Below are positions 1-64,000 of a stretch of DNA of 64,000 nt, piece after piece. A program made the translations under genes and the position numbers. The DNA is from Lachnospiraceae bacterium (lineage in GTDB: Bacteria; Bacillota; Clostridia; Lachnospirales; Lachnospiraceae): positions 1 to 64,000 of the forward strand of contig SVEI01000007.1 of NCBI GenBank assembly GCA_015057445.1, read 5' to 3'. The notes beneath the pieces are model-generated. The model was not told the DNA's origin. It was given only the letters and a program-made list of their open reading frames with translations, and did not search any database. Position 1 is the stretch's first letter, and each line of letters starts with the position of its first letter.

Positions 1-166
1 CAGTAGATTCTGCTGGACTTTTTGTGTTATCAATGAGCCAAGTGGATTGGAGTAGGATTTGGCCTACTTGATTTGTAAATTTGATGATAAGGTTTTGAAT
101 AATCAAGTGATAATAGGTTAATAATCATTATGTATAAAGATTCCAATAAAAAAGGAGATAAAACAT
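1..166. other. Intergenic leader, possible end of an upstream gene
   Basis: No complete gene is visible. On the plus strand one frame is open from the window edge to a stop at 69-71 (22 codons ending DWSRIWPT); this could be the tail of a gene that starts outside the window, but it is too short to judge. The last part carries the ribosome site AAAGGAG (151-157) of the first gene. Confidence 0.3.
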
Positions 167-625
167 ATGGTATTAAAGGAAAAAGAAATCACAGTAATTC
201 AGGACCTTCAGACTCAGGAGAAGTCATGTATTGAGAAGTACAGTAAGTACGCACAGCAGGCAAAGGACCCTGAGCTTAAGAAATTATTTGAGACCTTATC
301 AAGTAAGGAGCAGGAGCATTACAATTCTCTTCAGCAGGTATTAGATGGTAATGTTCCTGATGTAGATTGCAATTCCACAGAGGGTGCAAATTACAACCCA
401 ACACCTACTTATGATGCTGCTACAGACTCAGAGGACAAGAAGTCGGATTGCTTCTTAGCAACAGATTGTATTGGTACAGAGAAGCTTGTTTCATCAGAGT
501 ATAATTCAGATGTATTTGTATTTGGCAATACAAAGATTAGAAAGCTTTTAGCTGATATTCAGATCGAAGAGCAGAATCACGCAGAGATGCTTTGGAAGTA
601 CAAAACTGCAAATGGAATGGCTTAG
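167..625 (+). CDS. CotF-like spore coat / ferritin-like protein
   Basis: A 152-residue soluble protein with two helical parts. Residues 5-60 form a ferritin-like helical pair (EKEITVIQDLQTQEKSC, then KEQEHY). Residues 90-152 resemble the Coat F domain: a tract around FLATDCIGTEKLVSSEYN and the ending EEQNHAEMLWKYK, equivalent to the EEQQH block of CotF. Bacillus CotF is a spore coat component; in Lachnospiraceae such proteins also occur in strains not known to sporulate, so a role in spores is inference. The start is set by AAAGGAG nine bases upstream. The gene stands alone and ends at a hairpin terminator. The middle (70-90) is a low-complexity Asn/Thr/Asp linker. Confidence 0.8.
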   Translation: MVLKEKEITVIQDLQTQEKSCIEKYSKYAQQAKDPELKKLFETLSSKEQEHYNSLQQVLDGNVPDVDCNSTEGANYNPTPTYDAATDSEDKKSDCFLATDCIGTEKLVSSEYNSDVFVFGNTKIRKLLADIQIEEQNHAEMLWKYKTANGMA

Positions 626-631
626 ATAGTT

Positions 632-672
632 TATCCGCCTTATCATGAAAGTGGTAGGGTGGATATTTTTTT
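632..672 (+). terminator. Rho-independent terminator after the CotF-like gene
   Basis: TATCCGCC pairs with GGTGGATA (one G-U) across an 18-base loop and is followed by seven T. It lies just after the stop of the coat-like gene. Confidence 0.75.
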
Positions 673-796
673 GAAAAAATATAATAAAATATTAAAATAA
701 CCCAACATTTTTAGAATTAGTCTTGTCTTTATATATGAGACGCAAAGATATTTACAAAAATCTTATGCAAAATTATAATTAAAGGAGACTAAAGAA

Positions 797-1774
797 ATGA
801 AGAAAAAAATTTTATTATCAGTCATATGTGTATCAATGCTTTGCTCACTTGCGGCTTGTGGTAATGAGGAAAAAAAGAAAAATGATGGCACCATAGGAAT
901 TACATCAGAGGTGAATACAGAACAAGCTGTAGATATACCAATTGACAACACACAGGTCACAGAAGAAAATGCTAATGAATCTGCGGAGGGACCAGGACGA
1001 AGATGGATTATGGAACAGGATTTTTCTATTCCTACAGTGGCATCACCTACGGATGCTATGGGAGCAGAAGTAAGAGATAGTGAAGAAAATATAGATATAT
1101 TGTTATATCCTTTGGCCTTGTCAGATTTTGAAGGCTATGCATATTATAGGGTTGACGGAAAAAATGAATATTCAACTCTAGAGGATGCTTTGGCGGATGA
1201 AGAATGTATGGAAATGGTAGAACCAGGAGAGCATCTAGCACTTATAGGTTTTGGTGTTACTACAGAACTAGGACAGTATGATCATATTCCTGTAATGGAT
1301 TGGATAGATGTAATGAATCCGACAACTTCACCAGTGTCTTATAAGGAATGTATAGAGAATAATTGGTTTTATATGGAGAATGGCTTTGGAGACAGTAATA
1401 TTTCCGGATACGATAAGAGTGCCGTAGTGGATTTGGGAGATGATGGTGATAATGAGGACGGCGAGGACATATTAGCTCACTATGTTAAGATGTTTGGTGC
1501 ACCTACATATTTCGATTGTCTTATAACTAAGGACGGGCAGACTCATGAGGAGCGAATCGATGAATTCGTTGAGAACTATAAAACTGATAATACTATTGAC
1601 ATGTACTGTGTAGGATGGGAATTTGACGAGTATGTATTGGTTGCGTATGTGACTGATGGATATTATGGATATTGGGCACTACAGGTTAATGGTTCTTTCT
1701 ATTATAGTAGAGAGCTTTGGGATGCTCTTAAAATGAATAATGATTTAGATTACTTTAAGTCCAAGATAAATTAA
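797..1774 (+). CDS. Lipoprotein of unknown function
   Basis: A 325-residue exported lipoprotein. The N-terminus is a type II signal peptide: MKKK, a hydrophobic stretch, then the lipobox LAAC with Cys21 as the lipidated residue. An acidic, Thr-rich linker follows (residues 25-65), then a globular domain of about 250 residues rich in Asp, Glu, Tyr and Trp. I do not recognise the family. Ribosome site AAAGGAGA lies 12 bases before the ATG. A small membrane protein and a membrane-anchored sigma factor follow within 300 bases on the same strand, so the three may be co-transcribed and act in one envelope-sensing unit; this is inference from spacing only. Confidence 0.7.
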   Translation: MKKKILLSVICVSMLCSLAACGNEEKKKNDGTIGITSEVNTEQAVDIPIDNTQVTEENANESAEGPGRRWIMEQDFSIPTVASPTDAMGAEVRDSEENIDILLYPLALSDFEGYAYYRVDGKNEYSTLEDALADEECMEMVEPGEHLALIGFGVTTELGQYDHIPVMDWIDVMNPTTSPVSYKECIENNWFYMENGFGDSNISGYDKSAVVDLGDDGDNEDGEDILAHYVKMFGAPTYFDCLITKDGQTHEERIDEFVENYKTDNTIDMYCVGWEFDEYVLVAYVTDGYYGYWALQVNGSFYYSRELWDALKMNNDLDYFKSKIN

Positions 1775-1808
1775 TTAAAATGCTATGGGGATAAGAAGGA
1801 AGAAAATT

Positions 1809-2006
1809 ATGGAACCATGGAATAGCATATCTGGTAAGCAAAAGCTTATTAGGACTTTAATTTTACTACCATTTATTGTAGTATTTATATGGTTTATGAT
1901 GAATTTCGTGGTACAGCCTAGAGCAACATGGTACAGTATTGTAGTAGTTGTTGTGTATATCTGGCAATTGGTAGGCTGTATAATTCAAATTGTAAATGAG
2001 AGATAA
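1809..2006 (+). CDS. Small membrane protein, unknown
   Basis: A 65-residue protein with two membrane segments (about 15-36 and 43-61) separated by a short basic turn (QPRATWYS), ending in INER-like polar residues. I chose the ATG that follows AAGGAAGA by about eight bases rather than the ATG 24 bases upstream, which has no ribosome site. It lies 34 bases after the lipoprotein and 28 bases before the sigma factor. No family recognised; a small partner of the neighbouring membrane sigma factor is possible but unproven. Confidence 0.55.
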   Translation: MEPWNSISGKQKLIRTLILLPFIVVFIWFMMNFVVQPRATWYSIVVVVVYIWQLVGCIIQIVNER

Positions 2007-2034
2007 CATTAGTAGATACATGTGAGGTGTTGCA

Positions 2035-3456
2035 ATGAAGGATAAACAAATAAAAAAACTGGTAGAAGCTATGGAAAAGGGCGATAACAAAGCCTTTGAA
2101 AAGCTTTATGATGAGACTAGCAAGACAGTATATTTCATATGCCTAAGCTTTCTGGGCAATGAGCAGGATGCTCAGGATATCATGCAAGAGGTTTACATAA
2201 CTGCATATAATAAGATATCTCAGCTTCAGGATAAGGACAAGTTTGTGCCATGGATTAATCAGATTGCAGTAAATAGATGTAAGAACCAATTGTTAAAGAA
2301 TACTCCTATGCCTATGGATCCGGAGGACTTTGTTCAGATGCCTGTAGAACCAGGAGAGATATTTCTTCCAGAGGATTACATAGTAGATAAGGAAAAGAGA
2401 AAAATCATAATGGATATTATGAGAAGCTGTCTGTCAGAGATTCAGTACAAGACAGTAATACTTTTCTACTTCAATGGATTATCCATCAATGAGATAGCTG
2501 ACATTATGGAGTGCCCACCAGGTACAGTGACATACAGACTTAGTGTGGCTAGAGCAAAGCTAAAACAGGGAATTCTCTATTATGAGGGAGCAAATGACTA
2601 TAGACTTCATTCCTTTACAGGAGTGCCATTCTTGGCAAGCATATTGGCAGCAGAGGCAGTGGGATTGCAGGTGCCAAATGTATTTCCAAGTATAATAAAT
2701 CTTCTTGCGAATGGTGCAGTAGCGGGAACAGGATATGCCATGAGTGGTGTGGCTGGAGGTATAGCTGGTGAGACATCAGGCGTGGCTGGTGCATCAGGAG
2801 CTACAACAGGTGGTATAGCAGGGGCCAGCGGAGCTACAGCTGGTGCAGTTGGAACAACTGTGGTAAAGGCTACAGCAGGTCTTGCACTAAAGGCAAAAAT
2901 TGCTATAGCTGTTGCGGCAACAGTTGTAGTTGGTGGAGGTGCTGCAGCTGTAGCAATAATCAGTAATCAGGACAAGAAGGAAGCTAAGGAGATTGTTCAG
3001 TATGATGCCATAGAACCTATGTCTGCAGATGAGCTTAAAGATTATTTCATAGAAGAGTATGGCTTTGTTTATTTGATGAATTATGATCAATGTAAGGATG
3101 AGCCTGCAATGGGTCACCAACTTATCCTAGAGAACGAAAATGGAGGAATCCGCTTAGATATTCAGTACTTGGTTGAGGGGAATAAAGTAACTAATATACA
3201 GTTTTATAATTATGAAAAAAAGGGAAAGGATAATCATGATGCTCATTTAGAAATGTGTAGTGTATTTTTAGATAACAGTGATGAAAAGGAGCAGCTTACT
3301 AAGCTTATAGATTCATATGTTACTGAAGAGCAACAGATTGGTAACGAGGTGTATTATATGCATCTTGATGATCGAGATTATTATGACCCAAATGTAGATG
3401 GAATTTCTGAAGCAGTTGATGAAAAATATATTATGATTATAAAGGTAGATTGGTAA
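2035..3456 (+). CDS. ECF sigma factor fused to a transmembrane C-terminal domain
   Basis: A 473-residue protein. Residues 1-85 match sigma-70 region 2 (YDETSKTVYFICLSFLGN, then EQDAQDIMQEVYITAY), and residues about 120-180 match region 4 with a helix-turn-helix (GLSINEIADIMECPPGTV, then RLSVARAKLKQ). These are group 4 (ECF) sigma features for directing RNA polymerase. Unlike a normal 170-200 residue ECF factor it continues: a Gly/Ala/Thr-rich linker (about 225-285), one strong membrane helix (about 288-311) and an outer domain of about 160 residues. The tail probably sits outside the membrane and may hold or sense the sigma part, replacing a separate anti-sigma factor. The gene closes the lipoprotein/small membrane protein group and ends at a strong terminator. 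Confidence 0.85.
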   Translation: MKDKQIKKLVEAMEKGDNKAFEKLYDETSKTVYFICLSFLGNEQDAQDIMQEVYITAYNKISQLQDKDKFVPWINQIAVNRCKNQLLKNTPMPMDPEDFVQMPVEPGEIFLPEDYIVDKEKRKIIMDIMRSCLSEIQYKTVILFYFNGLSINEIADIMECPPGTVTYRLSVARAKLKQGILYYEGANDYRLHSFTGVPFLASILAAEAVGLQVPNVFPSIINLLANGAVAGTGYAMSGVAGGIAGETSGVAGASGATTGGIAGASGATAGAVGTTVVKATAGLALKAKIAIAVAATVVVGGGAAAVAIISNQDKKEAKEIVQYDAIEPMSADELKDYFIEEYGFVYLMNYDQCKDEPAMGHQLILENENGGIRLDIQYLVEGNKVTNIQFYNYEKKGKDNHDAHLEMCSVFLDNSDEKEQLTKLIDSYVTEEQQIGNEVYYMHLDDRDYYDPNVDGISEAVDEKYIMIIKVDW

Positions 3457-3483
3457 AAAACACAAAATATCTTAGTTTGCAAC

Positions 3484-3535
3484 CGGCAGTTGACAATTTT
3501 CCAAGCGCACTTGGTAGTTGTCAACTGCCGTTTTT
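3484..3535 (+). terminator. Strong terminator after the ECF sigma gene
   Basis: A perfect 13-base stem (CGGCAGTTGACAA with TTGTCAACTGCCG) holds a second inner stem CCAAG/CTTGG, then TTTTTG. Confidence 0.9.
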
Positions 3536-3597
3536 GCTATGCTTTACCCAAGTTAGATAGAGCCGGCAACACTATTTGACAAAAATTGATTAAAATG

Positions 3598-3626
3598 TTG
3601 AACAAAAAATTCATAGGTAGTAAAAT
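3598..3626 (+). promoter_or_regulatory. Sigma-A type promoter for the membrane XRE regulator
   Basis: TTGAAC, 17 bases, TAAAAT; a further TTGACA lies about 20 bases upstream. Confidence 0.5.
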
Positions 3627-3647
3627 AGCATATGGAGGATGAAAATT

Positions 3648-4652
3648 ATGATTTTAGCAGACAAGATTATGAATTTAAGAAAACAGCAGGGCATGTCTCA
3701 GGAGGAGCTTGCACATCAGCTTGGCATAAGCAGACAGTCAGTGTCAAAATGGGAGTCAGGAGCATCTATTCCTGATTTGGATAAGATACTTAAGCTTAGT
3801 GATTTGTTTGGGGTTAGTACAGATTACTTATTAAAGGATGAGATAGAGGAGATTTCATATTCAGAATCAAGTGCTTCATTAGATGAAAACATTGATTCGG
3901 AAATTGTGAAAAGTGTAAGTATAGAAGAGGCTAACGCCTTTATGGATTTGTATGAAAGGGTGTCAAAGAAGATAGCTTTGGGAGTAACTCTTTGTGTGTT
4001 ATCACCTATTTTTATTATCCTAGCCGGAGGCCTTTGTTCCTTTGCTGGTATGGAGGATACTGCTTCAGAGGATTTCTTGTGTGGTATAGGTGTTGCAATA
4101 CTTCTTTCTATAATTGCAGTTGCAGTAAGCTTTTTTATAAGATATGGTATGCAACTTGATAAGTATGAGTATATGGAGAAGGAAAAGCTTTCACTTCAAT
4201 ACGGCGTTCAGGGGATTGTAGAGAAGAAGAAGGAAGAATATGAGGAAACCTTTAGAGATACTATGGTAAGAAGCACACTTATGTGTATATTCGGTATTAT
4301 ACCACTTATAGTAGGTGGAGCCCTTAACCTGGATGATTTTATACTTGTAATATTAGTGGATTTACTTCTTGTTCTTATAGCTATAGCATGCTATGGTTTT
4401 GTTAGAGCAGGTATGATTCATTCAAGTTATCAGATGTTACTTCAGCAGGGAGATTACGATGTTAAATCTAAGAGGGGAAACAAGAAGGCTGAAGCTTGGT
4501 CAGGAGCTTACTGGTGTTTAGTAACTGCAATTTTCCTTGGTGTGTCATTTGTTACAAAGGCATGGGATATGACTTGGATTATCTGGGCAGTGGCAGGAGT
4601 TTTATATGCAGGACTTTGCTGTGTGTTCAGCGCTGTAAGTAAGGAAAAATAA
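3648..4652 (+). CDS. XRE-family regulator with membrane C-terminal domain
   Basis: A 334-residue protein. Residues 1-60 are a helix-turn-helix of the Cro/CI (XRE) type ([20 protein letters not shown], then [11 protein letters not shown]). From about residue 105 the protein carries roughly six hydrophobic segments with a charged loop ([12 protein letters not shown]) between the second and third. Such regulators with membrane tails are common in Clostridia, and their signals are mostly unknown. The start chosen is nine bases after GGAGG; the in-frame ATG directly touching GGAGG is too close. A promoter precedes it and a terminator follows, so it looks monocistronic. Confidence 0.8.
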
Positions 4653-4662
4653 TTATGTAAAC

Positions 4663-4698
4663 AAAAAAAGAGTAGTTATGATGGGCTACTCTTTTTTT
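4663..4698 (+). terminator. Terminator after the XRE membrane regulator
   Basis: AAAAAAAGAGTAG pairs with CTACTCTTTTTTT across a 10-base loop; usable on both strands. Confidence 0.85.
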
Positions 4699-4766
4699 AG
4701 TTAAGAATTGTTTGTTGATGATTTTGGGTATTATAATTTTGGGTATAATATGATAGAATAGTAATG

Positions 4767-4778
4767 CTATATAATCTA
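4767..4778 (+). promoter_or_regulatory. TATATAATCTA motif upstream of superoxide reductase
   Basis: The sequence CTATATAATCTA recurs as ATATAATCTA at 5181-5190 before the thioredoxin gene. It may be a -10 region or a shared regulatory motif. It does not match the known PerR box. Confidence 0.3.
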
Positions 4779-4798
4779 AGATTTGAAAGGGGAATAAT

Positions 4799-5173
4799 AT
4801 GGAACAGAAATTTTTAAAATGTAATGTATGTGGTAACTTAGTGGAGCAGATTAATGCAACTGCAGTTCCTATTATGTGCTGTGGTCAGCCTATGATGGAG
4901 CTTAAGGCTGGTACAACTGATGGAGCAGCAGAAAAACATGTGCCAGTATATGAGGTAAATGGCAACGTAGTTACTGTTAAGGTAGGTAGCGTGGAACATC
5001 CTATGACGCCAGAGCATTATATTCAGTGGATTGATATTCAGACAACAGGTGGTATTCAGAGAGTTAATCTTACTCCAAGTGATAAGCCAGAAGCCACATT
5101 TACAATTAATGATGGTGATTCAGTGGTGGCAGTATACGAATATTGTAATCTTCACGGCTTGTGGAAGGCATAA
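4799..5173 (+). CDS. dfx: Desulfoferrodoxin (superoxide reductase)
   Basis: A 124-residue two-domain iron protein that reduces superoxide to hydrogen peroxide in the cytoplasm of anaerobes. Residues 1-36 form the desulforedoxin-type iron site with Cys8, Cys11, Cys27 and Cys28. Residues 40-124 form the catalytic centre: the EKHVP motif (His47), EHPM (His67), His73, and the closing CNLHGLW (Cys116, His119). All expected ligands are present, so it should be active. Length matches the family. Ribosome site GAAAGGGG lies close to the ATG. A thioredoxin follows 57 bases downstream on the same strand, fitting a small oxidative-stress operon; a flavodiiron protein elsewhere in the window would add oxygen or NO removal. 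Confidence 0.95.
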   Translation: MEQKFLKCNVCGNLVEQINATAVPIMCCGQPMMELKAGTTDGAAEKHVPVYEVNGNVVTVKVGSVEHPMTPEHYIQWIDIQTTGGIQRVNLTPSDKPEATFTINDGDSVVAVYEYCNLHGLWKA

Positions 5174-5180
5174 TATTGTT

Positions 5181-5218
5181 ATATAATCTAGTTGTTACGG
5201 TTAAACTATAGATTATAT
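5181..5218 (+). promoter_or_regulatory. Inverted repeat before the thioredoxin ribosome site
   Basis: ATATAATCTA and TAGATTATAT are a perfect 10-base inverted repeat spaced by 18 bases. The right arm directly abuts the GGAGG of the thioredoxin gene, so the hairpin could modulate translation or serve as an operator. The left arm matches the motif before the superoxide reductase. Confidence 0.4.
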
Positions 5219-5230
5219 GGAGGTACAAAT

Positions 5231-5539
5231 ATGTCAGCTATAGCTATAAATAATGAAAATTACGAATCAGAAGTATTAAACAGTGATAAGCCTGTATTAA
5301 TTGACTTTTGGGCATCCTGGTGTGGACCATGCCAGATGTTGGGGCCAATAGTAGAAGCTATTGCAGAAGAAAATACTGATATCAAGGTTTGCAAAGTGAA
5401 TATTGATGAGAACCCTGACCTTGCCAGTCAGTTCAAGATAATGAGTATACCAACATTAGTTGTTATGAAGAATGGTGAGGTATATAACAAATCAGTAGGT
5501 GTTATATCAAAGTCAGAGATACTTGATTTAGTAAAATAA
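5231..5539 (+). CDS. trxA: Thioredoxin
   Basis: A 102-residue thioredoxin: a cytoplasmic disulfide reductase recycled by thioredoxin reductase. The active site WCGPC has Cys31 and Cys34, preceded by the usual VLIDFWAS strand and followed by the cis-Pro motif SIPTLVV. The start taken is the ATG seven bases after GGAGG, giving normal family length; an ORF reading further upstream would run through the hairpin and has no ribosome site. It is next to superoxide reductase, suggesting joint use under oxidative stress. Confidence 0.93.
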   Translation: MSAIAINNENYESEVLNSDKPVLIDFWASWCGPCQMLGPIVEAIAEENTDIKVCKVNIDENPDLASQFKIMSIPTLVVMKNGEVYNKSVGVISKSEILDLVK

Positions 5540-5597
5540 ATAAGTGCCAGGATAAAGAAATCTTAGATGAGAAATTTTTAATCCTGGCACTTATTTT
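5538..5597. terminator. Bidirectional terminator between convergent genes
   Basis: AAATAAGTGCCAGGAT pairs with ATCCTGGCACTTATTTT; A-rich and T-rich flanks let it work for the thioredoxin gene and for the lipoprotein on the opposite strand. Confidence 0.85.
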
Positions 5598-5614
5598 ATA
5601 TAGAATTATTTGTA

Positions 5615-6343
5615 CTAGTTTACTTCTGTAAATGAATCAAGGAAACTCTGCATTTCGCTTTCAAGCTCAGGGAAATAAGTTAATGTGATACAAACCATAT
5701 AACCATTTTCCTTTCTCATAAGCATCTTCTGCTGGTAACCCATATCTGTATTAGCGTTAATACACACATATTCGCAACCACCATAAGTTTCGTGAGTCAT
5801 GTCTTCAAATGTATATGATGGTGATGACATAGATTCAAGCTGTGTCATAGTTAATTCTGCATAGTCTTCAACTGGGCGAGTTGCGTACATAGCAAGCTTG
5901 TCTAAGCTTGTGAAAGTTATATTAGTGTTTGACTGCATATCTGAAAAATAGAAAACACAGTCGTATACTGTTCCAGCAGTAGCAGCCTCGAACTGTTCTA
6001 TAGTCATAGAACCACTTTCCTCAATTGTATCAGAAGTTAAACCTATAATCTCAGCGATTTCTTTATCGCTACATACATACCAATCCTCATTTATAGGGAA
6101 AGAAACCTTGAATACCTTGTTGGTAAATGTATTATTTTCCACAACACCTCTTTCGGCATCTACAGTCTGCTCTGAAATATCTTCTGCTTCAGTTGTCTCT
6201 TCAGAAGTAGTTGGTAATTCAACATCTTCTATGGCATCCTCTACGATATCCTTTTCTGTTGTAGCTTTTTCTTTAGAGTCACAGCCATAAAGAGCAAGTG
6301 ACAGTGCTGCAAGTGTTGATAATAATAGTATCGTCTTTTTCAT
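5615..6343 (-). CDS. Lipoprotein of unknown function
   Basis: A 242-residue exported lipoprotein. The signal peptide ends at a lipobox-like LYGC (Cys21), followed by an acidic/Thr-rich linker to about residue 65. The remaining 175 residues start with FKVSFPINEDWYV and end in LDSFTEVN, a layout that recalls small alpha/beta domains of the PsbP/DcrB type, but I cannot assign it firmly. It is transcribed alone, ends at the shared terminator, and has AAGGAG a few bases before its ATG. Function unknown. Confidence 0.65.
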   Translation of the reverse strand: MKKTILLLSTLAALSLALYGCDSKEKATTEKDIVEDAIEDVELPTTSEETTEAEDISEQTVDAERGVVENNTFTNKVFKVSFPINEDWYVCSDKEIAEIIGLTSDTIEESGSMTIEQFEAATAGTVYDCVFYFSDMQSNTNITFTSLDKLAMYATRPVEDYAELTMTQLESMSSPSYTFEDMTHETYGGCEYVCINANTDMGYQQKMLMRKENGYMVCITLTYFPELESEMQSFLDSFTEVN

Positions 6344-6481
6344 AATGTTCTCCTTATTTGTAATAATATTTAACTATAATTTGTGCGGAACTATTGGATA
6401 ATTGGCTTAACGCACAATGATAAAGATACAATAATTTTTGATTTTTGTAAATAGACAAATTATAAATGAAATAATTATTGT

Positions 6482-6510
6482 TTGACAAATAATTGTGTTT
6501 ATTGTACATT
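6482..6510 (+). promoter_or_regulatory. Promoter of the TPP-controlled operon
   Basis: TTGACA, 17 bases, TACATT; transcription would begin just before the riboswitch aptamer. Confidence 0.7.
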
Positions 6511-6524
6511 ATCTATGACAATTA

Positions 6525-6618
6525 AATGGGGTGCTGGTAAATCATCCGGCTGAGATACAGTGTAGTCGCTGTGGACCCTTAAACCTGATCCGGATAATGC
6601 CGGCGTAGGAAATGATTT
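6525..6618 (+). promoter_or_regulatory. TPP riboswitch (THI element)
   Basis: The thi-box core is directly readable: GGGGTGC, then CTGAGA, ACCC, ACCTGATCCGGATAATGCC and the closing GGCGTAGGAA. This aptamer binds thiamine pyrophosphate. It precedes a thiamine-binding protein and an ABC importer, matching its ligand. A terminator hairpin follows, so control is probably by transcription termination when TPP is abundant. Confidence 0.96.
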
Positions 6619-6646
6619 TATATTTAGGTATAAAGTGTATTTTTGT

Positions 6647-6672
6647 GCTCGGTCATGTGATCGAGCTTTTCT
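6647..6672 (+). terminator. Terminator of the TPP riboswitch expression platform
   Basis: GCTCGGTC and GATCGAGC pair (one G-U) around an ATGT loop, then TTTTCTT. It lies between the aptamer and the first gene, as expected for a regulated terminator. Confidence 0.8.
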
Positions 6673-6768
6673 TATATCCTTCTTAAGATATGCGCGCAAT
6701 GGATGTATAGAAAATTCTGCGTCAAGTTATCCTTTCAATTAATTTATTCAGAAAGGAGAGTGTGGGAT

Positions 6769-7089
6769 TTGTCACCCCATACAATATTGAAAATGAATGC
6801 AAGTGTAGCAATTCAAGTATTACCAAAATGCGAAAATGATGAGGAACTAATAAGAATAGTGGATGAAGTAATCGACTATATTAAAAGCACAGGTCTAAGC
6901 TACTATGTGGGACCTTGTGAAACATCTATTGAAGGCGATTACGATGAATTAATGGATATAATAAAGGAATGTCAACACATTGCTATAAGAGCCGGTGCGG
7001 CTGAGGTATCAGCCTATGTGAAGATAAGCTATAGACCAGAGGGAGAGGTACTTACAATTGAAAGAAAGGTTACAAAACATCACAAGTAA
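6769..7089 (+). CDS. Thiamine-binding protein, MTH1187/YkoF (DUF77) family
   Basis: About 106 residues. The core runs from MNASVAIQVLPK through VDEVIDYIKSTGLSYYVGP and TSIEGDYDELMDIIKECQ to SAYVKISYRP, matching the single-domain thiamine-binding MTH1187/YkoF fold. These proteins bind thiamine or its pyrimidine part. The start is uncertain: I use a TTG ten bases after AAAGGAG; an ATG 24 bases later begins at the conserved domain but lacks a clear ribosome site. It is the first gene behind the TPP riboswitch and overlaps the permease gene by 32 bases, so it is co-translated with the importer. Confidence 0.85.
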   Translation: MSPHTILKMNASVAIQVLPKCENDEELIRIVDEVIDYIKSTGLSYYVGPCETSIEGDYDELMDIIKECQHIAIRAGAAEVSAYVKISYRPEGEVLTIERKVTKHHK

Positions 7090-7822
7090 ATTATGGTCAT
7101 TTGCGGCAATTGTTTTCTTGATACTTATTTGGCAATTGGTGTGTAGCCTTGGATTGGTAGAAAGCTTTATGCTTCCGTCGCCTATAGCTGTTGTAGAAGC
7201 TTTTATTGAGGAATTTGACCAGCTTATGACACATCTTAAAGTGACACTAACAGAAGCAATAGTAGGACTGGGACTTGGTGTATTATTGGGATTTATCATA
7301 GCAGTAATTATGGATGCATGTCAGGTGATATATAAAGCTTTTTATCCTATAATTATCCTTACCCAAACAGTGCCTACCGTGGCAATTGCTCCACTTTTGG
7401 TACTTTGGTTTGGATATGAAATGCTTCCAAAGGTAATACTTGTTGTACTTACAACATTTTTTCCTATAGCTGTAGGGCTTATTAATGGATTTAAATCTGT
7501 AGACTCTGATGAAGTTAAGTTACTTCAAGCTATGGGAGCAACAAAAACTCAGATATTTATTCATATAAAATTGCCGGGAGCTTTGGGACAGTTTTTTGCT
7601 GGTCTTAAAATATCTGCATCCTATGCGGTAGTTGGAGCAGTAATATCAGAATGGCTAGGTGGCTTCGAAGGCCTAGGTGTATATATGACAAGAGTTAAGA
7701 AAGCATTTGCCTTTGACAAGATGTTTGCAGTAATATTTCTTATTTCAATTGTAAGTCTTTTACTTATGAAATTGGTGGAGATTTTACAGAAGAAGTCTAT
7801 GCCATGGATTGAAAAGGAGTAA
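7058..7822 (+). CDS. ABC transporter permease, thiamine/precursor uptake (ThiX-like)
   Basis: A 254-residue inner-membrane permease of the SsuC/TauC/ThiX type with about six membrane helices. The EAA loop, where the ATPase docks, is visible as LLQAMGATKTQIFIHIKLPG. Translation begins at a TTG following GGGAGAGG. Together with the neighbouring binding protein and ATPase it forms a full importer. The TPP riboswitch makes a thiamine precursor, such as the HMP or formylaminopyrimidine moiety, the likely cargo; the exact substrate cannot be read from sequence. Confidence 0.88.
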   Translation: MKERLQNITSKLWSFAAIVFLILIWQLVCSLGLVESFMLPSPIAVVEAFIEEFDQLMTHLKVTLTEAIVGLGLGVLLGFIIAVIMDACQVIYKAFYPIIILTQTVPTVAIAPLLVLWFGYEMLPKVILVVLTTFFPIAVGLINGFKSVDSDEVKLLQAMGATKTQIFIHIKLPGALGQFFAGLKISASYAVVGAVISEWLGGFEGLGVYMTRVKKAFAFDKMFAVIFLISIVSLLLMKLVEILQKKSMPWIEKE

Positions 7823-7845
7823 TTAAATAGTCGGAGGATATAAAA

Positions 7846-8859
7846 ATGTTAAAAAATAGAAGAATTAAAGCACTGATGTTAGTGTTTGTTATGATGATAA
7901 ATTGTTTGGCTTTTACAGGTTGTGGGAGTAAGGATAAAACAGTAGCCGATGAGTCTCGAAAGGTCACCTTAGTTCTTGATTGGACTCCAAATACTAACCA
8001 TACAGGTATCTATGTGGCCATGGAAAAGGGATACTTTACTGAGGAAGGTATAAGTGTTGAAGTGGTTCAGCCACCAGAAGGAGGCGCAGAGGTTTTAGTT
8101 GCATCTGGTAAAGCAGAATTTGGAGTATCATTTCAGGATACTATGGCACCTGCTTTAATAGGAGAGGATGCTCTTGATATAACCGCAGTGGCAGCTCTAA
8201 TTCAGCACAATACTTCAGGAATTATCTCCAGAGCAGGAGAAGGTATGGATAGACCAAGTGGTATGGCAGGTCACAGCTATTCTACTTGGAATGGCTCCGT
8301 AGAGATTGCTATGTTGGAAAACGTTGTTACAGCTGACGGAGGAGATTTCTCGCAGGTTGAGCTTATACCTAGTACAGTAACTGATGAGGTTAGTGCTCTA
8401 TCTACAAAGTCTACAGATTCCATTTGGATATTCTATGGATGGGCAGGAGTTAAGATGGAGCTTGAGGGTATAAAGACAGATTACTTTGCATTTAAGGACA
8501 TTAATCCAGTGTTTGATTATTATAGTCCTGTATTGATAGCAAATAATGACTTTTTAGCAGACGAGGAGGAGTATGCCAAAGGATTTTTACGAGCTCTTAA
8601 GAAGGGATATGAATATGCTATAGAAAATCCTGAAGAAGCGGCACAGATTCTATGTGATAACGCTAGTGAGCTTGATTATGAGTTAGTACTTGCAAGTCAG
8701 AAGTATCTTGCCAATGAATATAAGGCTGAGGTTTCAAGATGGGGGTATATTGACCCTGTAAGATGGAATGGATTTTATAACTGGTTAAGTGATGAAAACT
8801 TGCTAGAAGAAGATATTCCTGACAATACAGGTTTTTCAAATGATTATCTTCCAGAATAA
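7846..8859 (+). CDS. Substrate-binding lipoprotein, NMT1/THI5-like (ThiY-like)
   Basis: A 337-residue lipoprotein that would capture the substrate outside the membrane. The signal peptide ends at a lipobox (FTGC). The mature part opens with VTLVLDWTPNTNHTGIYVA, the signature of NMT1/THI5-like proteins that bind thiamine pyrimidine precursors, followed by KGYFTEEGI and GKAEFGVSFQD. It sits between its permease (23 bases upstream) and ATPase (108 bases downstream), with AGTCGGAGG before the ATG. THI5-like binding proteins in TPP-regulated operons usually serve HMP or formylaminopyrimidine salvage. Confidence 0.9.
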   Translation: MLKNRRIKALMLVFVMMINCLAFTGCGSKDKTVADESRKVTLVLDWTPNTNHTGIYVAMEKGYFTEEGISVEVVQPPEGGAEVLVASGKAEFGVSFQDTMAPALIGEDALDITAVAALIQHNTSGIISRAGEGMDRPSGMAGHSYSTWNGSVEIAMLENVVTADGGDFSQVELIPSTVTDEVSALSTKSTDSIWIFYGWAGVKMELEGIKTDYFAFKDINPVFDYYSPVLIANNDFLADEEEYAKGFLRALKKGYEYAIENPEEAAQILCDNASELDYELVLASQKYLANEYKAEVSRWGYIDPVRWNGFYNWLSDENLLEEDIPDNTGFSNDYLPE

Positions 8860-8967
8860 TTAACAAAGCAATCACCAGTATTATTAGAGAATTGTTGTGC
8901 AAAATAAAACAGGAGCTATTACAATTGCAATATTGTATTATGTAAACTAAGAAGGATATGATTTAAT

Positions 8968-9729
8968 ATGTCTAATTTAATTGTTAAAAATATTTCAAAA
9001 GCATTTGACCAAAATAAAATAATTGATAATATAGATATAGAGCTACGAGATGGAGAAATTGTATCGCTTCTTGGAGCCAGCGGTGGTGGTAAGACAACGC
9101 TGTTCAATATTATCGCTGGTATTTCTTTACCTGATAGTGGAAATATATTACTAGATGGTGAAAATATTACTGGACAATCAGGCTTAGTTAGTTATATGCT
9201 ACAGAAAGATATGCTACTACCCTATAAGACAGTACTTGACAATGTGGCGCTTCCACTTATAATCAAGGGAATGAAAAAGAAAGAAGCAAGAGAAAAAGCA
9301 CTTTCCTATTTTGAACAATTTGGACTTTCGGGTTATGAGAATAAATATCCTAATGCTATGTCTGGAGGTATGAGGCAGAGAGCAGCATTTCTTAGAACAT
9401 ATTTGTTTTCAGGTAAGGTGGCAATCTTAGATGAACCATTTTCTGCTCTTGATATGCTTACTAAGGGGGAACTTCATGGGTGGTATATGGACATTATGAA
9501 TGAGTTAAAGCTATCAACCCTGTTCATAACCCATGATATTGACGAGGCAATTATGCTTTCTGATAGAATTTATATATTAACAGGAAAACCAGGAACTATT
9601 ACTAAGGAAATAGTTATAGAAGGTGGTAAGAATAAGCTTAAAGACTTTAATTTAACACAGGAGTTCTTAGGCTATAAGCAACAAATAGTTAATGCATTAA
9701 AAAATAAGAATGATTATAAAAATGTGTAA
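8968..9729 (+). CDS. ABC transporter ATP-binding protein (ThiZ-like)
   Basis: A 253-residue cytoplasmic ATPase. Walker A is GASGGGKTT (residues 36-44), the signature is MSGGMRQRA and Walker B is VAILDEPFSALD, followed by an H-loop in LFITHDIDEA. All catalytic motifs are present. It is the last subunit of the TPP-regulated importer and powers uptake of a thiamine precursor. The 108-base gap before it holds a weak ribosome site (GAAGGAT) and no clear promoter. Confidence 0.9.
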   Translation: MSNLIVKNISKAFDQNKIIDNIDIELRDGEIVSLLGASGGGKTTLFNIIAGISLPDSGNILLDGENITGQSGLVSYMLQKDMLLPYKTVLDNVALPLIIKGMKKKEAREKALSYFEQFGLSGYENKYPNAMSGGMRQRAAFLRTYLFSGKVAILDEPFSALDMLTKGELHGWYMDIMNELKLSTLFITHDIDEAIMLSDRIYILTGKPGTITKEIVIEGGKNKLKDFNLTQEFLGYKQQIVNALKNKNDYKNV

Positions 9730-9737
9730 AATCCAGA

Positions 9738-10469
9738 ATGACAAGGGCGATAAGGGACGATATGAAGGACGAAAAATTCGTTAGAACAAAAAATTTATTA
9801 GGTGATGTGGCTATGGAAAAACTGGCTAATTCTCGTGTGGCCGTGTTTGGAATCGGTGGCGTAGGTGGTCATGTGGTAGAAGCTTTGGTTAGAAGTGGTG
9901 TAGGAGCCATAGATTTAATAGATAGTGATACTGTGGCTGCAAGCAACATAAACCGCCAGATAATAGCCCTTATTAGTACAGTGGGAAAATACAAAGTTGA
10001 TGCTATGAAAGAAAGAATTGCAGATATAAACCCTGACTGTCGTGTTGAGGCAATAAGATGTTTTTACTTGCCAGAAACTAAAGATCAGTTTGATTTTAGC
10101 AAGTATGACTATGTGGTAGATGCGGTGGATACTGTAACTGCAAAGTTGCAACTAGTAACTGAAGCAAAGGAACATAATGTTCCAATTATAAGCTCTATGG
10201 GTGCAGGTAATAAGCTTAACCCAGCCATGTTTGAGGTTGCAGATATATATAAAACTTCGGTATGTCCATTGGCAAAGGTTATGCGCCGTGAGTTAAAAAA
10301 ACGTGGAATAGATAGTTTAAAGGTTGTTTATTCTAAGGAAGAAGCTATAAAGCCAGCTAATTCTGTAGGAGAAGAACGAGTACCAGGTTCAACAGCTTTC
10401 GTACCATCTGTTGCAGGATTGATAATAGCGTCGGAGGTTATAAAGGATCTAATTAAGATGCAAGAGTAA
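9738..10469 (+). CDS. tcdA: tRNA threonylcarbamoyladenosine dehydratase (TcdA)
   Basis: A 243-residue E1/ThiF-fold enzyme that uses ATP to cyclise t6A37 in ANN-decoding tRNAs. The adenylation fold is seen as VAVFGIGGVGGHVVEALVRS, the metal/ATP arm as SDTVAASNINRQ, and the C-terminal part (SVCPLAKVMRRELKKRGI) is typical of TcdA rather than ThiF or MoeB. It lacks the ThiF zinc-binding pairs. It starts eight bases after the ABC ATPase stop and may be translationally coupled; an alternative ATG lies 24 bases further in. Its place in a thiamine operon could invite a ThiF call, but the sequence favours TcdA. Confidence 0.88.
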   Translation: MTRAIRDDMKDEKFVRTKNLLGDVAMEKLANSRVAVFGIGGVGGHVVEALVRSGVGAIDLIDSDTVAASNINRQIIALISTVGKYKVDAMKERIADINPDCRVEAIRCFYLPETKDQFDFSKYDYVVDAVDTVTAKLQLVTEAKEHNVPIISSMGAGNKLNPAMFEVADIYKTSVCPLAKVMRRELKKRGIDSLKVVYSKEEAIKPANSVGEERVPGSTAFVPSVAGLIIASEVIKDLIKMQE

Positions 10470-10493
10470 TCATATAAATGAACAAATAGAAAG

Positions 10494-10533
10494 AAAAAAT
10501 ATGGGCAAGTAAAATTCACTGCCCATATTTTTT
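10494..10533. terminator. Bidirectional terminator between tcdA and the DUF378 gene
   Basis: AAAAAATATGGGCA pairs with TGCCCATATTTTTT around a 12-base loop, between convergent genes. Confidence 0.88.
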
Positions 10534-10559
10534 GCATTTGTCGGGCTTTAAAAACCTGA

Positions 10560-10763
10560 CTAAGCGTCTCTTTTTGCAAGAAGTCCGTAGAATGAAATAA
10601 GATATAAACCACAGATACCTACTAAGTCATAGATAAGTCTGGTAAATACGGTTCCTTCTCCAAAGAGAGCTGAAACAAGATTAAAATCAAAAAAACCTAT
10701 TAGACCCCAGTTGATAGCACCGATGATGGTAACAGTGAGGGCAATATAATTTATTAATCTCAT
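10560..10763 (-). CDS. DUF378 membrane protein
   Basis: A 67-residue protein with two membrane helices. It carries the family hallmark TIIGAINWGLIGFFDFNLV followed by a second helix ending in YGLLAKRDA. DUF378 (YuzA-like) proteins are widespread and of unknown function. AGGTATGT-type ribosome signal precedes the ATG. It is monocistronic and convergent with tcdA. Confidence 0.88.
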   Translation of the reverse strand: MRLINYIALTVTIIGAINWGLIGFFDFNLVSALFGEGTVFTRLIYDLVGICGLYLISFYGLLAKRDA

Positions 10764-10881
10764 AACATACCTCCATAAACACTTTTGTGCTTATTACTAG
10801 GATTGCCAAAATACACAATAATATGCAAAATAAAGATTAAATTTTGTTAAAAATTTCGGCGTTCTAGAACCTGTGTAAATA

Positions 10882-10909
10882 TTGAATTATTTTATTATTG
10901 TGATATAAT
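10882..10909 (+). promoter_or_regulatory. Promoter of the PurF-like gene
   Basis: TTGAAT, 16 bases, TATAAT. A 10-base palindrome GTTCTAGAAC lies just upstream (10861-10870). Confidence 0.7.
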
Positions 10910-10962
10910 CAAACTTGCGAAAAATGGGATTGCTTGTAAAAGCACATATGGAGGATATAACA

Positions 10963-12372
10963 ATGGGCGGATATTTTGGAGTAGCGTCTAAGGAAGATTG
11001 CGTATTCGATTTATTTTACGGAACAGATTACCATTCACATCTCGGAACGAGACGTGCTGGTATGGCGGTATATGGGGAAGAGCATGGATTTGAAAAATCT
11101 ATACATAATATAGAGAATTCACCATTTAGAACTAAGTTTACTAAAGAAGCTAATTCCATGAAAGGAAACTATGGAATTGGTTGTATATCAGATTTCGAAG
11201 CACAGCCTATATTTGTGCGCTCACATCATGGTTCGTTTGCCATAACAACTGTTGGTAAGATAAACAATGATGAAGAAATTATCGAGAAGATATTAAAAGA
11301 CAGAGTACATTTCTTCGAAATGTCAAATGGTGAGGTAAATGCTACTGAGCTTGTGGCGGCTATAATTAACCAAAAAGATAACTTTATTGATGGTATAAAG
11401 TATGCGCAGGAAATTATTGATGGTTCCATATCTATGCTTATACTTACTCCAAAGGGCGTTTATTGTGCTAGAGATAAATATGGAAAGACGCCGATTGTTA
11501 TTGGTAAAAAGGATGGTGCTTATTGTGCCAGCTTTGAAATTTTCGCATTTGTGAATATGGGATATGAAAAGGAAAAAGAACTTGGACCTGGAGAAATAGT
11601 TGTTATGACTCCAGATGCTTGTAAGACATTGGTTGCCCCAGGTAAGGAGATGAAGATGTGTACCTTCCTTTGGGTTTACTATGGATATCCTTCATCGGCC
11701 TATGAAGGTATCAGCGTTGAAGAGATGCGTTATAGATGCGGAGAGATGCTTGCTAAGAGAGATACAGAGGAAATCGATATCGTGGCAGGTGTTCCGGACT
11801 CTGGAACGCCACATGCTATAGGATATGCTAATGTATCTAAGAAGCCATTTACAAGACCATTTATTAAATATACCCCTGCTTGGGCAAGATCATTTATGCC
11901 AACTATTCAAAGTAAGCGAAAGATGATTGCCAAAATGAAGCTTATTCCTGTAGAAGACATAATAAAAGGAAAAAGAATGCTTCTTATTGATGATTCTATC
12001 GTAAGAGGAACTCAGCTTCAAGAAACATCAGAATTTTTATATGAGAAGGGTGCCAAGGAGGTACATATAAGACCGGCTTGTCCACCAATTATGTATGGTT
12101 GTAAGTACCTTAATTTTTCACGTTCTAACTCAGAGATGGATTTGATATCTAGAAGAGTTATAGCGGAGCTTGAGGGAACAGAGGAAGTAAGTCAGGAGAC
12201 ATTGGATAAGTACGCAGATCATAATACTCCTGAGTATGCAAATATGGTAGAGACAATTAGACAAAAACTAGGATTTACATCTCTTCGATTCCAAAGACTT
12301 GACGATATGCTAGAGGCTGTAGGAATTGATACATGCAAGCTTTGCACATATTGTTGGGATGGAAGAGAGTGA
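10963..12372 (+). CDS. PurF-like amidophosphoribosyltransferase paralogue lacking the N-terminal Cys
   Basis: A 469-residue protein with the two-domain PurF plan: an N-terminal glutamine-amidotransferase (Ntn) fold and a C-terminal phosphoribosyltransferase fold with the PRPP motif MLLIDDSIVRGT (about residues 338-350). The start is fixed by GGAGG eight bases before the ATG and gives MGGYFGVAS: position 2 is Gly where PurF needs Cys as glutaminase nucleophile. Other glutaminase landmarks (HLGTRRAGMAVYG) remain. The tail CKLCTYCWDGRE has three cysteines, as in Fe-S-containing PurF enzymes. It may use free ammonia or another amine, or be regulatory. Real PurF is not in the window. Confidence 0.85.
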   Translation: MGGYFGVASKEDCVFDLFYGTDYHSHLGTRRAGMAVYGEEHGFEKSIHNIENSPFRTKFTKEANSMKGNYGIGCISDFEAQPIFVRSHHGSFAITTVGKINNDEEIIEKILKDRVHFFEMSNGEVNATELVAAIINQKDNFIDGIKYAQEIIDGSISMLILTPKGVYCARDKYGKTPIVIGKKDGAYCASFEIFAFVNMGYEKEKELGPGEIVVMTPDACKTLVAPGKEMKMCTFLWVYYGYPSSAYEGISVEEMRYRCGEMLAKRDTEEIDIVAGVPDSGTPHAIGYANVSKKPFTRPFIKYTPAWARSFMPTIQSKRKMIAKMKLIPVEDIIKGKRMLLIDDSIVRGTQLQETSEFLYEKGAKEVHIRPACPPIMYGCKYLNFSRSNSEMDLISRRVIAELEGTEEVSQETLDKYADHNTPEYANMVETIRQKLGFTSLRFQRLDDMLEAVGIDTCKLCTYCWDGRE

Positions 12373-12396
12373 TAAAGCGTAAGCAATGAGCCATGC

Positions 12397-12457
12397 ACAA
12401 ACGCAAAAAGAAGCCTGATATGAGCTTGCTCAATATCAGGCTTCTTTTTGCGTTTGT
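12397..12457 (+). terminator. Very long terminator hairpin after the PurF-like gene
   Basis: ACAAACGCAAAAAGAAGCCT and onward forms an almost perfect 25-base stem with its complement ending GCGTTTGT, capped by a short GAGCTTGCTC tip; the arms contain the A5 and T5 runs. Confidence 0.85.
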
Positions 12458-12467
12458 ATACGGCGAA

Positions 12468-12584
12468 TGCCGCGATGTCTCGCCAACTAAAGTTGGCGAG
12501 ACATCGACATGGCACAATGCGAAGTAGGTGGAAGGGAACGCCGCGATGCTCGCCAACTTTAGTTGGCGAGACATCGGCATGGCA
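12468..12584. repeat. Two tandem copies of a palindromic element
   Basis: Two copies 71 bases apart each carry a near-perfect palindrome: GATGTCTCGCCAACT, AA, then its reverse complement (12474-12505), and GATGCTCGCCAACT, TT, reverse complement (12545-12575). Both are framed by GCCGCGATG and CATCGrCATGGCAC. The stretch is much more GC-rich than its surroundings and has no T-run, so it is not a simple terminator. It resembles a REP/BIME-like intergenic palindromic repeat. Confidence 0.8.
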
Positions 12585-12668
12585 CATTGATTAGAGGGTA
12601 TAGTTATGGTATTATTTTTTAATAGAAGATATGAAAATCAAATGAAATAATCCTTTATGAGGTACCTT

Positions 12669-13787
12669 ATGAAGAAGAGAACAAAATACAAATGGTACAT
12701 AATATCAGGCATATTTTTTGTTACAATAACAAACATTTTAGCCTGGTTTTCCCCTACTTTTTGTGATTGGCATACAACTTATGTGACTCCAATAATAGTT
12801 AATATATTTGGCAGAATTTCAAACATATTTCCATTCTCTGTAGGAGAAATAATGATAATGCTTGGAACTGTTTTGGTATTGGCAGCAGTACTAATTGCCA
12901 TAGCATTTTTATTTCTTAGAAAGAAGCCAAAGTTTGTCAGCTTTACCAAAGGATTTTTTAGAGTTTTTTCAGGAATTCTTGTGGGTGTGTGTATTGTTAT
13001 GACAACAAATTGTACCATACTGTATCATTGTTCACCTATAGATGCTAATCCTAAAGTGTCTTATAGAGAATATACAGTAGAGGAACTGGAGGTTCTAAGA
13101 AATTATGTTGTGGAACAATGTAACTACTACATGAAGCTTATGCCTAGAGACGCGGATGGGAATATAGTTTTTGAGGGAGATATGCAGGAAGATGCCAAGA
13201 AGGCATTGAGAGGTATATCAGATGATTTTCCAAAGCTAAAAGGATATTATCCTGATGTGAAGAATTTACTGTCTTCAGATATAATGAGTCAGGCATACAT
13301 AGGGGGGTATTATTTTCCTTTTTCTATGGAGGCAAATGCTAATGGTAATATGTATATAGCAAATTATCCAGCAGTGTACTGCCATGAGTTAAGCCATCTT
13401 CATGGCTATATTTACGAGGATGAGGCAAATTATCTGGCATATCAGGCATGTATAAATAGTGAGTCAGATTTCTTCAGGTATTCAGGATATTTAAGTGTTT
13501 TGATATATATAGATAACGCATACTTTCATTCTATAGGAGATGATTATTTTTATTACATAAATCAGACTAAAGTGGAAGAACAGGTATGGGCAGATAGTAC
13601 ATTTTTAACTGAGGAAGCTTGGGAAGATGTGGAGGAGGGTGCCATCCTTTCAACAGACACTGTGGATGAGATATCAGATGAGTTTACTGAGACAACTCTT
13701 AATCTAAATGGAGTTGAGGAGGGTATGACAAGCTATAGCCTTGTGGTGGATTTGATGCTACAGTATTATGATGGAATACTCTATTAG
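12669..13787 (+). CDS. DUF3810 membrane protein with HExxH zinc-protease-like motif
   Basis: A 372-residue protein. Three membrane helices lie at the N-terminus (about 10-30, 48-80 and 92-115), then an outer or cytoplasmic domain. The motif CHELSHLHG (His239-Glu240-x-x-His243) followed by DEANYLAYQAC has the geometry of zinc metallopeptidases, in which the later Glu is the third ligand. The family is DUF3810, of unknown substrate. I use the ATG six bases after GAGG; the ATG 12 bases upstream has no ribosome site. Peptidase activity is inferred from the motif only. Confidence 0.82.
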   Translation: MKKRTKYKWYIISGIFFVTITNILAWFSPTFCDWHTTYVTPIIVNIFGRISNIFPFSVGEIMIMLGTVLVLAAVLIAIAFLFLRKKPKFVSFTKGFFRVFSGILVGVCIVMTTNCTILYHCSPIDANPKVSYREYTVEELEVLRNYVVEQCNYYMKLMPRDADGNIVFEGDMQEDAKKALRGISDDFPKLKGYYPDVKNLLSSDIMSQAYIGGYYFPFSMEANANGNMYIANYPAVYCHELSHLHGYIYEDEANYLAYQACINSESDFFRYSGYLSVLIYIDNAYFHSIGDDYFYYINQTKVEEQVWADSTFLTEEAWEDVEEGAILSTDTVDEISDEFTETTLNLNGVEEGMTSYSLVVDLMLQYYDGILY

Positions 13788-13823
13788 TTTTAGATATGAA
13801 AATAAACTAAAAAATTAAAAATA

Positions 13824-13856
13824 ACCTAGGGTTATCTATTGCTTGTGACCCTAGGT
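13824..13856. other. Hairpin upstream of the ABC exporter genes
   Basis: ACCTAGGGT and ACCCTAGGT are exact inverted repeats. The T-rich side lies on the minus strand (TTATTTTTAATTTTTT), so as a terminator it would face backward although no minus-strand gene is nearby; on the plus strand it is a 5-prime leader hairpin. Confidence 0.5.
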
Positions 13857-13914
13857 AATGTTGTATTATGGGGTCAAAATAGATAAAATTATGATGTCTA
13901 GCAGGAGGAAGAAT

Positions 13915-14637
13915 ATGCTAAAAATTAAAAATCTAACAAAATGCTATAAGGGTAGCAACAAGGGAGTGCATCAGCTTGACTTACATGTGAATAAAGGCGA
14001 CCTATTAGCGTTTATAGGACACAATGGGGCAGGCAAGACAACAACTCTAAAGTGTGTAACTGGAATCCATAATTTTGATGAAGGGGAGATTATTATAGAT
14101 GGGCTTAATCTCCGTGAGAATGAATTGGAATGTAAGAGAAGATTTGCGTATATTCCTGATAATCCTGACCTTTATGAGTACTTAACTGGAATACAGTACC
14201 TTAATTTTGTGTCTGATATATTTCAGGTGGGAGCTAAGGAGAGAAGAGATAAGATAGAAAAGTATGCAGATGCTTTCGAGATAACTGAGTCCCTGGGAGA
14301 TTTAATATCAACCTACTCCCATGGTATGAAGCAGAAGCTTGCCATAATATCAGCCTTGGTTCATGAGCCCAAGCTTCTAATATTAGATGAGCCTTTTGTA
14401 GGACTTGATCCTAAGGCGGCAGTAATACTTAAAGACATGATGAGAGAAATATGTGCCAATGGAGGAGCAGTATTCTTTTCAACCCATGTGCTTGATGTGG
14501 CTGAAAAGCTTTGTAATAAGGTGGCAATTATTAAGGATGGAAGGCTTCTTGCCAGTGGAAATATGTCAGACATAGTAAGAGACGGTCAGTCCTTAGAGGA
14601 TATATTTATGGAGGCGGTTAGTGATGAGGCAGATTAA
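13915..14637 (+). CDS. ABC transporter ATP-binding protein (ABC-2 exporter)
   Basis: A 240-residue ATPase. It begins LKIKNLTKCYKG, has Walker A GHNGAGKTT, a signature YSHGMKQKLAI and Walker B LLILDEPFVGLDP, then the H-loop FFSTHVLDVAEK. The MKQK-type signature places it in the drug/lantibiotic/Na-export group (CcmA-like). The start is six bases after AGGAGG. The permease gene overlaps its end by 17 bases, so the two form one exporter. Substrate unknown. Confidence 0.9.
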   Translation: MLKIKNLTKCYKGSNKGVHQLDLHVNKGDLLAFIGHNGAGKTTTLKCVTGIHNFDEGEIIIDGLNLRENELECKRRFAYIPDNPDLYEYLTGIQYLNFVSDIFQVGAKERRDKIEKYADAFEITESLGDLISTYSHGMKQKLAIISALVHEPKLLILDEPFVGLDPKAAVILKDMMREICANGGAVFFSTHVLDVAEKLCNKVAIIKDGRLLASGNMSDIVRDGQSLEDIFMEAVSDEAD

Positions 14638-16210
14638 AATTTTAACTAAGTTAGAGCTTGCTAATTTATTCTCCTTGAATGTTATTCGTTACACTAAGGA
14701 TAAGAAGGCTAGGAATACTGGAATAGCTCTAGGGTGTATAATAGGTTTTCTCGTATTGATGGCTATAGCTTATGTGAGTGGTATGAGCTATGGATTTATA
14801 AATCTTGGAGCTGGAAATATTGTTCCCGCTTATATTGTATTTTTGAGTAGCATATTAACACTGCTTTTTTGTGCCTTTAAGGCAGGAAAGATAATCTTTA
14901 AGGAAAATTGCTATGATATACTAACCTCCATGCCAATAAAGACAGAATCGCTAGTCATAAGTAGGTATATAAGACTTTATATTGAGGGACTGATGGTAGC
15001 TTGTATTGTTATGATACCAGGTGTGATATTATATGGAGTTTTTGAAAGGCCAGGAATACTTGCAATTATACTTGGTTTATTGTCGGTGATAATAGTTCCT
15101 ATAATACCAATAACCCTGTCTGTATTACTTGGACTTATAATTACAGGGATATCATCTCGTATGAAAAACAAGGTGTTATTTGAGACAGTATTCGTTGTAG
15201 GAATTGTGATTGCTATTTTCTTGCTATCAGCCTTTGTGCCAACGGAGGATATGGAGAACTTTGATATGCAAGCTATAAAAGAAGTTGCATCAAAGCTCAT
15301 TGATATGCTTCATAAAATATATCCACCTACCACATGGTTTTCTAAGGCTATAGGAGCAGGTGATGTGGTAGGATTTATAATTGGAGTTATATTATCCCTT
15401 GTATCATTCCTAGCAGTGATTTTCCTTACAACTGTAAACTTTGAAATAATTAATAGAGGGATTCACACAAATTCAGCCAAGCATAATTACAAGCTAGGAG
15501 AGCTTGAGAACAAAACCATGATGAAGGCTCTTGTGTCAAGAGAGGCCAAGAGATATTTTTCATCGGGAACTTATGTTACAAATACTATAATAGGACCTGT
15601 TATGGCTGTAATATTTGCAGCTAGTCTGTTTTTCGTAGATATGAACGATGCCCTTAAAGGACTGCCGATTAATATAGACATTAATGCTGCTATTCCAGTA
15701 TTGTTTTCTGGAATATTAGTAATGAATACCCCTATAGCTACTGCTATATCTATGGAGGGCAAGGAGTTTTGGATTAGTAAAACATTACCTATATTATCTA
15801 GAGACATTCTAAAAAGTAAGCTTATATTTAATGCTATGCTGATTGTACCATTTTATGTGGTAGGAGAGGTGATTATGATCATAGCTTTAAGACCATCCAT
15901 CACAAAAGTTTTGTGGATGGTAGTTCTTCCCGCCATTGTTATAGTATGCGCTCTAGTGGTTGGAATAGCAGCAAATCTAAAATTCCCCAAGTTAAATTGG
16001 GACAGTGATGTGGAGGTTGTAAAGCAAAGTGCATCAGCCTTGATTGGTGGTATGGCAGGATTTTTGATAGCGTTAATTGCAACAATTCCCCTTATGTTGG
16101 TGCCTGTAAGATATTATAATTTGGTGGCTTGTGTGGAGTTTATTGTATTGGTGATTGTGGCGTTTGTGGTTAATGAAAAGAATTACAGGTTCGATATGAA
16201 AAAAATATGA
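14621..16210 (+). CDS. ABC-2 type exporter permease
   Basis: A 529-residue integral membrane protein with about 12 hydrophobic segments in two halves separated by a basic loop (around residues 285-310, EIINRGIHTNSAKHNYKLG). The N-terminal region with DILTSMPIKTESLVISRY is typical of large ABC-2 permeases of Firmicutes. Translation can start at a GTG six bases, or an ATG nine bases, after GGAGG inside the end of the ATPase gene. It is the membrane partner of that ATPase. Cargo cannot be deduced. Confidence 0.85.
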   Translation: MMRQIKILTKLELANLFSLNVIRYTKDKKARNTGIALGCIIGFLVLMAIAYVSGMSYGFINLGAGNIVPAYIVFLSSILTLLFCAFKAGKIIFKENCYDILTSMPIKTESLVISRYIRLYIEGLMVACIVMIPGVILYGVFERPGILAIILGLLSVIIVPIIPITLSVLLGLIITGISSRMKNKVLFETVFVVGIVIAIFLLSAFVPTEDMENFDMQAIKEVASKLIDMLHKIYPPTTWFSKAIGAGDVVGFIIGVILSLVSFLAVIFLTTVNFEIINRGIHTNSAKHNYKLGELENKTMMKALVSREAKRYFSSGTYVTNTIIGPVMAVIFAASLFFVDMNDALKGLPINIDINAAIPVLFSGILVMNTPIATAISMEGKEFWISKTLPILSRDILKSKLIFNAMLIVPFYVVGEVIMIIALRPSITKVLWMVVLPAIVIVCALVVGIAANLKFPKLNWDSDVEVVKQSASALIGGMAGFLIALIATIPLMLVPVRYYNLVACVEFIVLVIVAFVVNEKNYRFDMKKI

Positions 16211-16286
16211 ACCTTTTGTTATCCTATGATAATAATAATTTAGATGGCAAGAAATGCTAAATATATTATTATATAAGGAGATGCGT

Positions 16287-17282
16287 ATGAAAAAGGTAAA
16301 AATGTTGTTATGTGTAATAATGTGTGTATTGATACTTGGTGGTTGTGGTGATACAGATGGTCAGATAGTAAATGGGGAAGAAGAGAACACAACTACAGAA
16401 GTGGTCGTCTCGACCACAGTTAAGGAACCACTTAAACTTAGTGGTAATCCAAAGGATGAGTATGTTATGACAGAACCATCATATGTTGAGACAGACAAAT
16501 TCATTTTGTTTTTAGATGAGGGTATAAAAATATATGGTAATACTCCTGAATTGATAACATATGTAATGGAGTTAACAGAAACAGAGGCAGGTCTTACTTT
16601 GGAAAATGAATATGGATATGTATGTGAGTCAGCGCCAGGACCGCAGTCAATTATGGAAGTGAATGATTTTGAGGGAGTTGATCCTAATTGCGAGAAATTC
16701 CATATATATGTAGTTCCACCTGAAAAATATGTTCCGTGTGGTATGCCAGGAGCAATTGTACTAAATGATATAGATATGGAACTTGCGGCAGGAGAAGGCT
16801 GGGCCTTGGTACACGAGTATACACATAGTTTGCATGCTGCCAATGGGGTGAATTTAGGTAGAATAATGGAAGAAGGCTTTGCTACCTATGTCTGTGGAAA
16901 GGTTACTCGAAAGGATTCGGATGTTCCATTTAATTTTAATGCAAATTATAACTATGCATTTTATGATAGAGAAATTACTAGAGATAACGCAGAAGATGTG
17001 TTCAAAGAAGAATTCGAGGATGGTTGGGAAAACTATTTGTATGGATATCGATTTATAACTTTTTTATGTGAGGAGTATGGGGAGGAAGCATTCTATAACA
17101 TATTAAATGATGCAACCCTAAATCCACCAGAAGGTGTAGAATATTTTGAAAATAAGGATGCAATACCATATATCAAAAAACATACTTCAGAGGATATATT
17201 TATAAAATATGGCGATTGGTTGGTTGATAACAAGGAAATGTTTGAAGCTTGGAGTATGGAAGATGTGGAATACATAGAGTAA
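16287..17282 (+). CDS. Lipoprotein with gluzincin-like metallopeptidase motif
   Basis: A 331-residue exported lipoprotein; lipobox LGGC with the lipidated Cys near residue 17, then a Thr/Val/Glu-rich linker. The motif VHEYTHSLHA (His176-Glu177-x-x-His180) is followed by MEEGFATYVCG, giving the HExxH and distant Glu layout of gluzincin peptidases. The C-terminal half (FITFLCEEYGEEAFYNIL, DIFIKYGDWLVDN) resembles peptidase MA-like helical domains. Start set by AAGGAG six bases upstream. It may trim surface proteins or peptides; the target is unknown. A terminator follows directly. Confidence 0.75.
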   Translation: MKKVKMLLCVIMCVLILGGCGDTDGQIVNGEEENTTTEVVVSTTVKEPLKLSGNPKDEYVMTEPSYVETDKFILFLDEGIKIYGNTPELITYVMELTETEAGLTLENEYGYVCESAPGPQSIMEVNDFEGVDPNCEKFHIYVVPPEKYVPCGMPGAIVLNDIDMELAAGEGWALVHEYTHSLHAANGVNLGRIMEEGFATYVCGKVTRKDSDVPFNFNANYNYAFYDREITRDNAEDVFKEEFEDGWENYLYGYRFITFLCEEYGEEAFYNILNDATLNPPEGVEYFENKDAIPYIKKHTSEDIFIKYGDWLVDNKEMFEAWSMEDVEYIE

Positions 17283-17285
17283 AGT

Positions 17286-17326
17286 AAAAACGCGAAGTGA
17301 TTTATGTGATTACTTCGCGTTTTTTT
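17286..17326 (+). terminator. Terminator after the metallopeptidase lipoprotein
   Basis: AAAAACGCGAAGT and ACTTCGCGTTTTTTT pair around a 13-base loop; works on both strands. Confidence 0.88.
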
Positions 17327-17362
17327 AATACATTATGCTGATTTGTAGGAATATGTAAATTG

Positions 17363-17746
17363 TTATTGCTTTTTAAATCTAAAGTGCATATCAAGACTTT
17401 CAATGGTAATAGTTAAAGTATTACCATCATCTGATAATTTAGCAACCATTGGTTTTGCGGAATCATTAGGGAAGGTGATGTTGTAGCAATCCTCCGCTGC
17501 CTCTACTACGCCGTAGTAGGTGTTTTTTCCACTAATAGAAAAAGTTATAGTGTCATCAGAAAATGCTACACTAGGCTCCCTTGACTCAAAGCCAGGAGTA
17601 TGTGGAGTTACTTTTCCTGCAGTTTCCATCTCTACAAATTGCCAATCATGTTGAAGATCAGCTAAATCTAAAGTATCCTTTTTACAACCTACTAAAAATA
17701 CCATCATCATAAGTGATGCTAAACATAATAATTTCTTAAGCTTCAT
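17363..17746 (-). CDS. Small lipoprotein, unknown
   Basis: A 127-residue lipoprotein with signal peptide MKLKKLLCLASLMMM and lipobox LVGC (Cys21). The mature domain is beta-rich (WQFVEMET, SVAFSDDTITFSISG, TLTITIESLDMHFRFKK), suggesting a small lipocalin- or META-like barrel; I cannot name the family. It faces the metallopeptidase lipoprotein convergently, sharing the terminator region, and lies just downstream of the DUF202 gene on the same strand. Confidence 0.6.
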   Translation of the reverse strand: MKLKKLLCLASLMMMVFLVGCKKDTLDLADLQHDWQFVEMETAGKVTPHTPGFESREPSVAFSDDTITFSISGKNTYYGVVEAAEDCYNITFPNDSAKPMVAKLSDDGNTLTITIESLDMHFRFKKQ

Positions 17747-17788
17747 TTTAAAAATCCCTTTCTAATTCAAATATTTCTCCATATGTAT

Positions 17789-18247
17789 TTATAAATCCCC
17801 ATTTAGCTTAAATGTACTACTTTCAGCTTTTTTGGCAAGCTCGCTTGCCTCCTGTTCCATCGCTGTCAGATGCTTTTTCATAGTAGGATATGTGGTTACA
17901 TCCTTATATATGAAATATATAGCAGCTATGAATAAGAATGTTGATATTCCTATGGTGAATGCCATAGATATTCCAAACAGTGGCAGTGCCTTAATAAGTG
18001 TGGCACCTGTACCAATAAGTGAAACGATGGTTCTAAGATAGGACAGATGTGTCTGCTCCACAGCCAGCTTGCTGTTAGTAAACGCAAGGTCTGTTCTGAT
18101 TTTAGAAAGCTCAGTTCTCTCCACGGCAAGTGCATTCTGGTTATGTGCATATGCCTGCTTTGGCTTCATCTTATCAGGAAGCTCCCTAGGCTCACCTGAT
18201 GCGATTTCCGCTGTGAATTCGATTTTGTCCTTTATTTTATTACCCAT
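17789..18247 (-). CDS. DUF202 family membrane protein
   Basis: A 152-residue protein. The hallmark LAVEQTHLSYLRTIVSLIG (about residues 63-81) followed by a second membrane helix (FTIGISTFLFIAAIYFIY) matches DUF202 (YidH-like) proteins of unknown function. An earlier tract, LAVERTELSKIRTDLAFTN, echoes the hallmark and may be a degenerate duplicate. I use the ATG six bases after GAGGTG; a GTG nine bases upstream overlaps that ribosome site. It is the last gene of the amino-acid importer group, 30 bases behind the ATPase. Confidence 0.75.
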   Translation of the reverse strand: MGNKIKDKIEFTAEIASGEPRELPDKMKPKQAYAHNQNALAVERTELSKIRTDLAFTNSKLAVEQTHLSYLRTIVSLIGTGATLIKALPLFGISMAFTIGISTFLFIAAIYFIYKDVTTYPTMKKHLTAMEQEASELAKKAESSTFKLNGDL

Positions 18248-18277
18248 AATTAGCACCTCACAATCACATACAAAGTG

Positions 18278-19060
18278 TTAATGCGAAACTTTTCCTAAGA
18301 ATTCTCTCATACGCTCATTATCCGAGCCAAATACCTCCTCAGGACTTCCACTTAATGCTACCACACCTTTATCCATAAATACAACCTTGTCAGATATATT
18401 TTTTGCGAAATTCATCTCATGGGTAACTATAACCATAGTCATCTTTTGCTCTGCTAGAGACTTAATAACCTTAAGTACTTCTCCTGTGAGCTCTGGGTCT
18501 AAGGCCGAGGTTGGTTCATCGAAGAACAAAACATTTGGCTTAAGGGCAAGTGCTCTTGCGATGGCAACTCTTTGCTGCTGACCACCAGAAAGCTGTGAAG
18601 GATAAGCGTTGGCCTTATCCTCTAAGCCCATTTTCTTAAGAAGCTCCATAGCCTCAGCGGTAACTTCAGCCTTATCTCTTTTTTGAACTGAGATAGGAGC
18701 GTCAGTAATATTCCTTAACACGGTGTAATGAGGAAATAGGTTAAAGTTCTGGAAGACAAGACCAAAGTTTTTCTTTATTTCCTTTAATTTAGCAGGTTTA
18801 GCATATACAGACTTACCATCTACTATAGTTACTGCTTTTTCTCCCATATAACTCATATCGCCATAATCCATAGTTTCAAGCATAGTAGCGATTCTAAGTA
18901 GTGTGGACTTACCTGAACCAGAAGGTCCAATTATAGAAAGTACATCCCCTTCGCTTACGCTAAGAGAAATATCATTTAATACCTGAAGGTCACCAAATGA
19001 TTTCTTAATATTGTTCATTTCAAAATATATCTGTTTTTGAATACTATTATCCAAACTCAT
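18278..19060 (-). CDS. Polar amino-acid ABC transporter ATPase (GlnQ-type)
   Basis: A 260-residue ATPase with Walker [10 protein letters not shown] (45-53), the GlnQ-type Q-loop [15 protein letters not shown], signature [15 protein letters not shown], Walker [16 protein letters not shown] and H-loop [11 protein letters not shown]. It energises the permease encoded 12 bases upstream. The extra stretch [20 protein letters not shown] between Walker A and the Q-loop is a variable region in this family. Ribosome site GGAGGG precedes the ATG. Confidence 0.93.
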
Positions 19061-19072
19061 CTAACAACCCTC

Positions 19073-19720
19073 CTAACTGTAGTAATTCATTTTCTTTTCT
19101 AATCTACTCATAACAAATGCAACTAGGGCATTGAAAATATAATAGAATATGGCAGCAATTACAAATGGCATCATACTAGTTTCAGCTGCAGCAATTTGTT
19201 TTGCCAAAGTAAACATTTCTATGTATGTTATGGAAAAAGCAAGTGAAGTATCCTTAACCAAAGTAATAACCTCGTTAGTTATGGATGGAAGGATTATTTT
19301 AATTACCTGTGGAAGAATAATCTTAAAGAAACTTTGCACCTTGGAATAACCAAGTATTTGACCAGCCTCGTATTGTCCTTTTGGTATAGCTTCAATACCA
19401 GAACGGTAAATCTCAGCAAAGTATGCTGCATAGTTTATTGAGAAACCAACTATAACTGCAGGAAATCTCCAACCACTTATAGACCATCCCATAAGATAAA
19501 ATGGGAAGAAGTACCAAACCATAAGCTGTAGCATAAGAGGAGTTCCTCTTAGTATAGAAATGATAACACTTACAAAACCACTTATTAACTTGTTCTTAGA
19601 CATTCTTCCAAAAGCTATTACCAAACCTAGTGGTAATGAGAAGAGAAGAGTAAGAAAAAATATACCCATTGTACTCAACATTCCGGAAGAAAGCTGCTGT
19701 AGCATAACCTGAAAACTCAT
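19073..19720 (-). CDS. Polar amino-acid ABC transporter permease
   Basis: A 215-residue permease of the HisM/GlnP type with about five membrane helices, starting MLQQLSSGMLSTMGIFFLTL. The family motif is seen in RGTPLMLQLMVWYFFPF and the EAA loop in EAGQILGYSKVQSFFKIILPQ. It pairs with the adjacent ATPase and the binding lipoprotein encoded upstream. A 100-base spacer with a hairpin separates it from the binding-protein gene. Confidence 0.93.
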   Translation of the reverse strand: MSFQVMLQQLSSGMLSTMGIFFLTLLFSLPLGLVIAFGRMSKNKLISGFVSVIISILRGTPLMLQLMVWYFFPFYLMGWSISGWRFPAVIVGFSINYAAYFAEIYRSGIEAIPKGQYEAGQILGYSKVQSFFKIILPQVIKIILPSITNEVITLVKDTSLAFSITYIEMFTLAKQIAAAETSMMPFVIAAIFYYIFNALVAFVMSRLEKKMNYYS

Positions 19721-19765
19721 AATCTATGTTACTCCTGTATTCTATAAAAAGTTCCTATTATTAAA

Positions 19766-19792
19766 TCAACTGGAGAAGAACTCCCCAGTTGA
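19766..19792 (-). promoter_or_regulatory. Intercistronic hairpin between binding protein and permease
   Basis: TCAACTGG and CCAGTTGA pair; on the minus strand the hairpin is followed by TTTAATAAT. Hairpins here commonly protect or attenuate mRNA so that more binding protein than permease is made. Confidence 0.5.
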
Positions 19793-19820
19793 ATATGTAA
19801 ATCAAAGTATCCTTAATTAA

Positions 19821-20624
19821 TTACTCGAATGAAAGACAAGTCATATCTTCTAAGCCGTACTTGGCTGCAAGCTCATCAAACTTACCATTTTCCTTAAGTG
19901 TCTTAAGAGCATCTTCTACTTCATTCTTAAGCTCTGTGTTACCTTTTTTGAATCCGATACCATACTGCTCTGCATTAAGGTGCTCATCAAGGATGATAAA
20001 TTTACCTGCATCACGGCTTTCAATCTGATACTGAGCAACTCCTATATCCATAGCAATGGCGTCTACAGAACCAGCCTCAAGCTCAAGGAATGCAGTGTTG
20101 TAATCGCTGAACTCATTTAACTCGGCAAATGTATCTGCAAGAGCTTTCTGGCCTTCTTCATCCTGGAGAACTGAAAGGGCAGCAGATGCAGTTTGAACTC
20201 CCACTTTCTTACCTGAAAGACCCGCAAAATCAGCAATGCCTGAATCAGCAGCAACAACTATAACCTGGCTGTTGTCAACGTAAGGACGTGACCACTCGTA
20301 CTCGTCTTCACGACCGTTAATAGTAAAACCATTCCAGATACAATCGATAGAGCCAGAGTTAAGCTCATTGTCTTTGTTTTCCCAGGCGATAGGCTGTTTT
20401 ACAAGCTCCCAGCCCTTAAGCTTACAAACTTCCTCGGCAAGCTCAAGGTCAAATCCTGTGTACTCACCATTTTCATCCATATAGCCATATGGTGGATACT
20501 CTGCATCAAAGCCTACTGTAAATGTATCCTTTTTCTTTTCACCACAGCCTGTAAGCGTAGTTGCCATCATAGCTACTGCAAGAAGTCCGATGCTAATTTT
20601 TTTAGCAAATTTCTTAAACTTCAT
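19821..20624 (-). CDS. Amino-acid ABC transporter substrate-binding lipoprotein
   Basis: A 267-residue lipoprotein, lipobox LTGC. It has the standard family-3 order: FTVGFDAEYPPYGYMDENG at the N-terminus, LELAEEVCKLKGWELV, IDCIWNGFTINGREDEYEWS, then the second lobe (GKKVGVQTASAALSVLQ) and the closing helix NGKFDELAAKYGLE. The ATG follows AAAGGAG by eight bases; an ATG 21 bases earlier has no ribosome site. It heads the importer operon behind a recognisable promoter. Amino-acid specificity is not readable. Confidence 0.92.
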   Translation of the reverse strand: MKFKKFAKKISIGLLAVAMMATTLTGCGEKKKDTFTVGFDAEYPPYGYMDENGEYTGFDLELAEEVCKLKGWELVKQPIAWENKDNELNSGSIDCIWNGFTINGREDEYEWSRPYVDNSQVIVVAADSGIADFAGLSGKKVGVQTASAALSVLQDEEGQKALADTFAELNEFSDYNTAFLELEAGSVDAIAMDIGVAQYQIESRDAGKFIILDEHLNAEQYGIGFKKGNTELKNEVEDALKTLKENGKFDELAAKYGLEDMTCLSFE

Positions 20625-20702
20625 AATATAAATCTCCTTTTGCATAAAATATATGTTGCTTCAGTAATATATTAGCATACTAAAGCGTTTAAATCCTTTG
20701 GT

Positions 20703-20731
20703 ATCGTAACATATTCGACATTGTTAGTCAA
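20703..20731 (-). promoter_or_regulatory. Promoter of the first amino-acid importer operon
   Basis: On the minus strand: TTGACT, 17 bases, TACGAT, about 80 bases before the binding-protein start. Confidence 0.65.
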
Positions 20732-20854
20732 TTTAAAGATAGTCAATGGCAGGCATAATTTTAGTTTTGTGAAATGGTATGTAACATTTAGCTGTTGTTG
20801 AACATATAATATATTGTAGGCTAAGATTTAGTTAAGAAAAATGTCAAAATCTGT

Positions 20855-20883
20855 TTGTATATGTCGATTTAATGTGATAAACT
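20855..20883 (+). promoter_or_regulatory. Candidate promoter of the alanine symporter gene
   Basis: TTGTAT, 17 bases, TAAACT, about 55 bases before the ATG. The 313-base divergent gap holds this and the opposing promoter; nothing else clear was seen in it. Confidence 0.5.
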
Positions 20884-20937
20884 AAAAAAAGGTTTTAAAT
20901 TTAACTATACAACAAAAGAAAGGACGAGAGATTTTTT

Positions 20938-22368
20938 ATGGAAAAGTTTAATGAAATCCTGACGGCTATAGACGATTTTGTCTGGGGAGTACCACTTATG
21001 GTTCTCATTATGGCAGGTGGTCTTTTACTTACTATTAGAGTTGGTCTGCTTCAGGTTAGGAAACTTCCGCTAGCACTTAAATGGATGGTTAAGAATGAGG
21101 AGGGAGGAGAAGGAGAGGTTTCATCCTTTGCAGCCCTTTGTACAGCACTTTCAGCTACCATAGGAACTGGAAATATCGTAGGTGTTGCCACTGCCATAGT
21201 AGCAGGTGGTCCTGGTGCACTTTTCTGGATGGTTGTGGCAGCTTTCCTTGGAATGGCTACAAAGTATGCAGAGGGACTTCTGGCAGTTAAGTATCGTGTG
21301 GTTGATGAAACAGGTCACTCGTTAGGTGGACCATTCTATTACATAGAAAAAGGTATGGGAGACAAGTGGAAGTGGCTTGCTAAGCTGTTTGCATTCTTCG
21401 GAGTATGTGCAGGACTTCTTGGTATTGGTACATTTACTCAGGTAAATGGTATCTCATCAGCAGTAAAGGGTTTCTTTGATCCGAAGGGAGCACATACTAT
21501 AGACATACCGTTTCTTGGTGAGTATTCTATAGCAGTGGTAGTTGCTTCATTTGTACTTGCAATCGTAGTTGCTCTTGTGCTTATCGGAGGAATTAAGAGA
21601 ATCTCAAGTGTATCACAGATTATTGTACCATTTATGGCTATAATCTATGTTATTGCAGCGCTTATCCTTATTATTAGAAATATTACTGAGGTACCTGATG
21701 CTGTCGTAACAATTGTTAAGGGAGCATTTAATCCACAGGCAGTTGCCGGTGGTGTGGCAGGTACATTTATCATAGCAATGCAAAAGGGTGTAGCTAGAGG
21801 TATCTTCTCTAATGAGGCTGGTCTTGGTTCTGCACCTATTGCAGCTGCAGCGGCTCAGACTAAGGAGCCTGTACGTCAGGGTCTTGTATCTATGACAGGA
21901 ACATTCCTTGATACAATCATTATCTGTTCTATGACCGGTATCTCAATAGTACTTACAGGTGCTAATGAGTACGCACAGGCAAATGGACTTGAGGGTGTAG
22001 ATGTTACTACATATGCATTTAAGCAGGGACTGCCATTCCCAGAGCAGGTGTCAGCAGCTATTCTTATGCTTTGCCTTGTGTTCTTTGCATTTACTACAAT
22101 ACTTGGGTGGGATTACTACTCAGAGAGATGTCTTGAGTACTTAAATGGTGGTAATAAGAAGGGTATAATGTTATTTAGATGGTTATACATTCTTGCAGTA
22201 TTCATCGGACCATATATGACAGTTAAAGCAGTATGGACTATCGCTGATATCTTCAATGGCATGATGGCACTTCCTAACATGATAGCACTCTTCGCACTTA
22301 GTGGAGTAGTTGCTAAGGAGACTAAGGACTTCTTTAAGAGACGTAAGGCTGGAGAGGTTGAAGAGTAA
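20938..22368 (+). CDS. Alanine/glycine:cation symporter (AgcS family)
   Basis: A 476-residue membrane protein with about 10-11 helices. It shows AgcS signatures: FAALCTALSATIGTGNIVGV (residues about 62-81), GGPGALFWMVVAAFLGMATKYAE, and FSNEAGLGSAPIAAAAAQT. These proteins import alanine or glycine with sodium or protons. GAAAGGACG lies before the ATG. It is divergent from an amino-acid ABC importer and ends at a terminator. Confidence 0.95.
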   Translation: MEKFNEILTAIDDFVWGVPLMVLIMAGGLLLTIRVGLLQVRKLPLALKWMVKNEEGGEGEVSSFAALCTALSATIGTGNIVGVATAIVAGGPGALFWMVVAAFLGMATKYAEGLLAVKYRVVDETGHSLGGPFYYIEKGMGDKWKWLAKLFAFFGVCAGLLGIGTFTQVNGISSAVKGFFDPKGAHTIDIPFLGEYSIAVVVASFVLAIVVALVLIGGIKRISSVSQIIVPFMAIIYVIAALILIIRNITEVPDAVVTIVKGAFNPQAVAGGVAGTFIIAMQKGVARGIFSNEAGLGSAPIAAAAAQTKEPVRQGLVSMTGTFLDTIIICSMTGISIVLTGANEYAQANGLEGVDVTTYAFKQGLPFPEQVSAAILMLCLVFFAFTTILGWDYYSERCLEYLNGGNKKGIMLFRWLYILAVFIGPYMTVKAVWTIADIFNGMMALPNMIALFALSGVVAKETKDFFKRRKAGEVEE

Positions 22369-22428
22369 GGTAAAGTAAGGCTTACCCCACAGGCTGTAGA
22401 ACACAAAAATTATATAATAATGAATTAT

Positions 22429-22484
22429 TAAGGCATTAATCGTACAAAATATTCTTAAATTATTGTATGATTAATGCCTTTTTA
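22429..22484 (+). terminator. Terminator after the alanine symporter
   Basis: AAGGCATTAATCGTACAA pairs imperfectly with TTGTATGATTAATGCCTT around an AT-rich loop, then TTTTTAATT. Confidence 0.85.
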
Positions 22485-22495
22485 ATTATGCGTAA

Positions 22496-22621
22496 AACAG
22501 GATGCGCAAATAAACTTTATTCCGGCCGCGACAGTGGTCGGGACTAAGCTGACCGTTTTAAGTGTCAGCGTGGACCGACCCTAGGCAGGCCGGCCAGTAA
22601 AATAAATTAGCGCATCCTGTT
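22496..22621 (+). ncRNA. Candidate structured RNA element, copy A
   Basis: A nested hairpin about 126 nt long between the symporter terminator and the PTS gene. Outer stem AACAGGATGCGC/GCGCATCCTGTT; second stem CCGGCC/GGCCGG (22522-22527, 22588-22593); internal loop GCGACAG opposite CTAGGCA; third stem GGTCGG/CCGACC; apical stem GCTGAC/GTCAGC (22548-22553, 22564-22569) with loop CGTTTTAAGT. A second copy at 35404-35525 keeps the loops and changes both sides of the stems. Either strand could be transcribed; on the plus strand it would lie in the PTS leader. I know of no matching family. Confidence 0.6.
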
Positions 22622-22654
22622 GTTGTATGAATTGAAGGTAAAAAGGAGAATAAT

Positions 22655-24835
22655 ATGAAAGATAAAATTTTTGGTGTTTTACAGCGAGTGGGCAGAAGCT
22701 TTATGCTTCCCATAGCCATTTTGCCCGTGGCAGGACTTTTGCTTGGTATAGGTGGCTCTCTTACCAATCTAACAATGCTTGAGACATATGGTCTTATGGG
22801 CGTAATGGGACCAGGTACTACTCTTAACGCAGTATTTCAGGTTATGAGTAAGGCTGGAGATATAGTATTTGCTAACCTACCTATAATTTTTGCCATAGGT
22901 GTTGCAATCGGTATGGCAAAGAAGGAAAAGGAGGTTGCAGCTCTAGCAGCAGTAATAGCTTTTCTGATAATGCATGCTTCAATAAGCGCTCTTATAGCCA
23001 TAAATGGTGGTGCAGATAACTTACTTGAAGGAGCAGTAACATCCGTCGTTGGTATTGAGTCCTTACAAATGGGTGTATTTGGCGGTATTATAGTTGGTCT
23101 TGGTGTGGCAGCACTTCATAATCGATTTTATAAAATAGAGCTTCCACAGGTATTGTCATTCTTTGGCGGGACCAGATTTGTTCCTATAATAAGTGCTCTA
23201 GTGTTCACATTTGTGGGAATATTGATGTACTTTATCTGGCCACCTATACAGGCTGGGATATACGCAGTTGGAGATGTTGTTCTACGTTCGGGGTATGCAG
23301 GAACATGGATATACGGACTTATGGAAAGAGCCCTTATACCATTTGGACTTCATCATGTGTTTTATCTTCCTTTCTGGCAGACTGCAGTGGGAGGTACTTT
23401 GGAAGTAGGTGGACAGCTGATTGAAGGAGCACAGAATATATTTTTTGCTCAGCTTGCAGATCCTAACACAACTCAATTTGCTGTATCAGCAACTAGATTT
23501 ATGTCAGGCAAGTTTCCACTTATGATATTTGGCCTTCCAGGAGCGGCTTACGCTATGTATAGATGTGCCAGACCAGAAAACAGAAAGAAGGTTGGTGGAT
23601 TGCTGTTATCTGCCGCTTTAACATCAATGCTTACTGGTATAACAGAGCCTATAGAGTTTACTTTCTTGTTTGTAGCACCGCTACTATATGTGATTCACTG
23701 TGTATTTGCGGGACTTGCCTACATGCTTATGCATTTATTTAATGTTGGAGTAGGTATGACATTCTCAGGTGGTCTTATTGATTTGTTCCTATTTGGTATA
23801 CTTCAGGGAAATGCAAAGACCAATTGGATATGGGTCATAATTGTAGGTGTATTCTATTTTGTAGTTTACTATTTGCTATTCTCGTTCCTTATAAAAAAAT
23901 TCAATTACAAGACTCCAGGAAGAGGAGAGGAAGAGAATGTTAAACTATATACCAGAAGTGATGTGGATGCAAGAAAGAATGCAGGCGTAACAGGTGTAGG
24001 CACAGCTACGGGAGATAACTCTTCACAAATGTCGGATGGAGACCGTGTATCAGCAGGTATTCTAATAGGACTTGGTGGGAGAGATAATATTTCTGATATA
24101 GATTGCTGCGCCACTAGACTTAGATGTACAGTATTTAATCCGGACCTTGTAAATCAGGATAGACTTAAAAGTACAGGTGCATCAGGAATAATAGCCAAGG
24201 GCCAGGGTGTACAAATAATTTACGGACCAAGGGTATCGGTTATTAAATCAAACCTTGAGGACTATATGGATAGAAGTATATCCGAAGACCTAAATGATTA
24301 TTGCTTTTGCAATGCAGATAGTGACGTGAGTTTTAATGATCTGGAAAATGTAAAACTTGATGAAGACGATGACAGAACACACAAAGTAGTAACTATATCA
24401 TCACCTTTAGCTGGTCTTGTAAGAAAGCTGGAGGAAGCCCCAGATGAGGTATTTTCTCATAGGATGCTGGGAGATGGAGTAATTATAGAACCAATAGAGG
24501 GAACTGTATATGCTCCTGAGGATGGAACAGTAACCATGTTGTTTGACACCAAGCATGCAGTAGGCTTTAAGACAGACTCAGGTATAGAAATCTTAATTCA
24601 CGTGGGAATAGATACAGTAAATCTTAATGGAGAAGGCTTCCGTGTAGTTGCAAAGGTAGGAGATCATCTTGATAAGGGCGATGTAATAATGTACTTCGAT
24701 ATGGAGAAAATACGTGGAACAGCCACAGCTATGTCCACTCCAGTTATTTGTACAGAGCTTAAAGAAAATCAAAATATGACAGTGTTAAAGTACGGTAATA
24801 TTAAGGTAGGAGAAACAATGATACAAATAAGCTAA
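22655..24835 (+). CDS. ptsG: PTS glucose-type transporter EIICBA
   Basis: A 726-residue three-domain phosphotransferase permease. EIIC (about 1-420, some ten membrane segments) includes RALIPFGLHHVFYLPFW and the sugar-site motif GITEPIEFTFLFVAP. EIIB (about 465-550) has the phosphocysteine in DCCATRLRC (Cys485 precedes ATRLR). EIIA (about 575-726) has the phosphohistidine in LIHVGIDTVNL (His649). It takes up and phosphorylates a hexose, most likely glucose; N-acetylglucosamine or maltose-type substrates cannot be excluded. AAAAGGAG precedes the ATG. The leader contains RNA element copy A. Confidence 0.88.
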   Translation: MKDKIFGVLQRVGRSFMLPIAILPVAGLLLGIGGSLTNLTMLETYGLMGVMGPGTTLNAVFQVMSKAGDIVFANLPIIFAIGVAIGMAKKEKEVAALAAVIAFLIMHASISALIAINGGADNLLEGAVTSVVGIESLQMGVFGGIIVGLGVAALHNRFYKIELPQVLSFFGGTRFVPIISALVFTFVGILMYFIWPPIQAGIYAVGDVVLRSGYAGTWIYGLMERALIPFGLHHVFYLPFWQTAVGGTLEVGGQLIEGAQNIFFAQLADPNTTQFAVSATRFMSGKFPLMIFGLPGAAYAMYRCARPENRKKVGGLLLSAALTSMLTGITEPIEFTFLFVAPLLYVIHCVFAGLAYMLMHLFNVGVGMTFSGGLIDLFLFGILQGNAKTNWIWVIIVGVFYFVVYYLLFSFLIKKFNYKTPGRGEEENVKLYTRSDVDARKNAGVTGVGTATGDNSSQMSDGDRVSAGILIGLGGRDNISDIDCCATRLRCTVFNPDLVNQDRLKSTGASGIIAKGQGVQIIYGPRVSVIKSNLEDYMDRSISEDLNDYCFCNADSDVSFNDLENVKLDEDDDRTHKVVTISSPLAGLVRKLEEAPDEVFSHRMLGDGVIIEPIEGTVYAPEDGTVTMLFDTKHAVGFKTDSGIEILIHVGIDTVNLNGEGFRVVAKVGDHLDKGDVIMYFDMEKIRGTATAMSTPVICTELKENQNMTVLKYGNIKVGETMIQIS

Positions 24836-24912
24836 TGCGAATGTCAAAATTGCTATATAACCATATTTATTCGGATTATGAGGAATTGGAAAGTGCGTTA
24901 AATAAATAGAAT

Positions 24913-24961
24913 AATAAAAATAAACAGGTTCTACTTTTTGCGGAACCTGTTTGTTTTTATT
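24913..24961. terminator. Bidirectional terminator between PTS gene and second importer
   Basis: AATAAAAATAAACAGGTTC pairs with GAACCTGTTTGTTTTTATT; it serves the convergent genes on both sides. Confidence 0.88.
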
Positions 24962-24962
24962 A

Positions 24963-25793
24963 TTACAACACCTTAGATAAGAACTCCTTAAGTCTTGGGT
25001 GCTTCGGATTACTGAAGAATTCCTCAGGAGTGCCACTTTCAAGTATAAGTCCCTCATCTATGAAGAGAACCTTGTTAGCAACCTCTCTTGCAAATCCCAT
25101 CTCATGAGTTACTATAATCATAGTCATACCTTCTTCGGCTAGAGATTTCATAAGGTCTAAAACCTCCCCAACCATTTCTGGGTCAAGTGCTGATGTTGGC
25201 TCGTCGAAGAGAATAACATCAGGATTCATGGCAAGAGCACGAACTATGGCAACTCTTTGCTTCTGGCCGCCTGAAAGGGTAGAAGGATATACATCTGCCT
25301 TATCAGCAAGTCCTATACGCTCTAGAAGCTTTAATGCATCATCTTTAGCCTCCTGCAGAATCTGCGCCTTAGTAGTATTAATAGAAACAAGCTCCTGCTT
25401 CTTATTAGCAGACTTAAAAGTATTTGTAAGCTTAATCCAAGAGTTCTTTTTCTTGGATTTTTTTAACTCTTGAGTTCTAGTATATACAGGAGCAAGCATA
25501 ATATTTTCTATAACAGTCTTATTATTAAATAGATTAAAATGCTGGAAAACCATACCCATTTTGCGACGGTGAATGTTGATATCAACCTTTGTGTCAGCTA
25601 TGTCTACACCATTGAAGATAATCTGACCACCACTTGGGTCCTCCATACAGTTTAAGCATCTTAGGAAGGTACTTTTGCCTGAGCCGGAAGGTCCGATTAC
25701 GCAAATGATATCTCCCTTATCAATCTTAACGCTAATGCCATTTAAGACATTCAGGTCATTGAATTTCTTAGTAAGATTAATTACGTCTATCAC
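24963..25793 (-). CDS. Amino-acid ABC transporter ATPase with an inserted charged segment
   Basis: A 276-residue GlnQ-type ATPase: Walker [10 protein letters not shown] (34-42), Q-loop [15 protein letters not shown], signature [15 protein letters not shown], Walker [17 protein letters not shown]-loop [11 protein letters not shown]. Between the Q-loop and signature lies a roughly 35-residue basic, Lys/Ser/Asn-rich insertion ([14 protein letters not shown] onward) not found in the other GlnQ of this window; it lies in the helical subdomain and may be a lineage-specific loop. The gene overlaps the permease by 17 bases. Confidence 0.93.
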
Positions 25794-26487
25794 TTTTTCT
25801 CAGGCTCCTTTCCATAAGCTTAATACCTAAGCTAATTATTAATACAAGGACGATGTAAATCATCGCCATAACTAGGTAAGGTACCATGAATTCGTAGCTG
25901 TTGCTACCGATTAAGTTGAATGCTACATAAAGGTCAGCGGCGCCTACAAAGCTTACAACTGATGTCTCCTTAATAAGAGCAATAAACTCATTACCTAAGG
26001 TAGGAAGAATATTCTTAACTGCCTGTGGGATAACAATTTTAACCATAGTAGTACCGAAGCTTAAGCCTACTGCACGTCCTGCCTCCATTTGTCCAGCATC
26101 TACGGATAGGATTCCGCTTCGCATAATCTCGGAGATGTAGGCACCGGAGTTAAGACCGAATACCCATATGGCAACCTGTACACCAGTCATGTGTAAGCCC
26201 ATAAGTGGGAGAGCAACATAGTAAAATACCAGAAGCTGAACCACTATAGGAGTTCCACGGAATAAGCCTACATAGAAACTACAGAAACCATTTAAGATTC
26301 TTGGAAGAACCTTGTACTTTGGGATAACTCTTATAGTTGCAATAATAGTACCTATTAGAATACCGATTATAAGTCCTAAAACAGCTATAACAATGGTGTT
26401 TTTAAGACCCTCTAAAACCATTTTATAGCCATTTTGCTCTATGAAAATTTCTAAGAACCTGTTTAGCTTTTGTTCGAAATTACCCAT
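25777..26487 (-). CDS. Amino-acid ABC transporter permease
   Basis: A 236-residue HisM/GlnP-type permease with about five membrane helices. Family motifs: [32 protein letters not shown], and the EAA loop [21 protein letters not shown] region. It sits between the binding protein (8-base gap) and the ATPase (overlap), as one operon. Confidence 0.93.
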
Positions 26488-26495
26488 ATATACCT

Positions 26496-27350
26496 CTACT
26501 GCATTTCATTAATAGACTCTGTAATACACTTAGCTGGAGCTGAATCTATTATTACATAATCAATGTTGTTGTTAAGCAAATCCTGTACTGCCAATGCTCC
26601 ATTTTTATATCCAACTGTCTCACACTTAAAACCAGTAAAGCCCCAATCAGCATCACCTTCACAGTAGAACTGTCCTGTAGTACCAGTCTGAACACCAATC
26701 TTAGTTGATGAATCCTTAGAATTTAAAATTGCCTCTACATCAGCAACTGCCTTACAGTTATCAAACTCAGTGTCAGTTGACTTAACAATAAGTTTCTGTG
26801 AAGCACTGTAGTAAGAATCTGTAAATGTTACGTACTCCTCACGCTCTGGCTTTACAGTAAGACCAGCCATAGCGATATCACACTTGTGCTGACCAACTGA
26901 AAGACAAACTGCATCGAAATCCATGTTCTGGATAACAAGCTCTACACCAAGGTACTCGGCGAACTTAGCGGCAATCTCCATATCGATTCCGTAGTAATCT
27001 TCGCCCTGCATATATTCGAATGGCTCAAATGCAGCATTTGTAGCAACTACAAGCTGATCCTTGCTCTCGTCATACTTAGCAGACTTAACGGCTACTGGAG
27101 TACCATCGCCGAAGTAATTGTTACATATTTCATCAAATGTCCCGTCAGACTTAATCTGTGCAATAAAAGCATTTGCTTTTTCTAAAAGCTCTGGCTGCTC
27201 TTTATCTACACCAAATGCATATTCCTCACTAGTTAAGTCGATTTCAATAACCTTTGCTGTTACGGATTCTGTTTCTTTCTTTTCGCCACAACCTGTAAGA
27301 CATGATAATGCCATTACACATGTAAGCATAATTGCTAAAAGCTTTTTCAT
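26496..27350 (-). CDS. Circularly permuted amino-acid-binding lipoprotein
   Basis: A 284-residue lipoprotein, lipobox LTGC. The segment that normally ends family-3 binding proteins is at the front: residues about 36-85 read LTSEEYAFGVDKEQPELLEK and then IKSDGTFDEICNNYFGDG, equivalent to the usual C-terminal LTGEQYGIAVKKGN, DGTYDKI. The usual N-terminal strand (LVVATNAAFEPFEYMQGED) comes only after it, and the protein stops at IIDSAPAKCITESINEMQ, where a normal protein would go on into the closing helix. Permutation keeps all secondary-structure elements. It heads the second importer operon; the ligand is unknown. Confidence 0.85.
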   Translation of the reverse strand: MKKLLAIMLTCVMALSCLTGCGEKKETESVTAKVIEIDLTSEEYAFGVDKEQPELLEKANAFIAQIKSDGTFDEICNNYFGDGTPVAVKSAKYDESKDQLVVATNAAFEPFEYMQGEDYYGIDMEIAAKFAEYLGVELVIQNMDFDAVCLSVGQHKCDIAMAGLTVKPEREEYVTFTDSYYSASQKLIVKSTDTEFDNCKAVADVEAILNSKDSSTKIGVQTGTTGQFYCEGDADWGFTGFKCETVGYKNGALAVQDLLNNNIDYVIIDSAPAKCITESINEMQ

Positions 27351-27390
27351 TATAAAAATCCTCCTAAAATATTTAATTAATCATCTGCAT

Positions 27391-27419
27391 AATATACCAC
27401 GAATATGAGTAAAATGCAA
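27391..27419 (-). promoter_or_regulatory. Promoter of the second amino-acid importer operon
   Basis: On the minus strand: TTGCAT, 17 bases, TATATT, upstream of the binding-protein gene. Confidence 0.65.
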
Positions 27420-27491
27420 TGAAATCCTTTGTTTTCAAGGGTTTTTGTCCTGGGGAAATGAATATAATATAATCATCATCAGTACAAATGT

Positions 27492-27505
27492 AAACAATTG
27501 TTGAG
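27492..27505. promoter_or_regulatory. AACAATTGTTGAGA motif upstream of plsC-like gene
   Basis: AACAATTGTTGAGA is identical to 14 bases of an 18-base palindrome at 46768-46785, which lies ahead of another lipid-related gene group. Possibly a shared operator; chance matches of this length are not excluded in AT-rich DNA. Confidence 0.3.
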
Positions 27506-27587
27506 ATAATAGTTTAAAATAATACTTTATTTTAATAAAATCTTTATGATAATATATTTAAATGATAAGTCAATTGTGGAGGATTGT

Positions 27588-28349
27588 ATGCTAAGGTTTT
27601 GTTTTGTAATTGTGGTGTCTATACCATATGTAATACTATTATATGTGAAGTCATCGCACATGGATAAGTGTACTGGAAAATATACAGAAGAAGAGAGATA
27701 TGAATTTGCAAAGTTTATTGTAGATAAGATAATGAAGCATTCATTTATAGAAACTGATGTGTATGGAAAAGAAAATCTCCCTAAGGATGGTGGATATGTA
27801 ATGTACTCCAACCATCAAGGGAAATATGATATGGTGGGTATTATGTATGGTCATGAAAAACCATGTACCGTTGTAATGGATGAAGTAAGATCTAACCTTC
27901 CTATTATGAAACCATTTTTGGCAGTTGTGCAGGGAAGTACATTAGACAGGAGTGATATAAGGAACCAGGCAAAAACTATGAAAAAGCTTGTTCAAGAAGT
28001 AAATGAAGGAAGAAAATACGTAATATTTCCAGAAGGTGGATATAGTAACAATGGTAATAATTTAGGTGAATTTAAACCAGGTTCATTTAAGATATCAGTG
28101 AGAACAAAAACACCTATTGTACCAGTTGCCATAGTAGATTCATATGTTCCATATTCTTATAATTCACTTAGAAAGGTTACCACTCAGGTTCATTATTTAA
28201 AACCTATAGAGTATGAAGAATATAAGAATATGAGTACTGAAGAGATTGCACATATGGTTAGAGATATAATAGAAGCTAAGGTTAAAGAGCAACTTTCTGT
28301 AAAGAAAAGACGAGCTTTTTACGACAAAAGAATAAAACAGGTTGCATAG
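27588..28349 (+). CDS. 1-acyl-glycerol-3-phosphate acyltransferase (PlsC-like)
   Basis: A 253-residue membrane-bound acyltransferase. One N-terminal membrane helix (about 3-20) precedes the PlsC/LPLAT domain with catalytic NHQGKYD (HX4D) and the glycerol-phosphate block FPEGGYS; the third block is PIVPVAIVDSY. It would transfer an acyl chain to lysophosphatidate or a related lipid. The ATG follows GGAGG by five bases. It is divergent from the amino-acid importer and stands alone before a terminator. Confidence 0.88.
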   Translation: MLRFCFVIVVSIPYVILLYVKSSHMDKCTGKYTEEERYEFAKFIVDKIMKHSFIETDVYGKENLPKDGGYVMYSNHQGKYDMVGIMYGHEKPCTVVMDEVRSNLPIMKPFLAVVQGSTLDRSDIRNQAKTMKKLVQEVNEGRKYVIFPEGGYSNNGNNLGEFKPGSFKISVRTKTPIVPVAIVDSYVPYSYNSLRKVTTQVHYLKPIEYEEYKNMSTEEIAHMVRDIIEAKVKEQLSVKKRRAFYDKRIKQVA

Positions 28350-28377
28350 AAATAAAGTTTGTTATAAGAAGCTATAG

Positions 28378-28412
28378 AAGGTAGAATACAAAAAATGTAT
28401 TCTGCCTTTTTT
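28378..28412 (+). terminator. Terminator after the PlsC-like gene
   Basis: AAGGTAGAATACA pairs with TGTATTCTGCCTT around a short A-loop, then TTTT. Confidence 0.85.
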
Positions 28413-28473
28413 ACTAGGAATATTTAAGTAGATAATGTATAATAATAAAGATTATAGTATTTAGGAGGAGTTT

Positions 28474-29070
28474 ATGAAGAAATTAGGATTAATAGGAATG
28501 TCAATTGTGATGATGTTATCCTTTGCTGCTTGTGGTGATGATAAGAACAAGGACAATACAACTAATAGTGAGGTTGTCACTGAGGAAGAAGTTGCAATAA
28601 CAGATTCTCTTGAGATTTTTAATAATGTTTGGGCTACTTATGGAGATGATGAGAAGTTTTCAATAGCAGGTGGAGACTATAATAATTCAGTTATGGATGC
28701 ACCAGGTACATTTGCAGTTAGTGATACTGAAAGTTTAGATGCTATGTTAGGTGTGCCTGCTGATGCAGCAAGTCTTATAGATGGAGCAGCATCTATGATG
28801 CATATGATGAATGCAAATACATTTACAGCGGGAGCATATCATATTGCAGATGCAGCAAATCAGCAGACCTTCTGTGATAAGCTTAAGGATAATATAATGA
28901 ACAGACAGTGGATGTGTGGATTCCCTGACACATTGATTATAGTATCAATTGGTGATTCCTATGTGGTATCAGCTTTTGGAAATGCAGAAATTATTGAGAC
29001 ATTTAAGACTAAGCTTACTGCAGAATATCCTTCTGCAGCAATTGTATATGAGGAAAGCTTAGCTCAGTAG
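28474..29070 (+). CDS. Lipoprotein of unknown function, heading the MBOAT operon
   Basis: A 198-residue lipoprotein; lipobox FAAC, then an Asp/Lys/Thr-rich linker. The mature domain includes TDSLEIFNNVWATYGDDEKF and SVMDAPGTFAVSDTESLDAML and ends in a beta/alpha pair (TLIIVSIGDSYVVSAFG). I do not recognise the family. It begins after AGGAGG and stops ten bases before the MBOAT gene, so the three genes form an operon; it may help surface polymer acylation. Confidence 0.65.
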   Translation: MKKLGLIGMSIVMMLSFAACGDDKNKDNTTNSEVVTEEEVAITDSLEIFNNVWATYGDDEKFSIAGGDYNNSVMDAPGTFAVSDTESLDAMLGVPADAASLIDGAASMMHMMNANTFTAGAYHIADAANQQTFCDKLKDNIMNRQWMCGFPDTLIIVSIGDSYVVSAFGNAEIIETFKTKLTAEYPSAAIVYEESLAQ

Positions 29071-29079
29071 GAGTAAACT

Positions 29080-30480
29080 ATGGTATTTTCCAGCATGACA
29101 TTTTTATACTACTTTCTCCCTGTGGTGCTACTTGCATACTTTGTAGCACCCAGAAAAGTAAAAAACGGAGTACTGCTTTTGGCAAGTTTGTTTTTCTACG
29201 CCTGGGGAGAACCCAAATACATTGTTCTTATGAGTGTTACTGTACTTATAGGATATTTTTGTGCTCTTATGATAGAGTCCCGCAGGGGTAAAATATCAGG
29301 TAAGATTGCTTTAGTAGTAGCCTTGATTTGTTGTCTGGGTATATTAGGAGTTTTTAAATATTTTAATTTTTTTGTCAGTGGATTTAACAAAGTTACAGGT
29401 TTGTCAGTGGGATTTCTAAATGTGACATTGCCTATAGGAATAAGTTTCTATACATTTCAGTTAATTAGTTATGTTGTGGATGTGTATAGAGGAACTTTAA
29501 ATGCAGAGAAAAATTTTCTTAATCTATTTACTTATGTAGTCATGTTTCCACAGTTAATAGCAGGACCAATTGTTCGCTATCAGGACGTGGTATCAGATTT
29601 GGAAACAAGAAAACATAGTATACCTATGGTAAGAGAGGGGATACTCAGATTTGTCATAGGTCTTGGAAAGAAGGTTCTTATTGCAAACCAGTTAGGCGAA
29701 CTTGCAGATACCTATTTAGAGGTTCAGGATACATCAGTATTATTTGCATGGGTGTGTGCTATTGCTTCGGCACTTCAGATATATTTTGATTTCTCTGGCT
29801 ACAGTGATATGGCTATAGGTATAGGAAAAATATTAGGATTTAGATTCCCAGAGAACTTTAATTACCCATATATATCTTCTAGTATAACTGAATTCTGGAG
29901 ACGTTGGCACATGACTCTTGGTGGATGGTTTAGAGATTATGTGTATATACCATTGGGCGGAAGTAGGGTTAAATCAGGAAGGCTAGTGTTTAATCTGCTG
30001 ATTGTTTGGATGTTAACAGGTCTTTGGCATGGAGCATCTATTAATTTTGTGTTATGGGGAATGTTTTTTGGGGTTTTGCTCATAGCTGAGAAGTTATTTC
30101 TGTTGCCATACATTGAAAAAGCAAAGGTATTTAACCATATATATGTATTACTGGCTGTAATAATAAGTTTTGTAATATTTGACGCTGCAAATATTAGTCA
30201 GGCAGGAAATATGTTAGCAGACATGTTTGGCATAGGTGGAACTCCATTTATAACAGACGAGTCTATATACCATATTGTTAGCTATGGATTCACCTTATTT
30301 GTAGCCATAATTGGCGCAACTCCTTTAGTAAAGCATTTAAGCGTGAAGGCAATGTCTGTGGCTGAGAAGTATAAGCTTGATGCAGTACTAGAAGCTGTAG
30401 TGCTAGGGCTTATATTCATAATTGCTACGGCTCATCTAGTGGACGGTTCATTTAATCCGTTCCTGTATTTTAGATTCTAA
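29080..30480 (+). CDS. MBOAT-family membrane O-acyltransferase (AlgI/DltB-like)
   Basis: A 466-residue membrane protein with about 11-12 helices. Conserved MBOAT motifs are PQLIAGPIVRY, YSDMAIGIGKILGF, FWRRWHMTLGGWFRDYVYIP and LTGLWHGASINFVLWG; the His in LWHG is the catalytic residue of the family. It moves acetyl or other acyl groups across or within the membrane onto cell-surface polymers. The DHHW protein encoded 12 bases downstream is the usual partner. Confidence 0.93.
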   Translation: MVFSSMTFLYYFLPVVLLAYFVAPRKVKNGVLLLASLFFYAWGEPKYIVLMSVTVLIGYFCALMIESRRGKISGKIALVVALICCLGILGVFKYFNFFVSGFNKVTGLSVGFLNVTLPIGISFYTFQLISYVVDVYRGTLNAEKNFLNLFTYVVMFPQLIAGPIVRYQDVVSDLETRKHSIPMVREGILRFVIGLGKKVLIANQLGELADTYLEVQDTSVLFAWVCAIASALQIYFDFSGYSDMAIGIGKILGFRFPENFNYPYISSSITEFWRRWHMTLGGWFRDYVYIPLGGSRVKSGRLVFNLLIVWMLTGLWHGASINFVLWGMFFGVLLIAEKLFLLPYIEKAKVFNHIYVLLAVIISFVIFDAANISQAGNMLADMFGIGGTPFITDESIYHIVSYGFTLFVAIIGATPLVKHLSVKAMSVAEKYKLDAVLEAVVLGLIFIIATAHLVDGSFNPFLYFRF

Positions 30481-30492
30481 GGAGGTATGGGA

Positions 30493-31599
30493 ATGGAACG
30501 TCATAAAAGCAAAACAAAAGGAATATTAACAGTGATAGTGATGGCAGTTATTTTCTATGGATATGCTATACTCTGTTATGTAAAGCCTGCTGATGATGTG
30601 TCAGCTACTGAGAGAAGACCTTTGGCACAGATGCCACAGGTTACATTTGAATCTGTATATAATGGTGAGTTTTCAGATTCGTTTGAAGAATATGCTATGG
30701 ATCAGGCTCCTTTTAGAAATGAGCTTAGAAGTGCAAAGGTGATGTACCAATCCATAGTTATGCGAAGGCTAGATAATAATGATATGTATCTCAGTAATGG
30801 ATATATATCTAAGATTGATTATCCATTTAATGAAGCATCAGTTGAATATGCTACAGGGAAGTTTAGATATATATATGATAACTATCTTGCTGATGAGAAG
30901 ACAAGCATATATATGTCCATAATTCCTGACAAAAACTATTTTAATGAAAAATTATTTTATCCATCCTATGACTACAATGAGCTAGTGGTAAAAATGTGTG
31001 AAGGTATGGAATATGCTGAATACATTGATATTATGAGCTATCTGGAAATGGATGATTATTACCAGACAGATACTCATTTTAGGCAAGAAAAAATAGTGGA
31101 CGTATCAGAGCACCTAGCGAAAGAAATGAATGCAACAGTGGATAATGCCTATGATGAAATATTAGTAACGGATGATTTTAAAGGAGTGTATTACAGGCAG
31201 TTTGGAATGCCTATGAAGGGGGAAAATATGTATGTCCTCTGGAATACAACTTTAGAAGATATGCATGTTTATGATTGGGAAAATAGCAAGGAAATATCCC
31301 TCTACAATATGTCAGCACTAGACGGGGAAGATCCGTATGAGTTATATTTGCATGGTACACTTTCACTTATAACTATAGAAAATCCTAAAGCAACTACAGA
31401 AAAGGAATTGGTGGTATTTCGAGATTCATTTGGTAGTAGTATTGCACCCCTCCTTGCTACCGGATATAAGAAAATCACGTTGGTGGATATAAGATACTTG
31501 CCAGCAAATATGGTTGGGAATTTTGTTGATTTTGAAAGTCAGGATGTGCTGTTTTTATACAGTGCGTCTCTTCTTAATAATAGTCAGACTCTGAAATAA
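30493..31599 (+). CDS. DHHW/AlgX-like surface acylation partner
   Basis: A 368-residue protein with one N-terminal membrane anchor (about 10-28) and an SGNH-like extracellular domain. Landmarks: RRPLAQMPQVTFESVYNGEF, then DQAPFRNELR, TDTHFRQE (the DxH block) and FRDSFGSSIAPLL, in which the Ser of RDSFGSS fits the nucleophile position of AlgX/AlgJ-type transferases. With the MBOAT it probably O-acetylates an exopolysaccharide or wall polymer. The chosen ATG lies seven bases after GGAGG, preferable to one adjoining it. Confidence 0.85.
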   Translation: MERHKSKTKGILTVIVMAVIFYGYAILCYVKPADDVSATERRPLAQMPQVTFESVYNGEFSDSFEEYAMDQAPFRNELRSAKVMYQSIVMRRLDNNDMYLSNGYISKIDYPFNEASVEYATGKFRYIYDNYLADEKTSIYMSIIPDKNYFNEKLFYPSYDYNELVVKMCEGMEYAEYIDIMSYLEMDDYYQTDTHFRQEKIVDVSEHLAKEMNATVDNAYDEILVTDDFKGVYYRQFGMPMKGENMYVLWNTTLEDMHVYDWENSKEISLYNMSALDGEDPYELYLHGTLSLITIENPKATTEKELVVFRDSFGSSIAPLLATGYKKITLVDIRYLPANMVGNFVDFESQDVLFLYSASLLNNSQTLK

Positions 31600-31627
31600 A
31601 AATAGAGACCTATGGTCTCTATTTTTT
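31598..31627. terminator. Bidirectional terminator overlapping a stop codon
   Basis: AAAAATAGAGACC, TAT, GGTCTCTATTTTTT. It ends both the DHHW gene and the XRE gene on the other strand. Confidence 0.88.
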
Positions 31628-31948
31628 AATTTCAGTTTTCATAAATGCTTCGAGCATATTGGTGATGCGCAACTGATCTAATCTATTTAATTTTTCAAAC
31701 TCAATTTGAAACGAAGCTAATTTTGACATATAACCAACATTTAACATATCACCTAATAATTCATCCGCCGTCACGTTGAGACTGTTGGCAATATTAACAA
31801 AGGTTTCCAACTTAGGCACCTTTTCACCACGCTCAATCATACCAATATATGCTGGAGAAACATCAGCTTTTTCTGATAGCTGTTCTTGAGTTAAGCCTAG
31901 TGATATTCGCTTTTCTTTAATGTTTTTTCCAATTCTGGTGACGTCCAT
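31619..31948 (-). CDS. Small XRE-family regulator
   Basis: A 109-residue DNA-binding protein. The helix-turn-helix lies in residues 5-60 (IGKNIKEKRISLGLTQEQLS, then DVSPAYIGMIERGEKVPK). The C-terminal 45 residues (MSKLASFQIEFEKLNRLDQL) are helical and may serve as a dimerisation arm, as in SinR-like repressors. The ATG follows GGAG by about eight bases. A 13-base palindrome upstream could be its own operator. Confidence 0.85.
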   Translation of the reverse strand: MDVTRIGKNIKEKRISLGLTQEQLSEKADVSPAYIGMIERGEKVPKLETFVNIANSLNVTADELLGDMLNVGYMSKLASFQIEFEKLNRLDQLRITNMLEAFMKTEIKK

Positions 31949-31974
31949 AAAAATCTCCAATTAGTTGTAATTTG

Positions 31975-31987
31975 ATACTAATAGTAT
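31975..31987. promoter_or_regulatory. Possible operator of the XRE regulator
   Basis: ATACTAATAGTAT is a perfect odd palindrome 27 bases upstream of the regulator start; a related TATAGTATA lies at 32038-32046 toward the divergent HAD gene. Autoregulation is a guess from position. Confidence 0.35.
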
Positions 31988-32161
31988 AGATTGTTTGGAT
32001 TTCAATATACATAAACTAGTGGTGTTATTTGTTAACTTATAGTATACATTATAATGATTTTTGCAGTTAGATTAGGGCAACATGTTGAAGAACGTATGTT
32101 GAGATGGTATATTGATTTGGTAATATAGATATATCAGTAATTAAGGAAAGTTGGTGAATAT

Positions 32162-32812
32162 ATGAATTATGAGGCAGTAGTTTTTGATATGGACGGAGTT
32201 ATATTTGACTCGGAGAAGAGAGTAGTGGAATGCTGGAAAGTTATAGCTGATAAATATGGTGTTCCAGATATAGAAGAAGCATGTAGGGAGTGTTTTGGGT
32301 GTAACCAGATAGTTGCTAAGGAACGATTTCTAAAACGTTATGGTCAGGATTTCCCTTATGTGGAATATAAGAAGGAAATGTCTGATTTGTTCCATGAGAG
32401 ATATGATAATGGAAACTTGCCAATGCTGCCTGGTGTTGTTGAAATTCTAACATATCTTAAGGAAAATAATAAAAAGATAGCTCTAGCAACCTCTACTAGA
32501 AGACAGTCGGCAGAGCAAGGGCTAGTCTGGGCAGGTATCATAGATTACTTTGATGCAATCATCTGTGGAGATATGGTGGAGCGTAGTAAGCCAGATCCAG
32601 ATATTTTTCTAAAGGCCTGTACAGAACTTGGAGTTAAACCAAATGAGGCTTATGCCATAGAGGATTCCTACAATGGTATTCGTGCCGCATATAAAGGTGG
32701 GCTAATGCCTATAATGGTTCCTGATATGATGGAGCCAAATGAAGAAATGAAACAACTTTGTATCACCATAGAAGAGTCATTACTTTATGTTATTGAATAT
32801 CTAAATTCATAA
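32162..32812 (+). CDS. HAD-superfamily hydrolase (beta-phosphoglucomutase-like)
   Basis: A 216-residue HAD enzyme with cap domain C1. Motif I is VVFDMDGVIFDSE (Asp9 nucleophile, Asp11), motif II is IALATSTRR, motif III includes the Lys of RSKPDPDIFLKA, and motif IV is AIEDSYNGI. These residues are all intact, so it is a likely phosphatase or phosphoglucomutase of small sugar phosphates; substrate cannot be named. GAAAGTTGGTG precedes the ATG. It ends at a terminator. Confidence 0.88.
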   Translation: MNYEAVVFDMDGVIFDSEKRVVECWKVIADKYGVPDIEEACRECFGCNQIVAKERFLKRYGQDFPYVEYKKEMSDLFHERYDNGNLPMLPGVVEILTYLKENNKKIALATSTRRQSAEQGLVWAGIIDYFDAIICGDMVERSKPDPDIFLKACTELGVKPNEAYAIEDSYNGIRAAYKGGLMPIMVPDMMEPNEEMKQLCITIEESLLYVIEYLNS

Positions 32813-32847
32813 TTGAAAAGTGAAGTAAGGACAGCACAGTGCTAATT

Positions 32848-32892
32848 AGCCTTTGCATAGTTCAAATTATGAACGTGCAAAGGCTTTATTTT
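32848..32892 (+). terminator. Terminator after the HAD gene
   Basis: AGCCTTTGCA/TGCAAAGGCT with an inner GTTCA/TGAAC stem, then TTATTTTT. Confidence 0.85.
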
Positions 32893-32988
32893 TGCAAAAA
32901 AGCAACGAATTACCATAGGCAAAGTCATTTACATTTATTTTTATAGGAATTATAATTATAACTAATACAATGAAGGAGGAAAATGCTT

Positions 32989-35394
32989 ATGAAAGCGAAG
33001 ATGAAAATTTTAGCTTTGATGCTTGGCTCATTTATGGTTTTGATGTTGCTGTCAAACCAAGTGATGCTGGTGTCCATGGCTGAAGAAGCGGAGGAAACCG
33101 CTATTAGCTACCAGGAAGTAACAACCAGTATGGGTCTTGGTGAACTTACTGTATCAGGGGAGATTAAACGTTATTCTTACCCGATATGTATTGATTCTAC
33201 TACAGGAGAGATTAGTACAAGATACGATAACGGATATATGTACAAAATCATTGTTCCATCCAGTAACGTGTATGAATTAAGTATCAACTATAATGGTAGT
33301 AGTGCGGAGTCAAAAATAGCTGGTGCTGTGTTGTATCCATACACTAATGAGGCAGGAGAGGAATTCCTATCAAGCGTTCCGTTTGAACTAGGGAGCGATA
33401 ATAAAATAGCAAACATAAGCATATCAGAACAGGCTTATCTTATTTTATATGATTTTGAATGGACTGATGTAGATATTGTCTTATCCGATGTTGCAAATAT
33501 TGCCACACTTAAGGATAAGGCTATAACAGTAACTAAAACAGGTAATATAGAGGGTGTTATATCTGAAAAAAGCTATATATACTCGTCGGAAAGAAAGCAA
33601 AACACTAGAGGTTTTTTATTAAAGGCAACTCTTGCACCAGGTCAGGGGTATTCCTTGGATGCACCTAGTGATTACAGAAGTGACATTCAGTTTATCGTGT
33701 TCAATGAAGAAGCATTAGGTGTAGATGCAATCAATTTCAGTGATTGGGCGAGTTCTACCCCTGTTTTCAATGATACTACTAAAACTGCTACATATTATAT
33801 TTGGGTATCATTTTATAATCCAAATATAGATTATGATAAAGTGCCGATTATTGTAGGTAACATAGTATTTGTAAGTGATATGCCTGCCACTGCAATTAGT
33901 GTAGACGGAAAGGCAACAGCGGTTAAGTCGGGAACTCAAGATGTTAATACGCTTTCAGTTTATGAGGAGAACGATGAGCAGTATTACCAGATAGAGACAT
34001 TAAAGGGGAGTGTTTATTCTATAGAACTTCCTGCAAATTCAGCCTATACAATTAGATATGAATATACAGGTGAAACTGTTAGTGGAGCTCCTACTCTTAA
34101 TTCATCCTTATATGTTTATAATGATAAGGACTTATGGATGAGAAATCTATTTATCTCTAATACCACAGCAGAAAATTATGATGGACAATGGGCAGAGACA
34201 AGAATAGTTAATTCAGAGAGTACAGCAAAGAAGTACTATCTCGTCCCATATGGTGTATTTACAGAGGGTCAGATGATTGTGTCAGTTGAGCCAGTACCAC
34301 AGGTTAATGTTAGCTACCGAACTCATATCCAATCCTATGGATGGGAAGCCGACGCTAAGGATATTTCAAAGTGGAAATCCAATGGTACTATGTCAGGAAC
34401 TAGTGGAAAGGCAAAGAGACTCGAGGGAATCAATATAGTAGTAGATTCTGCTGTAGATGGAAAGAATGTAAATCTTGGAATTCAGTATACAACTCACTGT
34501 CAGAGCTATGGATGGTTGCCTTGGTCATCTAATGGTGAGATGAATGGTACAGAAGGTGAAGCTAAACGTCTTGAAGCTATTATGATAAAGCTTACTGATA
34601 TGGATGAGGAGTGCTATGATGTATACTACAGAGTACATGCACAGTCATATGGTTGGTTAGGCTGGGCAAAAAATGGAGAACCAGCTGGAACAGCAGGATA
34701 TGGAAAAAGACTTGAGGGAATACAGATAGTTGTTGTTCCAAAAGGAGGTACATTTGACAATAATAAGGATGGTATAAAGTCAGCCCGCACAGAAGCTTTT
34801 GTAGCAAAGGAGGGAAAGTCACCTATAGTGAATTATCCTCATACAAGTAATACCAACCCTGAAGTGCCAGGCGATAATGATATAAATGTATCCTACCGGA
34901 CTCACGTGCAGAAATATGGCTGGCAGGGCTGGAAATACAATGGTCAGATGTCAGGTACTAGCGGAGAGTCAAAGAGACTTGAGGGTATAGAAATCAACCT
35001 TACAAATATGCCATCATACATAGATGGAGACATAGTATATACTACTCATGTGCAGAAATATGGTTGGCAAGGAAAACTTGACGACCAGTCTACTTGGAAG
35101 AAGAACGGTGAGATGAGTGGAACTAGCGGAGAGGCTAAAAGACTTGAGGCTATATGTATTAATCTGACTGGAGGAATGGCAGAAAACTATGATATTTATT
35201 ATCGTGTTCATGCACAGTCCTATGGCTGGCTTGGATGGGTTTCAAACGGTGCACCTGCCGGAACAGCAGGCTATGGAAAGAGACTTGAAGGAATTCAGAT
35301 AGTTCTTGTTCCAAAGGGAGAAGCTGGACCAGCAAAGAACTATGAAGGAATTACATCCGCAAGAACAGAAGGATATATTTCAAAGCAGAATTAA
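32989..35394 (+). CDS. Secreted protein with six ChW repeats
   Basis: An 801-residue exported protein. The signal peptide (MKAKMKILALMLGSFMVLML) ends near residue 32 (SMAEEAEE). Residues about 40-435 form one or more beta-rich domains of unknown type. From about residue 441 come six ChW repeats (Clostridial hydrophobic with conserved W), each built on H-x-Q-x-YGW, NG, G-T-x-G-x-x-KRLE-x-I; they occur as two trios with the same internal order (YRTH, TTH, YRVHAQSYGWLGW). An acidic/Pro linker separates the trios. ChW repeats are linked to cell-surface binding or assembly. The start chosen lies nine bases after AAGGAGG. No sortase or anchor motif is visible. Confidence 0.9.
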   Translation: MKAKMKILALMLGSFMVLMLLSNQVMLVSMAEEAEETAISYQEVTTSMGLGELTVSGEIKRYSYPICIDSTTGEISTRYDNGYMYKIIVPSSNVYELSINYNGSSAESKIAGAVLYPYTNEAGEEFLSSVPFELGSDNKIANISISEQAYLILYDFEWTDVDIVLSDVANIATLKDKAITVTKTGNIEGVISEKSYIYSSERKQNTRGFLLKATLAPGQGYSLDAPSDYRSDIQFIVFNEEALGVDAINFSDWASSTPVFNDTTKTATYYIWVSFYNPNIDYDKVPIIVGNIVFVSDMPATAISVDGKATAVKSGTQDVNTLSVYEENDEQYYQIETLKGSVYSIELPANSAYTIRYEYTGETVSGAPTLNSSLYVYNDKDLWMRNLFISNTTAENYDGQWAETRIVNSESTAKKYYLVPYGVFTEGQMIVSVEPVPQVNVSYRTHIQSYGWEADAKDISKWKSNGTMSGTSGKAKRLEGINIVVDSAVDGKNVNLGIQYTTHCQSYGWLPWSSNGEMNGTEGEAKRLEAIMIKLTDMDEECYDVYYRVHAQSYGWLGWAKNGEPAGTAGYGKRLEGIQIVVVPKGGTFDNNKDGIKSARTEAFVAKEGKSPIVNYPHTSNTNPEVPGDNDINVSYRTHVQKYGWQGWKYNGQMSGTSGESKRLEGIEINLTNMPSYIDGDIVYTTHVQKYGWQGKLDDQSTWKKNGEMSGTSGEAKRLEAICINLTGGMAENYDIYYRVHAQSYGWLGWVSNGAPAGTAGYGKRLEGIQIVLVPKGEAGPAKNYEGITSARTEGYISKQN

Positions 35395-35403
35395 TGAATA
35401 TAC

Positions 35404-35525
35404 AAAAGGACCAGGAGATAACTATGAACTGGCCGCGACAGGGTGAAGCGGAGCCGACCGTTTTAAGTGTCGGCGAAGCTTTATCCCTAGGCAGGCCAGC
35501 CAAGAAGTAAATCACTGGTCCTTTT
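35404..35525 (+). ncRNA. Candidate structured RNA element, copy B
   Basis: Second copy of the nested hairpin seen at 22496-22621. Outer stem AAAAGGACCAG/CTGGTCCTTTT; second stem CTGGCC/GGCCAG (35429-35434, 35494-35499); internal loop GCGACAG opposite CTAGGCA; third stem GGGTGAAGC/GCTTTATCCC (one bulge); apical stem GCCGAC/GTCGGC (35453-35458, 35469-35474) with loop CGTTTTAAGT. It lies between the ChW gene and purH, which converge, and the A/T-flanked outer stem could also terminate both. The transcribed strand is not known. Confidence 0.6.
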
Positions 35526-35534
35526 GCATGTATT

Positions 35535-36713
35535 TTAATGATGGAACAATCTGATTCCTGTAAATGCCATAGCCATTCCGTACTTGTCGCAGCACTCTAT
35601 AACGGCGTCATCACGGATTGAGCCACCTGGCTGAGCGATGTACTTAACACCACTCTTCTTAGCTCTTTCAATGTTATCTGAGAATGGGAAGAATGCATCT
35701 GAACCAAGTGCAACATCCTCCATCTGATCTAACCAAGCACGCTTCTCCTCAGCAGTGAACACCTCTGGCTTCTCCTTGAATACTCTCTGCCAAGCACCCT
35801 CAGCAAGAACATCCATATACTCATCACCGATGTAGTTATCGATAGCGTTATCTCTGTCAGCACGTCCGATAGTGTCAAGGAATGGAAGGTTAAGAACCTT
35901 TGGACACTGACGAAGTAACCAATTGTCAGCCTTCTGTCCTGCAAGTCTTGTACAGTGAACTCTTGACTGCTGACCAGCACCGATACCGATTGCCTGTCCA
36001 CCCTTAGCGTAGCATACTGAGTTTGACTGAGTATACTTAAGCGTGATAAGGGAAATGATAAGGTCAATCTTAGCTGACTCTGGGATATCCTTGTTAGCTG
36101 TAACAACATTTGCAAGAAGCTCGTTGTTGATAGGAAGCTCATTTCTTCCCTGCTCAAAGCTGATACCGTAAACCTGCTTAGTCTCTACCCTCTCTGGTAC
36201 GTAACTTTCATCTATCTGAATGATATTGTAGTTGCCCTTTTTCTTCTGCTTAAGTATCTCAAGTGCCTCTGGCTCGTATCCTGGAGCGATAACACCGTCA
36301 GAAACCTCTCTCTTAATAATCTTAGCTGTTGATACATCACACACATCTGAAAGAGCGATAAAATCTCCAAATGAAGACATTCTATCTGCGCCTCTTGCTC
36401 TAGCGTAAGCTGATGCAAGTGGTGATAACTCACCAAGGTCATCTACCCAGTAAATCTTTGCAAGTGTCTCTGTAAGTGGAAGACCTACTGCTGCACCTGC
36501 TGGTGACACATGCTTAAATGATGTAGCTGCTGGAAGACCAGTTGCCTCTTTAAGCTCCTTAACTAACTGCCAGCCATTAAATGCATCAAGGAAGTTGATG
36601 TATCCTGGCTTGCCTGATAAAACCTGGATAGGAAGATCCTGTCCGTTTGCCATAAATATTCTAGATGGCTTCTGATTTGGGTTACAACCATATTTTAATT
36701 CTAATTCGTTCAT
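35535..36713 (-). CDS. purH: AICAR formyltransferase, stand-alone (PurH C-terminal type)
   Basis: A 392-residue enzyme that formylates AICAR with 10-formyl-tetrahydrofolate in the penultimate step of IMP synthesis. It holds only the AICARFT half of PurH: it starts [16 protein letters not shown], has [14 protein letters not shown] with the catalytic Lys-His pair, [28 protein letters not shown]-type core (seen in parts) and closes with [20 protein letters not shown] and FTGIRLFHH. The N-terminal IMP cyclohydrolase (MGS-like) domain is missing and is replaced by the separate PurO-type enzyme encoded upstream. Both are behind one ZTP riboswitch. Confidence 0.93.
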
Positions 36714-36803
36714 AACTCGTTAATTCCTTTCTAAACTGTACTTTTTCGCTATGCCGACGCCCCAAAACTAAAGATGCTCGGTGTCGCGTCGTTCGTCGTA
36801 TAC

Positions 36804-37517
36804 CTACTGGTTCTTATTAATTATTCTTGTCTCATACTCACCAGTTGCAATATCGATAAATCTTACGAAGAGTGATACCTTATTCTCCTCATTTAAGTTA
36901 GTCCAAAGCATATTTGTGAACTCATCGATGTCTCCGTCAATCTCAACCCACTTTGGCTCACCCTCAAAGCTTGGAAGTGGATTTCCATCATGCATGTATG
37001 TGTGGATGAAATGTCCCTCACCAGCTACTGGGTTCTCATATGCAAATGTATATCTATTGCAAGCATCTGGGTTACCGTTGTTGCTCTTTAAGATAGACAT
37101 AGCATAGTTATATGTACCATTTTCGATGTGCATAACACCTGAGATTCTAGGAGTATAGTTAGGACCATCTGGCTCAAACTCTCTAACTCTTAAGCTCTGC
37201 TCAAATGTAAGCTGCTTGTCCATACCATCATAGATTGTATCAGTCTGGTCACCGTTAGTTACGATTGTCTTGTTGCCAAGTACTCTAACAGGAGCGTAGA
37301 TAATAAGTGATGGGTCAACAAGCTTTGAAGGGTCAAATGCCTGTGTGCGGATTCCCTCTCCGTCCTCTACGAATACTCTGTTACGGCTGTTCTCACTTCT
37401 ACCCATAATAAAGTAACCAGTTACAGCCTTCTTGCCATCCTTTGACTTACCGATTACGATACCACGTCCTGGGTATGCATTACTACTTAACTCAGTTGCT
37501 AGATTCTTCATCTCCAT
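36804..37517 (-). CDS. purO: IMP cyclohydrolase, PurO-type
   Basis: A 237-residue enzyme closing the purine ring (FAICAR to IMP). It matches the PurO/IMP_cyclohyd family known mainly from archaea: NAYPGRGIVIGKSKDG at the start, GYFIMGRSENSRNRVF, then ISGVMHIENGTYNYAMSILKS and CNRYTFAYENPVAGEGH. The ATG lies about eight bases after GAGG. It heads the two-gene operon, 90 bases before the AICAR formyltransferase, with the ZTP riboswitch in its leader. Confidence 0.92.
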   Translation of the reverse strand: MEMKNLATELSSNAYPGRGIVIGKSKDGKKAVTGYFIMGRSENSRNRVFVEDGEGIRTQAFDPSKLVDPSLIIYAPVRVLGNKTIVTNGDQTDTIYDGMDKQLTFEQSLRVREFEPDGPNYTPRISGVMHIENGTYNYAMSILKSNNGNPDACNRYTFAYENPVAGEGHFIHTYMHDGNPLPSFEGEPKWVEIDGDIDEFTNMLWTNLNEENKVSLFVRFIDIATGEYETRIINKNQ

Positions 37518-37610
37518 GGTTTGTACCTCATTTCTTTAATTATATTTTAGGGTAAAGAAAAAGCCTACCCCATAGCAAAAGATAGCCACGCTTAAAGCAT
37601 AGCTTAGTCT

Positions 37611-37695
37611 TGCCCAGGCGGTCGGCTAAAAATCATAGAAAATATGATTGGTGTACTCCACGTGGTTGATTCCACTTATCCGTCAGTCATACACC
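37611..37695 (-). promoter_or_regulatory. ZTP (pfl) riboswitch
   Basis: On the minus strand the leader reads GGTGTATGACTGACGG, a P2 hairpin GTGG/CCAC, GTGGAGTACACC closing P1 (GGTGTA/TACACC), a linker, and GCCGACCGCCTGGGCA, the conserved 3-prime hairpin of pfl/ZTP RNAs. These bind the AICAR derivatives ZMP/ZTP and switch on folate/purine genes; here they precede the two enzymes that consume AICAR. An AGCTATGC/GCGTGGCT hairpin follows and may be part of the expression platform, which is otherwise unclear. Confidence 0.92.
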
Positions 37696-37701
37696 TTTTT
37701 A

Positions 37702-37730
37702 AACATAACATTTAAGGGGATATATTTCAA
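37702..37730 (-). promoter_or_regulatory. Promoter of the ZTP-controlled purine operon
   Basis: On the minus strand: TTGAAA, 17 bases, TATGTT, immediately ahead of the aptamer. The rest of the gap up to the kdpD-like gene holds no gene. Confidence 0.7.
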
Positions 37731-37961
37731 GTCTAAAACGAAAGTTTTCGACAAAAACTAACCATAATTTTTCTATAAAATATAAAGAGCGTATGGTATT
37801 ATTTCCCTATAATTATTCTTAGCTGATTCTTAACCATATAGGGTGGTATAATCAATTCGAACATAATTCGACACAGATATAGCTCTTAGCTATGTGCAGA
37901 GTTTTACCTAACCATAATCAAATATGGTGTAAGCATGGTGCTAGGGGAAATGGGGGATATT

Positions 37962-39032
37962 ATGAAATATAATAGTAAATTATGGGTGAATCTGAGAAAT
38001 ATTTTAGTCACCATTCTGATTATAGTAGTGTGCTTTATTCTATGTATAGCTGTGGAAAAATGGTTGAATACATATGTTCCAATACCGGCTATATTTACCT
38101 TGGGAGTATTTTTGATTTCTCTTATTACAAGGGGCTTTACATACGGTATAGTGGCATCATTAATTAGTGTATTAGCTCTGAATTATGCATTTACATTTCC
38201 TTATTTTAAATTCAACTTTACCATACCAGAGAATTTGGTATCAGCGGTGGTAATGTTGATTGTCACTATGGTATCAAGCGCACTTATCACCAAGGTAAGG
38301 AAGGCTGAAGAGGTTAAGGCGGAGTCTGAAAAGGAAAAGCTTAGAGCTAATCTGCTTAGGGCAGTATCTCATGATCTTAGAACCCCACTTACCACAATAT
38401 ACGGTTCTGGTGCGGGTATAGCGGATAATTTTGATAATCTAGATAAAGAGGAAATAGTAGAGTTAGCTCAAGGAATTAAAGAGGATGCTCAATGGCTCAT
38501 CAATATGGTAGAAAATCTTCTTTCCGTAACTAAGATAAATGGACAAGGTGTTGCCCTTAAGAAAACACCTATTGTACTAGAGGAACTTATAGACACTGCT
38601 TTAGTTAAATTCAAATCCCTTAATACTAATATATGTGTTCAGGTTGATATTCCCGACGATTTCGTTGTTATACCTATGGATCCTGTGCTTATAGGACAGG
38701 TTATTATGAATTTATTAGAAAATGCAGTACGCCATGGCGAAGATTTATCATATATAAACATCAAGGTTAGAACTTTAGGTGATAGAGCCATATTTGAGAT
38801 ATCTAATGATGGAAGGGATATTCCTAGAGAGATTATAGAACACATATTTACAGGTTATTATGAGAAGAAGAATAAGCCAGTAGATTCCAAGGAAGGTATG
38901 GGTATTGGCCTTTCTGTATGTCATTCCATAATAAAGGCCCATGGTGGAGACATTACAGTAGAGAATATCAAACCCAAGGGTTGTTGCTTTAGATTTTGGT
39001 TAGGTTTGGAGGCAAATGATAATGAGTGCTAA
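37962..39032 (+). CDS. KdpD-like sensor histidine kinase (DUF4118)
   Basis: A 356-residue kinase. Three to four membrane helices near the N-terminus (about 12-115) match the DUF4118 block of KdpD; the large N-terminal KdpD and USP domains of classical KdpD are absent. HisKA has AVSHDLRTPLTTIYG (His137), followed by N-box LLENAVRHGE and G-box GMGIGLSVCHSI. The response regulator gene overlaps its end. Start set at the ATG after GGGGGAT; in-frame ATGs 12 and 27 bases upstream are possible. No kdpFABC genes follow here, so the controlled transporter lies elsewhere or the system has another role. Confidence 0.88.
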   Translation: MKYNSKLWVNLRNILVTILIIVVCFILCIAVEKWLNTYVPIPAIFTLGVFLISLITRGFTYGIVASLISVLALNYAFTFPYFKFNFTIPENLVSAVVMLIVTMVSSALITKVRKAEEVKAESEKEKLRANLLRAVSHDLRTPLTTIYGSGAGIADNFDNLDKEEIVELAQGIKEDAQWLINMVENLLSVTKINGQGVALKKTPIVLEELIDTALVKFKSLNTNICVQVDIPDDFVVIPMDPVLIGQVIMNLLENAVRHGEDLSYINIKVRTLGDRAIFEISNDGRDIPREIIEHIFTGYYEKKNKPVDSKEGMGIGLSVCHSIIKAHGGDITVENIKPKGCCFRFWLGLEANDNEC

Positions 39033-39729
39033 GCATAAAATTTTAATTATTGAAGATGAAAAAAACATAAGGAACTTAGTGAAAACTATATTAAAGGCTA
39101 ATGGTTATCAGGTTTTTGAGGCTACCAGTGGAAGTACTGGAACCATAATGTTTAATTCACATTGTCCGGATTTGATAATTCTGGATTTGGGACTTCCGGA
39201 TATAGATGGTATAGAGTTCATAAAGAATATTAGACAGGAGTCTCAAACGCCTATTATCGTTCTTTCAGCAAGACATAAGGAAGGGGATAAAGTAAGTGCC
39301 CTTGACTTAGGAGCAAATGATTACGTTACAAAACCATTTGGCATGGAAGAACTTCTTGCGCGAGTGCGCGCAACTCTTAGAAATAACTTGATTAAAGAAT
39401 CTGGTGGAGATTTTAGAGGAGTTAAATTCACAGTTGATAATCTTGCTATCGATTACGATAAAAGGAGAGTGATGATAGACAATGCGGAAATCCACCTCAC
39501 TCAAACTGAGTATAATATAGTTGAGTATTTAAGCATTCATGCAGGACGAGTTCTTACATATGCTGACATAGTGAAAAAAATCTGGGGATTCTCGGATTCG
39601 GGAAGCATCAAGAAACTTCAAGTTAATATGGCAAATATTCGTAAGAAACTTAATGAGAGACCAGGCGAAAATCGATATATAACTAATGAACTTGGTGTGG
39701 GCTATAGAATGAATAGTGATGATAAATAA
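39022..39729 (+). CDS. KdpE-like response regulator (OmpR family)
   Basis: A 235-residue two-domain regulator. The receiver has the acidic pair Glu11-Asp12, the phosphoacceptor Asp55 (LIILDLGLPDIDG) and Lys in YVTKPFG. The C-terminal winged helix includes HLTQTEYNIVEYLSIHAG and VNMANIRKKLNERPGEN, close to KdpE. The ATG nine bases after GGAGG overlaps the kinase stop by 11 bases, which fits translational coupling. Confidence 0.9.
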   Translation: MSAKHKILIIEDEKNIRNLVKTILKANGYQVFEATSGSTGTIMFNSHCPDLIILDLGLPDIDGIEFIKNIRQESQTPIIVLSARHKEGDKVSALDLGANDYVTKPFGMEELLARVRATLRNNLIKESGGDFRGVKFTVDNLAIDYDKRRVMIDNAEIHLTQTEYNIVEYLSIHAGRVLTYADIVKKIWGFSDSGSIKKLQVNMANIRKKLNERPGENRYITNELGVGYRMNSDDK

Positions 39730-39752
39730 AATCTAACAGAGGGGGAAATGTT

Positions 39753-39851
39753 ATGTGGATGGATATAGCAGTAGGAATTATGGCAGTTGTTGCCTTTGGA
39801 ATAAGTGCAATATGTTATTTCGAAGGATTAAAGGAGCACGATGACAAGTAA
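39753..39851 (+). CDS. 32-residue membrane microprotein behind kdpDE-like genes
   Basis: A short open frame starts MWMDIAVGIMAVVAFGISAI and ends in EHDDK. It has one membrane helix (about 4-22) and a charged tail, is preceded by a strong ribosome site (GGGGGA about 6 bases before the ATG), lies 24 bases after the response regulator and is followed by a terminator, so it is very likely translated as the third gene of the operon. Its size recalls KdpF, a 29-residue subunit of the Kdp potassium pump, but no sequence match is claimed. It might instead tune the kinase. Confidence 0.65.
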   Translation: MWMDIAVGIMAVVAFGISAICYFEGLKEHDDK

Positions 39852-39876
39852 GCTTAAGTATTAATATAATATCGAG

Positions 39877-39907
39877 TGACCAGGAGACCTTTTCTCCTGG
39901 TCATTTT
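39877..39907 (+). terminator. Terminator after the microprotein gene
   Basis: TGACCAGGAGA pairs with TCTCCTGGTCA, then TTTTATG. Confidence 0.85.
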
Positions 39908-40042
39908 ATGTGTGTTTGTATTTTAGTACTTATTTCAACATATGTTTAGTTGATAATGACTTAAATTTGGAATATTATATTTATTAGATTAGGAATTATT
40001 GTGCATATGATTTTGATGATTTATGCCCTATGGAGGAATATT

Positions 40043-40714
40043 ATGTTTCAGATACTAATAGTTGAAGATGATGGGGAATTAAGACAGCTTTTTTCCAGAG
40101 TTCTTACCAAGAATGGATATGCAGTAACTGGTGTTACAAATGGCAAGGAAGCATTAGATGCTTTAGATAAAGGATATTTTGATGTTATTATATCAGATAT
40201 TATGATGCCGGTTATGGATGGTTATGAGATGGTAAGTGCCCTGAGAGAATCCGGGAATACAACTCCTGTGCTTATGATTACTGCTAAGGGAGAGTTTGAT
40301 GATATGCGCCAGGGATTTCTCTCTGGAACTGATGACTATATGGTTAAGCCAGTAAATGTGAATGAGATGGTTTTAAGAGTGGGAGCACTGCTAAGACGTG
40401 CTCAGATGATTAACGAGAGAAGACAGGTTATAGGTGATACAGTTTTAGAGTGTGATTCCCTTACTGTTACCTGCAATGGAGAGAAGACTATCTTGCCACA
40501 GAAGGAGTTTATGCTACTTTACAAGATGGCATCCTTCCCAGGGAAAATATTTACCAGACAGCAGCTTATGGATGATATCTGGGGATATGAGTCAGATACG
40601 GATACACATACCATAGATGTTCATATTGGAAGACTTAGAGACAAATACGGGGATAATAAGGACTTTAAAATCGTTACCATAAGAGGTGTAGGTTATAAGG
40701 TGGTTAAGTTATAG
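40043..40714 (+). CDS. OmpR-family response regulator
   Basis: A 223-residue regulator: receiver with Glu8-Asp9-Asp10, phosphoacceptor Asp52 (VIISDIMMPVMDG), Lys in YMVKPVN, and a winged helix (LPQKEFMLLYKMASFPG, IDVHIGRLRDKYGD). The ATG is six bases after GGAGG; an earlier ATG in the same frame has no ribosome site. It is followed ten bases later by its kinase. Confidence 0.9.
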   Translation: MFQILIVEDDGELRQLFSRVLTKNGYAVTGVTNGKEALDALDKGYFDVIISDIMMPVMDGYEMVSALRESGNTTPVLMITAKGEFDDMRQGFLSGTDDYMVKPVNVNEMVLRVGALLRRAQMINERRQVIGDTVLECDSLTVTCNGEKTILPQKEFMLLYKMASFPGKIFTRQQLMDDIWGYESDTDTHTIDVHIGRLRDKYGDNKDFKIVTIRGVGYKVVKL

Positions 40715-40724
40715 GTGATTTCAT

Positions 40725-41774
40725 ATGAAGTTAATTAGACGTAAGAGGAAAAAAGGATTTATACTATCAAATATTAATATTTTTTTCACCATACTTGTGC
40801 TGGTTGAGTTTATATTTACCATAGCATTTGCATCCTTTGTTCAGTGGATATTAGAGAGCGTTTTACAGATAACTATTCCGACTACATTATTCCTGCTTTT
40901 GGTTGGTGCATTTATGGGTAGTGCTATAGCATTCCTGGTTAATAGAATATTCTTTGAACCTATACAAAAGCTTAAGGATGGAATGAACGATGTGTCTGAT
41001 GGGGATTTTACTGTTAAGATAGATACCAACAGTCCTATCAATGAGGTGAGGGAGTTATATGATAGCTTTGATCTTATGGTGAAGGAGCTTTCGGCAACAG
41101 AGATTTTACAGAGTGATTTTATGTCCAATGTATCTCATGAGATAAAAACTCCCGTTAATGCTATAGAGGGATATGCTATGCTTCTTGAAAGTGAAGAGAT
41201 TACACCTGAGGAGCAGCAGGAATATGTGGAGAAGATATTATTTAACACCAAAAGATTATCTGAGCTTGTGGGAAATGTGCTGTTGCTTTCAAAGATTGAT
41301 AATCAGGCCATACCTAAGAACGAGAAGAAGTTCAGATTAGATGAGCAGATAAGACAGTCCATCATGCAGCTTGAAACTAAGTGGACAGAGAAGGATATAG
41401 AGCTAGATGTGGAGCTTGAACGTACCGAATTTATAGGTAATGCAACGCTACTCATACACGTTTGGGATAACCTGATTAATAATGCTATTAAGTTCAATAA
41501 TCATGGTGGAACAGTAAAGCTTAGGCTAAGCAGCAATGCTGACCGTGTAACATTTACCATAGAAGACAACGGACCGGGCGTAAGTGAGGATGCAATAAAG
41601 CATATATTTGACAAATTTTATCAGGCAGACAGCTCTCATAGGCAGGAAGGCAATGGATTGGGACTTGCCCTTGTTAAGAGGATTGTAGATTTGTACGAGG
41701 GAGATATTAAGGCTGAGAATCTTCCTGATACAGGTTGTAGGTTTACAGTAGTTCTTCCGGCAATGCAGGAGTGA
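40725..41774 (+). CDS. Sensor histidine kinase with short extracellular loop
   Basis: A 349-residue kinase. Two membrane helices (about 15-42 and 46-70) are joined by only a few outer residues, then HAMP (PIQKLKDGMNDVSDGDF), HisKA (FMSNVSHEIKTPVNAIEG, His138), N-box WDNLINNAIKFN, and G-boxes DNGPGVS and GNGLGLALVKRI. The lack of an outer sensor domain points to sensing in or near the membrane, or of another membrane protein. Partner of the adjacent response regulator. Confidence 0.9.
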   Translation: MKLIRRKRKKGFILSNINIFFTILVLVEFIFTIAFASFVQWILESVLQITIPTTLFLLLVGAFMGSAIAFLVNRIFFEPIQKLKDGMNDVSDGDFTVKIDTNSPINEVRELYDSFDLMVKELSATEILQSDFMSNVSHEIKTPVNAIEGYAMLLESEEITPEEQQEYVEKILFNTKRLSELVGNVLLLSKIDNQAIPKNEKKFRLDEQIRQSIMQLETKWTEKDIELDVELERTEFIGNATLLIHVWDNLINNAIKFNNHGGTVKLRLSSNADRVTFTIEDNGPGVSEDAIKHIFDKFYQADSSHRQEGNGLGLALVKRIVDLYEGDIKAENLPDTGCRFTVVLPAMQE

Positions 41775-41823
41775 ATTTTGGACACATGGGTAAAATTGTC
41801 CAACAAAGTATGTCGAATTTTCG

Positions 41824-41852
41824 TTGAGGATAAAAAAATAGAATGATATAAT
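41824..41852 (+). promoter_or_regulatory. Promoter of the Mn-riboswitch mntP transcript
   Basis: TTGAGG, 17 bases, TATAAT, just before the aptamer. Confidence 0.7.
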
Positions 41853-41859
41853 TATTTTA

Positions 41860-41943
41860 AATAAGGGAGTAGTCAGCACAGCTTGTGTGACTGGATTCAA
41901 CATCATGGGATATCAAGAGATATTTCCTGGTCCAGACTTAAAT
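41860..41943 (+). promoter_or_regulatory. yybP-ykoY manganese riboswitch
   Basis: The aptamer signature AAGGGAGTAGTC is followed by an AGCACAGC/GTGTGACT hairpin, CATCATGGGATATC and CCTGGTCCAGACTT, the arrangement of the yybP-ykoY (Mn2+) class. It precedes mntP, a classical target. A terminator overlaps its 3-prime end, so high Mn2+ probably prevents termination and turns the exporter on. Confidence 0.85.
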
Positions 41944-41987
41944 GACGAGACTTATCTGCAATATGCAGGTAGGTCTCGTCTTTTTTT
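41944..41987 (+). terminator. Riboswitch-controlled terminator before mntP
   Basis: GACGAGAC with inner ATCTGCA/TGCAGGT pairs with GTCTCGTC, then seven T. Confidence 0.88.
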
Positions 41988-42024
41988 ATAAATAGTTTAC
42001 TAAGAAGATGAGGGAGGAAGAGAT

Positions 42025-42582
42025 ATGAGCTTTTTGGAAATGTTGATTTTAGCAATAGGTTTAGCAATGGATGCATTTGCAATATCCATATGCAAGGGTC
42101 TTTCTGTTGAGAAGATTGAGGTAAAGCACATGGCAATAACAGGTCTTTGGTCAGGTGGCTTTCAAGCGTTTATGCCGTTGCTTGGATATTGGCTAGGAAG
42201 TAGCTTTCGAGAATTTGTGGAGAAAATAGACCACTGGATAGGCTTTATATTACTCAGTATTATAGGAATTCATATGATACAGGAGTCAAAAGAAGAGATT
42301 AAGAAGCTGGATGCTTCCTTTACACCTAGAGTGATGCTCCCACTTGCATTAGCTGATAGTGTTGACGCACTTGCTGCAGGTGTAACCTTTGCATTCACAG
42401 AGGTTAATATAGCAATTGTGATACTGATTATTGGAATAACTACATTTGTTTTTGCTGCTGCAGGTGTAAAGCTTGGTAGCAAATTCGGAGAGAAATATAA
42501 ATCAAAGGCAGAGGTGCTTGGTGGAGTGATTTTGATTACTATGGGTGTGCTTGTTTTGATTAAGGATTTAGGTGGTATGTGA
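42025..42582 (+). CDS. mntP: Manganese efflux pump MntP
   Basis: A 185-residue, six-helix membrane protein in two homologous halves. The conserved acidic motifs are present: GLAMDAFAISICKG in the first half and ALADSVDALAAGVTF in the second, plus the Gly-rich GVILITMGVLVL at the end. MntP exports Mn2+ and prevents its toxicity. GAGGGAGGAAG precedes the ATG. Expression is controlled by the upstream Mn riboswitch. The TetR gene begins 16 bases after it. Confidence 0.95.
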   Translation: MSFLEMLILAIGLAMDAFAISICKGLSVEKIEVKHMAITGLWSGGFQAFMPLLGYWLGSSFREFVEKIDHWIGFILLSIIGIHMIQESKEEIKKLDASFTPRVMLPLALADSVDALAAGVTFAFTEVNIAIVILIIGITTFVFAAAGVKLGSKFGEKYKSKAEVLGGVILITMGVLVLIKDLGGM

Positions 42583-42598
42583 GGTGAGCGTAAGTACT

Positions 42599-43129
42599 AT
42601 GAATAAAACAAAAATAGCTTTGGCAGAGTCGTTAAAGGAACTGATGAAGAATAAAACATTTGAAAAGATAAGTGTTGGGGAAATATGTAATGGTTGTGAT
42701 ATGAACCGTAAAAGCTTCTATTATCATTTTAAGGATAAGTATGACTTGGTTAATTGGATTTTTGATACGGAAATCAGTGTAGACATTAATTATGAAAGTA
42801 ATGATGATGTGTGGAAGATGTTGACAAAATTGTGCATGTATTTTTTTGAAAATAAAGCTTTTTATCGCAAGGCGCTTCAAATTAGAGGACAGAATTCTTT
42901 TTCTGAGCACTTTCGTGAAAGCCTGTTGCCTATAATAGCAGATAGGATTATGAGTGTTTTAAAGGATAAAGATATAGACTTCCAGGTTGGATTTATTGGT
43001 GATGCTGTTGTTGTGGCTATTCAAAGGTGGCTTATAGACAATGATAAACTTACACCGGAGGACTTTGTAAGTCAGATAAAGCTGAGCATAAAGTATATCG
43101 CTGTCAGATACATGGAGTTAAATGTGTAA
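42599..43129 (+). CDS. TetR-family regulator
   Basis: A 176-residue regulator. The N-terminal helix-turn-helix is seen in MKNKTFEKISVGEICNG and MNRKSFYYHFKDKYDLVNWI; the helical C-terminal ligand domain resembles the TetR_C group found in DhaS-like proteins. It leads a run of lipid genes (SCP2, PlsC, acyl ligase, ACP), so an acyl ligand is plausible but inferred. Start chosen at ATG after GAGGTGAG; the 16-base distance from mntP leaves open read-through from the Mn riboswitch transcript. Confidence 0.82.
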   Translation: MNKTKIALAESLKELMKNKTFEKISVGEICNGCDMNRKSFYYHFKDKYDLVNWIFDTEISVDINYESNDDVWKMLTKLCMYFFENKAFYRKALQIRGQNSFSEHFRESLLPIIADRIMSVLKDKDIDFQVGFIGDAVVVAIQRWLIDNDKLTPEDFVSQIKLSIKYIAVRYMELNV

Positions 43130-43158
43130 AACAATATGATGAAAGAGAGCTGATTAGT

Positions 43159-43479
43159 ATGAGTTATGAGGAATTGGTAGAAAGAGTTAGAAATAAATTA
43201 AGTGGTGTGAGAATAAGTAAAACTGTGGGACATATTGCATTTCAGTTCAACGTGGAGGGTGAAGGGAATGGGATTTTTTATGTTGAGTTATACGATGGAA
43301 AAATATATGTGGAGCCCTACGAATACTACGATAGAAATGTGATTATTGAATCAACACCGGATGTAATAATAAATATGTTAGAAGGTGGATTGAAGCCTAG
43401 AGTAGCGTATGCACAGGGATTAGTAAAGGTTTATGGGAGTGCAGACTTGCTGGATGTACTGCCGTTTGGATGCAAGTGA
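43159..43479 (+). CDS. SCP2-like sterol/lipid-carrier domain protein
   Basis: A 106-residue single-domain protein. The SCP2 pattern is visible: HIAFQFNVEGEGNGIFYVEL, GKIYVEPYEYYDRNVIIES, TPDVIINMLEGGLKP, YAQGLVKVYGSADLL. Such domains bind long acyl chains or hydrophobic molecules. It sits between the TetR gene and a PlsC-like acyltransferase, so it may carry acyl chains for the neighbouring enzymes. No membrane segment or signal peptide. Confidence 0.8.
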   Translation: MSYEELVERVRNKLSGVRISKTVGHIAFQFNVEGEGNGIFYVELYDGKIYVEPYEYYDRNVIIESTPDVIINMLEGGLKPRVAYAQGLVKVYGSADLLDVLPFGCK

Positions 43480-43573
43480 AAATGTTTATTTGTAAATTAT
43501 TGTTGATTTAAGGTTGAAGTTTAGTTGCGTTTTTTGTATTAATCTGTGAACAGTTTATAATGGAGGGGATATT

Positions 43574-44212
43574 TTGGCTAGAGATAAAAAAGATAATAAT
43601 CCACTAATTATATTTCTTTCTGGTGTGTTGAGAGGAATATTGAGAATTTATGTTTATATTGCTTACAGGCCAAAGATTATTTATGAAAGCCGGGAGACAA
43701 GAAAATATATAAAACATAATCCTGTTATTTTTATTCCCAATCATGTATCAGCCCAGGATGGGCCGGTGTGTTACTTTTTATTTCCAAATAGTGCATTGAT
43801 GGTGGCAAAGGATTGGTACGAGAAAAAATGGATTCGTTTTGCAATATATAGCCGTCCTGCCATATCCTTAGACAGACATAATCTTGATACTGCTTGGATT
43901 AAAGATGCGGTTGCTATGATTAAGGATGGCAAGAATGTTTTTATTTTTCCTGAGGGACACACTAATAAAACAGGGGAAATAGCTGACTTTAAAGCAGGCT
44001 TTGCAATGCTTTCTGTTATGACGAAGGCTCCGGTGGTGCCTTTGTACATAAATGGAGAGTATAACGTATTGCTGGGAAAAAGGTTAAGAATATATGTGGG
44101 TGAGCCTCGAGATTTAAGCAGTGAAGGTAAGGGGATGAATTCAGTATATCTTAATGGAGAGTGCGAGAGATTTAGAAACATTGTAGTAGCTATGAAGAAC
44201 AAATATGATTAA
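43574..44212 (+). CDS. PlsC-like lysophospholipid acyltransferase
   Basis: A 212-residue LPLAT enzyme. It has one hydrophobic N-terminal segment, the HX4D motif NHVSAQD, ISLDRHNLDTAW, the block FPEGHTNKTG and the block APVVPLYING. Start is a TTG five bases after GGAGGGG. It is followed 23 bases later by an acyl ligase and then an ACP, suggesting that acyl chains activated there are used here. Confidence 0.88.
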   Translation: MARDKKDNNPLIIFLSGVLRGILRIYVYIAYRPKIIYESRETRKYIKHNPVIFIPNHVSAQDGPVCYFLFPNSALMVAKDWYEKKWIRFAIYSRPAISLDRHNLDTAWIKDAVAMIKDGKNVFIFPEGHTNKTGEIADFKAGFAMLSVMTKAPVVPLYINGEYNVLLGKRLRIYVGEPRDLSSEGKGMNSVYLNGECERFRNIVVAMKNKYD

Positions 44213-44235
44213 GAAGGGAAGGTACTAAGGAAGAT

Positions 44236-45723
44236 ATGAGAGATGATTATTTTTACAATATGGTAGATCCGGAGGAGATGGAAACCTTTGAGTATTTGCC
44301 TACCTATGTGGAGCTTCTAAAAAAGTGTGAAAGGGATTATCCGGATTATCCGGCGATAAGTGACAAGGTTATAACCTATACATATAAGGAGCTTGTTAAA
44401 AGAGTTGCCAGAAGACGAGAATTTATCTACAGTCAGGGTCTTACGCCTGGCGCGAAAATTGCAGTTATGGCAAGAAATGATCTAGATGCTATGGAACTAC
44501 TTTTGGCCATAGCAACAGCTGGCTATACATACATTATGCTTCCTAATGCACTTAACGATAAAGCCCTTATGGGAATATCCATGAAGTTTGGATTGGAGGG
44601 AATATTTGTGGCTGAGGAATTTATGCCCCTTGCAGAAGGCCTTAAGTGTAAGGTTTGGTCAACAAAATCCATAGGTGAAAATGAGGCAGAATATGCGAAT
44701 GTAACTAAGGATACTGTGGCAGCTATATATTTTACAGGTGGTACAACAGGTGCTCCAAAGGGTGCAGTTATGACTCACGGAGCTATGATGAGAGGAGCTT
44801 TTAACGGAGTGTTTCAGCCTGGAAAGGTTATGCATAAGAGATACCTTCTTATGTTACCGCTATCACACATATTTGGCTCTATAAAAAGCTTTTTGGCTTG
44901 TCTTTACACAGGCTCACTGGTGTATGGATGTACTGATATGAAAGCGGCAGTTGGAGATATACCGGTTGTAAGACCTCATGTTCTGGTGCTTGTTCCGGGA
45001 CTTGTAGATATTATTTTTAGTATAGCCAAGATGAAGGGGAAGGAATTTTTAGGAGATTTGGAAACCTTGGTTGTAGGTGCTGCTCCAGTTCCACCTCGTC
45101 TTATGAAGATTGCTGAAGATATGGGAATAAACCTATGTGCAGGTTATGGTCTTACCGAGTCAGCTAACCTATCCTTTGCCAATGCTGAGACAGATAAGTA
45201 CCCAGAATCTATGGGTAAGCCTTATCCCGACCAGGAATATAAGGTTGTAGACGGGGAACTATGGCTTAGGGGAGATAATCTTATGCTTGGCTACTATAAT
45301 GAGCCTGAGCTTAATGCCAAGGTCTTTGAGGACGGTTGGTTTAAGACAGGCGACCTGGTGGAGTTTGATGAAAATGGATATATTTACATAACAGGAAGAA
45401 TTAAGAATCTGATTATTCTTGGCAATGGTGAGAATGTATCTCCAGAGGAGATAGAGGAGCTGTTCTACAAGAATTCCTTTGTTAAGGACTGTCTGGTAAG
45501 TGAGATGGAATTAAATGGCAAAGGAGTTATAGGAATAGAGATATTACCTTATGCTCCAGAGGCAGCGGGAATGTCCGAGGAAGAGATAAGAGCTAAACTT
45601 CAGTCTATAGTAGATGAGGTTAATTCTAGTTTGCCACCATATAAGAGAGTTCTAAAGCTTGTTGTTAGAACAGAGGAATTTAAGAAAACAGGGGCATTAA
45701 AGATTGATAGAAATCAAAAGTAA
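44236..45723 (+). CDS. AMP-forming acyl-CoA/acyl-ACP ligase
   Basis: A 495-residue ANL-superfamily enzyme that activates a carboxylate as acyl-AMP and loads a thiol. Motifs: the P-loop FTGGTTGAPKGAVMTHGA (about residues 163-180), GYGLTESANL, GWFKTGDLVEFDENG, ITGRIKNLIILGNGENVSPE, and the C-terminal catalytic Lys in KTGALKIDR. Its partner is probably the ACP encoded 24 bases downstream, so acyl-ACP formation is a fair inference; the acid itself cannot be deduced. Neighbours are a PlsC and an SCP2 protein. Confidence 0.9.
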   Translation: MRDDYFYNMVDPEEMETFEYLPTYVELLKKCERDYPDYPAISDKVITYTYKELVKRVARRREFIYSQGLTPGAKIAVMARNDLDAMELLLAIATAGYTYIMLPNALNDKALMGISMKFGLEGIFVAEEFMPLAEGLKCKVWSTKSIGENEAEYANVTKDTVAAIYFTGGTTGAPKGAVMTHGAMMRGAFNGVFQPGKVMHKRYLLMLPLSHIFGSIKSFLACLYTGSLVYGCTDMKAAVGDIPVVRPHVLVLVPGLVDIIFSIAKMKGKEFLGDLETLVVGAAPVPPRLMKIAEDMGINLCAGYGLTESANLSFANAETDKYPESMGKPYPDQEYKVVDGELWLRGDNLMLGYYNEPELNAKVFEDGWFKTGDLVEFDENGYIYITGRIKNLIILGNGENVSPEEIEELFYKNSFVKDCLVSEMELNGKGVIGIEILPYAPEAAGMSEEEIRAKLQSIVDEVNSSLPPYKRVLKLVVRTEEFKKTGALKIDRNQK

Positions 45724-45747
45724 TTATGAGCTAAGGAGGAAATTATA

Positions 45748-45975
45748 ATGATATTTGATAAGCTTAAGAATATATTTGAAAGAGTTATGCCACAGGTGGA
45801 TACATCAGATATTAAACCAGAGACAGTGCTCACATCAGACCTAGGAGTAGATTCACTTAATATGCTACTTCTAGCAGTTTCAGTGGAGGAGGAATTTGGG
45901 ATTAACTTTGAGCCATCTACGAAGATTGATACAGTAAAAGATATTTGTGATTATGTGGAGGCGCAGTTAGCGTAG
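45748..45975 (+). CDS. Acyl carrier protein
   Basis: A 75-residue carrier protein with the phosphopantetheine site in LGVDSLNML (Ser36), an acidic helix II and helix III region (EEEFGINFEP). It carries an acyl thioester between enzymes. It directly follows the acyl ligase, unlike the housekeeping ACP that normally sits with fab genes, so it is probably dedicated to this cluster. AAGGAGG lies about ten bases before the ATG. Confidence 0.92.
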   Translation: MIFDKLKNIFERVMPQVDTSDIKPETVLTSDLGVDSLNMLLLAVSVEEEFGINFEPSTKIDTVKDICDYVEAQLA

Positions 45976-46019
45976 ACTATATGACATAACGGTTTAAATA
46001 TCTGGAGGGATAGATAATA

Positions 46020-46730
46020 ATGAATGTACTTGTAATAAATGGAAGTCCAAAGGGTGAAACAAGTAATACCATGAAGCTTACCAGAGGGTTACTAGAAGGT
46101 GTTGCAGAAAACGAAGCAAACGTTATAAAACATCTAACAGTTAAAGATATGGATATAACTCCATGTCTTGGTTGCATGAGCTGTTGGGGCAAAACTGCAG
46201 GGAAATGCGTCATAGATGATGTTATGACCGCGGTTTATCAAGAGATTATGAAGGCAGATTTGATTATTGAAAGCTTTCCACTTTATTTCTTTGGAATGCC
46301 AGGCCCAATGAAAACATTTACAGATCGTATGATGCCACTGATGGAGACCTACAAAGGCGAGTGTATGACTATAGGTGACAATGCATTTCACGCACCAAGA
46401 TTTGATATGTCTGGAAAGAAGCTGGTTGTGGTTTCAACCTGTGGTTATGCAAGAACAGAAGAAATATATGATTCCTTAATTAAAGAATATAATTTTATTT
46501 GTGGTAAAGGTAATTATCTGTCCCTGCTTTGTCCGCAGGGTGAAATGTTTGCTATACCACCACTTGAACCACAAGTAAATTTATATGTTAATAGGTATAG
46601 AGAGATAGGTCGATTGTTGGGAAGAGGAGAAGTGGTACCTGATGAAATTGTGAAGAAAGCATCAGAACCAATACTTCCACAGAAAGCATTTGAGATATTA
46701 GTTAATAATTATTGGAATTCATGTGTATAG
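46020..46730 (+). CDS. NADPH-dependent FMN reductase / flavodoxin-like oxidoreductase
   Basis: A 236-residue flavoprotein. It has the FMN-binding start MNVLVINGSPKGETSNTMK and the CxxCxxC pair CLGCMSCWGKTAGKC, seen in iron-sulfur or disulfide flavoproteins of this family, followed by YFFGMPGPMKTFTDRM. It probably uses FMN for electron transfer; the cysteines may bind an Fe-S cluster. It ends the acyl cluster, 44 bases after the ACP. Role in lipid chemistry is not evident. Confidence 0.82.
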   Translation: MNVLVINGSPKGETSNTMKLTRGLLEGVAENEANVIKHLTVKDMDITPCLGCMSCWGKTAGKCVIDDVMTAVYQEIMKADLIIESFPLYFFGMPGPMKTFTDRMMPLMETYKGECMTIGDNAFHAPRFDMSGKKLVVVSTCGYARTEEIYDSLIKEYNFICGKGNYLSLLCPQGEMFAIPPLEPQVNLYVNRYREIGRLLGRGEVVPDEIVKKASEPILPQKAFEILVNNYWNSCV

Positions 46731-46767
46731 AATAAAAAGCAAAAAATTGAATTACTGAAGACAACAA

Positions 46768-46785
46768 TCTCAACAATTGTTGAGA
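46768..46785. promoter_or_regulatory. 18-base perfect palindrome upstream of the degV group
   Basis: TCTCAACAATTGTTGAGA is fully self-complementary. A 12-base palindrome ATTGTTAACAAT follows at 46846-46857, next to a TATAAT (46865-46870). Shared half-sites (ATTGTT) and the match at 27492 suggest operators for one repressor of lipid genes. Confidence 0.4.
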
Positions 46786-46989
46786 AAGGCTTATATTGGA
46801 TGAAAAATCAAAAAATAAAGTGAAAATTAGAAAAAATATTAACACATTGTTAACAATACCGTGCTATAATGTGTCTTGGAAATTTTTGGAATGTATAATA
46901 TATAAAAATTAGATGCTTTTTTGAATAAATAGTTTATTAAAAAGCAATTATGGATACAATACACAATATAGATTATGGAGACGCAGGCA

Positions 46990-47871
46990 ATGAAGAAAAT
47001 AGGAATTATTACAGATAGCCATAGTAGTATAACTAGAGAAGAAGCCGAAAGGCTTGGAGTGACAGTTCTTCCTATGCCATTTTATGTTGATGATGAGTGC
47101 TTCTTCGAAGAGGTAACATTAACCAGAGAAGAATTCTTCAAAAACTTAGAACAAGGAAAAAAAGTTTCAACATCACAGCCATCTCCAGATGATGTTATGA
47201 ATGCTTGGAGAGAAGGTCTTAAGGAGTATGAGAAGATTCTTTATATTCCTATAAGCAGTGGACTTAGTGGTGGATGTGAGACGGCTCAGGGATTGGCATG
47301 TCAGAGTGAGTTTAATGGTAAGGTGTTGGTGGTAGATAATGGACGTGTATCTACACCTGCTCATTGTGCCATTATAGATGCACTTAATATGATTGATAAA
47401 GGTTATTCTGCTGAAGAGATAAAGACTACCTTAGAAGAATATAAGGATAAGGAAACAATTTATCTGGCTGTAAAAACATTAGAATATTTGAAAAAGGGTG
47501 GAAGAATATCCCCAGCGGTGGCACTTATTGGTACAGCGCTAAATATTTCTCCTGTACTTAAGTTAGATATTGGTAAGCTGGATTCCTACAAGAAATGTCG
47601 TGGTTTTGCAAAGGCTAAGAAGATAATGCTTGAAGCTATTAGACATGACTTGGAGAATCGTTTTAAGGACTGGTACGAAAAGGGACAGGTTTACTTACTT
47701 GCAGCTTCAGCTGGTACTAAGGAGGAGACTGAGCAGTGGATAAAGGAGATTCAGGCAGAATTTCCTGACATGGAGGTTATGAGTGATAACCTGTCTTTAG
47801 GTGTATGCTGTCATACTGGACAGGGTGCCTTAGGAATTGGATGTTCTTGCAAGCCTATTTTGGACAAGTAG
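46990..47871 (+). CDS. DegV family fatty-acid-binding protein (FakB-like)
   Basis: A 293-residue DegV protein. Family features: KIGIITDSHSSITREEAERL at the start, STSQPSPDDV, IPISSGLSGGCETAQ, the hydrophobic tunnel region and the closing GVCCHTGQGALGIGC. DegV/FakB proteins bind a fatty acid and present it to the kinase FakA for phospholipid synthesis. The ATG nine bases after GGAGA is used; one 15 bases earlier overlaps that site. FakA is not in the window. A hairpin terminator separates it from the PlsC/GT8 genes. Confidence 0.9.
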   Translation: MKKIGIITDSHSSITREEAERLGVTVLPMPFYVDDECFFEEVTLTREEFFKNLEQGKKVSTSQPSPDDVMNAWREGLKEYEKILYIPISSGLSGGCETAQGLACQSEFNGKVLVVDNGRVSTPAHCAIIDALNMIDKGYSAEEIKTTLEEYKDKETIYLAVKTLEYLKKGGRISPAVALIGTALNISPVLKLDIGKLDSYKKCRGFAKAKKIMLEAIRHDLENRFKDWYEKGQVYLLAASAGTKEETEQWIKEIQAEFPDMEVMSDNLSLGVCCHTGQGALGIGCSCKPILDK

Positions 47872-47912
47872 GGTCAGTCAATCTACAATTATAATATAAA
47901 AGGATATTTTCA

Positions 47913-47947
47913 TTCCCTACTGTATATTTTTTCAGTAGGGGATTTTT
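47913..47947 (+). terminator. Terminator after the first degV gene
   Basis: TCCCTACTG pairs with CAGTAGGGGA around a T-rich loop, then TTTTTATTTT. Confidence 0.8.
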
Positions 47948-47979
47948 ATTTTACTAAAATGAGTGTATGAAGGTACGTT

Positions 47980-48759
47980 ATGAGAGATAAACATACAAAA
48001 ATCATATATTACGAAAATGAATTAGAGGAGGAATTTTCTCAGGCGGTTATAAATCCAAAGAGAATTGATGGAAGCTATAAATATTTAGGTGGTCCACTAA
48101 GGCCTTTCCTAAGAGGCGTTTTGTATCATGTAATTGCAAAACCTTTGGCTTACATTTTCCTTAAGCTAAAGTATGGTCATAGAATTATTAATAGGCAGTG
48201 CTTGAGGGAAGCTAAGGATAGTGGATGCTTCGTATATGGCAATCATACCAATGCCATGGCAGATGCCTTGATTCCTTCTATGCTGACTCATCCCAAGGGA
48301 GCTTATGTAATAGTGCATCCAAGTAATGTGTCTATGCCTGTGTTGGGAAAGCTTACTCCTGCCTTAGGAGCATTACCACTTCCTGATGACAAGGTTGCAT
48401 CAAGAAATTTCACATTTTCTCTAGACAAGCTTATGAGAAGAAAAAACTGTATAGCCATATATCCAGAGGCTCATATTTGGCCATATTATACAGGGATTAG
48501 AAGCTATAAGGATGCTTCTTTTCGATATCCTGTAAAATATCAGGTTCCTGTGTATGCCTTTACTAATACATATCAGAGGAGAAAATTCAGGAAAACTCCT
48601 CGCATAGTTACATATGTAGATGGACCATTTTATCCGAATTCCTCACTGTCCATAAAGGAGCAACGAATGAAGCTACACCAACAGGTTATACAATCTATGA
48701 GGAAGTATTGTAAGAAGAGTAACATGGAGCTTATTAAGTATGTTAAGAGAGAGGATTAG
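47980..48759 (+). CDS. PlsC-like acyltransferase with HX5D spacing
   Basis: A 259-residue LPLAT protein. The catalytic region reads GNHTNAMADALIPS: His is followed by Asp after five residues instead of the standard four. The glycerol-phosphate block is YPEAHIWPYYTG rather than FPEG, and ASFRYPVKYQVPVYAFTNTY follows. It is therefore a divergent member whose acceptor may differ from lysophosphatidate. The GT8 gene starts three bases after its stop, so it belongs to the same operon as two glycosyltransferases. Confidence 0.82.
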   Translation: MRDKHTKIIYYENELEEEFSQAVINPKRIDGSYKYLGGPLRPFLRGVLYHVIAKPLAYIFLKLKYGHRIINRQCLREAKDSGCFVYGNHTNAMADALIPSMLTHPKGAYVIVHPSNVSMPVLGKLTPALGALPLPDDKVASRNFTFSLDKLMRRKNCIAIYPEAHIWPYYTGIRSYKDASFRYPVKYQVPVYAFTNTYQRRKFRKTPRIVTYVDGPFYPNSSLSIKEQRMKLHQQVIQSMRKYCKKSNMELIKYVKRED

Positions 48760-48762
48760 GAT

Positions 48763-49605
48763 ATGAATTTACTTTTTTCTGGAAATGACAAAGTTTTCGA
48801 CGGAATTCTTAGTTGTCTTCTGTCAATATTGAAGAGGACAGATGCTAAGGAGTCTTTCTGTGTATATGTGCTTACTATGGATGTGTCCCATATTAAGCCA
48901 GAATATTTGCCTATAGGTGATGATAAGATTGCTTATTTGGAGAATGTTGTAAGGGAATATAACCTAGACAATAGAATAATCAAGGTAGATGTGACAGACA
49001 TATATAATAAGGAATTTTCTAACTGTCCAAATGAGCAATGCTATTGTTCACCCTATACCTTGCTAAGACTTTTTATGGATTTGATTCCAGATATGCCAGA
49101 CAAGGTTTTGTATCTGGACGTGGATATTATGTTTAATAGGGACATAAGTCTGCTGTATAACCAGGATATTACAGACTATGAGTATGCAGCAGCTAGAGAC
49201 CACTATGGAAAATATCTGTTAAATCCTAATTATATTAATGCAGGGGTGTTGCTATTCAATATGGTTCAGTGTAGGAAAACCGGATTGTTTGAAAAAGCCA
49301 GACAGCTTATTAAAACCAAGAAGCTAATGTTTGCAGACCAAAGTGCCATATATAGAAGCACAACAAGGAAGAAGATGCTTCCACAAAAATTCAATGACCA
49401 GAAATTTTTGCATAAGTCAACGGTGGTAAGGCATTTCTCCAAAAGGTTGTTTTGGCTACCATATCCACACACTGACAATATTAAACAGTGGCATGTAGGA
49501 AAGATGTACTCAGTGTTCAAATACACTGAATTTGATGACGTAATATATGAATATATTTACTTGAAGAGGAGATATGAGAATGAGAAGCGCATTAAGTCTA
49601 ACTAG
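48763..49605 (+). CDS. Family 8 glycosyltransferase
   Basis: A 280-residue GT8 enzyme: N-terminal start MNLLFSGNDKVFDGILSCLL, metal-binding DVD (residues 119-121, in LYLDVDIMFN), then INAGVLLFNM and MFADQSAIYR, and the closing HWHVGK-like KQWHVGKMYS. It uses a nucleotide-sugar, most likely UDP-linked, with Mn2+. It lies between the divergent PlsC gene and the GT8-PlsC fusion, whose start overlaps its end by 26 bases. A glycolipid or glycosylated wall precursor is the likely product. Confidence 0.88.
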   Translation: MNLLFSGNDKVFDGILSCLLSILKRTDAKESFCVYVLTMDVSHIKPEYLPIGDDKIAYLENVVREYNLDNRIIKVDVTDIYNKEFSNCPNEQCYCSPYTLLRLFMDLIPDMPDKVLYLDVDIMFNRDISLLYNQDITDYEYAAARDHYGKYLLNPNYINAGVLLFNMVQCRKTGLFEKARQLIKTKKLMFADQSAIYRSTTRKKMLPQKFNDQKFLHKSTVVRHFSKRLFWLPYPHTDNIKQWHVGKMYSVFKYTEFDDVIYEYIYLKRRYENEKRIKSN

Positions 49606-51370
49606 AAGGAAAAGAACAGTTCCTATATTTTTAGCAGCAGATGATAATTATGTAAAATATATGATGGTAACAATGAAGTCCATCATAGATAATGCCAGTT
49701 CTAATAGATATTACAAGCTTCATGTTCTACACACAGATATTTCTGAGGAGAATCAGGCGTTGGTAAGGAGTCTTGAGAAACCTAATTGTAGAATAATATT
49801 TGTGGATGTAACCAAAGAGCTTCAGAAAATCCAGAAGAAGATTGCGGTGAGAGATTACTATACTGCTACTACTTATTACAGAATATTTATTCCGGAGCTT
49901 TATAAGGAGTATGACAAGGTAATCTATGTGGATAGTGATACTATTATCAGGGAGGACTTGGGTATTCTCTATAGTACCAGCTTAGGGGATAATTATATTG
50001 GTGCTATTCGTGACCAACTGGTGGTTCAGACCGAGGTCTATGGAGATTATGTGGAAAAGGTTTTGGGAATATCAAGAGGTGCTTACTTTAATGCAGGTGT
50101 AGTAATGCTAAATTGTGAGCTGTTTAGAAAAAAGGACATGCTGAAATCTTTTGTGGAATTACTTAATACATATACATTTGTGGTGGCTCAGGATCAGGAT
50201 TATCTAAATATCCTATGCAAGGATAAGGTTGCCTGGCTTGATCCTAGATGGAATGTGCAGATGGTTGGACAGCTACCATGTCCAGAGGATAAGGCTAAGC
50301 TGATTCATTATAATCTATCAGTTAAGCCTTGGCAGGATAAAGGCTGTAGGCTAGGAGAATATTTTTGGCAGGTGGCAGAACATACACCAAGCTATAGTCA
50401 GCTACTTAAAGAGCTAGATAGCTTCAACTTAGATGATGCAAAGCGGGTGGAGTCTTATGGAGCAAATCTTCAAAATCTGGCTATCTCAGAGATAAATAAT
50501 ATAGATAATTACTTTAATCGCTTCGGTGATGGTGGCAGAATTAAGCTTACCAGAGTGGAGGTGTTAAAGAGAATTGAAGAACTGGAGAAGAAAGGCATAT
50601 TTGATCAGGATGTGGAGGATGATCCAGAGGGTAGAGAACTTAAACCAGATGAGGTTGATTATCTGAGAAGAAATGTTAAGAGTAAGCTTAATTCTAGGTA
50701 TGCATTTAAAATGGCTTACTGGTTTGTTGGTAATCTCATAAAGAAAAAGCAGTTGGTAATAAAGGAAGTAAGAGGCTTAGAAAATCTAAGAGCACTTGAC
50801 ACCGGAGCTATTATTACCTGCAATCATTTCAATGCTTTTGATAGCTTTGCCATGCAGCTAGCCTTTGATAAAGCCAAGCTTCATAGAAAGAAACTATTTA
50901 GAGTTATCAGTGAGGCAAATTACACTGCTTTTCCAGGATTCTATGGCTTTCTTATGAGGAATTGCAATACCTTGCCACTAAGTAGAAATGGCATTACTAT
51001 GAAGAAATTTCTTATGTCTTTAAATCTTATTCTACAGAAGGGGCATTATGTGTTGGTATACCCAGAACAAAGTATGTGGTGGAATTATCGCAAGCCTAAG
51101 CCTCTTAAGAAGGGGGCATATACCTTTGCAGTAAGTAACAAGGTTCCAGTTGTACCATGCTTTGTTACTATGGAGGATACAGATGTTATGGATGGAGATG
51201 GATTTCCGGTTCAGGCCTATACTATCCATATAGGAGAAGCTATATATCCAGAGAAGGATAAGAAAAAGTCTGAAAACATTGATATGTTAATGAAAGAAAA
51301 TTCTAGAGTGTGGAAAGAAATATATGAGGAATTTTATGGGGTAAAGCTTAGCTATACCTGTGATGAGTAA
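49580..51370 (+). CDS. Fusion of GT8 glycosyltransferase and PlsC acyltransferase
   Basis: A 596-residue two-enzyme protein. Residues about 12-270 are GT8: PIFLAADDNYVKYMMVTMKS, DxD at 118-120 (YVDSDTIIRED), FNAGVVMLNC and the closing KLIHYNLSVKPW. A helical linker (about 280-370) leads to a PlsC domain (about 390-590) with NHFNAFD (Asn415-His416 to Asp421), LPLSRNG and YPEQSMWWN (around Glu496). Joining sugar and acyl transfer in one chain strongly suggests an acylated glycolipid product. The start lies eight bases after AGAGGAG. Confidence 0.9.
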   Translation: MRSALSLTRRKRTVPIFLAADDNYVKYMMVTMKSIIDNASSNRYYKLHVLHTDISEENQALVRSLEKPNCRIIFVDVTKELQKIQKKIAVRDYYTATTYYRIFIPELYKEYDKVIYVDSDTIIREDLGILYSTSLGDNYIGAIRDQLVVQTEVYGDYVEKVLGISRGAYFNAGVVMLNCELFRKKDMLKSFVELLNTYTFVVAQDQDYLNILCKDKVAWLDPRWNVQMVGQLPCPEDKAKLIHYNLSVKPWQDKGCRLGEYFWQVAEHTPSYSQLLKELDSFNLDDAKRVESYGANLQNLAISEINNIDNYFNRFGDGGRIKLTRVEVLKRIEELEKKGIFDQDVEDDPEGRELKPDEVDYLRRNVKSKLNSRYAFKMAYWFVGNLIKKKQLVIKEVRGLENLRALDTGAIITCNHFNAFDSFAMQLAFDKAKLHRKKLFRVISEANYTAFPGFYGFLMRNCNTLPLSRNGITMKKFLMSLNLILQKGHYVLVYPEQSMWWNYRKPKPLKKGAYTFAVSNKVPVVPCFVTMEDTDVMDGDGFPVQAYTIHIGEAIYPEKDKKKSENIDMLMKENSRVWKEIYEEFYGVKLSYTCDE

Positions 51371-51509
51371 TTGGTATTTTGGTGTGTAAGTAAATTACAA
51401 AGTAGTACAATAATTAAACTGTGGAAATATATGGATTGTATGATAGAATAAATATGTATGTAGATGTAAGGGTTTACATTATGACAAAATTAGAAAGGGT
51501 GTAATTGAA

Positions 51510-52364
51510 ATGACAGTTAGAATTTTAGCGGACAGTACCTGTGATTTGTCCTTTGGAATGGTGCAGGATCTTGGCATAACTATAGTGCCACTTCATATTG
51601 TATTAGGTGAGAAGGAATATTTAGATGGTAAGGATATTACACCGGATAAAATATATAGGTGGTCAGATGAGCATAATGACACACCTAAGACCTCTGCAGT
51701 TGGCCTTAGAGAGGCTATGGAGGCCCTTGAAGTAATTCAGGATACAAATGATGAGATAATAGTTTTCACTATATCTGAGAAAATGTCAGTAACTGCAAAT
51801 GCATTTCGCATAGCTGCTCAGGAGCTTGAGTTAAGTGATAGAGTCACAGTTATTGATTCAGAAAATCTATCTACTGGAATAGGTCTTCTTGTAGTAGAGG
51901 CTGCCATAATGGCCAAGAAGGGTATATCTAGAGAAAAGATTGTTGCAGAGATTGAAAGGTTAAAACCTTTAGTGCGCTCTAGCTTTGTAGTAGATACACT
52001 TACATATCTGCACCGTGGAGGTAGATGTAGCGGCGTTGCTGCATTGGCAGGAGGGGTTCTAAAACTTCACCCTATGATTGTAGTGGAAGACGGGGCAATG
52101 AAACCATCAAAGAAATATAGAGGCAAGATGGAAAATGTTATTATGGAGTATGTTAAAGAGCTTGAGCCACAGATACTTAAGGCAAAAGAAGATAGAATTT
52201 TTATCACACATTCGGGTTGCAGAAGTGAGGTGGTAAGCTCAGTATATAACTATTTGGTCAAGATGGAACGTTTTAAAGAAGTCATTGTGACTAGAGCAGG
52301 TGGGGTTATATCGTCCCATTGTGGCCCTGGAACTTTGGGGGTACTTTTTATAGAGGGAGAGTAA
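51510..52364 (+). CDS. Second DegV family fatty-acid-binding protein
   Basis: A 284-residue DegV protein: VRILADSTCDLSFGMVQDLG at the start, DGKDITPDKIYRW, TSAVGLREAMEAL, FTISEKMSVTANAF, LTYLHRGGRCSG and the ending SHCGPGTLGVLFIEGE. Like the first DegV in this cluster it should bind a fatty acid for the FakA system. Two DegV proteins with different acyl preferences commonly coexist. GAAAGGGTG precedes the ATG. It follows the fusion gene by about 140 bases without a visible terminator. Confidence 0.9.
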   Translation: MTVRILADSTCDLSFGMVQDLGITIVPLHIVLGEKEYLDGKDITPDKIYRWSDEHNDTPKTSAVGLREAMEALEVIQDTNDEIIVFTISEKMSVTANAFRIAAQELELSDRVTVIDSENLSTGIGLLVVEAAIMAKKGISREKIVAEIERLKPLVRSSFVVDTLTYLHRGGRCSGVAALAGGVLKLHPMIVVEDGAMKPSKKYRGKMENVIMEYVKELEPQILKAKEDRIFITHSGCRSEVVSSVYNYLVKMERFKEVIVTRAGGVISSHCGPGTLGVLFIEGE

Positions 52365-52547
52365 TTAATCTATCGACGGAAATTTGATTATTAAGATTAA
52401 TTTAAGTTCAATAATTATACTTGATTAATCAGAGAAAAACATTTATCATTAATATCGACAAGAAATTACACCAGTGGGTATGTATGATTATTCATAGATT
52501 TTCACTGGTGAGTTTGTGTCAAAATATATATTTGGGAGAATGATAAT

Positions 52548-53315
52548 ATGAAAAGACAGATGAAAAAGCTGGTGTTAGGGGTAGCACTTGCTTTAATGAC
52601 AATGTCACTTGTGGCATGTGACAAGGACAAAAAAGATGATGCAAAAACAGATGTGAAAGTGGAAGTAGGAGATGTTGAAACTGATGTAGAAGTGGAGACA
52701 GGAGATGTGGAAGCTGATGTAGATGTGGAAGTAGGAGATATTGAAACTGATGTAGAAGTGGAAACTGGAGATGTTAAGACTAATAGTAAAAAGATAACTA
52801 TAGATAAGTACGTAGGAGCTATAGGTAAGGATATTACGAAGGCAGGCTACCAGTATGTAGGTTATTCAGGAAGAGCTGGAAATTACGTAGTTCAGTACAT
52901 CATTTATGACATTGAGCCAGAGATTCAGAATGAATTTTATAAGCTTCAGGGCTCTAATATAGCTAAGATACTTATAAAAGATAACACTGTAGGGCTAGGA
53001 TATGAGCCTAATGGAGAAAAGTACAAATTTAATCTTACTGCAGGTTCTGTATATATGAATTTTGAGCTTGTTGGAAGCGAGCTTATTTTTGAACAGTACA
53101 GAGATATGGAACACAAAAAGATTAGAGAAATGGGAGAGCTACATTCTATTCCAATCATAAATCTTCAGGTGGATTATATGTATTGTTACGCAATTTTTGA
53201 TGAATCAGGAAGCGCAATTATTGAGACTGATAATTTTACAGAAGAGACAGCACAGGATATGTTGGCAAACTGTAAGGTTGTGGACTTTTATTACGAGTAC
53301 GGCTTGGCTGATTAA
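52548..53315 (+). CDS. Lipoprotein with acidic tandem repeats
   Basis: A 255-residue lipoprotein, lipobox LVAC. The linker after the lipid site (about residues 35-80) is a run of near-identical 10-residue units such as VEVGDVETDV and VEVETGDVEA, purely Val/Glu/Asp/Gly/Thr. A globular domain follows (KKITIDKYVGAIGKDITKAG to VVDFYYEYGLAD). The acidic run is probably a flexible spacer, and may change length by repeat slippage. Family not recognised. A CACCAGTG/CACTGGTG hairpin lies in the upstream gap. Confidence 0.7.
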   Translation: MKRQMKKLVLGVALALMTMSLVACDKDKKDDAKTDVKVEVGDVETDVEVETGDVEADVDVEVGDIETDVEVETGDVKTNSKKITIDKYVGAIGKDITKAGYQYVGYSGRAGNYVVQYIIYDIEPEIQNEFYKLQGSNIAKILIKDNTVGLGYEPNGEKYKFNLTAGSVYMNFELVGSELIFEQYRDMEHKKIREMGELHSIPIINLQVDYMYCYAIFDESGSAIIETDNFTEETAQDMLANCKVVDFYYEYGLAD

Positions 53316-53323
53316 TCACAATT

Positions 53324-54283
53324 CTAACTTAGTGCATCAAATAGGTGATTTTTAAATGAGGTGTATTCTGATATAGAGGATACGCCTCTTAATTTTTGTA
53401 TTAATGATGCATCAAGACAAAGATACTGATTCCAATAGGTCCACATTTCCTGCATCTTATGTAGAAAATGACGTTCCTTTGCAACAGTATTAATGTAAGT
53501 GTCAAAAACATCATCATGAAAATTGATAAACTCAGTTTTTGTAAGTTCTTGTCCACCTTTTAATACTCTAAATAAAGCAGGGTTTGATAAAGCACCACGA
53601 CCACACATAATACTTGAAATAAACGGAAAGTTCTTAACTATACGGTCTCTATCTTCTGTGGAGTTGACATTACCGTTATAACAAATCTTTATGTTATGTA
53701 AACCATCCCTCTGGCAATAATCTACTATCTTAAGTACCTTTGAAAACTCTTCTAGTCTAGGTTCACCACTGTAAAAATCGCTTCGGTATCTTGGATGTAT
53801 GGTGAGCTCATCTATAGGGTACTTTTTATAAACGTCAAGTAAGTCTTCAAAACTTGAGTTATCAGTTAATCCAAGTCTTGTTTTGACAGTGATTTTACAA
53901 TTCCATTTTTCTTTAAAAATAGTATCAAAAAATTCTTCCAATTTATGAAGGTCTGCAAGCATTCCTGAACCTTTTCCTTTAGATACTATAAGTTTTGCAG
54001 GACAACCAAGATTTAAATTAATTTCATTGTAGCCTAAGGATTCTAATATTTTTCCAACAGCAATAAAACCTATAGGATCCTTGGTTAGAATTTGTGGAAC
54101 CATAGGTATATCAGAGTTGTTTTCTTTGCATATTTCACTGTATTCTTTTGGCACTATAATAGGTTTTTCGTTTGGCTGAATAAAAGGTGCATATAATTTA
54201 TCTGCATATGGAAAGTGACGCCAAACAATTTGCCTGTATAAATAATCAGTAATGCCATCCATAGGGGCAAAATAGTAATTCAT
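53324..54283 (-). CDS. tRNA-dihydrouridine synthase
   Basis: A 319-residue flavin enzyme of the Dus family that reduces uridines in tRNA with NADPH. It has a TIM-barrel start (YYFAPMDGITDYLYRQI), the catalytic Cys94 in LNLGCPAK, and KGKGSGMLAD, and the FMN/tRNA block GNVNSTEDRDRI, then IMCGRGALSNPALF. Shorter DusC/DusB-like members end similarly. It converges on the lipoprotein gene with only eight bases between stops and no clear terminator. Confidence 0.88.
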   Translation of the reverse strand: MNYYFAPMDGITDYLYRQIVWRHFPYADKLYAPFIQPNEKPIIVPKEYSEICKENNSDIPMVPQILTKDPIGFIAVGKILESLGYNEINLNLGCPAKLIVSKGKGSGMLADLHKLEEFFDTIFKEKWNCKITVKTRLGLTDNSSFEDLLDVYKKYPIDELTIHPRYRSDFYSGEPRLEEFSKVLKIVDYCQRDGLHNIKICYNGNVNSTEDRDRIVKNFPFISSIMCGRGALSNPALFRVLKGGQELTKTEFINFHDDVFDTYINTVAKERHFLHKMQEMWTYWNQYLCLDASLIQKLRGVSSISEYTSFKNHLFDALS

Positions 54284-54426
54284 CTTTGTTCTCCTGATTG
54301 ATTGCTAAACATGAAATATAATACCATACCTCGTATAATTTTTCATCATGTAAAAATCCTGCTTGCTTAAATGTGTATTAATCGACTATAATTGACACAG
54401 ATTAATATCAAGAGAGGAGATTACTA

Positions 54427-56112
54427 ATGAAGAAGAAAAGTATTATATTTCTTATTTCAACAATTGTAATTGCAGCTATATTTATAGCGCTTACACTTAA
54501 TACTCCAGGTAGTGTAGATTTAGAAACCTACTCACCTAAGGTGTATTCAACTATAGGTGCTCTTTTACCACCTGTTATTGCAATTGTTCTTGCCCTTATT
54601 ACCAAGGAGGTGTACTCATCACTTTTTGTGGGAATTGTAGCTGGTGCACTTCTTTACGCAAATGGTAACTTAGAGCTTATGCTTAACACTATGCTTTATA
54701 ATGAGAATGGTGGTATGATTTACAAGCTGGCTGATAGCTGGAATGTAGGTATCCTTGTATTCCTTGTAATTCTTGGAATTATGGTTGCTCTTATGAATAA
54801 GGTGGGTGGCTCAGCTGCATTTGGTCAGTGGGCAGCATCTCACATTAAGAGCAGAGTTGGAGCACAGCTTGCAACTATGTTACTTGGTGTACTTATTTTT
54901 GTAGATGATTACTTTAACTGTCTTACTGTTGGTTCAGTTATGAGACCTGTAACCGACAGACATAATGTATCTCGTGCAAAGCTTGCGTACATTATTGATG
55001 CTACAGCAGCTCCAGTGTGTATTATTGCACCTGTATCAAGCTGGGCCGCAGCTGTAACATCATCCGTACCAGAGGGCTCAGATATCAATGGATTCTCTAT
55101 GTTTCTTCAGACAATTCCATACAACTTTTATGCCATAGGTACATTGTTTATGATTATTCTCATAACTACTATGAAGGTTGATTTTGGTCCTATGAAGCTT
55201 CATGAGAGAAATGCTATTCATAACAATGATTTATTTACTACTGCAGCTAGACCTTATGGTGATGTAGAGGATAATAAATCTATTCAGGTTGGAAAGGTTA
55301 TTGACCTTGTATTCCCTGTAATTGTACTTATTGTCTGTTGTATAATTGGAATGATCTATACTGGAGGATTCTTCCAAGGTGAAAGCTTTATAGATGCGTT
55401 TGCAAATGCAGATGCTTCTATGGGACTTGTATTCGGTAGTATGGTAACTCTTATTATTACATTCTGCTTCTATATGATTCGTGGAGTTATGACATTTAAG
55501 GAATTTACAGAATGTATTCCAGAAGGATTTAAGGCTATGGTTGCACCGATTCTTATTCTTACAATGGCTTGGACACTTTCAGGTATGACAGGACTTCTTG
55601 GAGCGGATATTTATGTTGAAGAATTAGTTGCAAACTCAGCTGGAGCATTAAAGATGTTCCTTCCATGTATTATCTTCCTTGTAGCAGTGTTCCTTGCTTT
55701 CTCAACTGGAACAAGCTGGGGAACATTTGGTATTCTTATACCTATAGTTTGTCCTGTATTTGCAGGAAAAGATATGCAGGAAATGCTTATTATATCTATA
55801 GCTGCATGTCTTTCGGGTGCAGTATGTGGTGACCACTGTTCACCTATATCAGATACTACAATTATGGCATCAGCTGGAGCACAGTCAGATCACGTAAATC
55901 ACGTATCTACACAGCTTCCATACGCATTGCTATCAGCATTTGTTTCATTTGCAGGTTTCCTTGTGGCAGGTGTTATCGGATACTTAACTAATAGTAAGAT
56001 GGCTCTTTGGTCACTTCCTATTGTTATGTTCCTTATGGTAGGAGTAATCTTTATAATTAAGAAGGTTACAAAAAATGACTTGCTTAGTGAGGAAAGACTA
56101 GAAGATTGTTAA
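54427..56112 (+). CDS. NhaC-family Na+/H+ antiporter
   Basis: A 561-residue protein with about 12 membrane helices. It shows NhaC-family features: LPPVIAIVLALITKEVYSSLF, FVDDYFNCLTVGSVMRPVTD, ATAAPVCIIAPVSSWAAA, FSTGTSWGTFGILIPI and GDHCSPISDTTIMASAGA. These proteins exchange sodium, or organic acids such as malate/lactate, for protons. AGAGAGGAGA precedes the ATG. It stands alone and ends at a terminator. The exchanged solute is not predictable. Confidence 0.9.
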   Translation: MKKKSIIFLISTIVIAAIFIALTLNTPGSVDLETYSPKVYSTIGALLPPVIAIVLALITKEVYSSLFVGIVAGALLYANGNLELMLNTMLYNENGGMIYKLADSWNVGILVFLVILGIMVALMNKVGGSAAFGQWAASHIKSRVGAQLATMLLGVLIFVDDYFNCLTVGSVMRPVTDRHNVSRAKLAYIIDATAAPVCIIAPVSSWAAAVTSSVPEGSDINGFSMFLQTIPYNFYAIGTLFMIILITTMKVDFGPMKLHERNAIHNNDLFTTAARPYGDVEDNKSIQVGKVIDLVFPVIVLIVCCIIGMIYTGGFFQGESFIDAFANADASMGLVFGSMVTLIITFCFYMIRGVMTFKEFTECIPEGFKAMVAPILILTMAWTLSGMTGLLGADIYVEELVANSAGALKMFLPCIIFLVAVFLAFSTGTSWGTFGILIPIVCPVFAGKDMQEMLIISIAACLSGAVCGDHCSPISDTTIMASAGAQSDHVNHVSTQLPYALLSAFVSFAGFLVAGVIGYLTNSKMALWSLPIVMFLMVGVIFIIKKVTKNDLLSEERLEDC

Positions 56113-56162
56113 TTTATATTAATAGAGATATAAATTTATCTATAATTTGAATATTTTATAAA

Positions 56163-56202
56163 GCAATACCTGTAACTGCGTTTTGGTTACAGGTATTGTT
56201 TG
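56163..56202 (+). terminator. Terminator after the NhaC gene
   Basis: GCAATACCTGTAAC pairs with GTTACAGGTATTGT, then TTTG; the T-run is short. Confidence 0.7.
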
Positions 56203-56220
56203 TGAAAAAATGAAAAAGAG

Positions 56221-57177
56221 ATGAATGAAGTTATGAATAATACAGATAAAAAATTACAGACACGTAATTCAGCCATATTAATATTTACATCTTTTGTATG
56301 GGGTATATCATTTGTGGCACAAAGTGAGGGTGGAGATGCTATAGGGCCACTATCCTTTAACAGTATCCGTTCTATTATAGGCTCCCTGGTTTTGATGCTA
56401 TGTATTGTAATCTTTGATAAGATTGGGATACTTACTAAAAAGCCAGAAACTAAAGAACAGAAGAGAACCCTTCTTCTCGGTGGGGTTCTATGTGGATTTG
56501 CTCTTTGTATAGCCACAAATCTTCAGCAGCTTGCTATAAGCATAGGAGCTCCAGTTGGAAAGGCAGGATTTTTAACTGCCTGTTATATACTATTGGTTCC
56601 AATATTGGGAATATTTCTTAAGAGAAAATGTGGAATCAATGTTTGGATAGGAGTAGTGATTGCAGTTGTAGGACTATATCTTTTGTGCATAGATGGAGAG
56701 TTTGTTATTAAGACACCAGATATTTTACTTATGCTGTGTGCATTATGCTTTTCGTTTCACATAATGATTATAGACCATTTTACTCCAATGGTTGATGGTT
56801 TTAGAATGTCCTGTATTCAGTTTATGGTTACAGGAATTATAACTGCTATTCCTATGTATTTCTTTGAGATAAAGGGTGACTTTAAAGGTTGGCTAGGTGG
56901 TTTTGGAAATCTAGACGCCTGGATACCACTTTTGTATGCAGCAATATTTTCCTGTGCAGTTGGATACACCCTGCAGATAATAGGACAGAAAGGGCTGAAT
57001 CCAGCTATAGCATCCTTACTGATGAGCCTAGAATCAGTATTCTCTGTACTAGCTGGTTGGGTGTTATTAAAAGAAAAGCTTAGTCAGAAGGAGCTATTAG
57101 GATGTATGCTTATATTTGTGGCGGTAGTGTTGGCACAGCTTCCTAGCAAAAAAACTGATGGGAAAGCTTGTGATTAA
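56221..57177 (+). CDS. EamA/DMT-family transporter
   Basis: A 318-residue membrane protein with ten helices in two EamA halves (about residues 14-150 and 160-310): SAILIFTSFVWGISFVAQSE opens the first, GLNPAIASLLMSLESVFSVL marks the second. Such proteins move metabolites or amino acids across the membrane; specificity unknown. Its ATG follows a weak AAAAAGAG site directly, so a nearby later ATG is possible. It follows the NhaC terminator by few bases. Confidence 0.88.
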   Translation: MNEVMNNTDKKLQTRNSAILIFTSFVWGISFVAQSEGGDAIGPLSFNSIRSIIGSLVLMLCIVIFDKIGILTKKPETKEQKRTLLLGGVLCGFALCIATNLQQLAISIGAPVGKAGFLTACYILLVPILGIFLKRKCGINVWIGVVIAVVGLYLLCIDGEFVIKTPDILLMLCALCFSFHIMIIDHFTPMVDGFRMSCIQFMVTGIITAIPMYFFEIKGDFKGWLGGFGNLDAWIPLLYAAIFSCAVGYTLQIIGQKGLNPAIASLLMSLESVFSVLAGWVLLKEKLSQKELLGCMLIFVAVVLAQLPSKKTDGKACD

Positions 57178-57249
57178 TATGAATTTTGTGTATTTTGTAT
57201 ATAAAAACTAAAAAATATAAAAAAATATGTGTCATTTGCATAATTTTTC

Positions 57250-57278
57250 TTGAATATATATGTCATATAGAGTACAAT
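57250..57278 (+). promoter_or_regulatory. Promoter of the EF-G-like gene
   Basis: TTGAAT, 17 bases, TACAAT. The start of transcription would be near 57285, putting the following hairpin in the mRNA leader. Confidence 0.75.
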
Positions 57279-57302
57279 TGTACATAGGAACTTTATTGAC
57301 GC

Positions 57303-57363
57303 TGCACCTAGACTTTGACAACCCCATATAAGTTGGTTGAGAAGAGGAATAGGTGCATTTTTT
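57303..57363 (+). terminator. Attenuator-like terminator in the EF-G-like leader
   Basis: TGCACCTA and TAGGTGCA form an outer stem around an inner CAACC/GGTTG hairpin, followed by six T. It lies between the promoter and the gene, so it may control transcription by attenuation rather than end the upstream transporter gene. Confidence 0.65.
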
Positions 57364-57418
57364 GCATTATATGCAAAGAAATAAGTAACTTAATAATTAG
57401 AATCAGGAGGTAGCTAGC

Positions 57419-59509
57419 ATGAATGTTTACACAACGGACAAGATTAGAAACGTAGTTTTATTAGGCCATAGTGGATGTGGAAAGACAAGTTTAGTGGAGT
57501 CTATGGCTTATCTGGCAGGTATTACCAATCGTATGGGTAAAGTTGAAGATGGTAATACGGTAAGTGATTTTGGTAAAGAAGAACAGAAAAGACAGATTTC
57601 AATTAGTACCTCTGTGGTTCCTATAGAGTGGAATGGTGTTAAAATTAATGTTCTTGATACACCAGGTTATTTTGATTTTATCGGCGAGGTTGAGCAGGCT
57701 ATAAGTGCAGCAGATGCAGCTATTATCGTTGTAAATGGTAAGGCTGGTGTAGAAGCTGGTACAGAGCGAGCTTGGGAGCTATGTGAGAAGTATAAGCTTC
57801 CACGTATGATTTATGTTACTGGTATGGACGCTGACAATGCATCCTTTAAGAATGTTGTAGAGAAGCTTACTGAGATGTATGGTAAGAAGATTGCTCCGTT
57901 CCATTTTCCAATTAGAGAGAATGAAAAGTTTGTAGGTTACATAAATGTAATCAGTGAAACTGGTAATCGCTGGGAAGGAAAAGACGTTGTAGAATGTGAT
58001 ATTCCTGATTATTCTAGAGAAAATCTTGACCTTTACAGAGAAACATTGCTAGAGGCAGTTGCTGAAACTAGTGAAGAGTTTATGGATAGATACTTTAGTG
58101 GAGATACTTTCTCGGAGATGGAAATTCGTGCAGCTCTTCGTACAAATGTTATCGGAAGTAGCTTAGTTCCTATTTCTATGGGCTCTAATACGCTTTGCCA
58201 AGGTACATTTACACTTATTGATGATATCGTTAAGTATTTTCCAAGTCCTGAGAATAAGGAAATTGCAGGATTTAATATGAAGACCAATGAGGTGTTTGAG
58301 GCAAATTATGACTTTGCTAAAGCTAAGTCTGCATATGTATTTAAGACTATTGTAGATCCATTTATTGGTAAATACTCACTCATTAAGGTTTGTTCAGGTG
58401 TATTTAAATCTGATGATGTTATATACAATAAGGACAAGGATATAGAGGAGAAGGTTAACAAGCTTTATGTGCTTCAGGGTGGTAAGGCTATTGAGGTTCC
58501 AGAGCTTCATGCAGGAGATATTGGTGCTATTGCCAAGCTTACAGCTGCTAGAACCGGTAATACTCTTTCCACAAAGGCTTGTGTAATTGAGTATGGTAAG
58601 TTTGAGATATCTAAGCCATATACCTTTATGAGATATAAGGTTCCTAATAAGAACAATATCGATAAGGTAGCACAGTCACTTCAGAAGATGACTCATGAGG
58701 ACCAAACTCTTAAGGTTGTAAATGATGCTGAGAATAAGCAGCTTCTTCTCTATGGTATTGGTGAGAAGCAGTTAGAGATTGTACAGAGCAGACTTCAGAA
58801 TGAGTATAAGTGTGAGATAGAGCTTTCTAAGCCAAAGATAGCATTTAAAGAAACTATTAAGAAAAACTCTGATGTTGAGTACAAGTATAAGAAACAGTCT
58901 GGTGGACATGGTCAGTATGGACACGTTAAGATGAGATTTGCACCTTTAGGTGAGACTGATAAGGCTTATGAGTTTAGTCAGGAAGTTGTTGGTGGAGCAG
59001 TTCCTAAGAACTTCTTCCCAGCAGTAGAAAAGGGTATTCAGGAGGCATGTGAGAGAGGTCCTCTTGCTGCTTATCCGGTTGTAGGCATTAGCGCAGTATT
59101 ATATGATGGTTCTTATCATGCAGTAGACTCTTCAGAAATGGCATTTAAGAAGGCAGCTTCACAGGCATTAAAGAAGGGTATTATGGAGGCAGGTCCGGTT
59201 CTTTTAGAGCCTATTATGAACCTTAAGGTGGTAGTTCCAGAGAAGTACACTGGAGATGTTATGGGTGACTTAAATAAACGTCGTGGTAGAGTACTGGGAA
59301 TGAATCCTGCTGGAAAGGGCAAGCAGCAGATAGAGGCTGATATTCCAATGATGGAACTTACAGGATACTGTACAATTCTTCGTGCTATGACAGGTGGTAG
59401 AGGAGACTACTCATATGAGTTTGTGAGATATGAACAAGTACCTAGTGACATCCAGAAGGCGGAAGTAGAGGCAAGAGCTGCTAAGGTTGCAGAAAATAGT
59501 GAAGATTAG
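57419..59509 (+). CDS. EF-G-like translation GTPase
   Basis: A 696-residue five-domain GTPase of the EF-G family. G1 is GHSGCGKTS (16-24), the switch I/G2 region EEQKRQISISTS replaces the usual RGITI form, G3 is DTPGYFDF, but G4 reads TGMD where EF-G has NKMD; domain IV (GGHGQYGHV, RRGRVLGMNPAGKGK) and domain V follow. These differences fit the paralogous EF-G II group rather than the housekeeping FusA. Its function is uncertain: ribosome-related or regulatory. An attenuator-like leader precedes it. Confidence 0.88.
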   Translation: MNVYTTDKIRNVVLLGHSGCGKTSLVESMAYLAGITNRMGKVEDGNTVSDFGKEEQKRQISISTSVVPIEWNGVKINVLDTPGYFDFIGEVEQAISAADAAIIVVNGKAGVEAGTERAWELCEKYKLPRMIYVTGMDADNASFKNVVEKLTEMYGKKIAPFHFPIRENEKFVGYINVISETGNRWEGKDVVECDIPDYSRENLDLYRETLLEAVAETSEEFMDRYFSGDTFSEMEIRAALRTNVIGSSLVPISMGSNTLCQGTFTLIDDIVKYFPSPENKEIAGFNMKTNEVFEANYDFAKAKSAYVFKTIVDPFIGKYSLIKVCSGVFKSDDVIYNKDKDIEEKVNKLYVLQGGKAIEVPELHAGDIGAIAKLTAARTGNTLSTKACVIEYGKFEISKPYTFMRYKVPNKNNIDKVAQSLQKMTHEDQTLKVVNDAENKQLLLYGIGEKQLEIVQSRLQNEYKCEIELSKPKIAFKETIKKNSDVEYKYKKQSGGHGQYGHVKMRFAPLGETDKAYEFSQEVVGGAVPKNFFPAVEKGIQEACERGPLAAYPVVGISAVLYDGSYHAVDSSEMAFKKAASQALKKGIMEAGPVLLEPIMNLKVVVPEKYTGDVMGDLNKRRGRVLGMNPAGKGKQQIEADIPMMELTGYCTILRAMTGGRGDYSYEFVRYEQVPSDIQKAEVEARAAKVAENSED

Positions 59510-59548
59510 TATTAACAACACAGATAGATACATAAATTGCTAGTTTAC

Positions 59549-59587
59549 ATAACACAGCATTGATTCTTCAATGCTGTGTTATTTTTA
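59549..59587 (+). terminator. Terminator after the EF-G-like gene
   Basis: AACACAGCATTG and CAATGCTGTGTT pair around a six-base loop, then ATTTTTATG. Confidence 0.85.
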
Positions 59588-59597
59588 TGATTAATAT

Positions 59598-60218
59598 TTA
59601 GGTGTTTTTCATAATAACGGAAGCTACACATTCACTTGCGTTCTCGCAGGCGTCTGAGCAAGCTTCAAAACAATCATAGATTTCTCTCCATGATATAGTT
59701 TCAAGTACATCAGTTGTATTCTGAGTTAGCTCTCTCATAGAAGATAGATACAGTTTGTCGCATTCTTCTTCTACATCGTTAACTGCAACGATTAGTTGAT
59801 GTATGTCCTTTGATTTTTTGAAGTTTTCAAGTGCACCCATTATTTCGCACAGATATTCACAGGATTTAACAATTTTCTTTGCAAAGTCTATGGCGGAAGG
59901 TGTAACAGTTTTAATGTTAAATATGTAGAACTTTTGGAGTATTTCTTCTACCATATCAGTTACATCGTCAAGCTTATGACTTAGCATATCAAGGTCTTCT
60001 CTATCGACGGGAGTTACAAAGGCTTTGGCAAGTGCTGCGGCCATCTCATGTTTTTTTATATCAGCGTTGTGTTCAATGATATGCATCTCATCTAGCATTT
60101 TATTAATATTATCAGGATTATAATTTTCAAGACATTCTACCAGATAAGAAGCTGCATTTTTAGCAAGAGATGTGCTCATAGCAAAATTTTCAAAATAAAA
60201 CTTATCGCTTTTTGACAT
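59598..60218 (-). CDS. DUF47 (PhoU-like) phosphate transport regulator
   Basis: A 206-residue all-helical protein of the DUF47/PhoU-like group. It has repeated metal-binding helical motifs such as MHIIEHNADIKKHEM and KLDDVTDMVEEILQKFYIF, and VNDVEEECDKLYLS. These proteins are almost always encoded next to PiT phosphate carriers and are thought to regulate them. Here it is 66 bases after the frameshifted PiT gene, on the same strand. Confidence 0.88.
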   Translation of the reverse strand: MSKSDKFYFENFAMSTSLAKNAASYLVECLENYNPDNINKMLDEMHIIEHNADIKKHEMAAALAKAFVTPVDREDLDMLSHKLDDVTDMVEEILQKFYIFNIKTVTPSAIDFAKKIVKSCEYLCEIMGALENFKKSKDIHQLIVAVNDVEEECDKLYLSSMRELTQNTTDVLETISWREIYDCFEACSDACENASECVASVIMKNT

Positions 60219-60284
60219 GATATATATCCTTTCTATAAATAATAATTATTTACTAAATTCAAAATTTGATTGTTGTTAACTGGT

Positions 60285-61335
60285 TTATGTGAATATAAAC
60301 ATAAATAACTTTGTCATCAAAAATCCTACCAAACCACAGCCAGGAAATGTAAGAATCCAGGTTAGTACCATTTCTTTTACTACACCAAAATTGATGGCTG
60401 AAACTCTTTTTACAGCACCAACACCCATAATAGATGTAGTTTTAGCATGGGTTGTTGAAACTGGGAGACTAAAGGTTGAGCAGAAGAAAAGGGAAATGGC
60501 AGCGGCAATGTCTGCTGAGAATCCCTGATATTTTTCAAGCTTGACCATATCCATTCCAACGGATTTAATTATTTTCTTACCACCCATAGCAGTTCCGGCA
60601 GCCATAACAACGGAACAGATTATCATTAGCCACATTGGTATATGAATATCTGCAGGAAGGGATTGCCCCTGAGACATATAAACACATAGGAGTACAACAC
60701 CCATGAATTTCTGACCATCTTGTGCTCCATGCATGAATGCCATCGACGCAGCTCCAACAATCTGGGCACCACGGAAGAAAGGATCCGTCTTAGGGCGGTT
60801 TGCGTTATAAAACAATTTGGTGACAAGTTTACATACTAACCAACCAAGTCCAAATCCTAGACCTACGGAAATACCAATACCATATATAACCTTAATCCAT
60901 TCAGAGCTATTTACACCTTCAAAACCATTATGTATTGCTATGGCACTGCCTGTAAGACCAGCTAAGTGCATGGCTTTCGCTGGTAGGTATACCGAATACC
61001 CAGGCTATAGTAGCCCACAAGACTATGGCAAATAAAGCAGCACTTAGTGCTATAATTGCCAGATTTGAGTCAGAACCGAAATCAACCATCTTAGTAACAG
61101 TTTCCGCCACTGTGGCATTTATAAGAGTCATTACAAATACTCCTAGAAAGTTAAATACTGCTGCCATAATGATTGCGGACCTTGGATTCATACACCTAGT
61201 AACTACGCAGGTAGCTATGGCATTTGGAGCATCTGTCCATCCATTAACTAATATGACACCTAAGGTTAATGTTACGGCGAGAAACAGAAGGGGATTACCT
61301 GTCATCTGATTCCAAAAAACTATAATTGAATCCAT
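60285..61335 (-). pseudogene. Inorganic phosphate transporter PiT, frameshifted
   Basis: Two abutting reading frames together form one PiT protein of about 350 residues. The first, starting MDSIIVFWNQMTGNPLLFL, runs through the PiT signature ILVNGWTDAPNAIATCVVT to GIPTSESHA and then leaves frame; the second, from LAGLTGSAIAIHNGFEG, carries the rest, including FFCSTFSLPVSTTHAKTTSI. At the junction (near 60961-60971) two bases are missing compared with the expected SHALLAGLTG. Either a sequencing or assembly error, or a real loss of function. The start was chosen by AGAAAGGAA. The intact carrier would import phosphate. Confidence 0.85.
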
Positions 61336-61614
61336 AAAAATTCCTTTCTGAATAATTAATGATTGTAACAACATTTGTACTGTACATTTGAAATAAGTTG
61401 TCTATTAGGTACCATTCTTGAAATATAAACTACAATTTCAACTGTATTATATTATGTATAAGGTTAAGATGGGGCAAAGAAATAAAAGTAAAAAAGTGGT
61501 TAAAAAGCGAAATTATTAATACTTTTTGATTTGGCGGGAGTTTTTTTGGACATTGAGTCGGTTAAAATTTCTACATAAGCCGAAAACGGGTAAAAAGAAA
61601 GAGAGGAATATATA
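61336..61614. other. Intergenic region between PiT and the coiled-coil gene
   Basis: AT-rich, with no gene. It should hold the PiT promoter on the minus strand and the promoter of the next gene on the plus strand; a T7 run after GGCGGGAG and an AAGCCGAAAACGGG stretch near 61515-61590 stand out, but I assign no role. Confidence 0.4.
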
Positions 61615-62034
61615 ATGAACAAGAGAATTGATAAGAATCAGGAATTGGCGAGTACAGAGAGAATTACAACAACATTTGATAGGGAGAATATTGATATTAA
61701 GAGATTTGCGAGACAGCAGATGGAATTTTATAGAGATGTGAAGCAACATATCTATAATTTGAAGATAGATATAGCTGAGATAGGATCTGATATTGAAGAT
61801 ATTCTTTATAGAATCGAATGTGAAAATTACAAGTCATTAGATAGTTATAAGGTATTTAAAGAGTTGAAGATGCTTAGGAATCTTAAAAAGTCTAAGGAGA
61901 GAGAATTGGAATGTTGTGTGGAGATGACTAGAAAGATAGACTGCGATAGATTAGCCAAAATTCTTGAGAATAGTTACAGCAAGGTGTTTATAGATAGTAT
62001 CCAGGAAATAAAGGCGGAATCTGACGTGGCTTAA
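61615..62034 (+). CDS. Hypothetical helical protein
   Basis: A 139-residue, highly charged protein without signal peptide or membrane segment. Two long helical stretches (about 28-70 and 77-125), e.g. QQMEFYRDVKQHIYNL and LRNLKKSKERELECC, suggest a coiled-coil. I recognise no family. GAGAGGAATAT precedes the ATG. It is followed by about 150 bases of promoter-like DNA before the flavodiiron gene, so the link between the two is unclear. Confidence 0.6.
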   Translation: MNKRIDKNQELASTERITTTFDRENIDIKRFARQQMEFYRDVKQHIYNLKIDIAEIGSDIEDILYRIECENYKSLDSYKVFKELKMLRNLKKSKERELECCVEMTRKIDCDRLAKILENSYSKVFIDSIQEIKAESDVA

Positions 62035-62191
62035 AAGCATTGTAATAATAAACCAGTATTTTCCACTGAATTTTAGAAAAAATGTGTTTAATTGTGAAGA
62101 AAAATTAATTAAAATATGGTAGTATAGTGATGTTGGAATGGTATTTATACTGTTTTGATATTATGTAAACTAAAAGAAAGAGGTAACTGGT

Positions 62192-63343
62192 ATGACAATA
62201 ACTAATGATATTAGATACATAGGAGTTAACGATTACAATATTGATTTATTTGAGGGACAGTACATTGTACCAAATGGTATGGCATATAATTCATATGCAA
62301 TTATAGATGAGAAGATTGCCATTATGGATTCTGTAGATGCAGCATTTGGTGATGAGTGGCTTGGTAATATTAAAGAAGCATTAGGTGATAGAAAGCCAGA
62401 TTACTTAATTGTACAACATATGGAGCCAGATCATTCTGCTAATATTGTTAGTTTTGTAAAAGAATATCCAGAGGCTAAGATTGTATCATCTGCTAAGGCA
62501 TTTGTTATGATGAAGAATTTTTTTGGTGATGATTTTGCAGACAAGCAGATTGTTGTAGGAGAGGGCGATACTCTTTCTCTTGGAAAGCATGAGCTTTCAT
62601 TTGTAGCAGCACCTATGGTGCATTGGCCAGAGGTTATTGTAACTTATGACAAGACAGATAAAGCACTTTTTTCAGCAGATGGATTTGGTAAATTTGGTGC
62701 TCTTGACGTGGAAGAGGACTGGACTTGTGAGGCAAGAAGATATTATATAGGAATTGTAGGAAAGTATGGCCTTCCAGTACAGACACTTCTCAAGAAAGCA
62801 GCAAACCTAGATATTCAGATTATTTGTCCACTTCATGGTCCAGTTCTTTCTGAGAATCTAGGCTATTATATTAATCTATATGATACTTGGTCAAGCTATA
62901 AACCTGAGGAAGAGGGTGTAATGATTGCCTACACTTCAGTATATGGAAACACTATGAAGGCAGTTATGGAATTAGCAGAGCTTCTTAAGGAAAATGGTTG
63001 TCCAAAGGTTGTGGTAAATGATCTTGCAAGAGAAGATATGGCAGAGGTTGTGGAGGACGCTTTCAGATATAGCAAGCTGGTGCTGGCAACAACTACATAT
63101 AATGGAGATATATTCCCATTTATGAGACAGTTTATAGATGCAATTACTGAGAGAAATTATAGCAACAGAACAGTTGCATTTATAGAGAATGGTAGCTGGG
63201 CTCCAACTGCTACAAAGGTTATGAAGGGTATGTTAGAAAAGAGCAAGAATCTTACTTATGCGGAGACAGAGGTAAAGATTATGTCAGCTTTAAATGAAGA
63301 AAGCAGAGCTAAGCTTTTAGCGCTTGCGAAGGAATTGATGTAG
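62192..63343 (+). CDS. Flavodiiron protein (A-type flavoprotein, FprA-like)
   Basis: A 383-residue, two-domain protein. The metallo-beta-lactamase-like half provides the diiron site: H76-x-E78-x-D80-H81 (VQHMEPDHSAN), H144 (MVHWPE), D163 (FSADGFG) and the His of PLHGPV. The flavodoxin half (about 250-383) begins with MIAYTSVYGNTMKAV, the FMN phosphate loop. It reduces oxygen to water, or NO to N2O, using electrons from a rubredoxin or similar donor. All ligands are intact. AAAGAGGTAA precedes the ATG. It complements the superoxide reductase at 4.8 kb as an oxygen-defence enzyme. Confidence 0.93.
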   Translation: MTITNDIRYIGVNDYNIDLFEGQYIVPNGMAYNSYAIIDEKIAIMDSVDAAFGDEWLGNIKEALGDRKPDYLIVQHMEPDHSANIVSFVKEYPEAKIVSSAKAFVMMKNFFGDDFADKQIVVGEGDTLSLGKHELSFVAAPMVHWPEVIVTYDKTDKALFSADGFGKFGALDVEEDWTCEARRYYIGIVGKYGLPVQTLLKKAANLDIQIICPLHGPVLSENLGYYINLYDTWSSYKPEEEGVMIAYTSVYGNTMKAVMELAELLKENGCPKVVVNDLAREDMAEVVEDAFRYSKLVLATTTYNGDIFPFMRQFIDAITERNYSNRTVAFIENGSWAPTATKVMKGMLEKSKNLTYAETEVKIMSALNEESRAKLLALAKELM

Positions 63344-63497
63344 AGAACAGCTAGGACTATTGAAAACTTCTGTAGTAAATTATTTTAAACCATTGGTTTA
63401 AAGAAAATGATGGAAAAATACTGGAAAATATGTATCTAAAGTGATAGAATAACTTTTGTGTAACGGGATGGAGACTGATGTACTAAGGAGGCATACT

Positions 63498-63767
63498 ATG
63501 AAACCTATGTATTTATCAATCCAATTAAAAGAAACCGGAAACCGTATCAAGGAATTGCTTATGACTAATGGCTATTCTGTAAGAGATATCCAGCAGGTTA
63601 TGGGATTTGAAAATCCACAGGCTGTATATAAGTGGATATCAGGGAAGTCATTGCCAAGTGTTGACAATTTACTGATACTAAGCAAAGTATTACATACTAG
63701 TATTGAAGATATCCTCGTCTTTGACGGGGATTTTCTTTATCTAAGAGACTTTTACATATATAGGTAG
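63498..63767 (+). CDS. Small XRE-family regulator
   Basis: An 89-residue protein. It has a helix-turn-helix with IKELLMTNGYSVRDIQQVMG and then NPQAVYKWISGKSLPS, followed by VDNLLILSKVLHTSIEDIL. The start is six bases after AAGGAGG. It lies 79 bases before a DNA methyltransferase gene on the same strand. Controllers of restriction-modification systems are small XRE proteins, so a link is possible, but this protein is also common as a lone regulator in Lachnospiraceae. Confidence 0.82.
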   Translation: MKPMYLSIQLKETGNRIKELLMTNGYSVRDIQQVMGFENPQAVYKWISGKSLPSVDNLLILSKVLHTSIEDILVFDGDFLYLRDFYIYR

Positions 63768-63846
63768 CCCTTGAAAAAATGTATGGGTTCATATACAATG
63801 AAGTGGTTAAATATTACGCAAACATAGGCTTGTTAAGGTGAGGTTA

Positions 63847-64000
63847 ATGAATAAATTAAAATTATACAATGCAGACTCTTACAAATTGGTATATGAATTA
63901 CAGGAACAGGGAATTAAGGTAGATCATATAATAACAGACCCACCTTACAATATCTCAAAAGACAATTATTTTACAACTATGAAGAAGCCTAGAGCGGGAG
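63847..64000 (+). CDS. DNA methyltransferase, N-terminal part (cut by window end)
   Basis: Only the first 51 codons are present. They begin MNKLKLYNADSYKLVYELQE and include the catalytic tetrad DPPY (31-34, in ITDPPYNIS), the mark of N6-adenine or N4-cytosine methyltransferases; DPPY so near the N-terminus with the AdoMet motif later suggests a beta-class (DpnII/HinfI/CcrM-like) enzyme. AAGGTGAGG precedes the ATG. A cognate restriction enzyme, if any, would lie beyond the window. Confidence 0.85.
   Translation, partial: MNKLKLYNADSYKLVYELQEQGIKVDHIITDPPYNISKDNYFTTMKKPRAG

Follow-up and report, generated by a model that had tools for sequence, protein, structure and literature searches.

Among the described small interspersed repeats, SPRITE of Streptococcus pneumoniae is a terminator-like element present at 30 copies per genome, enriched between convergent genes and found near gene 3' ends (PMC3049150). 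The account of SPRITE gives it no recognised parental insertion sequence (IS) and describes it as AT-rich (28.1% GC), with an 18-bp duplex, AAAA/TTTT ends and a long T-rich tract; BOX and RUP are other small interspersed stem-loop repeats of the same species (PMC3049150). In the Bacillus cereus group, bcr1-bcr18 are group-restricted intergenic repeats, of which bcr1-bcr3 are reported as MITE-like, and a secondary structure that is conserved is reported for bcr10 and bcr18 (PMC3446304). MITEs are described as short, non-autonomous and intergenic, with a transcript that would fold into a stable stem-loop (PMC10969869), and REPs as 20-40 bp units that bear a tag, GTAG or CGTC (PMC3733652).

The window analysed here, meaning the whole 64 kb stretch of DNA, holds two copies of a hairpin, copy A (22496-22621) and copy B (35404-35525), with the features listed in Table 1. 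Every sequence feature that the original prediction had named in these copies was confirmed, and sequence and fold together bear out its observation that the loops are fixed while the stems are altered on both sides. GCGACAG opposite CTAGGCA and the apical loop are identical in the two copies, while CCGGCC/GGCCGG of copy A becomes CTGGCC/GGCCAG in copy B and GCTGAC/GTCAGC becomes GCCGAC/GTCGGC. The region of copy A folds at -65.5 kcal/mol (z -6.98) and that of copy B at -62.1 kcal/mol (z -8.21); in each case, none of 200 shuffles was as stable. Copy A occupies a tandem site, past the symporter gene's separate terminator-like repeat and ahead of the PTS EIICBA gene. Copy B sits at a site typical of the family, with the convergent ChW-protein and AICARFT/IMPCHase-family genes on either side. 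A simple terminator scan scored no site at copy A, which its 3-8 nt loop limit excludes anyway.

Table 1. Copies A and B and their neighbours in the window (R1 and R2 are the covariance models described in the text)
Feature	Position	Strand	Basis
Terminator-like inverted repeat I1, between symporter gene and copy A, outside the element	22423..22487	+	
Sodium:alanine symporter gene, upstream of copy A	20938..22368	+	PF01235
Copy A basal stem, locus-specific, 5' arm (AACAGGATGCGC...)	22496..22519	+	inverted repeat I3; paired in fold
Copy A core, family-model match	22512..22609	+	R1 102.6 bits, R2 102.8 bits
Copy A stem P2, 5' strand CCGGCC	22522..22527	+	sequence; covarying pairs
Copy A conserved internal loop, 5' side GCGACAG	22528..22534	+	sequence; conservation
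Copy A hypervariable stem P3, 5' strand GGTCGG (partner CCGACC, 22575-22580)	22536..22541	+	fold
Copy A stem P4 and apical loop, GCTGAC CGTTTTAAGT GTCAGC	22548..22569	+	sequence; fold
Copy A conserved internal loop, 3' side CTAGGCA	22581..22587	+	sequence; conservation
Copy A stem P2, 3' strand GGCCGG	22588..22593	+	sequence; fold
Copy A basal stem, 3' arm (...GCGCATCCTGTT)	22598..22621	+	inverted repeat I3
PTS EIICBA gene, start codon 33 nt past copy A basal stem	22655..24835	+	PF02378, PF00367, PF00358
ChW-repeat protein gene, end just ahead of copy B	32983..35394	+	PF07538
Copy B basal stem, 5' arm AAAAGGACCAG	35404..35414	+	inverted repeat I4; fold
Copy B core, family-model match	35419..35515	+	R1 105.7 bits, R2 100.8 bits
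Copy B stem P2, 5' strand CTGGCC	35429..35434	+	sequence
Copy B internal loop, 5' side GCGACAG	35435..35441	+	sequence
Copy B stem P4 and apical loop, GCCGAC CGTTTTAAGT GTCGGC	35453..35474	+	sequence
Copy B internal loop, 3' side CTAGGCA	35487..35493	+	sequence
Copy B stem P2, 3' strand GGCCAG	35494..35499	+	sequence
Copy B basal stem, 3' arm CTGGTCCTTTT	35515..35525	+	inverted repeat I4
AICARFT/IMPCHase-family gene, convergent, end just beyond copy B	35535..36713	-	PF01808

Other features of the window were recorded in passing. Rfam places a TPP riboswitch at 6517-6628 (+; 67.5 bits, at gathering score) and a ZMP/ZTP riboswitch at 37605-37700 (-; 60.6 bits), the latter upstream of, and on the same strand as, the minus-strand ORFs 36804-37517 and 35535-36713 (AICARFT/IMPCHase family). 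The ChW-repeat gene (32983-35394) contains repeats with many related DNA matches in G000, G003, G012, G031 and other congeners.

Copies A and B are not a private pair but members of a dispersed hairpin family. A strict pattern of GCGACAG, CGTTTTAAGT and CTAGGCA, in that order, has six exact copies in the window's genome, and its reversed control has none. The original prediction had proposed a covariance-model search for further homologues. R1, a model built on the six strict-pattern copies, found 27 distinct places in the window's genome at E<=1.6e-8, copies A and B being two of them; its match table exceeds 27 rows because the near-palindrome also matches the opposite strand. R2, a model built on 87 aligned matches, found no place in the 64 kb window beyond A and B, a third row there being copy A on the opposite strand. 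Among 61 genomes, seven matched, all of them within the 37 of the same genus: G000 (29 matches), G003 (41), G012 (44), G018 (44), G031 (11), G032 (3) and G011 (2), counts that may hold one place twice, once per strand. The remaining 30 same-genus genomes and all 24 genomes of other genera had no match at E<=0.01. In two wider family samples, the window's own genome was the single match, among 299 genomes in one and, with R2, among 397 in the other; these searches scored 13 and 10 candidates per genome, respectively, such that weak or distant relatives could escape. The exact pattern was also found in three Lachnospiraceae MAGs (SIG296, RGIG6221 and RGIG4033) of a named genome collection.

The common fold consists of a locus-specific basal stem, a 6-bp GC stem, an asymmetric internal loop (consensus GCG(A/C)CAG / CTAGGCA), a hypervariable stem, a 6-bp stem and the apical loop CGTTTTAAGT, with a core GC content of 39-61%. 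The alignment contains 87 matches, 83 of them distinct, and omits the aberrant copies L019 and L034 as well as loci repeating others. Across the 83 distinct copies, standard pairs make up 96.2% of pair cells (shuffled, 81.2%), in a pair count that was fitted to the model's structure and so favours it. The same rows have 284 two-sided cells (68.9 shuffled), two-sided change at 17 of the 23 pairs (10.3 shuffled) and a covariation score of 0.404 (0.124 shuffled). An unfitted alignment of six sequences gave 97.1% standard-pair cells, with two-sided change in 9 of 23 pairs against a shuffled mean of 4.0. When the partner columns are slid by one, pairing falls to 46.5% or 40.9%. The covariation first noticed between two copies is thus strong against shuffles across the family.

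The loops vary far less than the stems. In the internal loop, GCG.CA is 96-99% conserved, with A at the middle position in 73%, and CTAGGCA is 93-100% conserved; the loop TTTTAAGT stands at 92-99%, save for one position at 82%. Among rows from the window's own genome (27 rows, representing 25 distinct places), mean identity is 48% in the variable stem and 91% in the loop regions. In the most distant members, those of G011 and G032, the internal loop is retained in the form GCGCC(A/G)G / CCAGGCA and the apical part is a different one. Sequence conservation fades beyond roughly CCAAT...AAAT, and the flanks nonetheless pair: in 70 copies, the basal arms form a mean duplex of -30.5 kcal/mol with their own partner against -16.2 when swapped, and 2.8% of swapped pairs are at least as stable as the real median. 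The arms fall into classes: among 69 distinct copies, TGYGC and GCRCA occur together in 33, singly in 7 and not at all in 29. The ends show a mere tendency to A ahead of the arms and T after them, and few copies have a long T run past the stem. Internally deleted copies retain the basal hairpin. Downstream of at least seven copies (L008, L028, L029, L031, L054, L055 and L070) there is a shared stretch ending (C)CGGCAC or CAGCAC, which may perhaps begin a further hairpin and belong to a longer composite repeat.

Genomic context was counted for 70 distinct cores from 71 listed copies, with ORFs called mechanically and orthologs unmerged; six cores lie at contig edges and two within small, probably spurious ORFs. 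The 62 copies that could be placed are convergent in 37 cases, tandem in 25 and divergent in none, and the core lies a median of 26 nt from the closest gene 3' end. At the tandem sites, 12 copies lie in the gene's strand and 13 against it, an absence of bias that disfavours a cis-acting leader; the fixed strand and position relative to a gene that would mark such a leader are not seen. The suggestion that copy A is the leader of the PTS gene fits its position only, and finds no support in a multicopy, largely convergent and strand-indifferent family whose occupancy varies from site to site.

The reading that we consider likely is an interspersed hairpin repeat, non-autonomous and terminator-like at its base, mobility being inferred from copy number, patchiness and differences in occupancy. 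The hairpin would have spread by transposition-like copying, with the fixed asymmetric loops as the feature that a mobilising protein recognises. It would persist where the basal stem can do the work of an intrinsic terminator or take its place, perhaps on behalf of both convergent genes. Matched change in the stems would come partly from selection on the hairpin and partly from arm-templated (template-switch) copying and exchange between copies. The repeat would act on its neighbouring genes like a terminator or 3'-end hairpin and not as a ligand sensor. The alternatives discussed below are not mutually exclusive with this dispersed-repeat reading.

Orthologous sites vary, being occupied by the element, by a relic or by an ordinary compact hairpin. 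For example, the copy A site is occupied in G000, G003, G012 and G018, and G031 has only a short hairpin, AAGGGTGTGTACATCCTTT (score 17.1). The sites of L020, L021 and L022 are likewise filled in some species and vacant in others. The L022 site is occupied in G018 and G012 and unoccupied in G003 and G031. At the L020 site, the elements of G000 and G018 are oppositely oriented, and compact hairpins are present in G003, G012, G031 and G033, the last of which is element-free; GAGG at this site is compatible both with a duplication and with a deletion between repeats. No clean empty site was found. L209 is a relic with a deletion between CCAAT repeats relative to its intact ortholog L043, and several vacant sites may be deletions instead of pre-insertion sites.

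Some loci are composite. L020 in G000:C103 (1501-1598) has basal arms of its own and lies within what is left of an older copy, the whole being enclosed by an outer terminator-like stem. At the L022 site, L197 (G012:C21:87760-88570) has a different hairpin of ~125 nt within the element's apical loop, a hairpin nested in a hairpin. L203 (about 239-323, -) and L210 (about 2306-2348, -), which are otherwise different hairpins, share GGTACTAAG ... CACTAAGGACC; with two distinct examples among the loci examined, these are possibly a second structured repeat family.

The most probable of the alternatives is that the core alone inserts into the loops of resident terminator hairpins, the outer stem belonging to the host locus. 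The same stem is seen with and without the element at the L020 site (G018 vs G012) and the L021 site (G000 vs G012), a pattern compatible with the core having either entered a terminator or been lost, and element-free G033 also has a hairpin at the L020 site. Hairpins scoring at least 23 occur in 25 of 36 element-lacking site/genome rows (13 of 17 where both flanks matched), counts that are suggestive only, since gene ends usually have terminators and the counts come without a null control. However, at least four copies of the window's genome (L010, L014, L020 and L027) have GGCTGTGC and GCACAGCC arms, and compact GGCTGTGC hairpins occur once each in only six of the 37 congeners, G000 included. 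Because this arm class recurs at many unrelated loci and compact hairpins with that stem are rare, the GGCTGTGC arms probably travel with the repeat. Also against core-only insertion, the L020 copy of G000 carries arms of its own within the older copy, and the two unoccupied relatives at the L022 site are without such a compact hairpin (scores 13.2 and 11.7). We therefore regard core-only insertion as possible, though on the unlikely side.

Somewhat less probable is a purely mutational origin of the paired change, whereby arm-to-arm template switching keeps any palindrome paired and covariation says little on function. Hairpins can reportedly arise and be mended by template switching (PMC8794818). 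Over 22 nt that take in the internal loop, the 3' arm of L019 matches the reverse complement of its 5' arm exactly, unlike that of its ortholog L049, which retains CTAGGCA. Judged from the sequence, the arm identity in L019 reads as a template-switch footprint, the sole clear one seen. The inner stem has also been swapped as a block, both between L008/L037 and L039 orthologs and at the copy A site across four species (GGTCGG/CCGACC in G000 and G003, TCCCAC/GTGGGA in G012, GGTGGG/CCCACC in G018), and the basal stem at the latter site changes from GGATGC/GCATCC to GGCTGC/GCAGCC between species. Given the L019 footprint, paired change alone is no proof of RNA function. The original prediction had taken two-sided change as a sign of selection on RNA and not of recent duplication; recent simple duplication of one copy is indeed an inadequate account, but the case for RNA selection is weakened.

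On the other hand, correction between arms would erase the asymmetric internal loop, most positions of which are 93-100% conserved, and apical loop strings were found in the normal form 44 times and in the inverted form never. Since the asymmetric loops are nearly always kept although template-switch correction would erase them, something selects for them. The selecting agent would be a hairpin-recognising protein or an RNA role, and the lack of strand bias favours the protein.

An RNA role is developed furthest in the idea of a functional structured RNA family, that is, a 3'UTR or leader element or a multicopy sRNA, with stems selected on the RNA and loops that bind a protein or target. The strong covariation, the near-fixed loops, the very strict retention of their asymmetry and the maintenance of the element at orthologous sites across species, as at copy A, would all suit such a family. 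It nevertheless sits poorly with 27 to 44 matches per genome and gaps across the genus, with the even split of tandem copies between strands and with the lack of any promoter-like site around copy A in a simple sigma-70 scan. It also finds no counterpart in Rfam, where neither A nor B had a match at gathering score and permissive thresholds gave E values of 0.67 to 8.5 only. We consider it improbable. A known riboswitch or sRNA class was rejected on the absence of an Rfam match, in keeping with the first reading of the sequence, which had recognised none.

The dispersed-repeat reading raises the matter of a mobiliser and a source. PF01797 (Y1/RAYT) had no match in the four highest-copy genomes (G000, G003, G012 and G018), a single 36-position fragment in G031 (11 copies) and full-length genes in congeners without the repeat; a REP/RAYT system was rejected on the absence of a Y1 gene from those four genomes. 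Searches of four genomes with exact short patterns for each core half found no gene-bearing or autonomous copy, of which diverged ends would escape detection, and seven lone halves picked by eye were all internally deleted or partial copies. In the sites and genomes examined, no target-site duplication was established and no transposase found. Nor were any conserved terminal inverted repeats seen that would link the family to a parental IS, the outer arms differing between copies. Movement as a DNA element with target-site duplications had been named beforehand as the case opposed to a structured RNA. The multicopy, patchy and variably occupied family does behave as a dispersed repeat, but the duplications were not established. 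Copy A had no match in phages and plasmids, and two exact patterns had none in IMG/VR. The 16-nt apical motif occurs on four viral contigs; on three of these the model matched only short fragments (12.0-13.9 bits), and on the fourth it matched nothing. A phage, plasmid or viral origin was rejected on these searches.

A more specific version of the dispersed-repeat reading, which we offer tentatively and think rather unlikely, would have a mobile hairpin recognised in folded form (ssDNA or RNA), its asymmetric internal loop and its apical loop being the parts recognised. It would be moved by a non-Y1 enzyme and would colonise or replace intrinsic terminators. Template switching would drift the stems in pairs, keep the shape and loops, and swap arms between loci.

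A functional RNA is usually considered proven once covariation is strong; here very strong covariation is found in an apparently dispersed, strand-indifferent repeat with at least one arm-templated rewrite. The family is therefore a natural test case for telling RNA structure that is under selection apart from the dynamics of palindromes. Its mobility, if real, would imply a new mobilising enzyme and a repeat able to change places with terminators.

How this family relates to those already described is best seen by taking them in turn; a literature search for repeats combined with terminator and stem-loop or hairpin-loop found no paper, which does not prove the family's absence in print. Like MITEs, it is short, non-autonomous and intergenic and would form a stable stem-loop if transcribed, but no target-site duplication or parental IS is established for it, and its terminal arm sequence is not conserved. 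Like REP elements, its members are dispersed palindromes, many per genome; unlike REP/RAYT systems, the unit is ~100-140 nt, the end profiles have no conserved GTAG or CGTC tag, and the highest-copy genomes are without a Y1 transposase. The bcr repeats, to which we liken it by description and not by sequence, are similarly group-restricted and intergenic, whereas what marks the present family is its compensated outer stem and its terminator position. With SPRITE it shares the character of a small, interspersed, terminator-like stem-loop repeat that is mostly convergent (37 of 62, with 0 divergent) and close to gene 3' ends (median 26 nt), but it differs in the higher GC content of its core (39-61%), in its fold, in its fixed internal and apical loops and in stems that differ between copies. 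In behaviour, the family thus appears closest to SPRITE and the bcr repeats. It looks like a new member of the small interspersed repeats, outside the named families and distinguished by near-fixed loops within freely varying, compensated stems.
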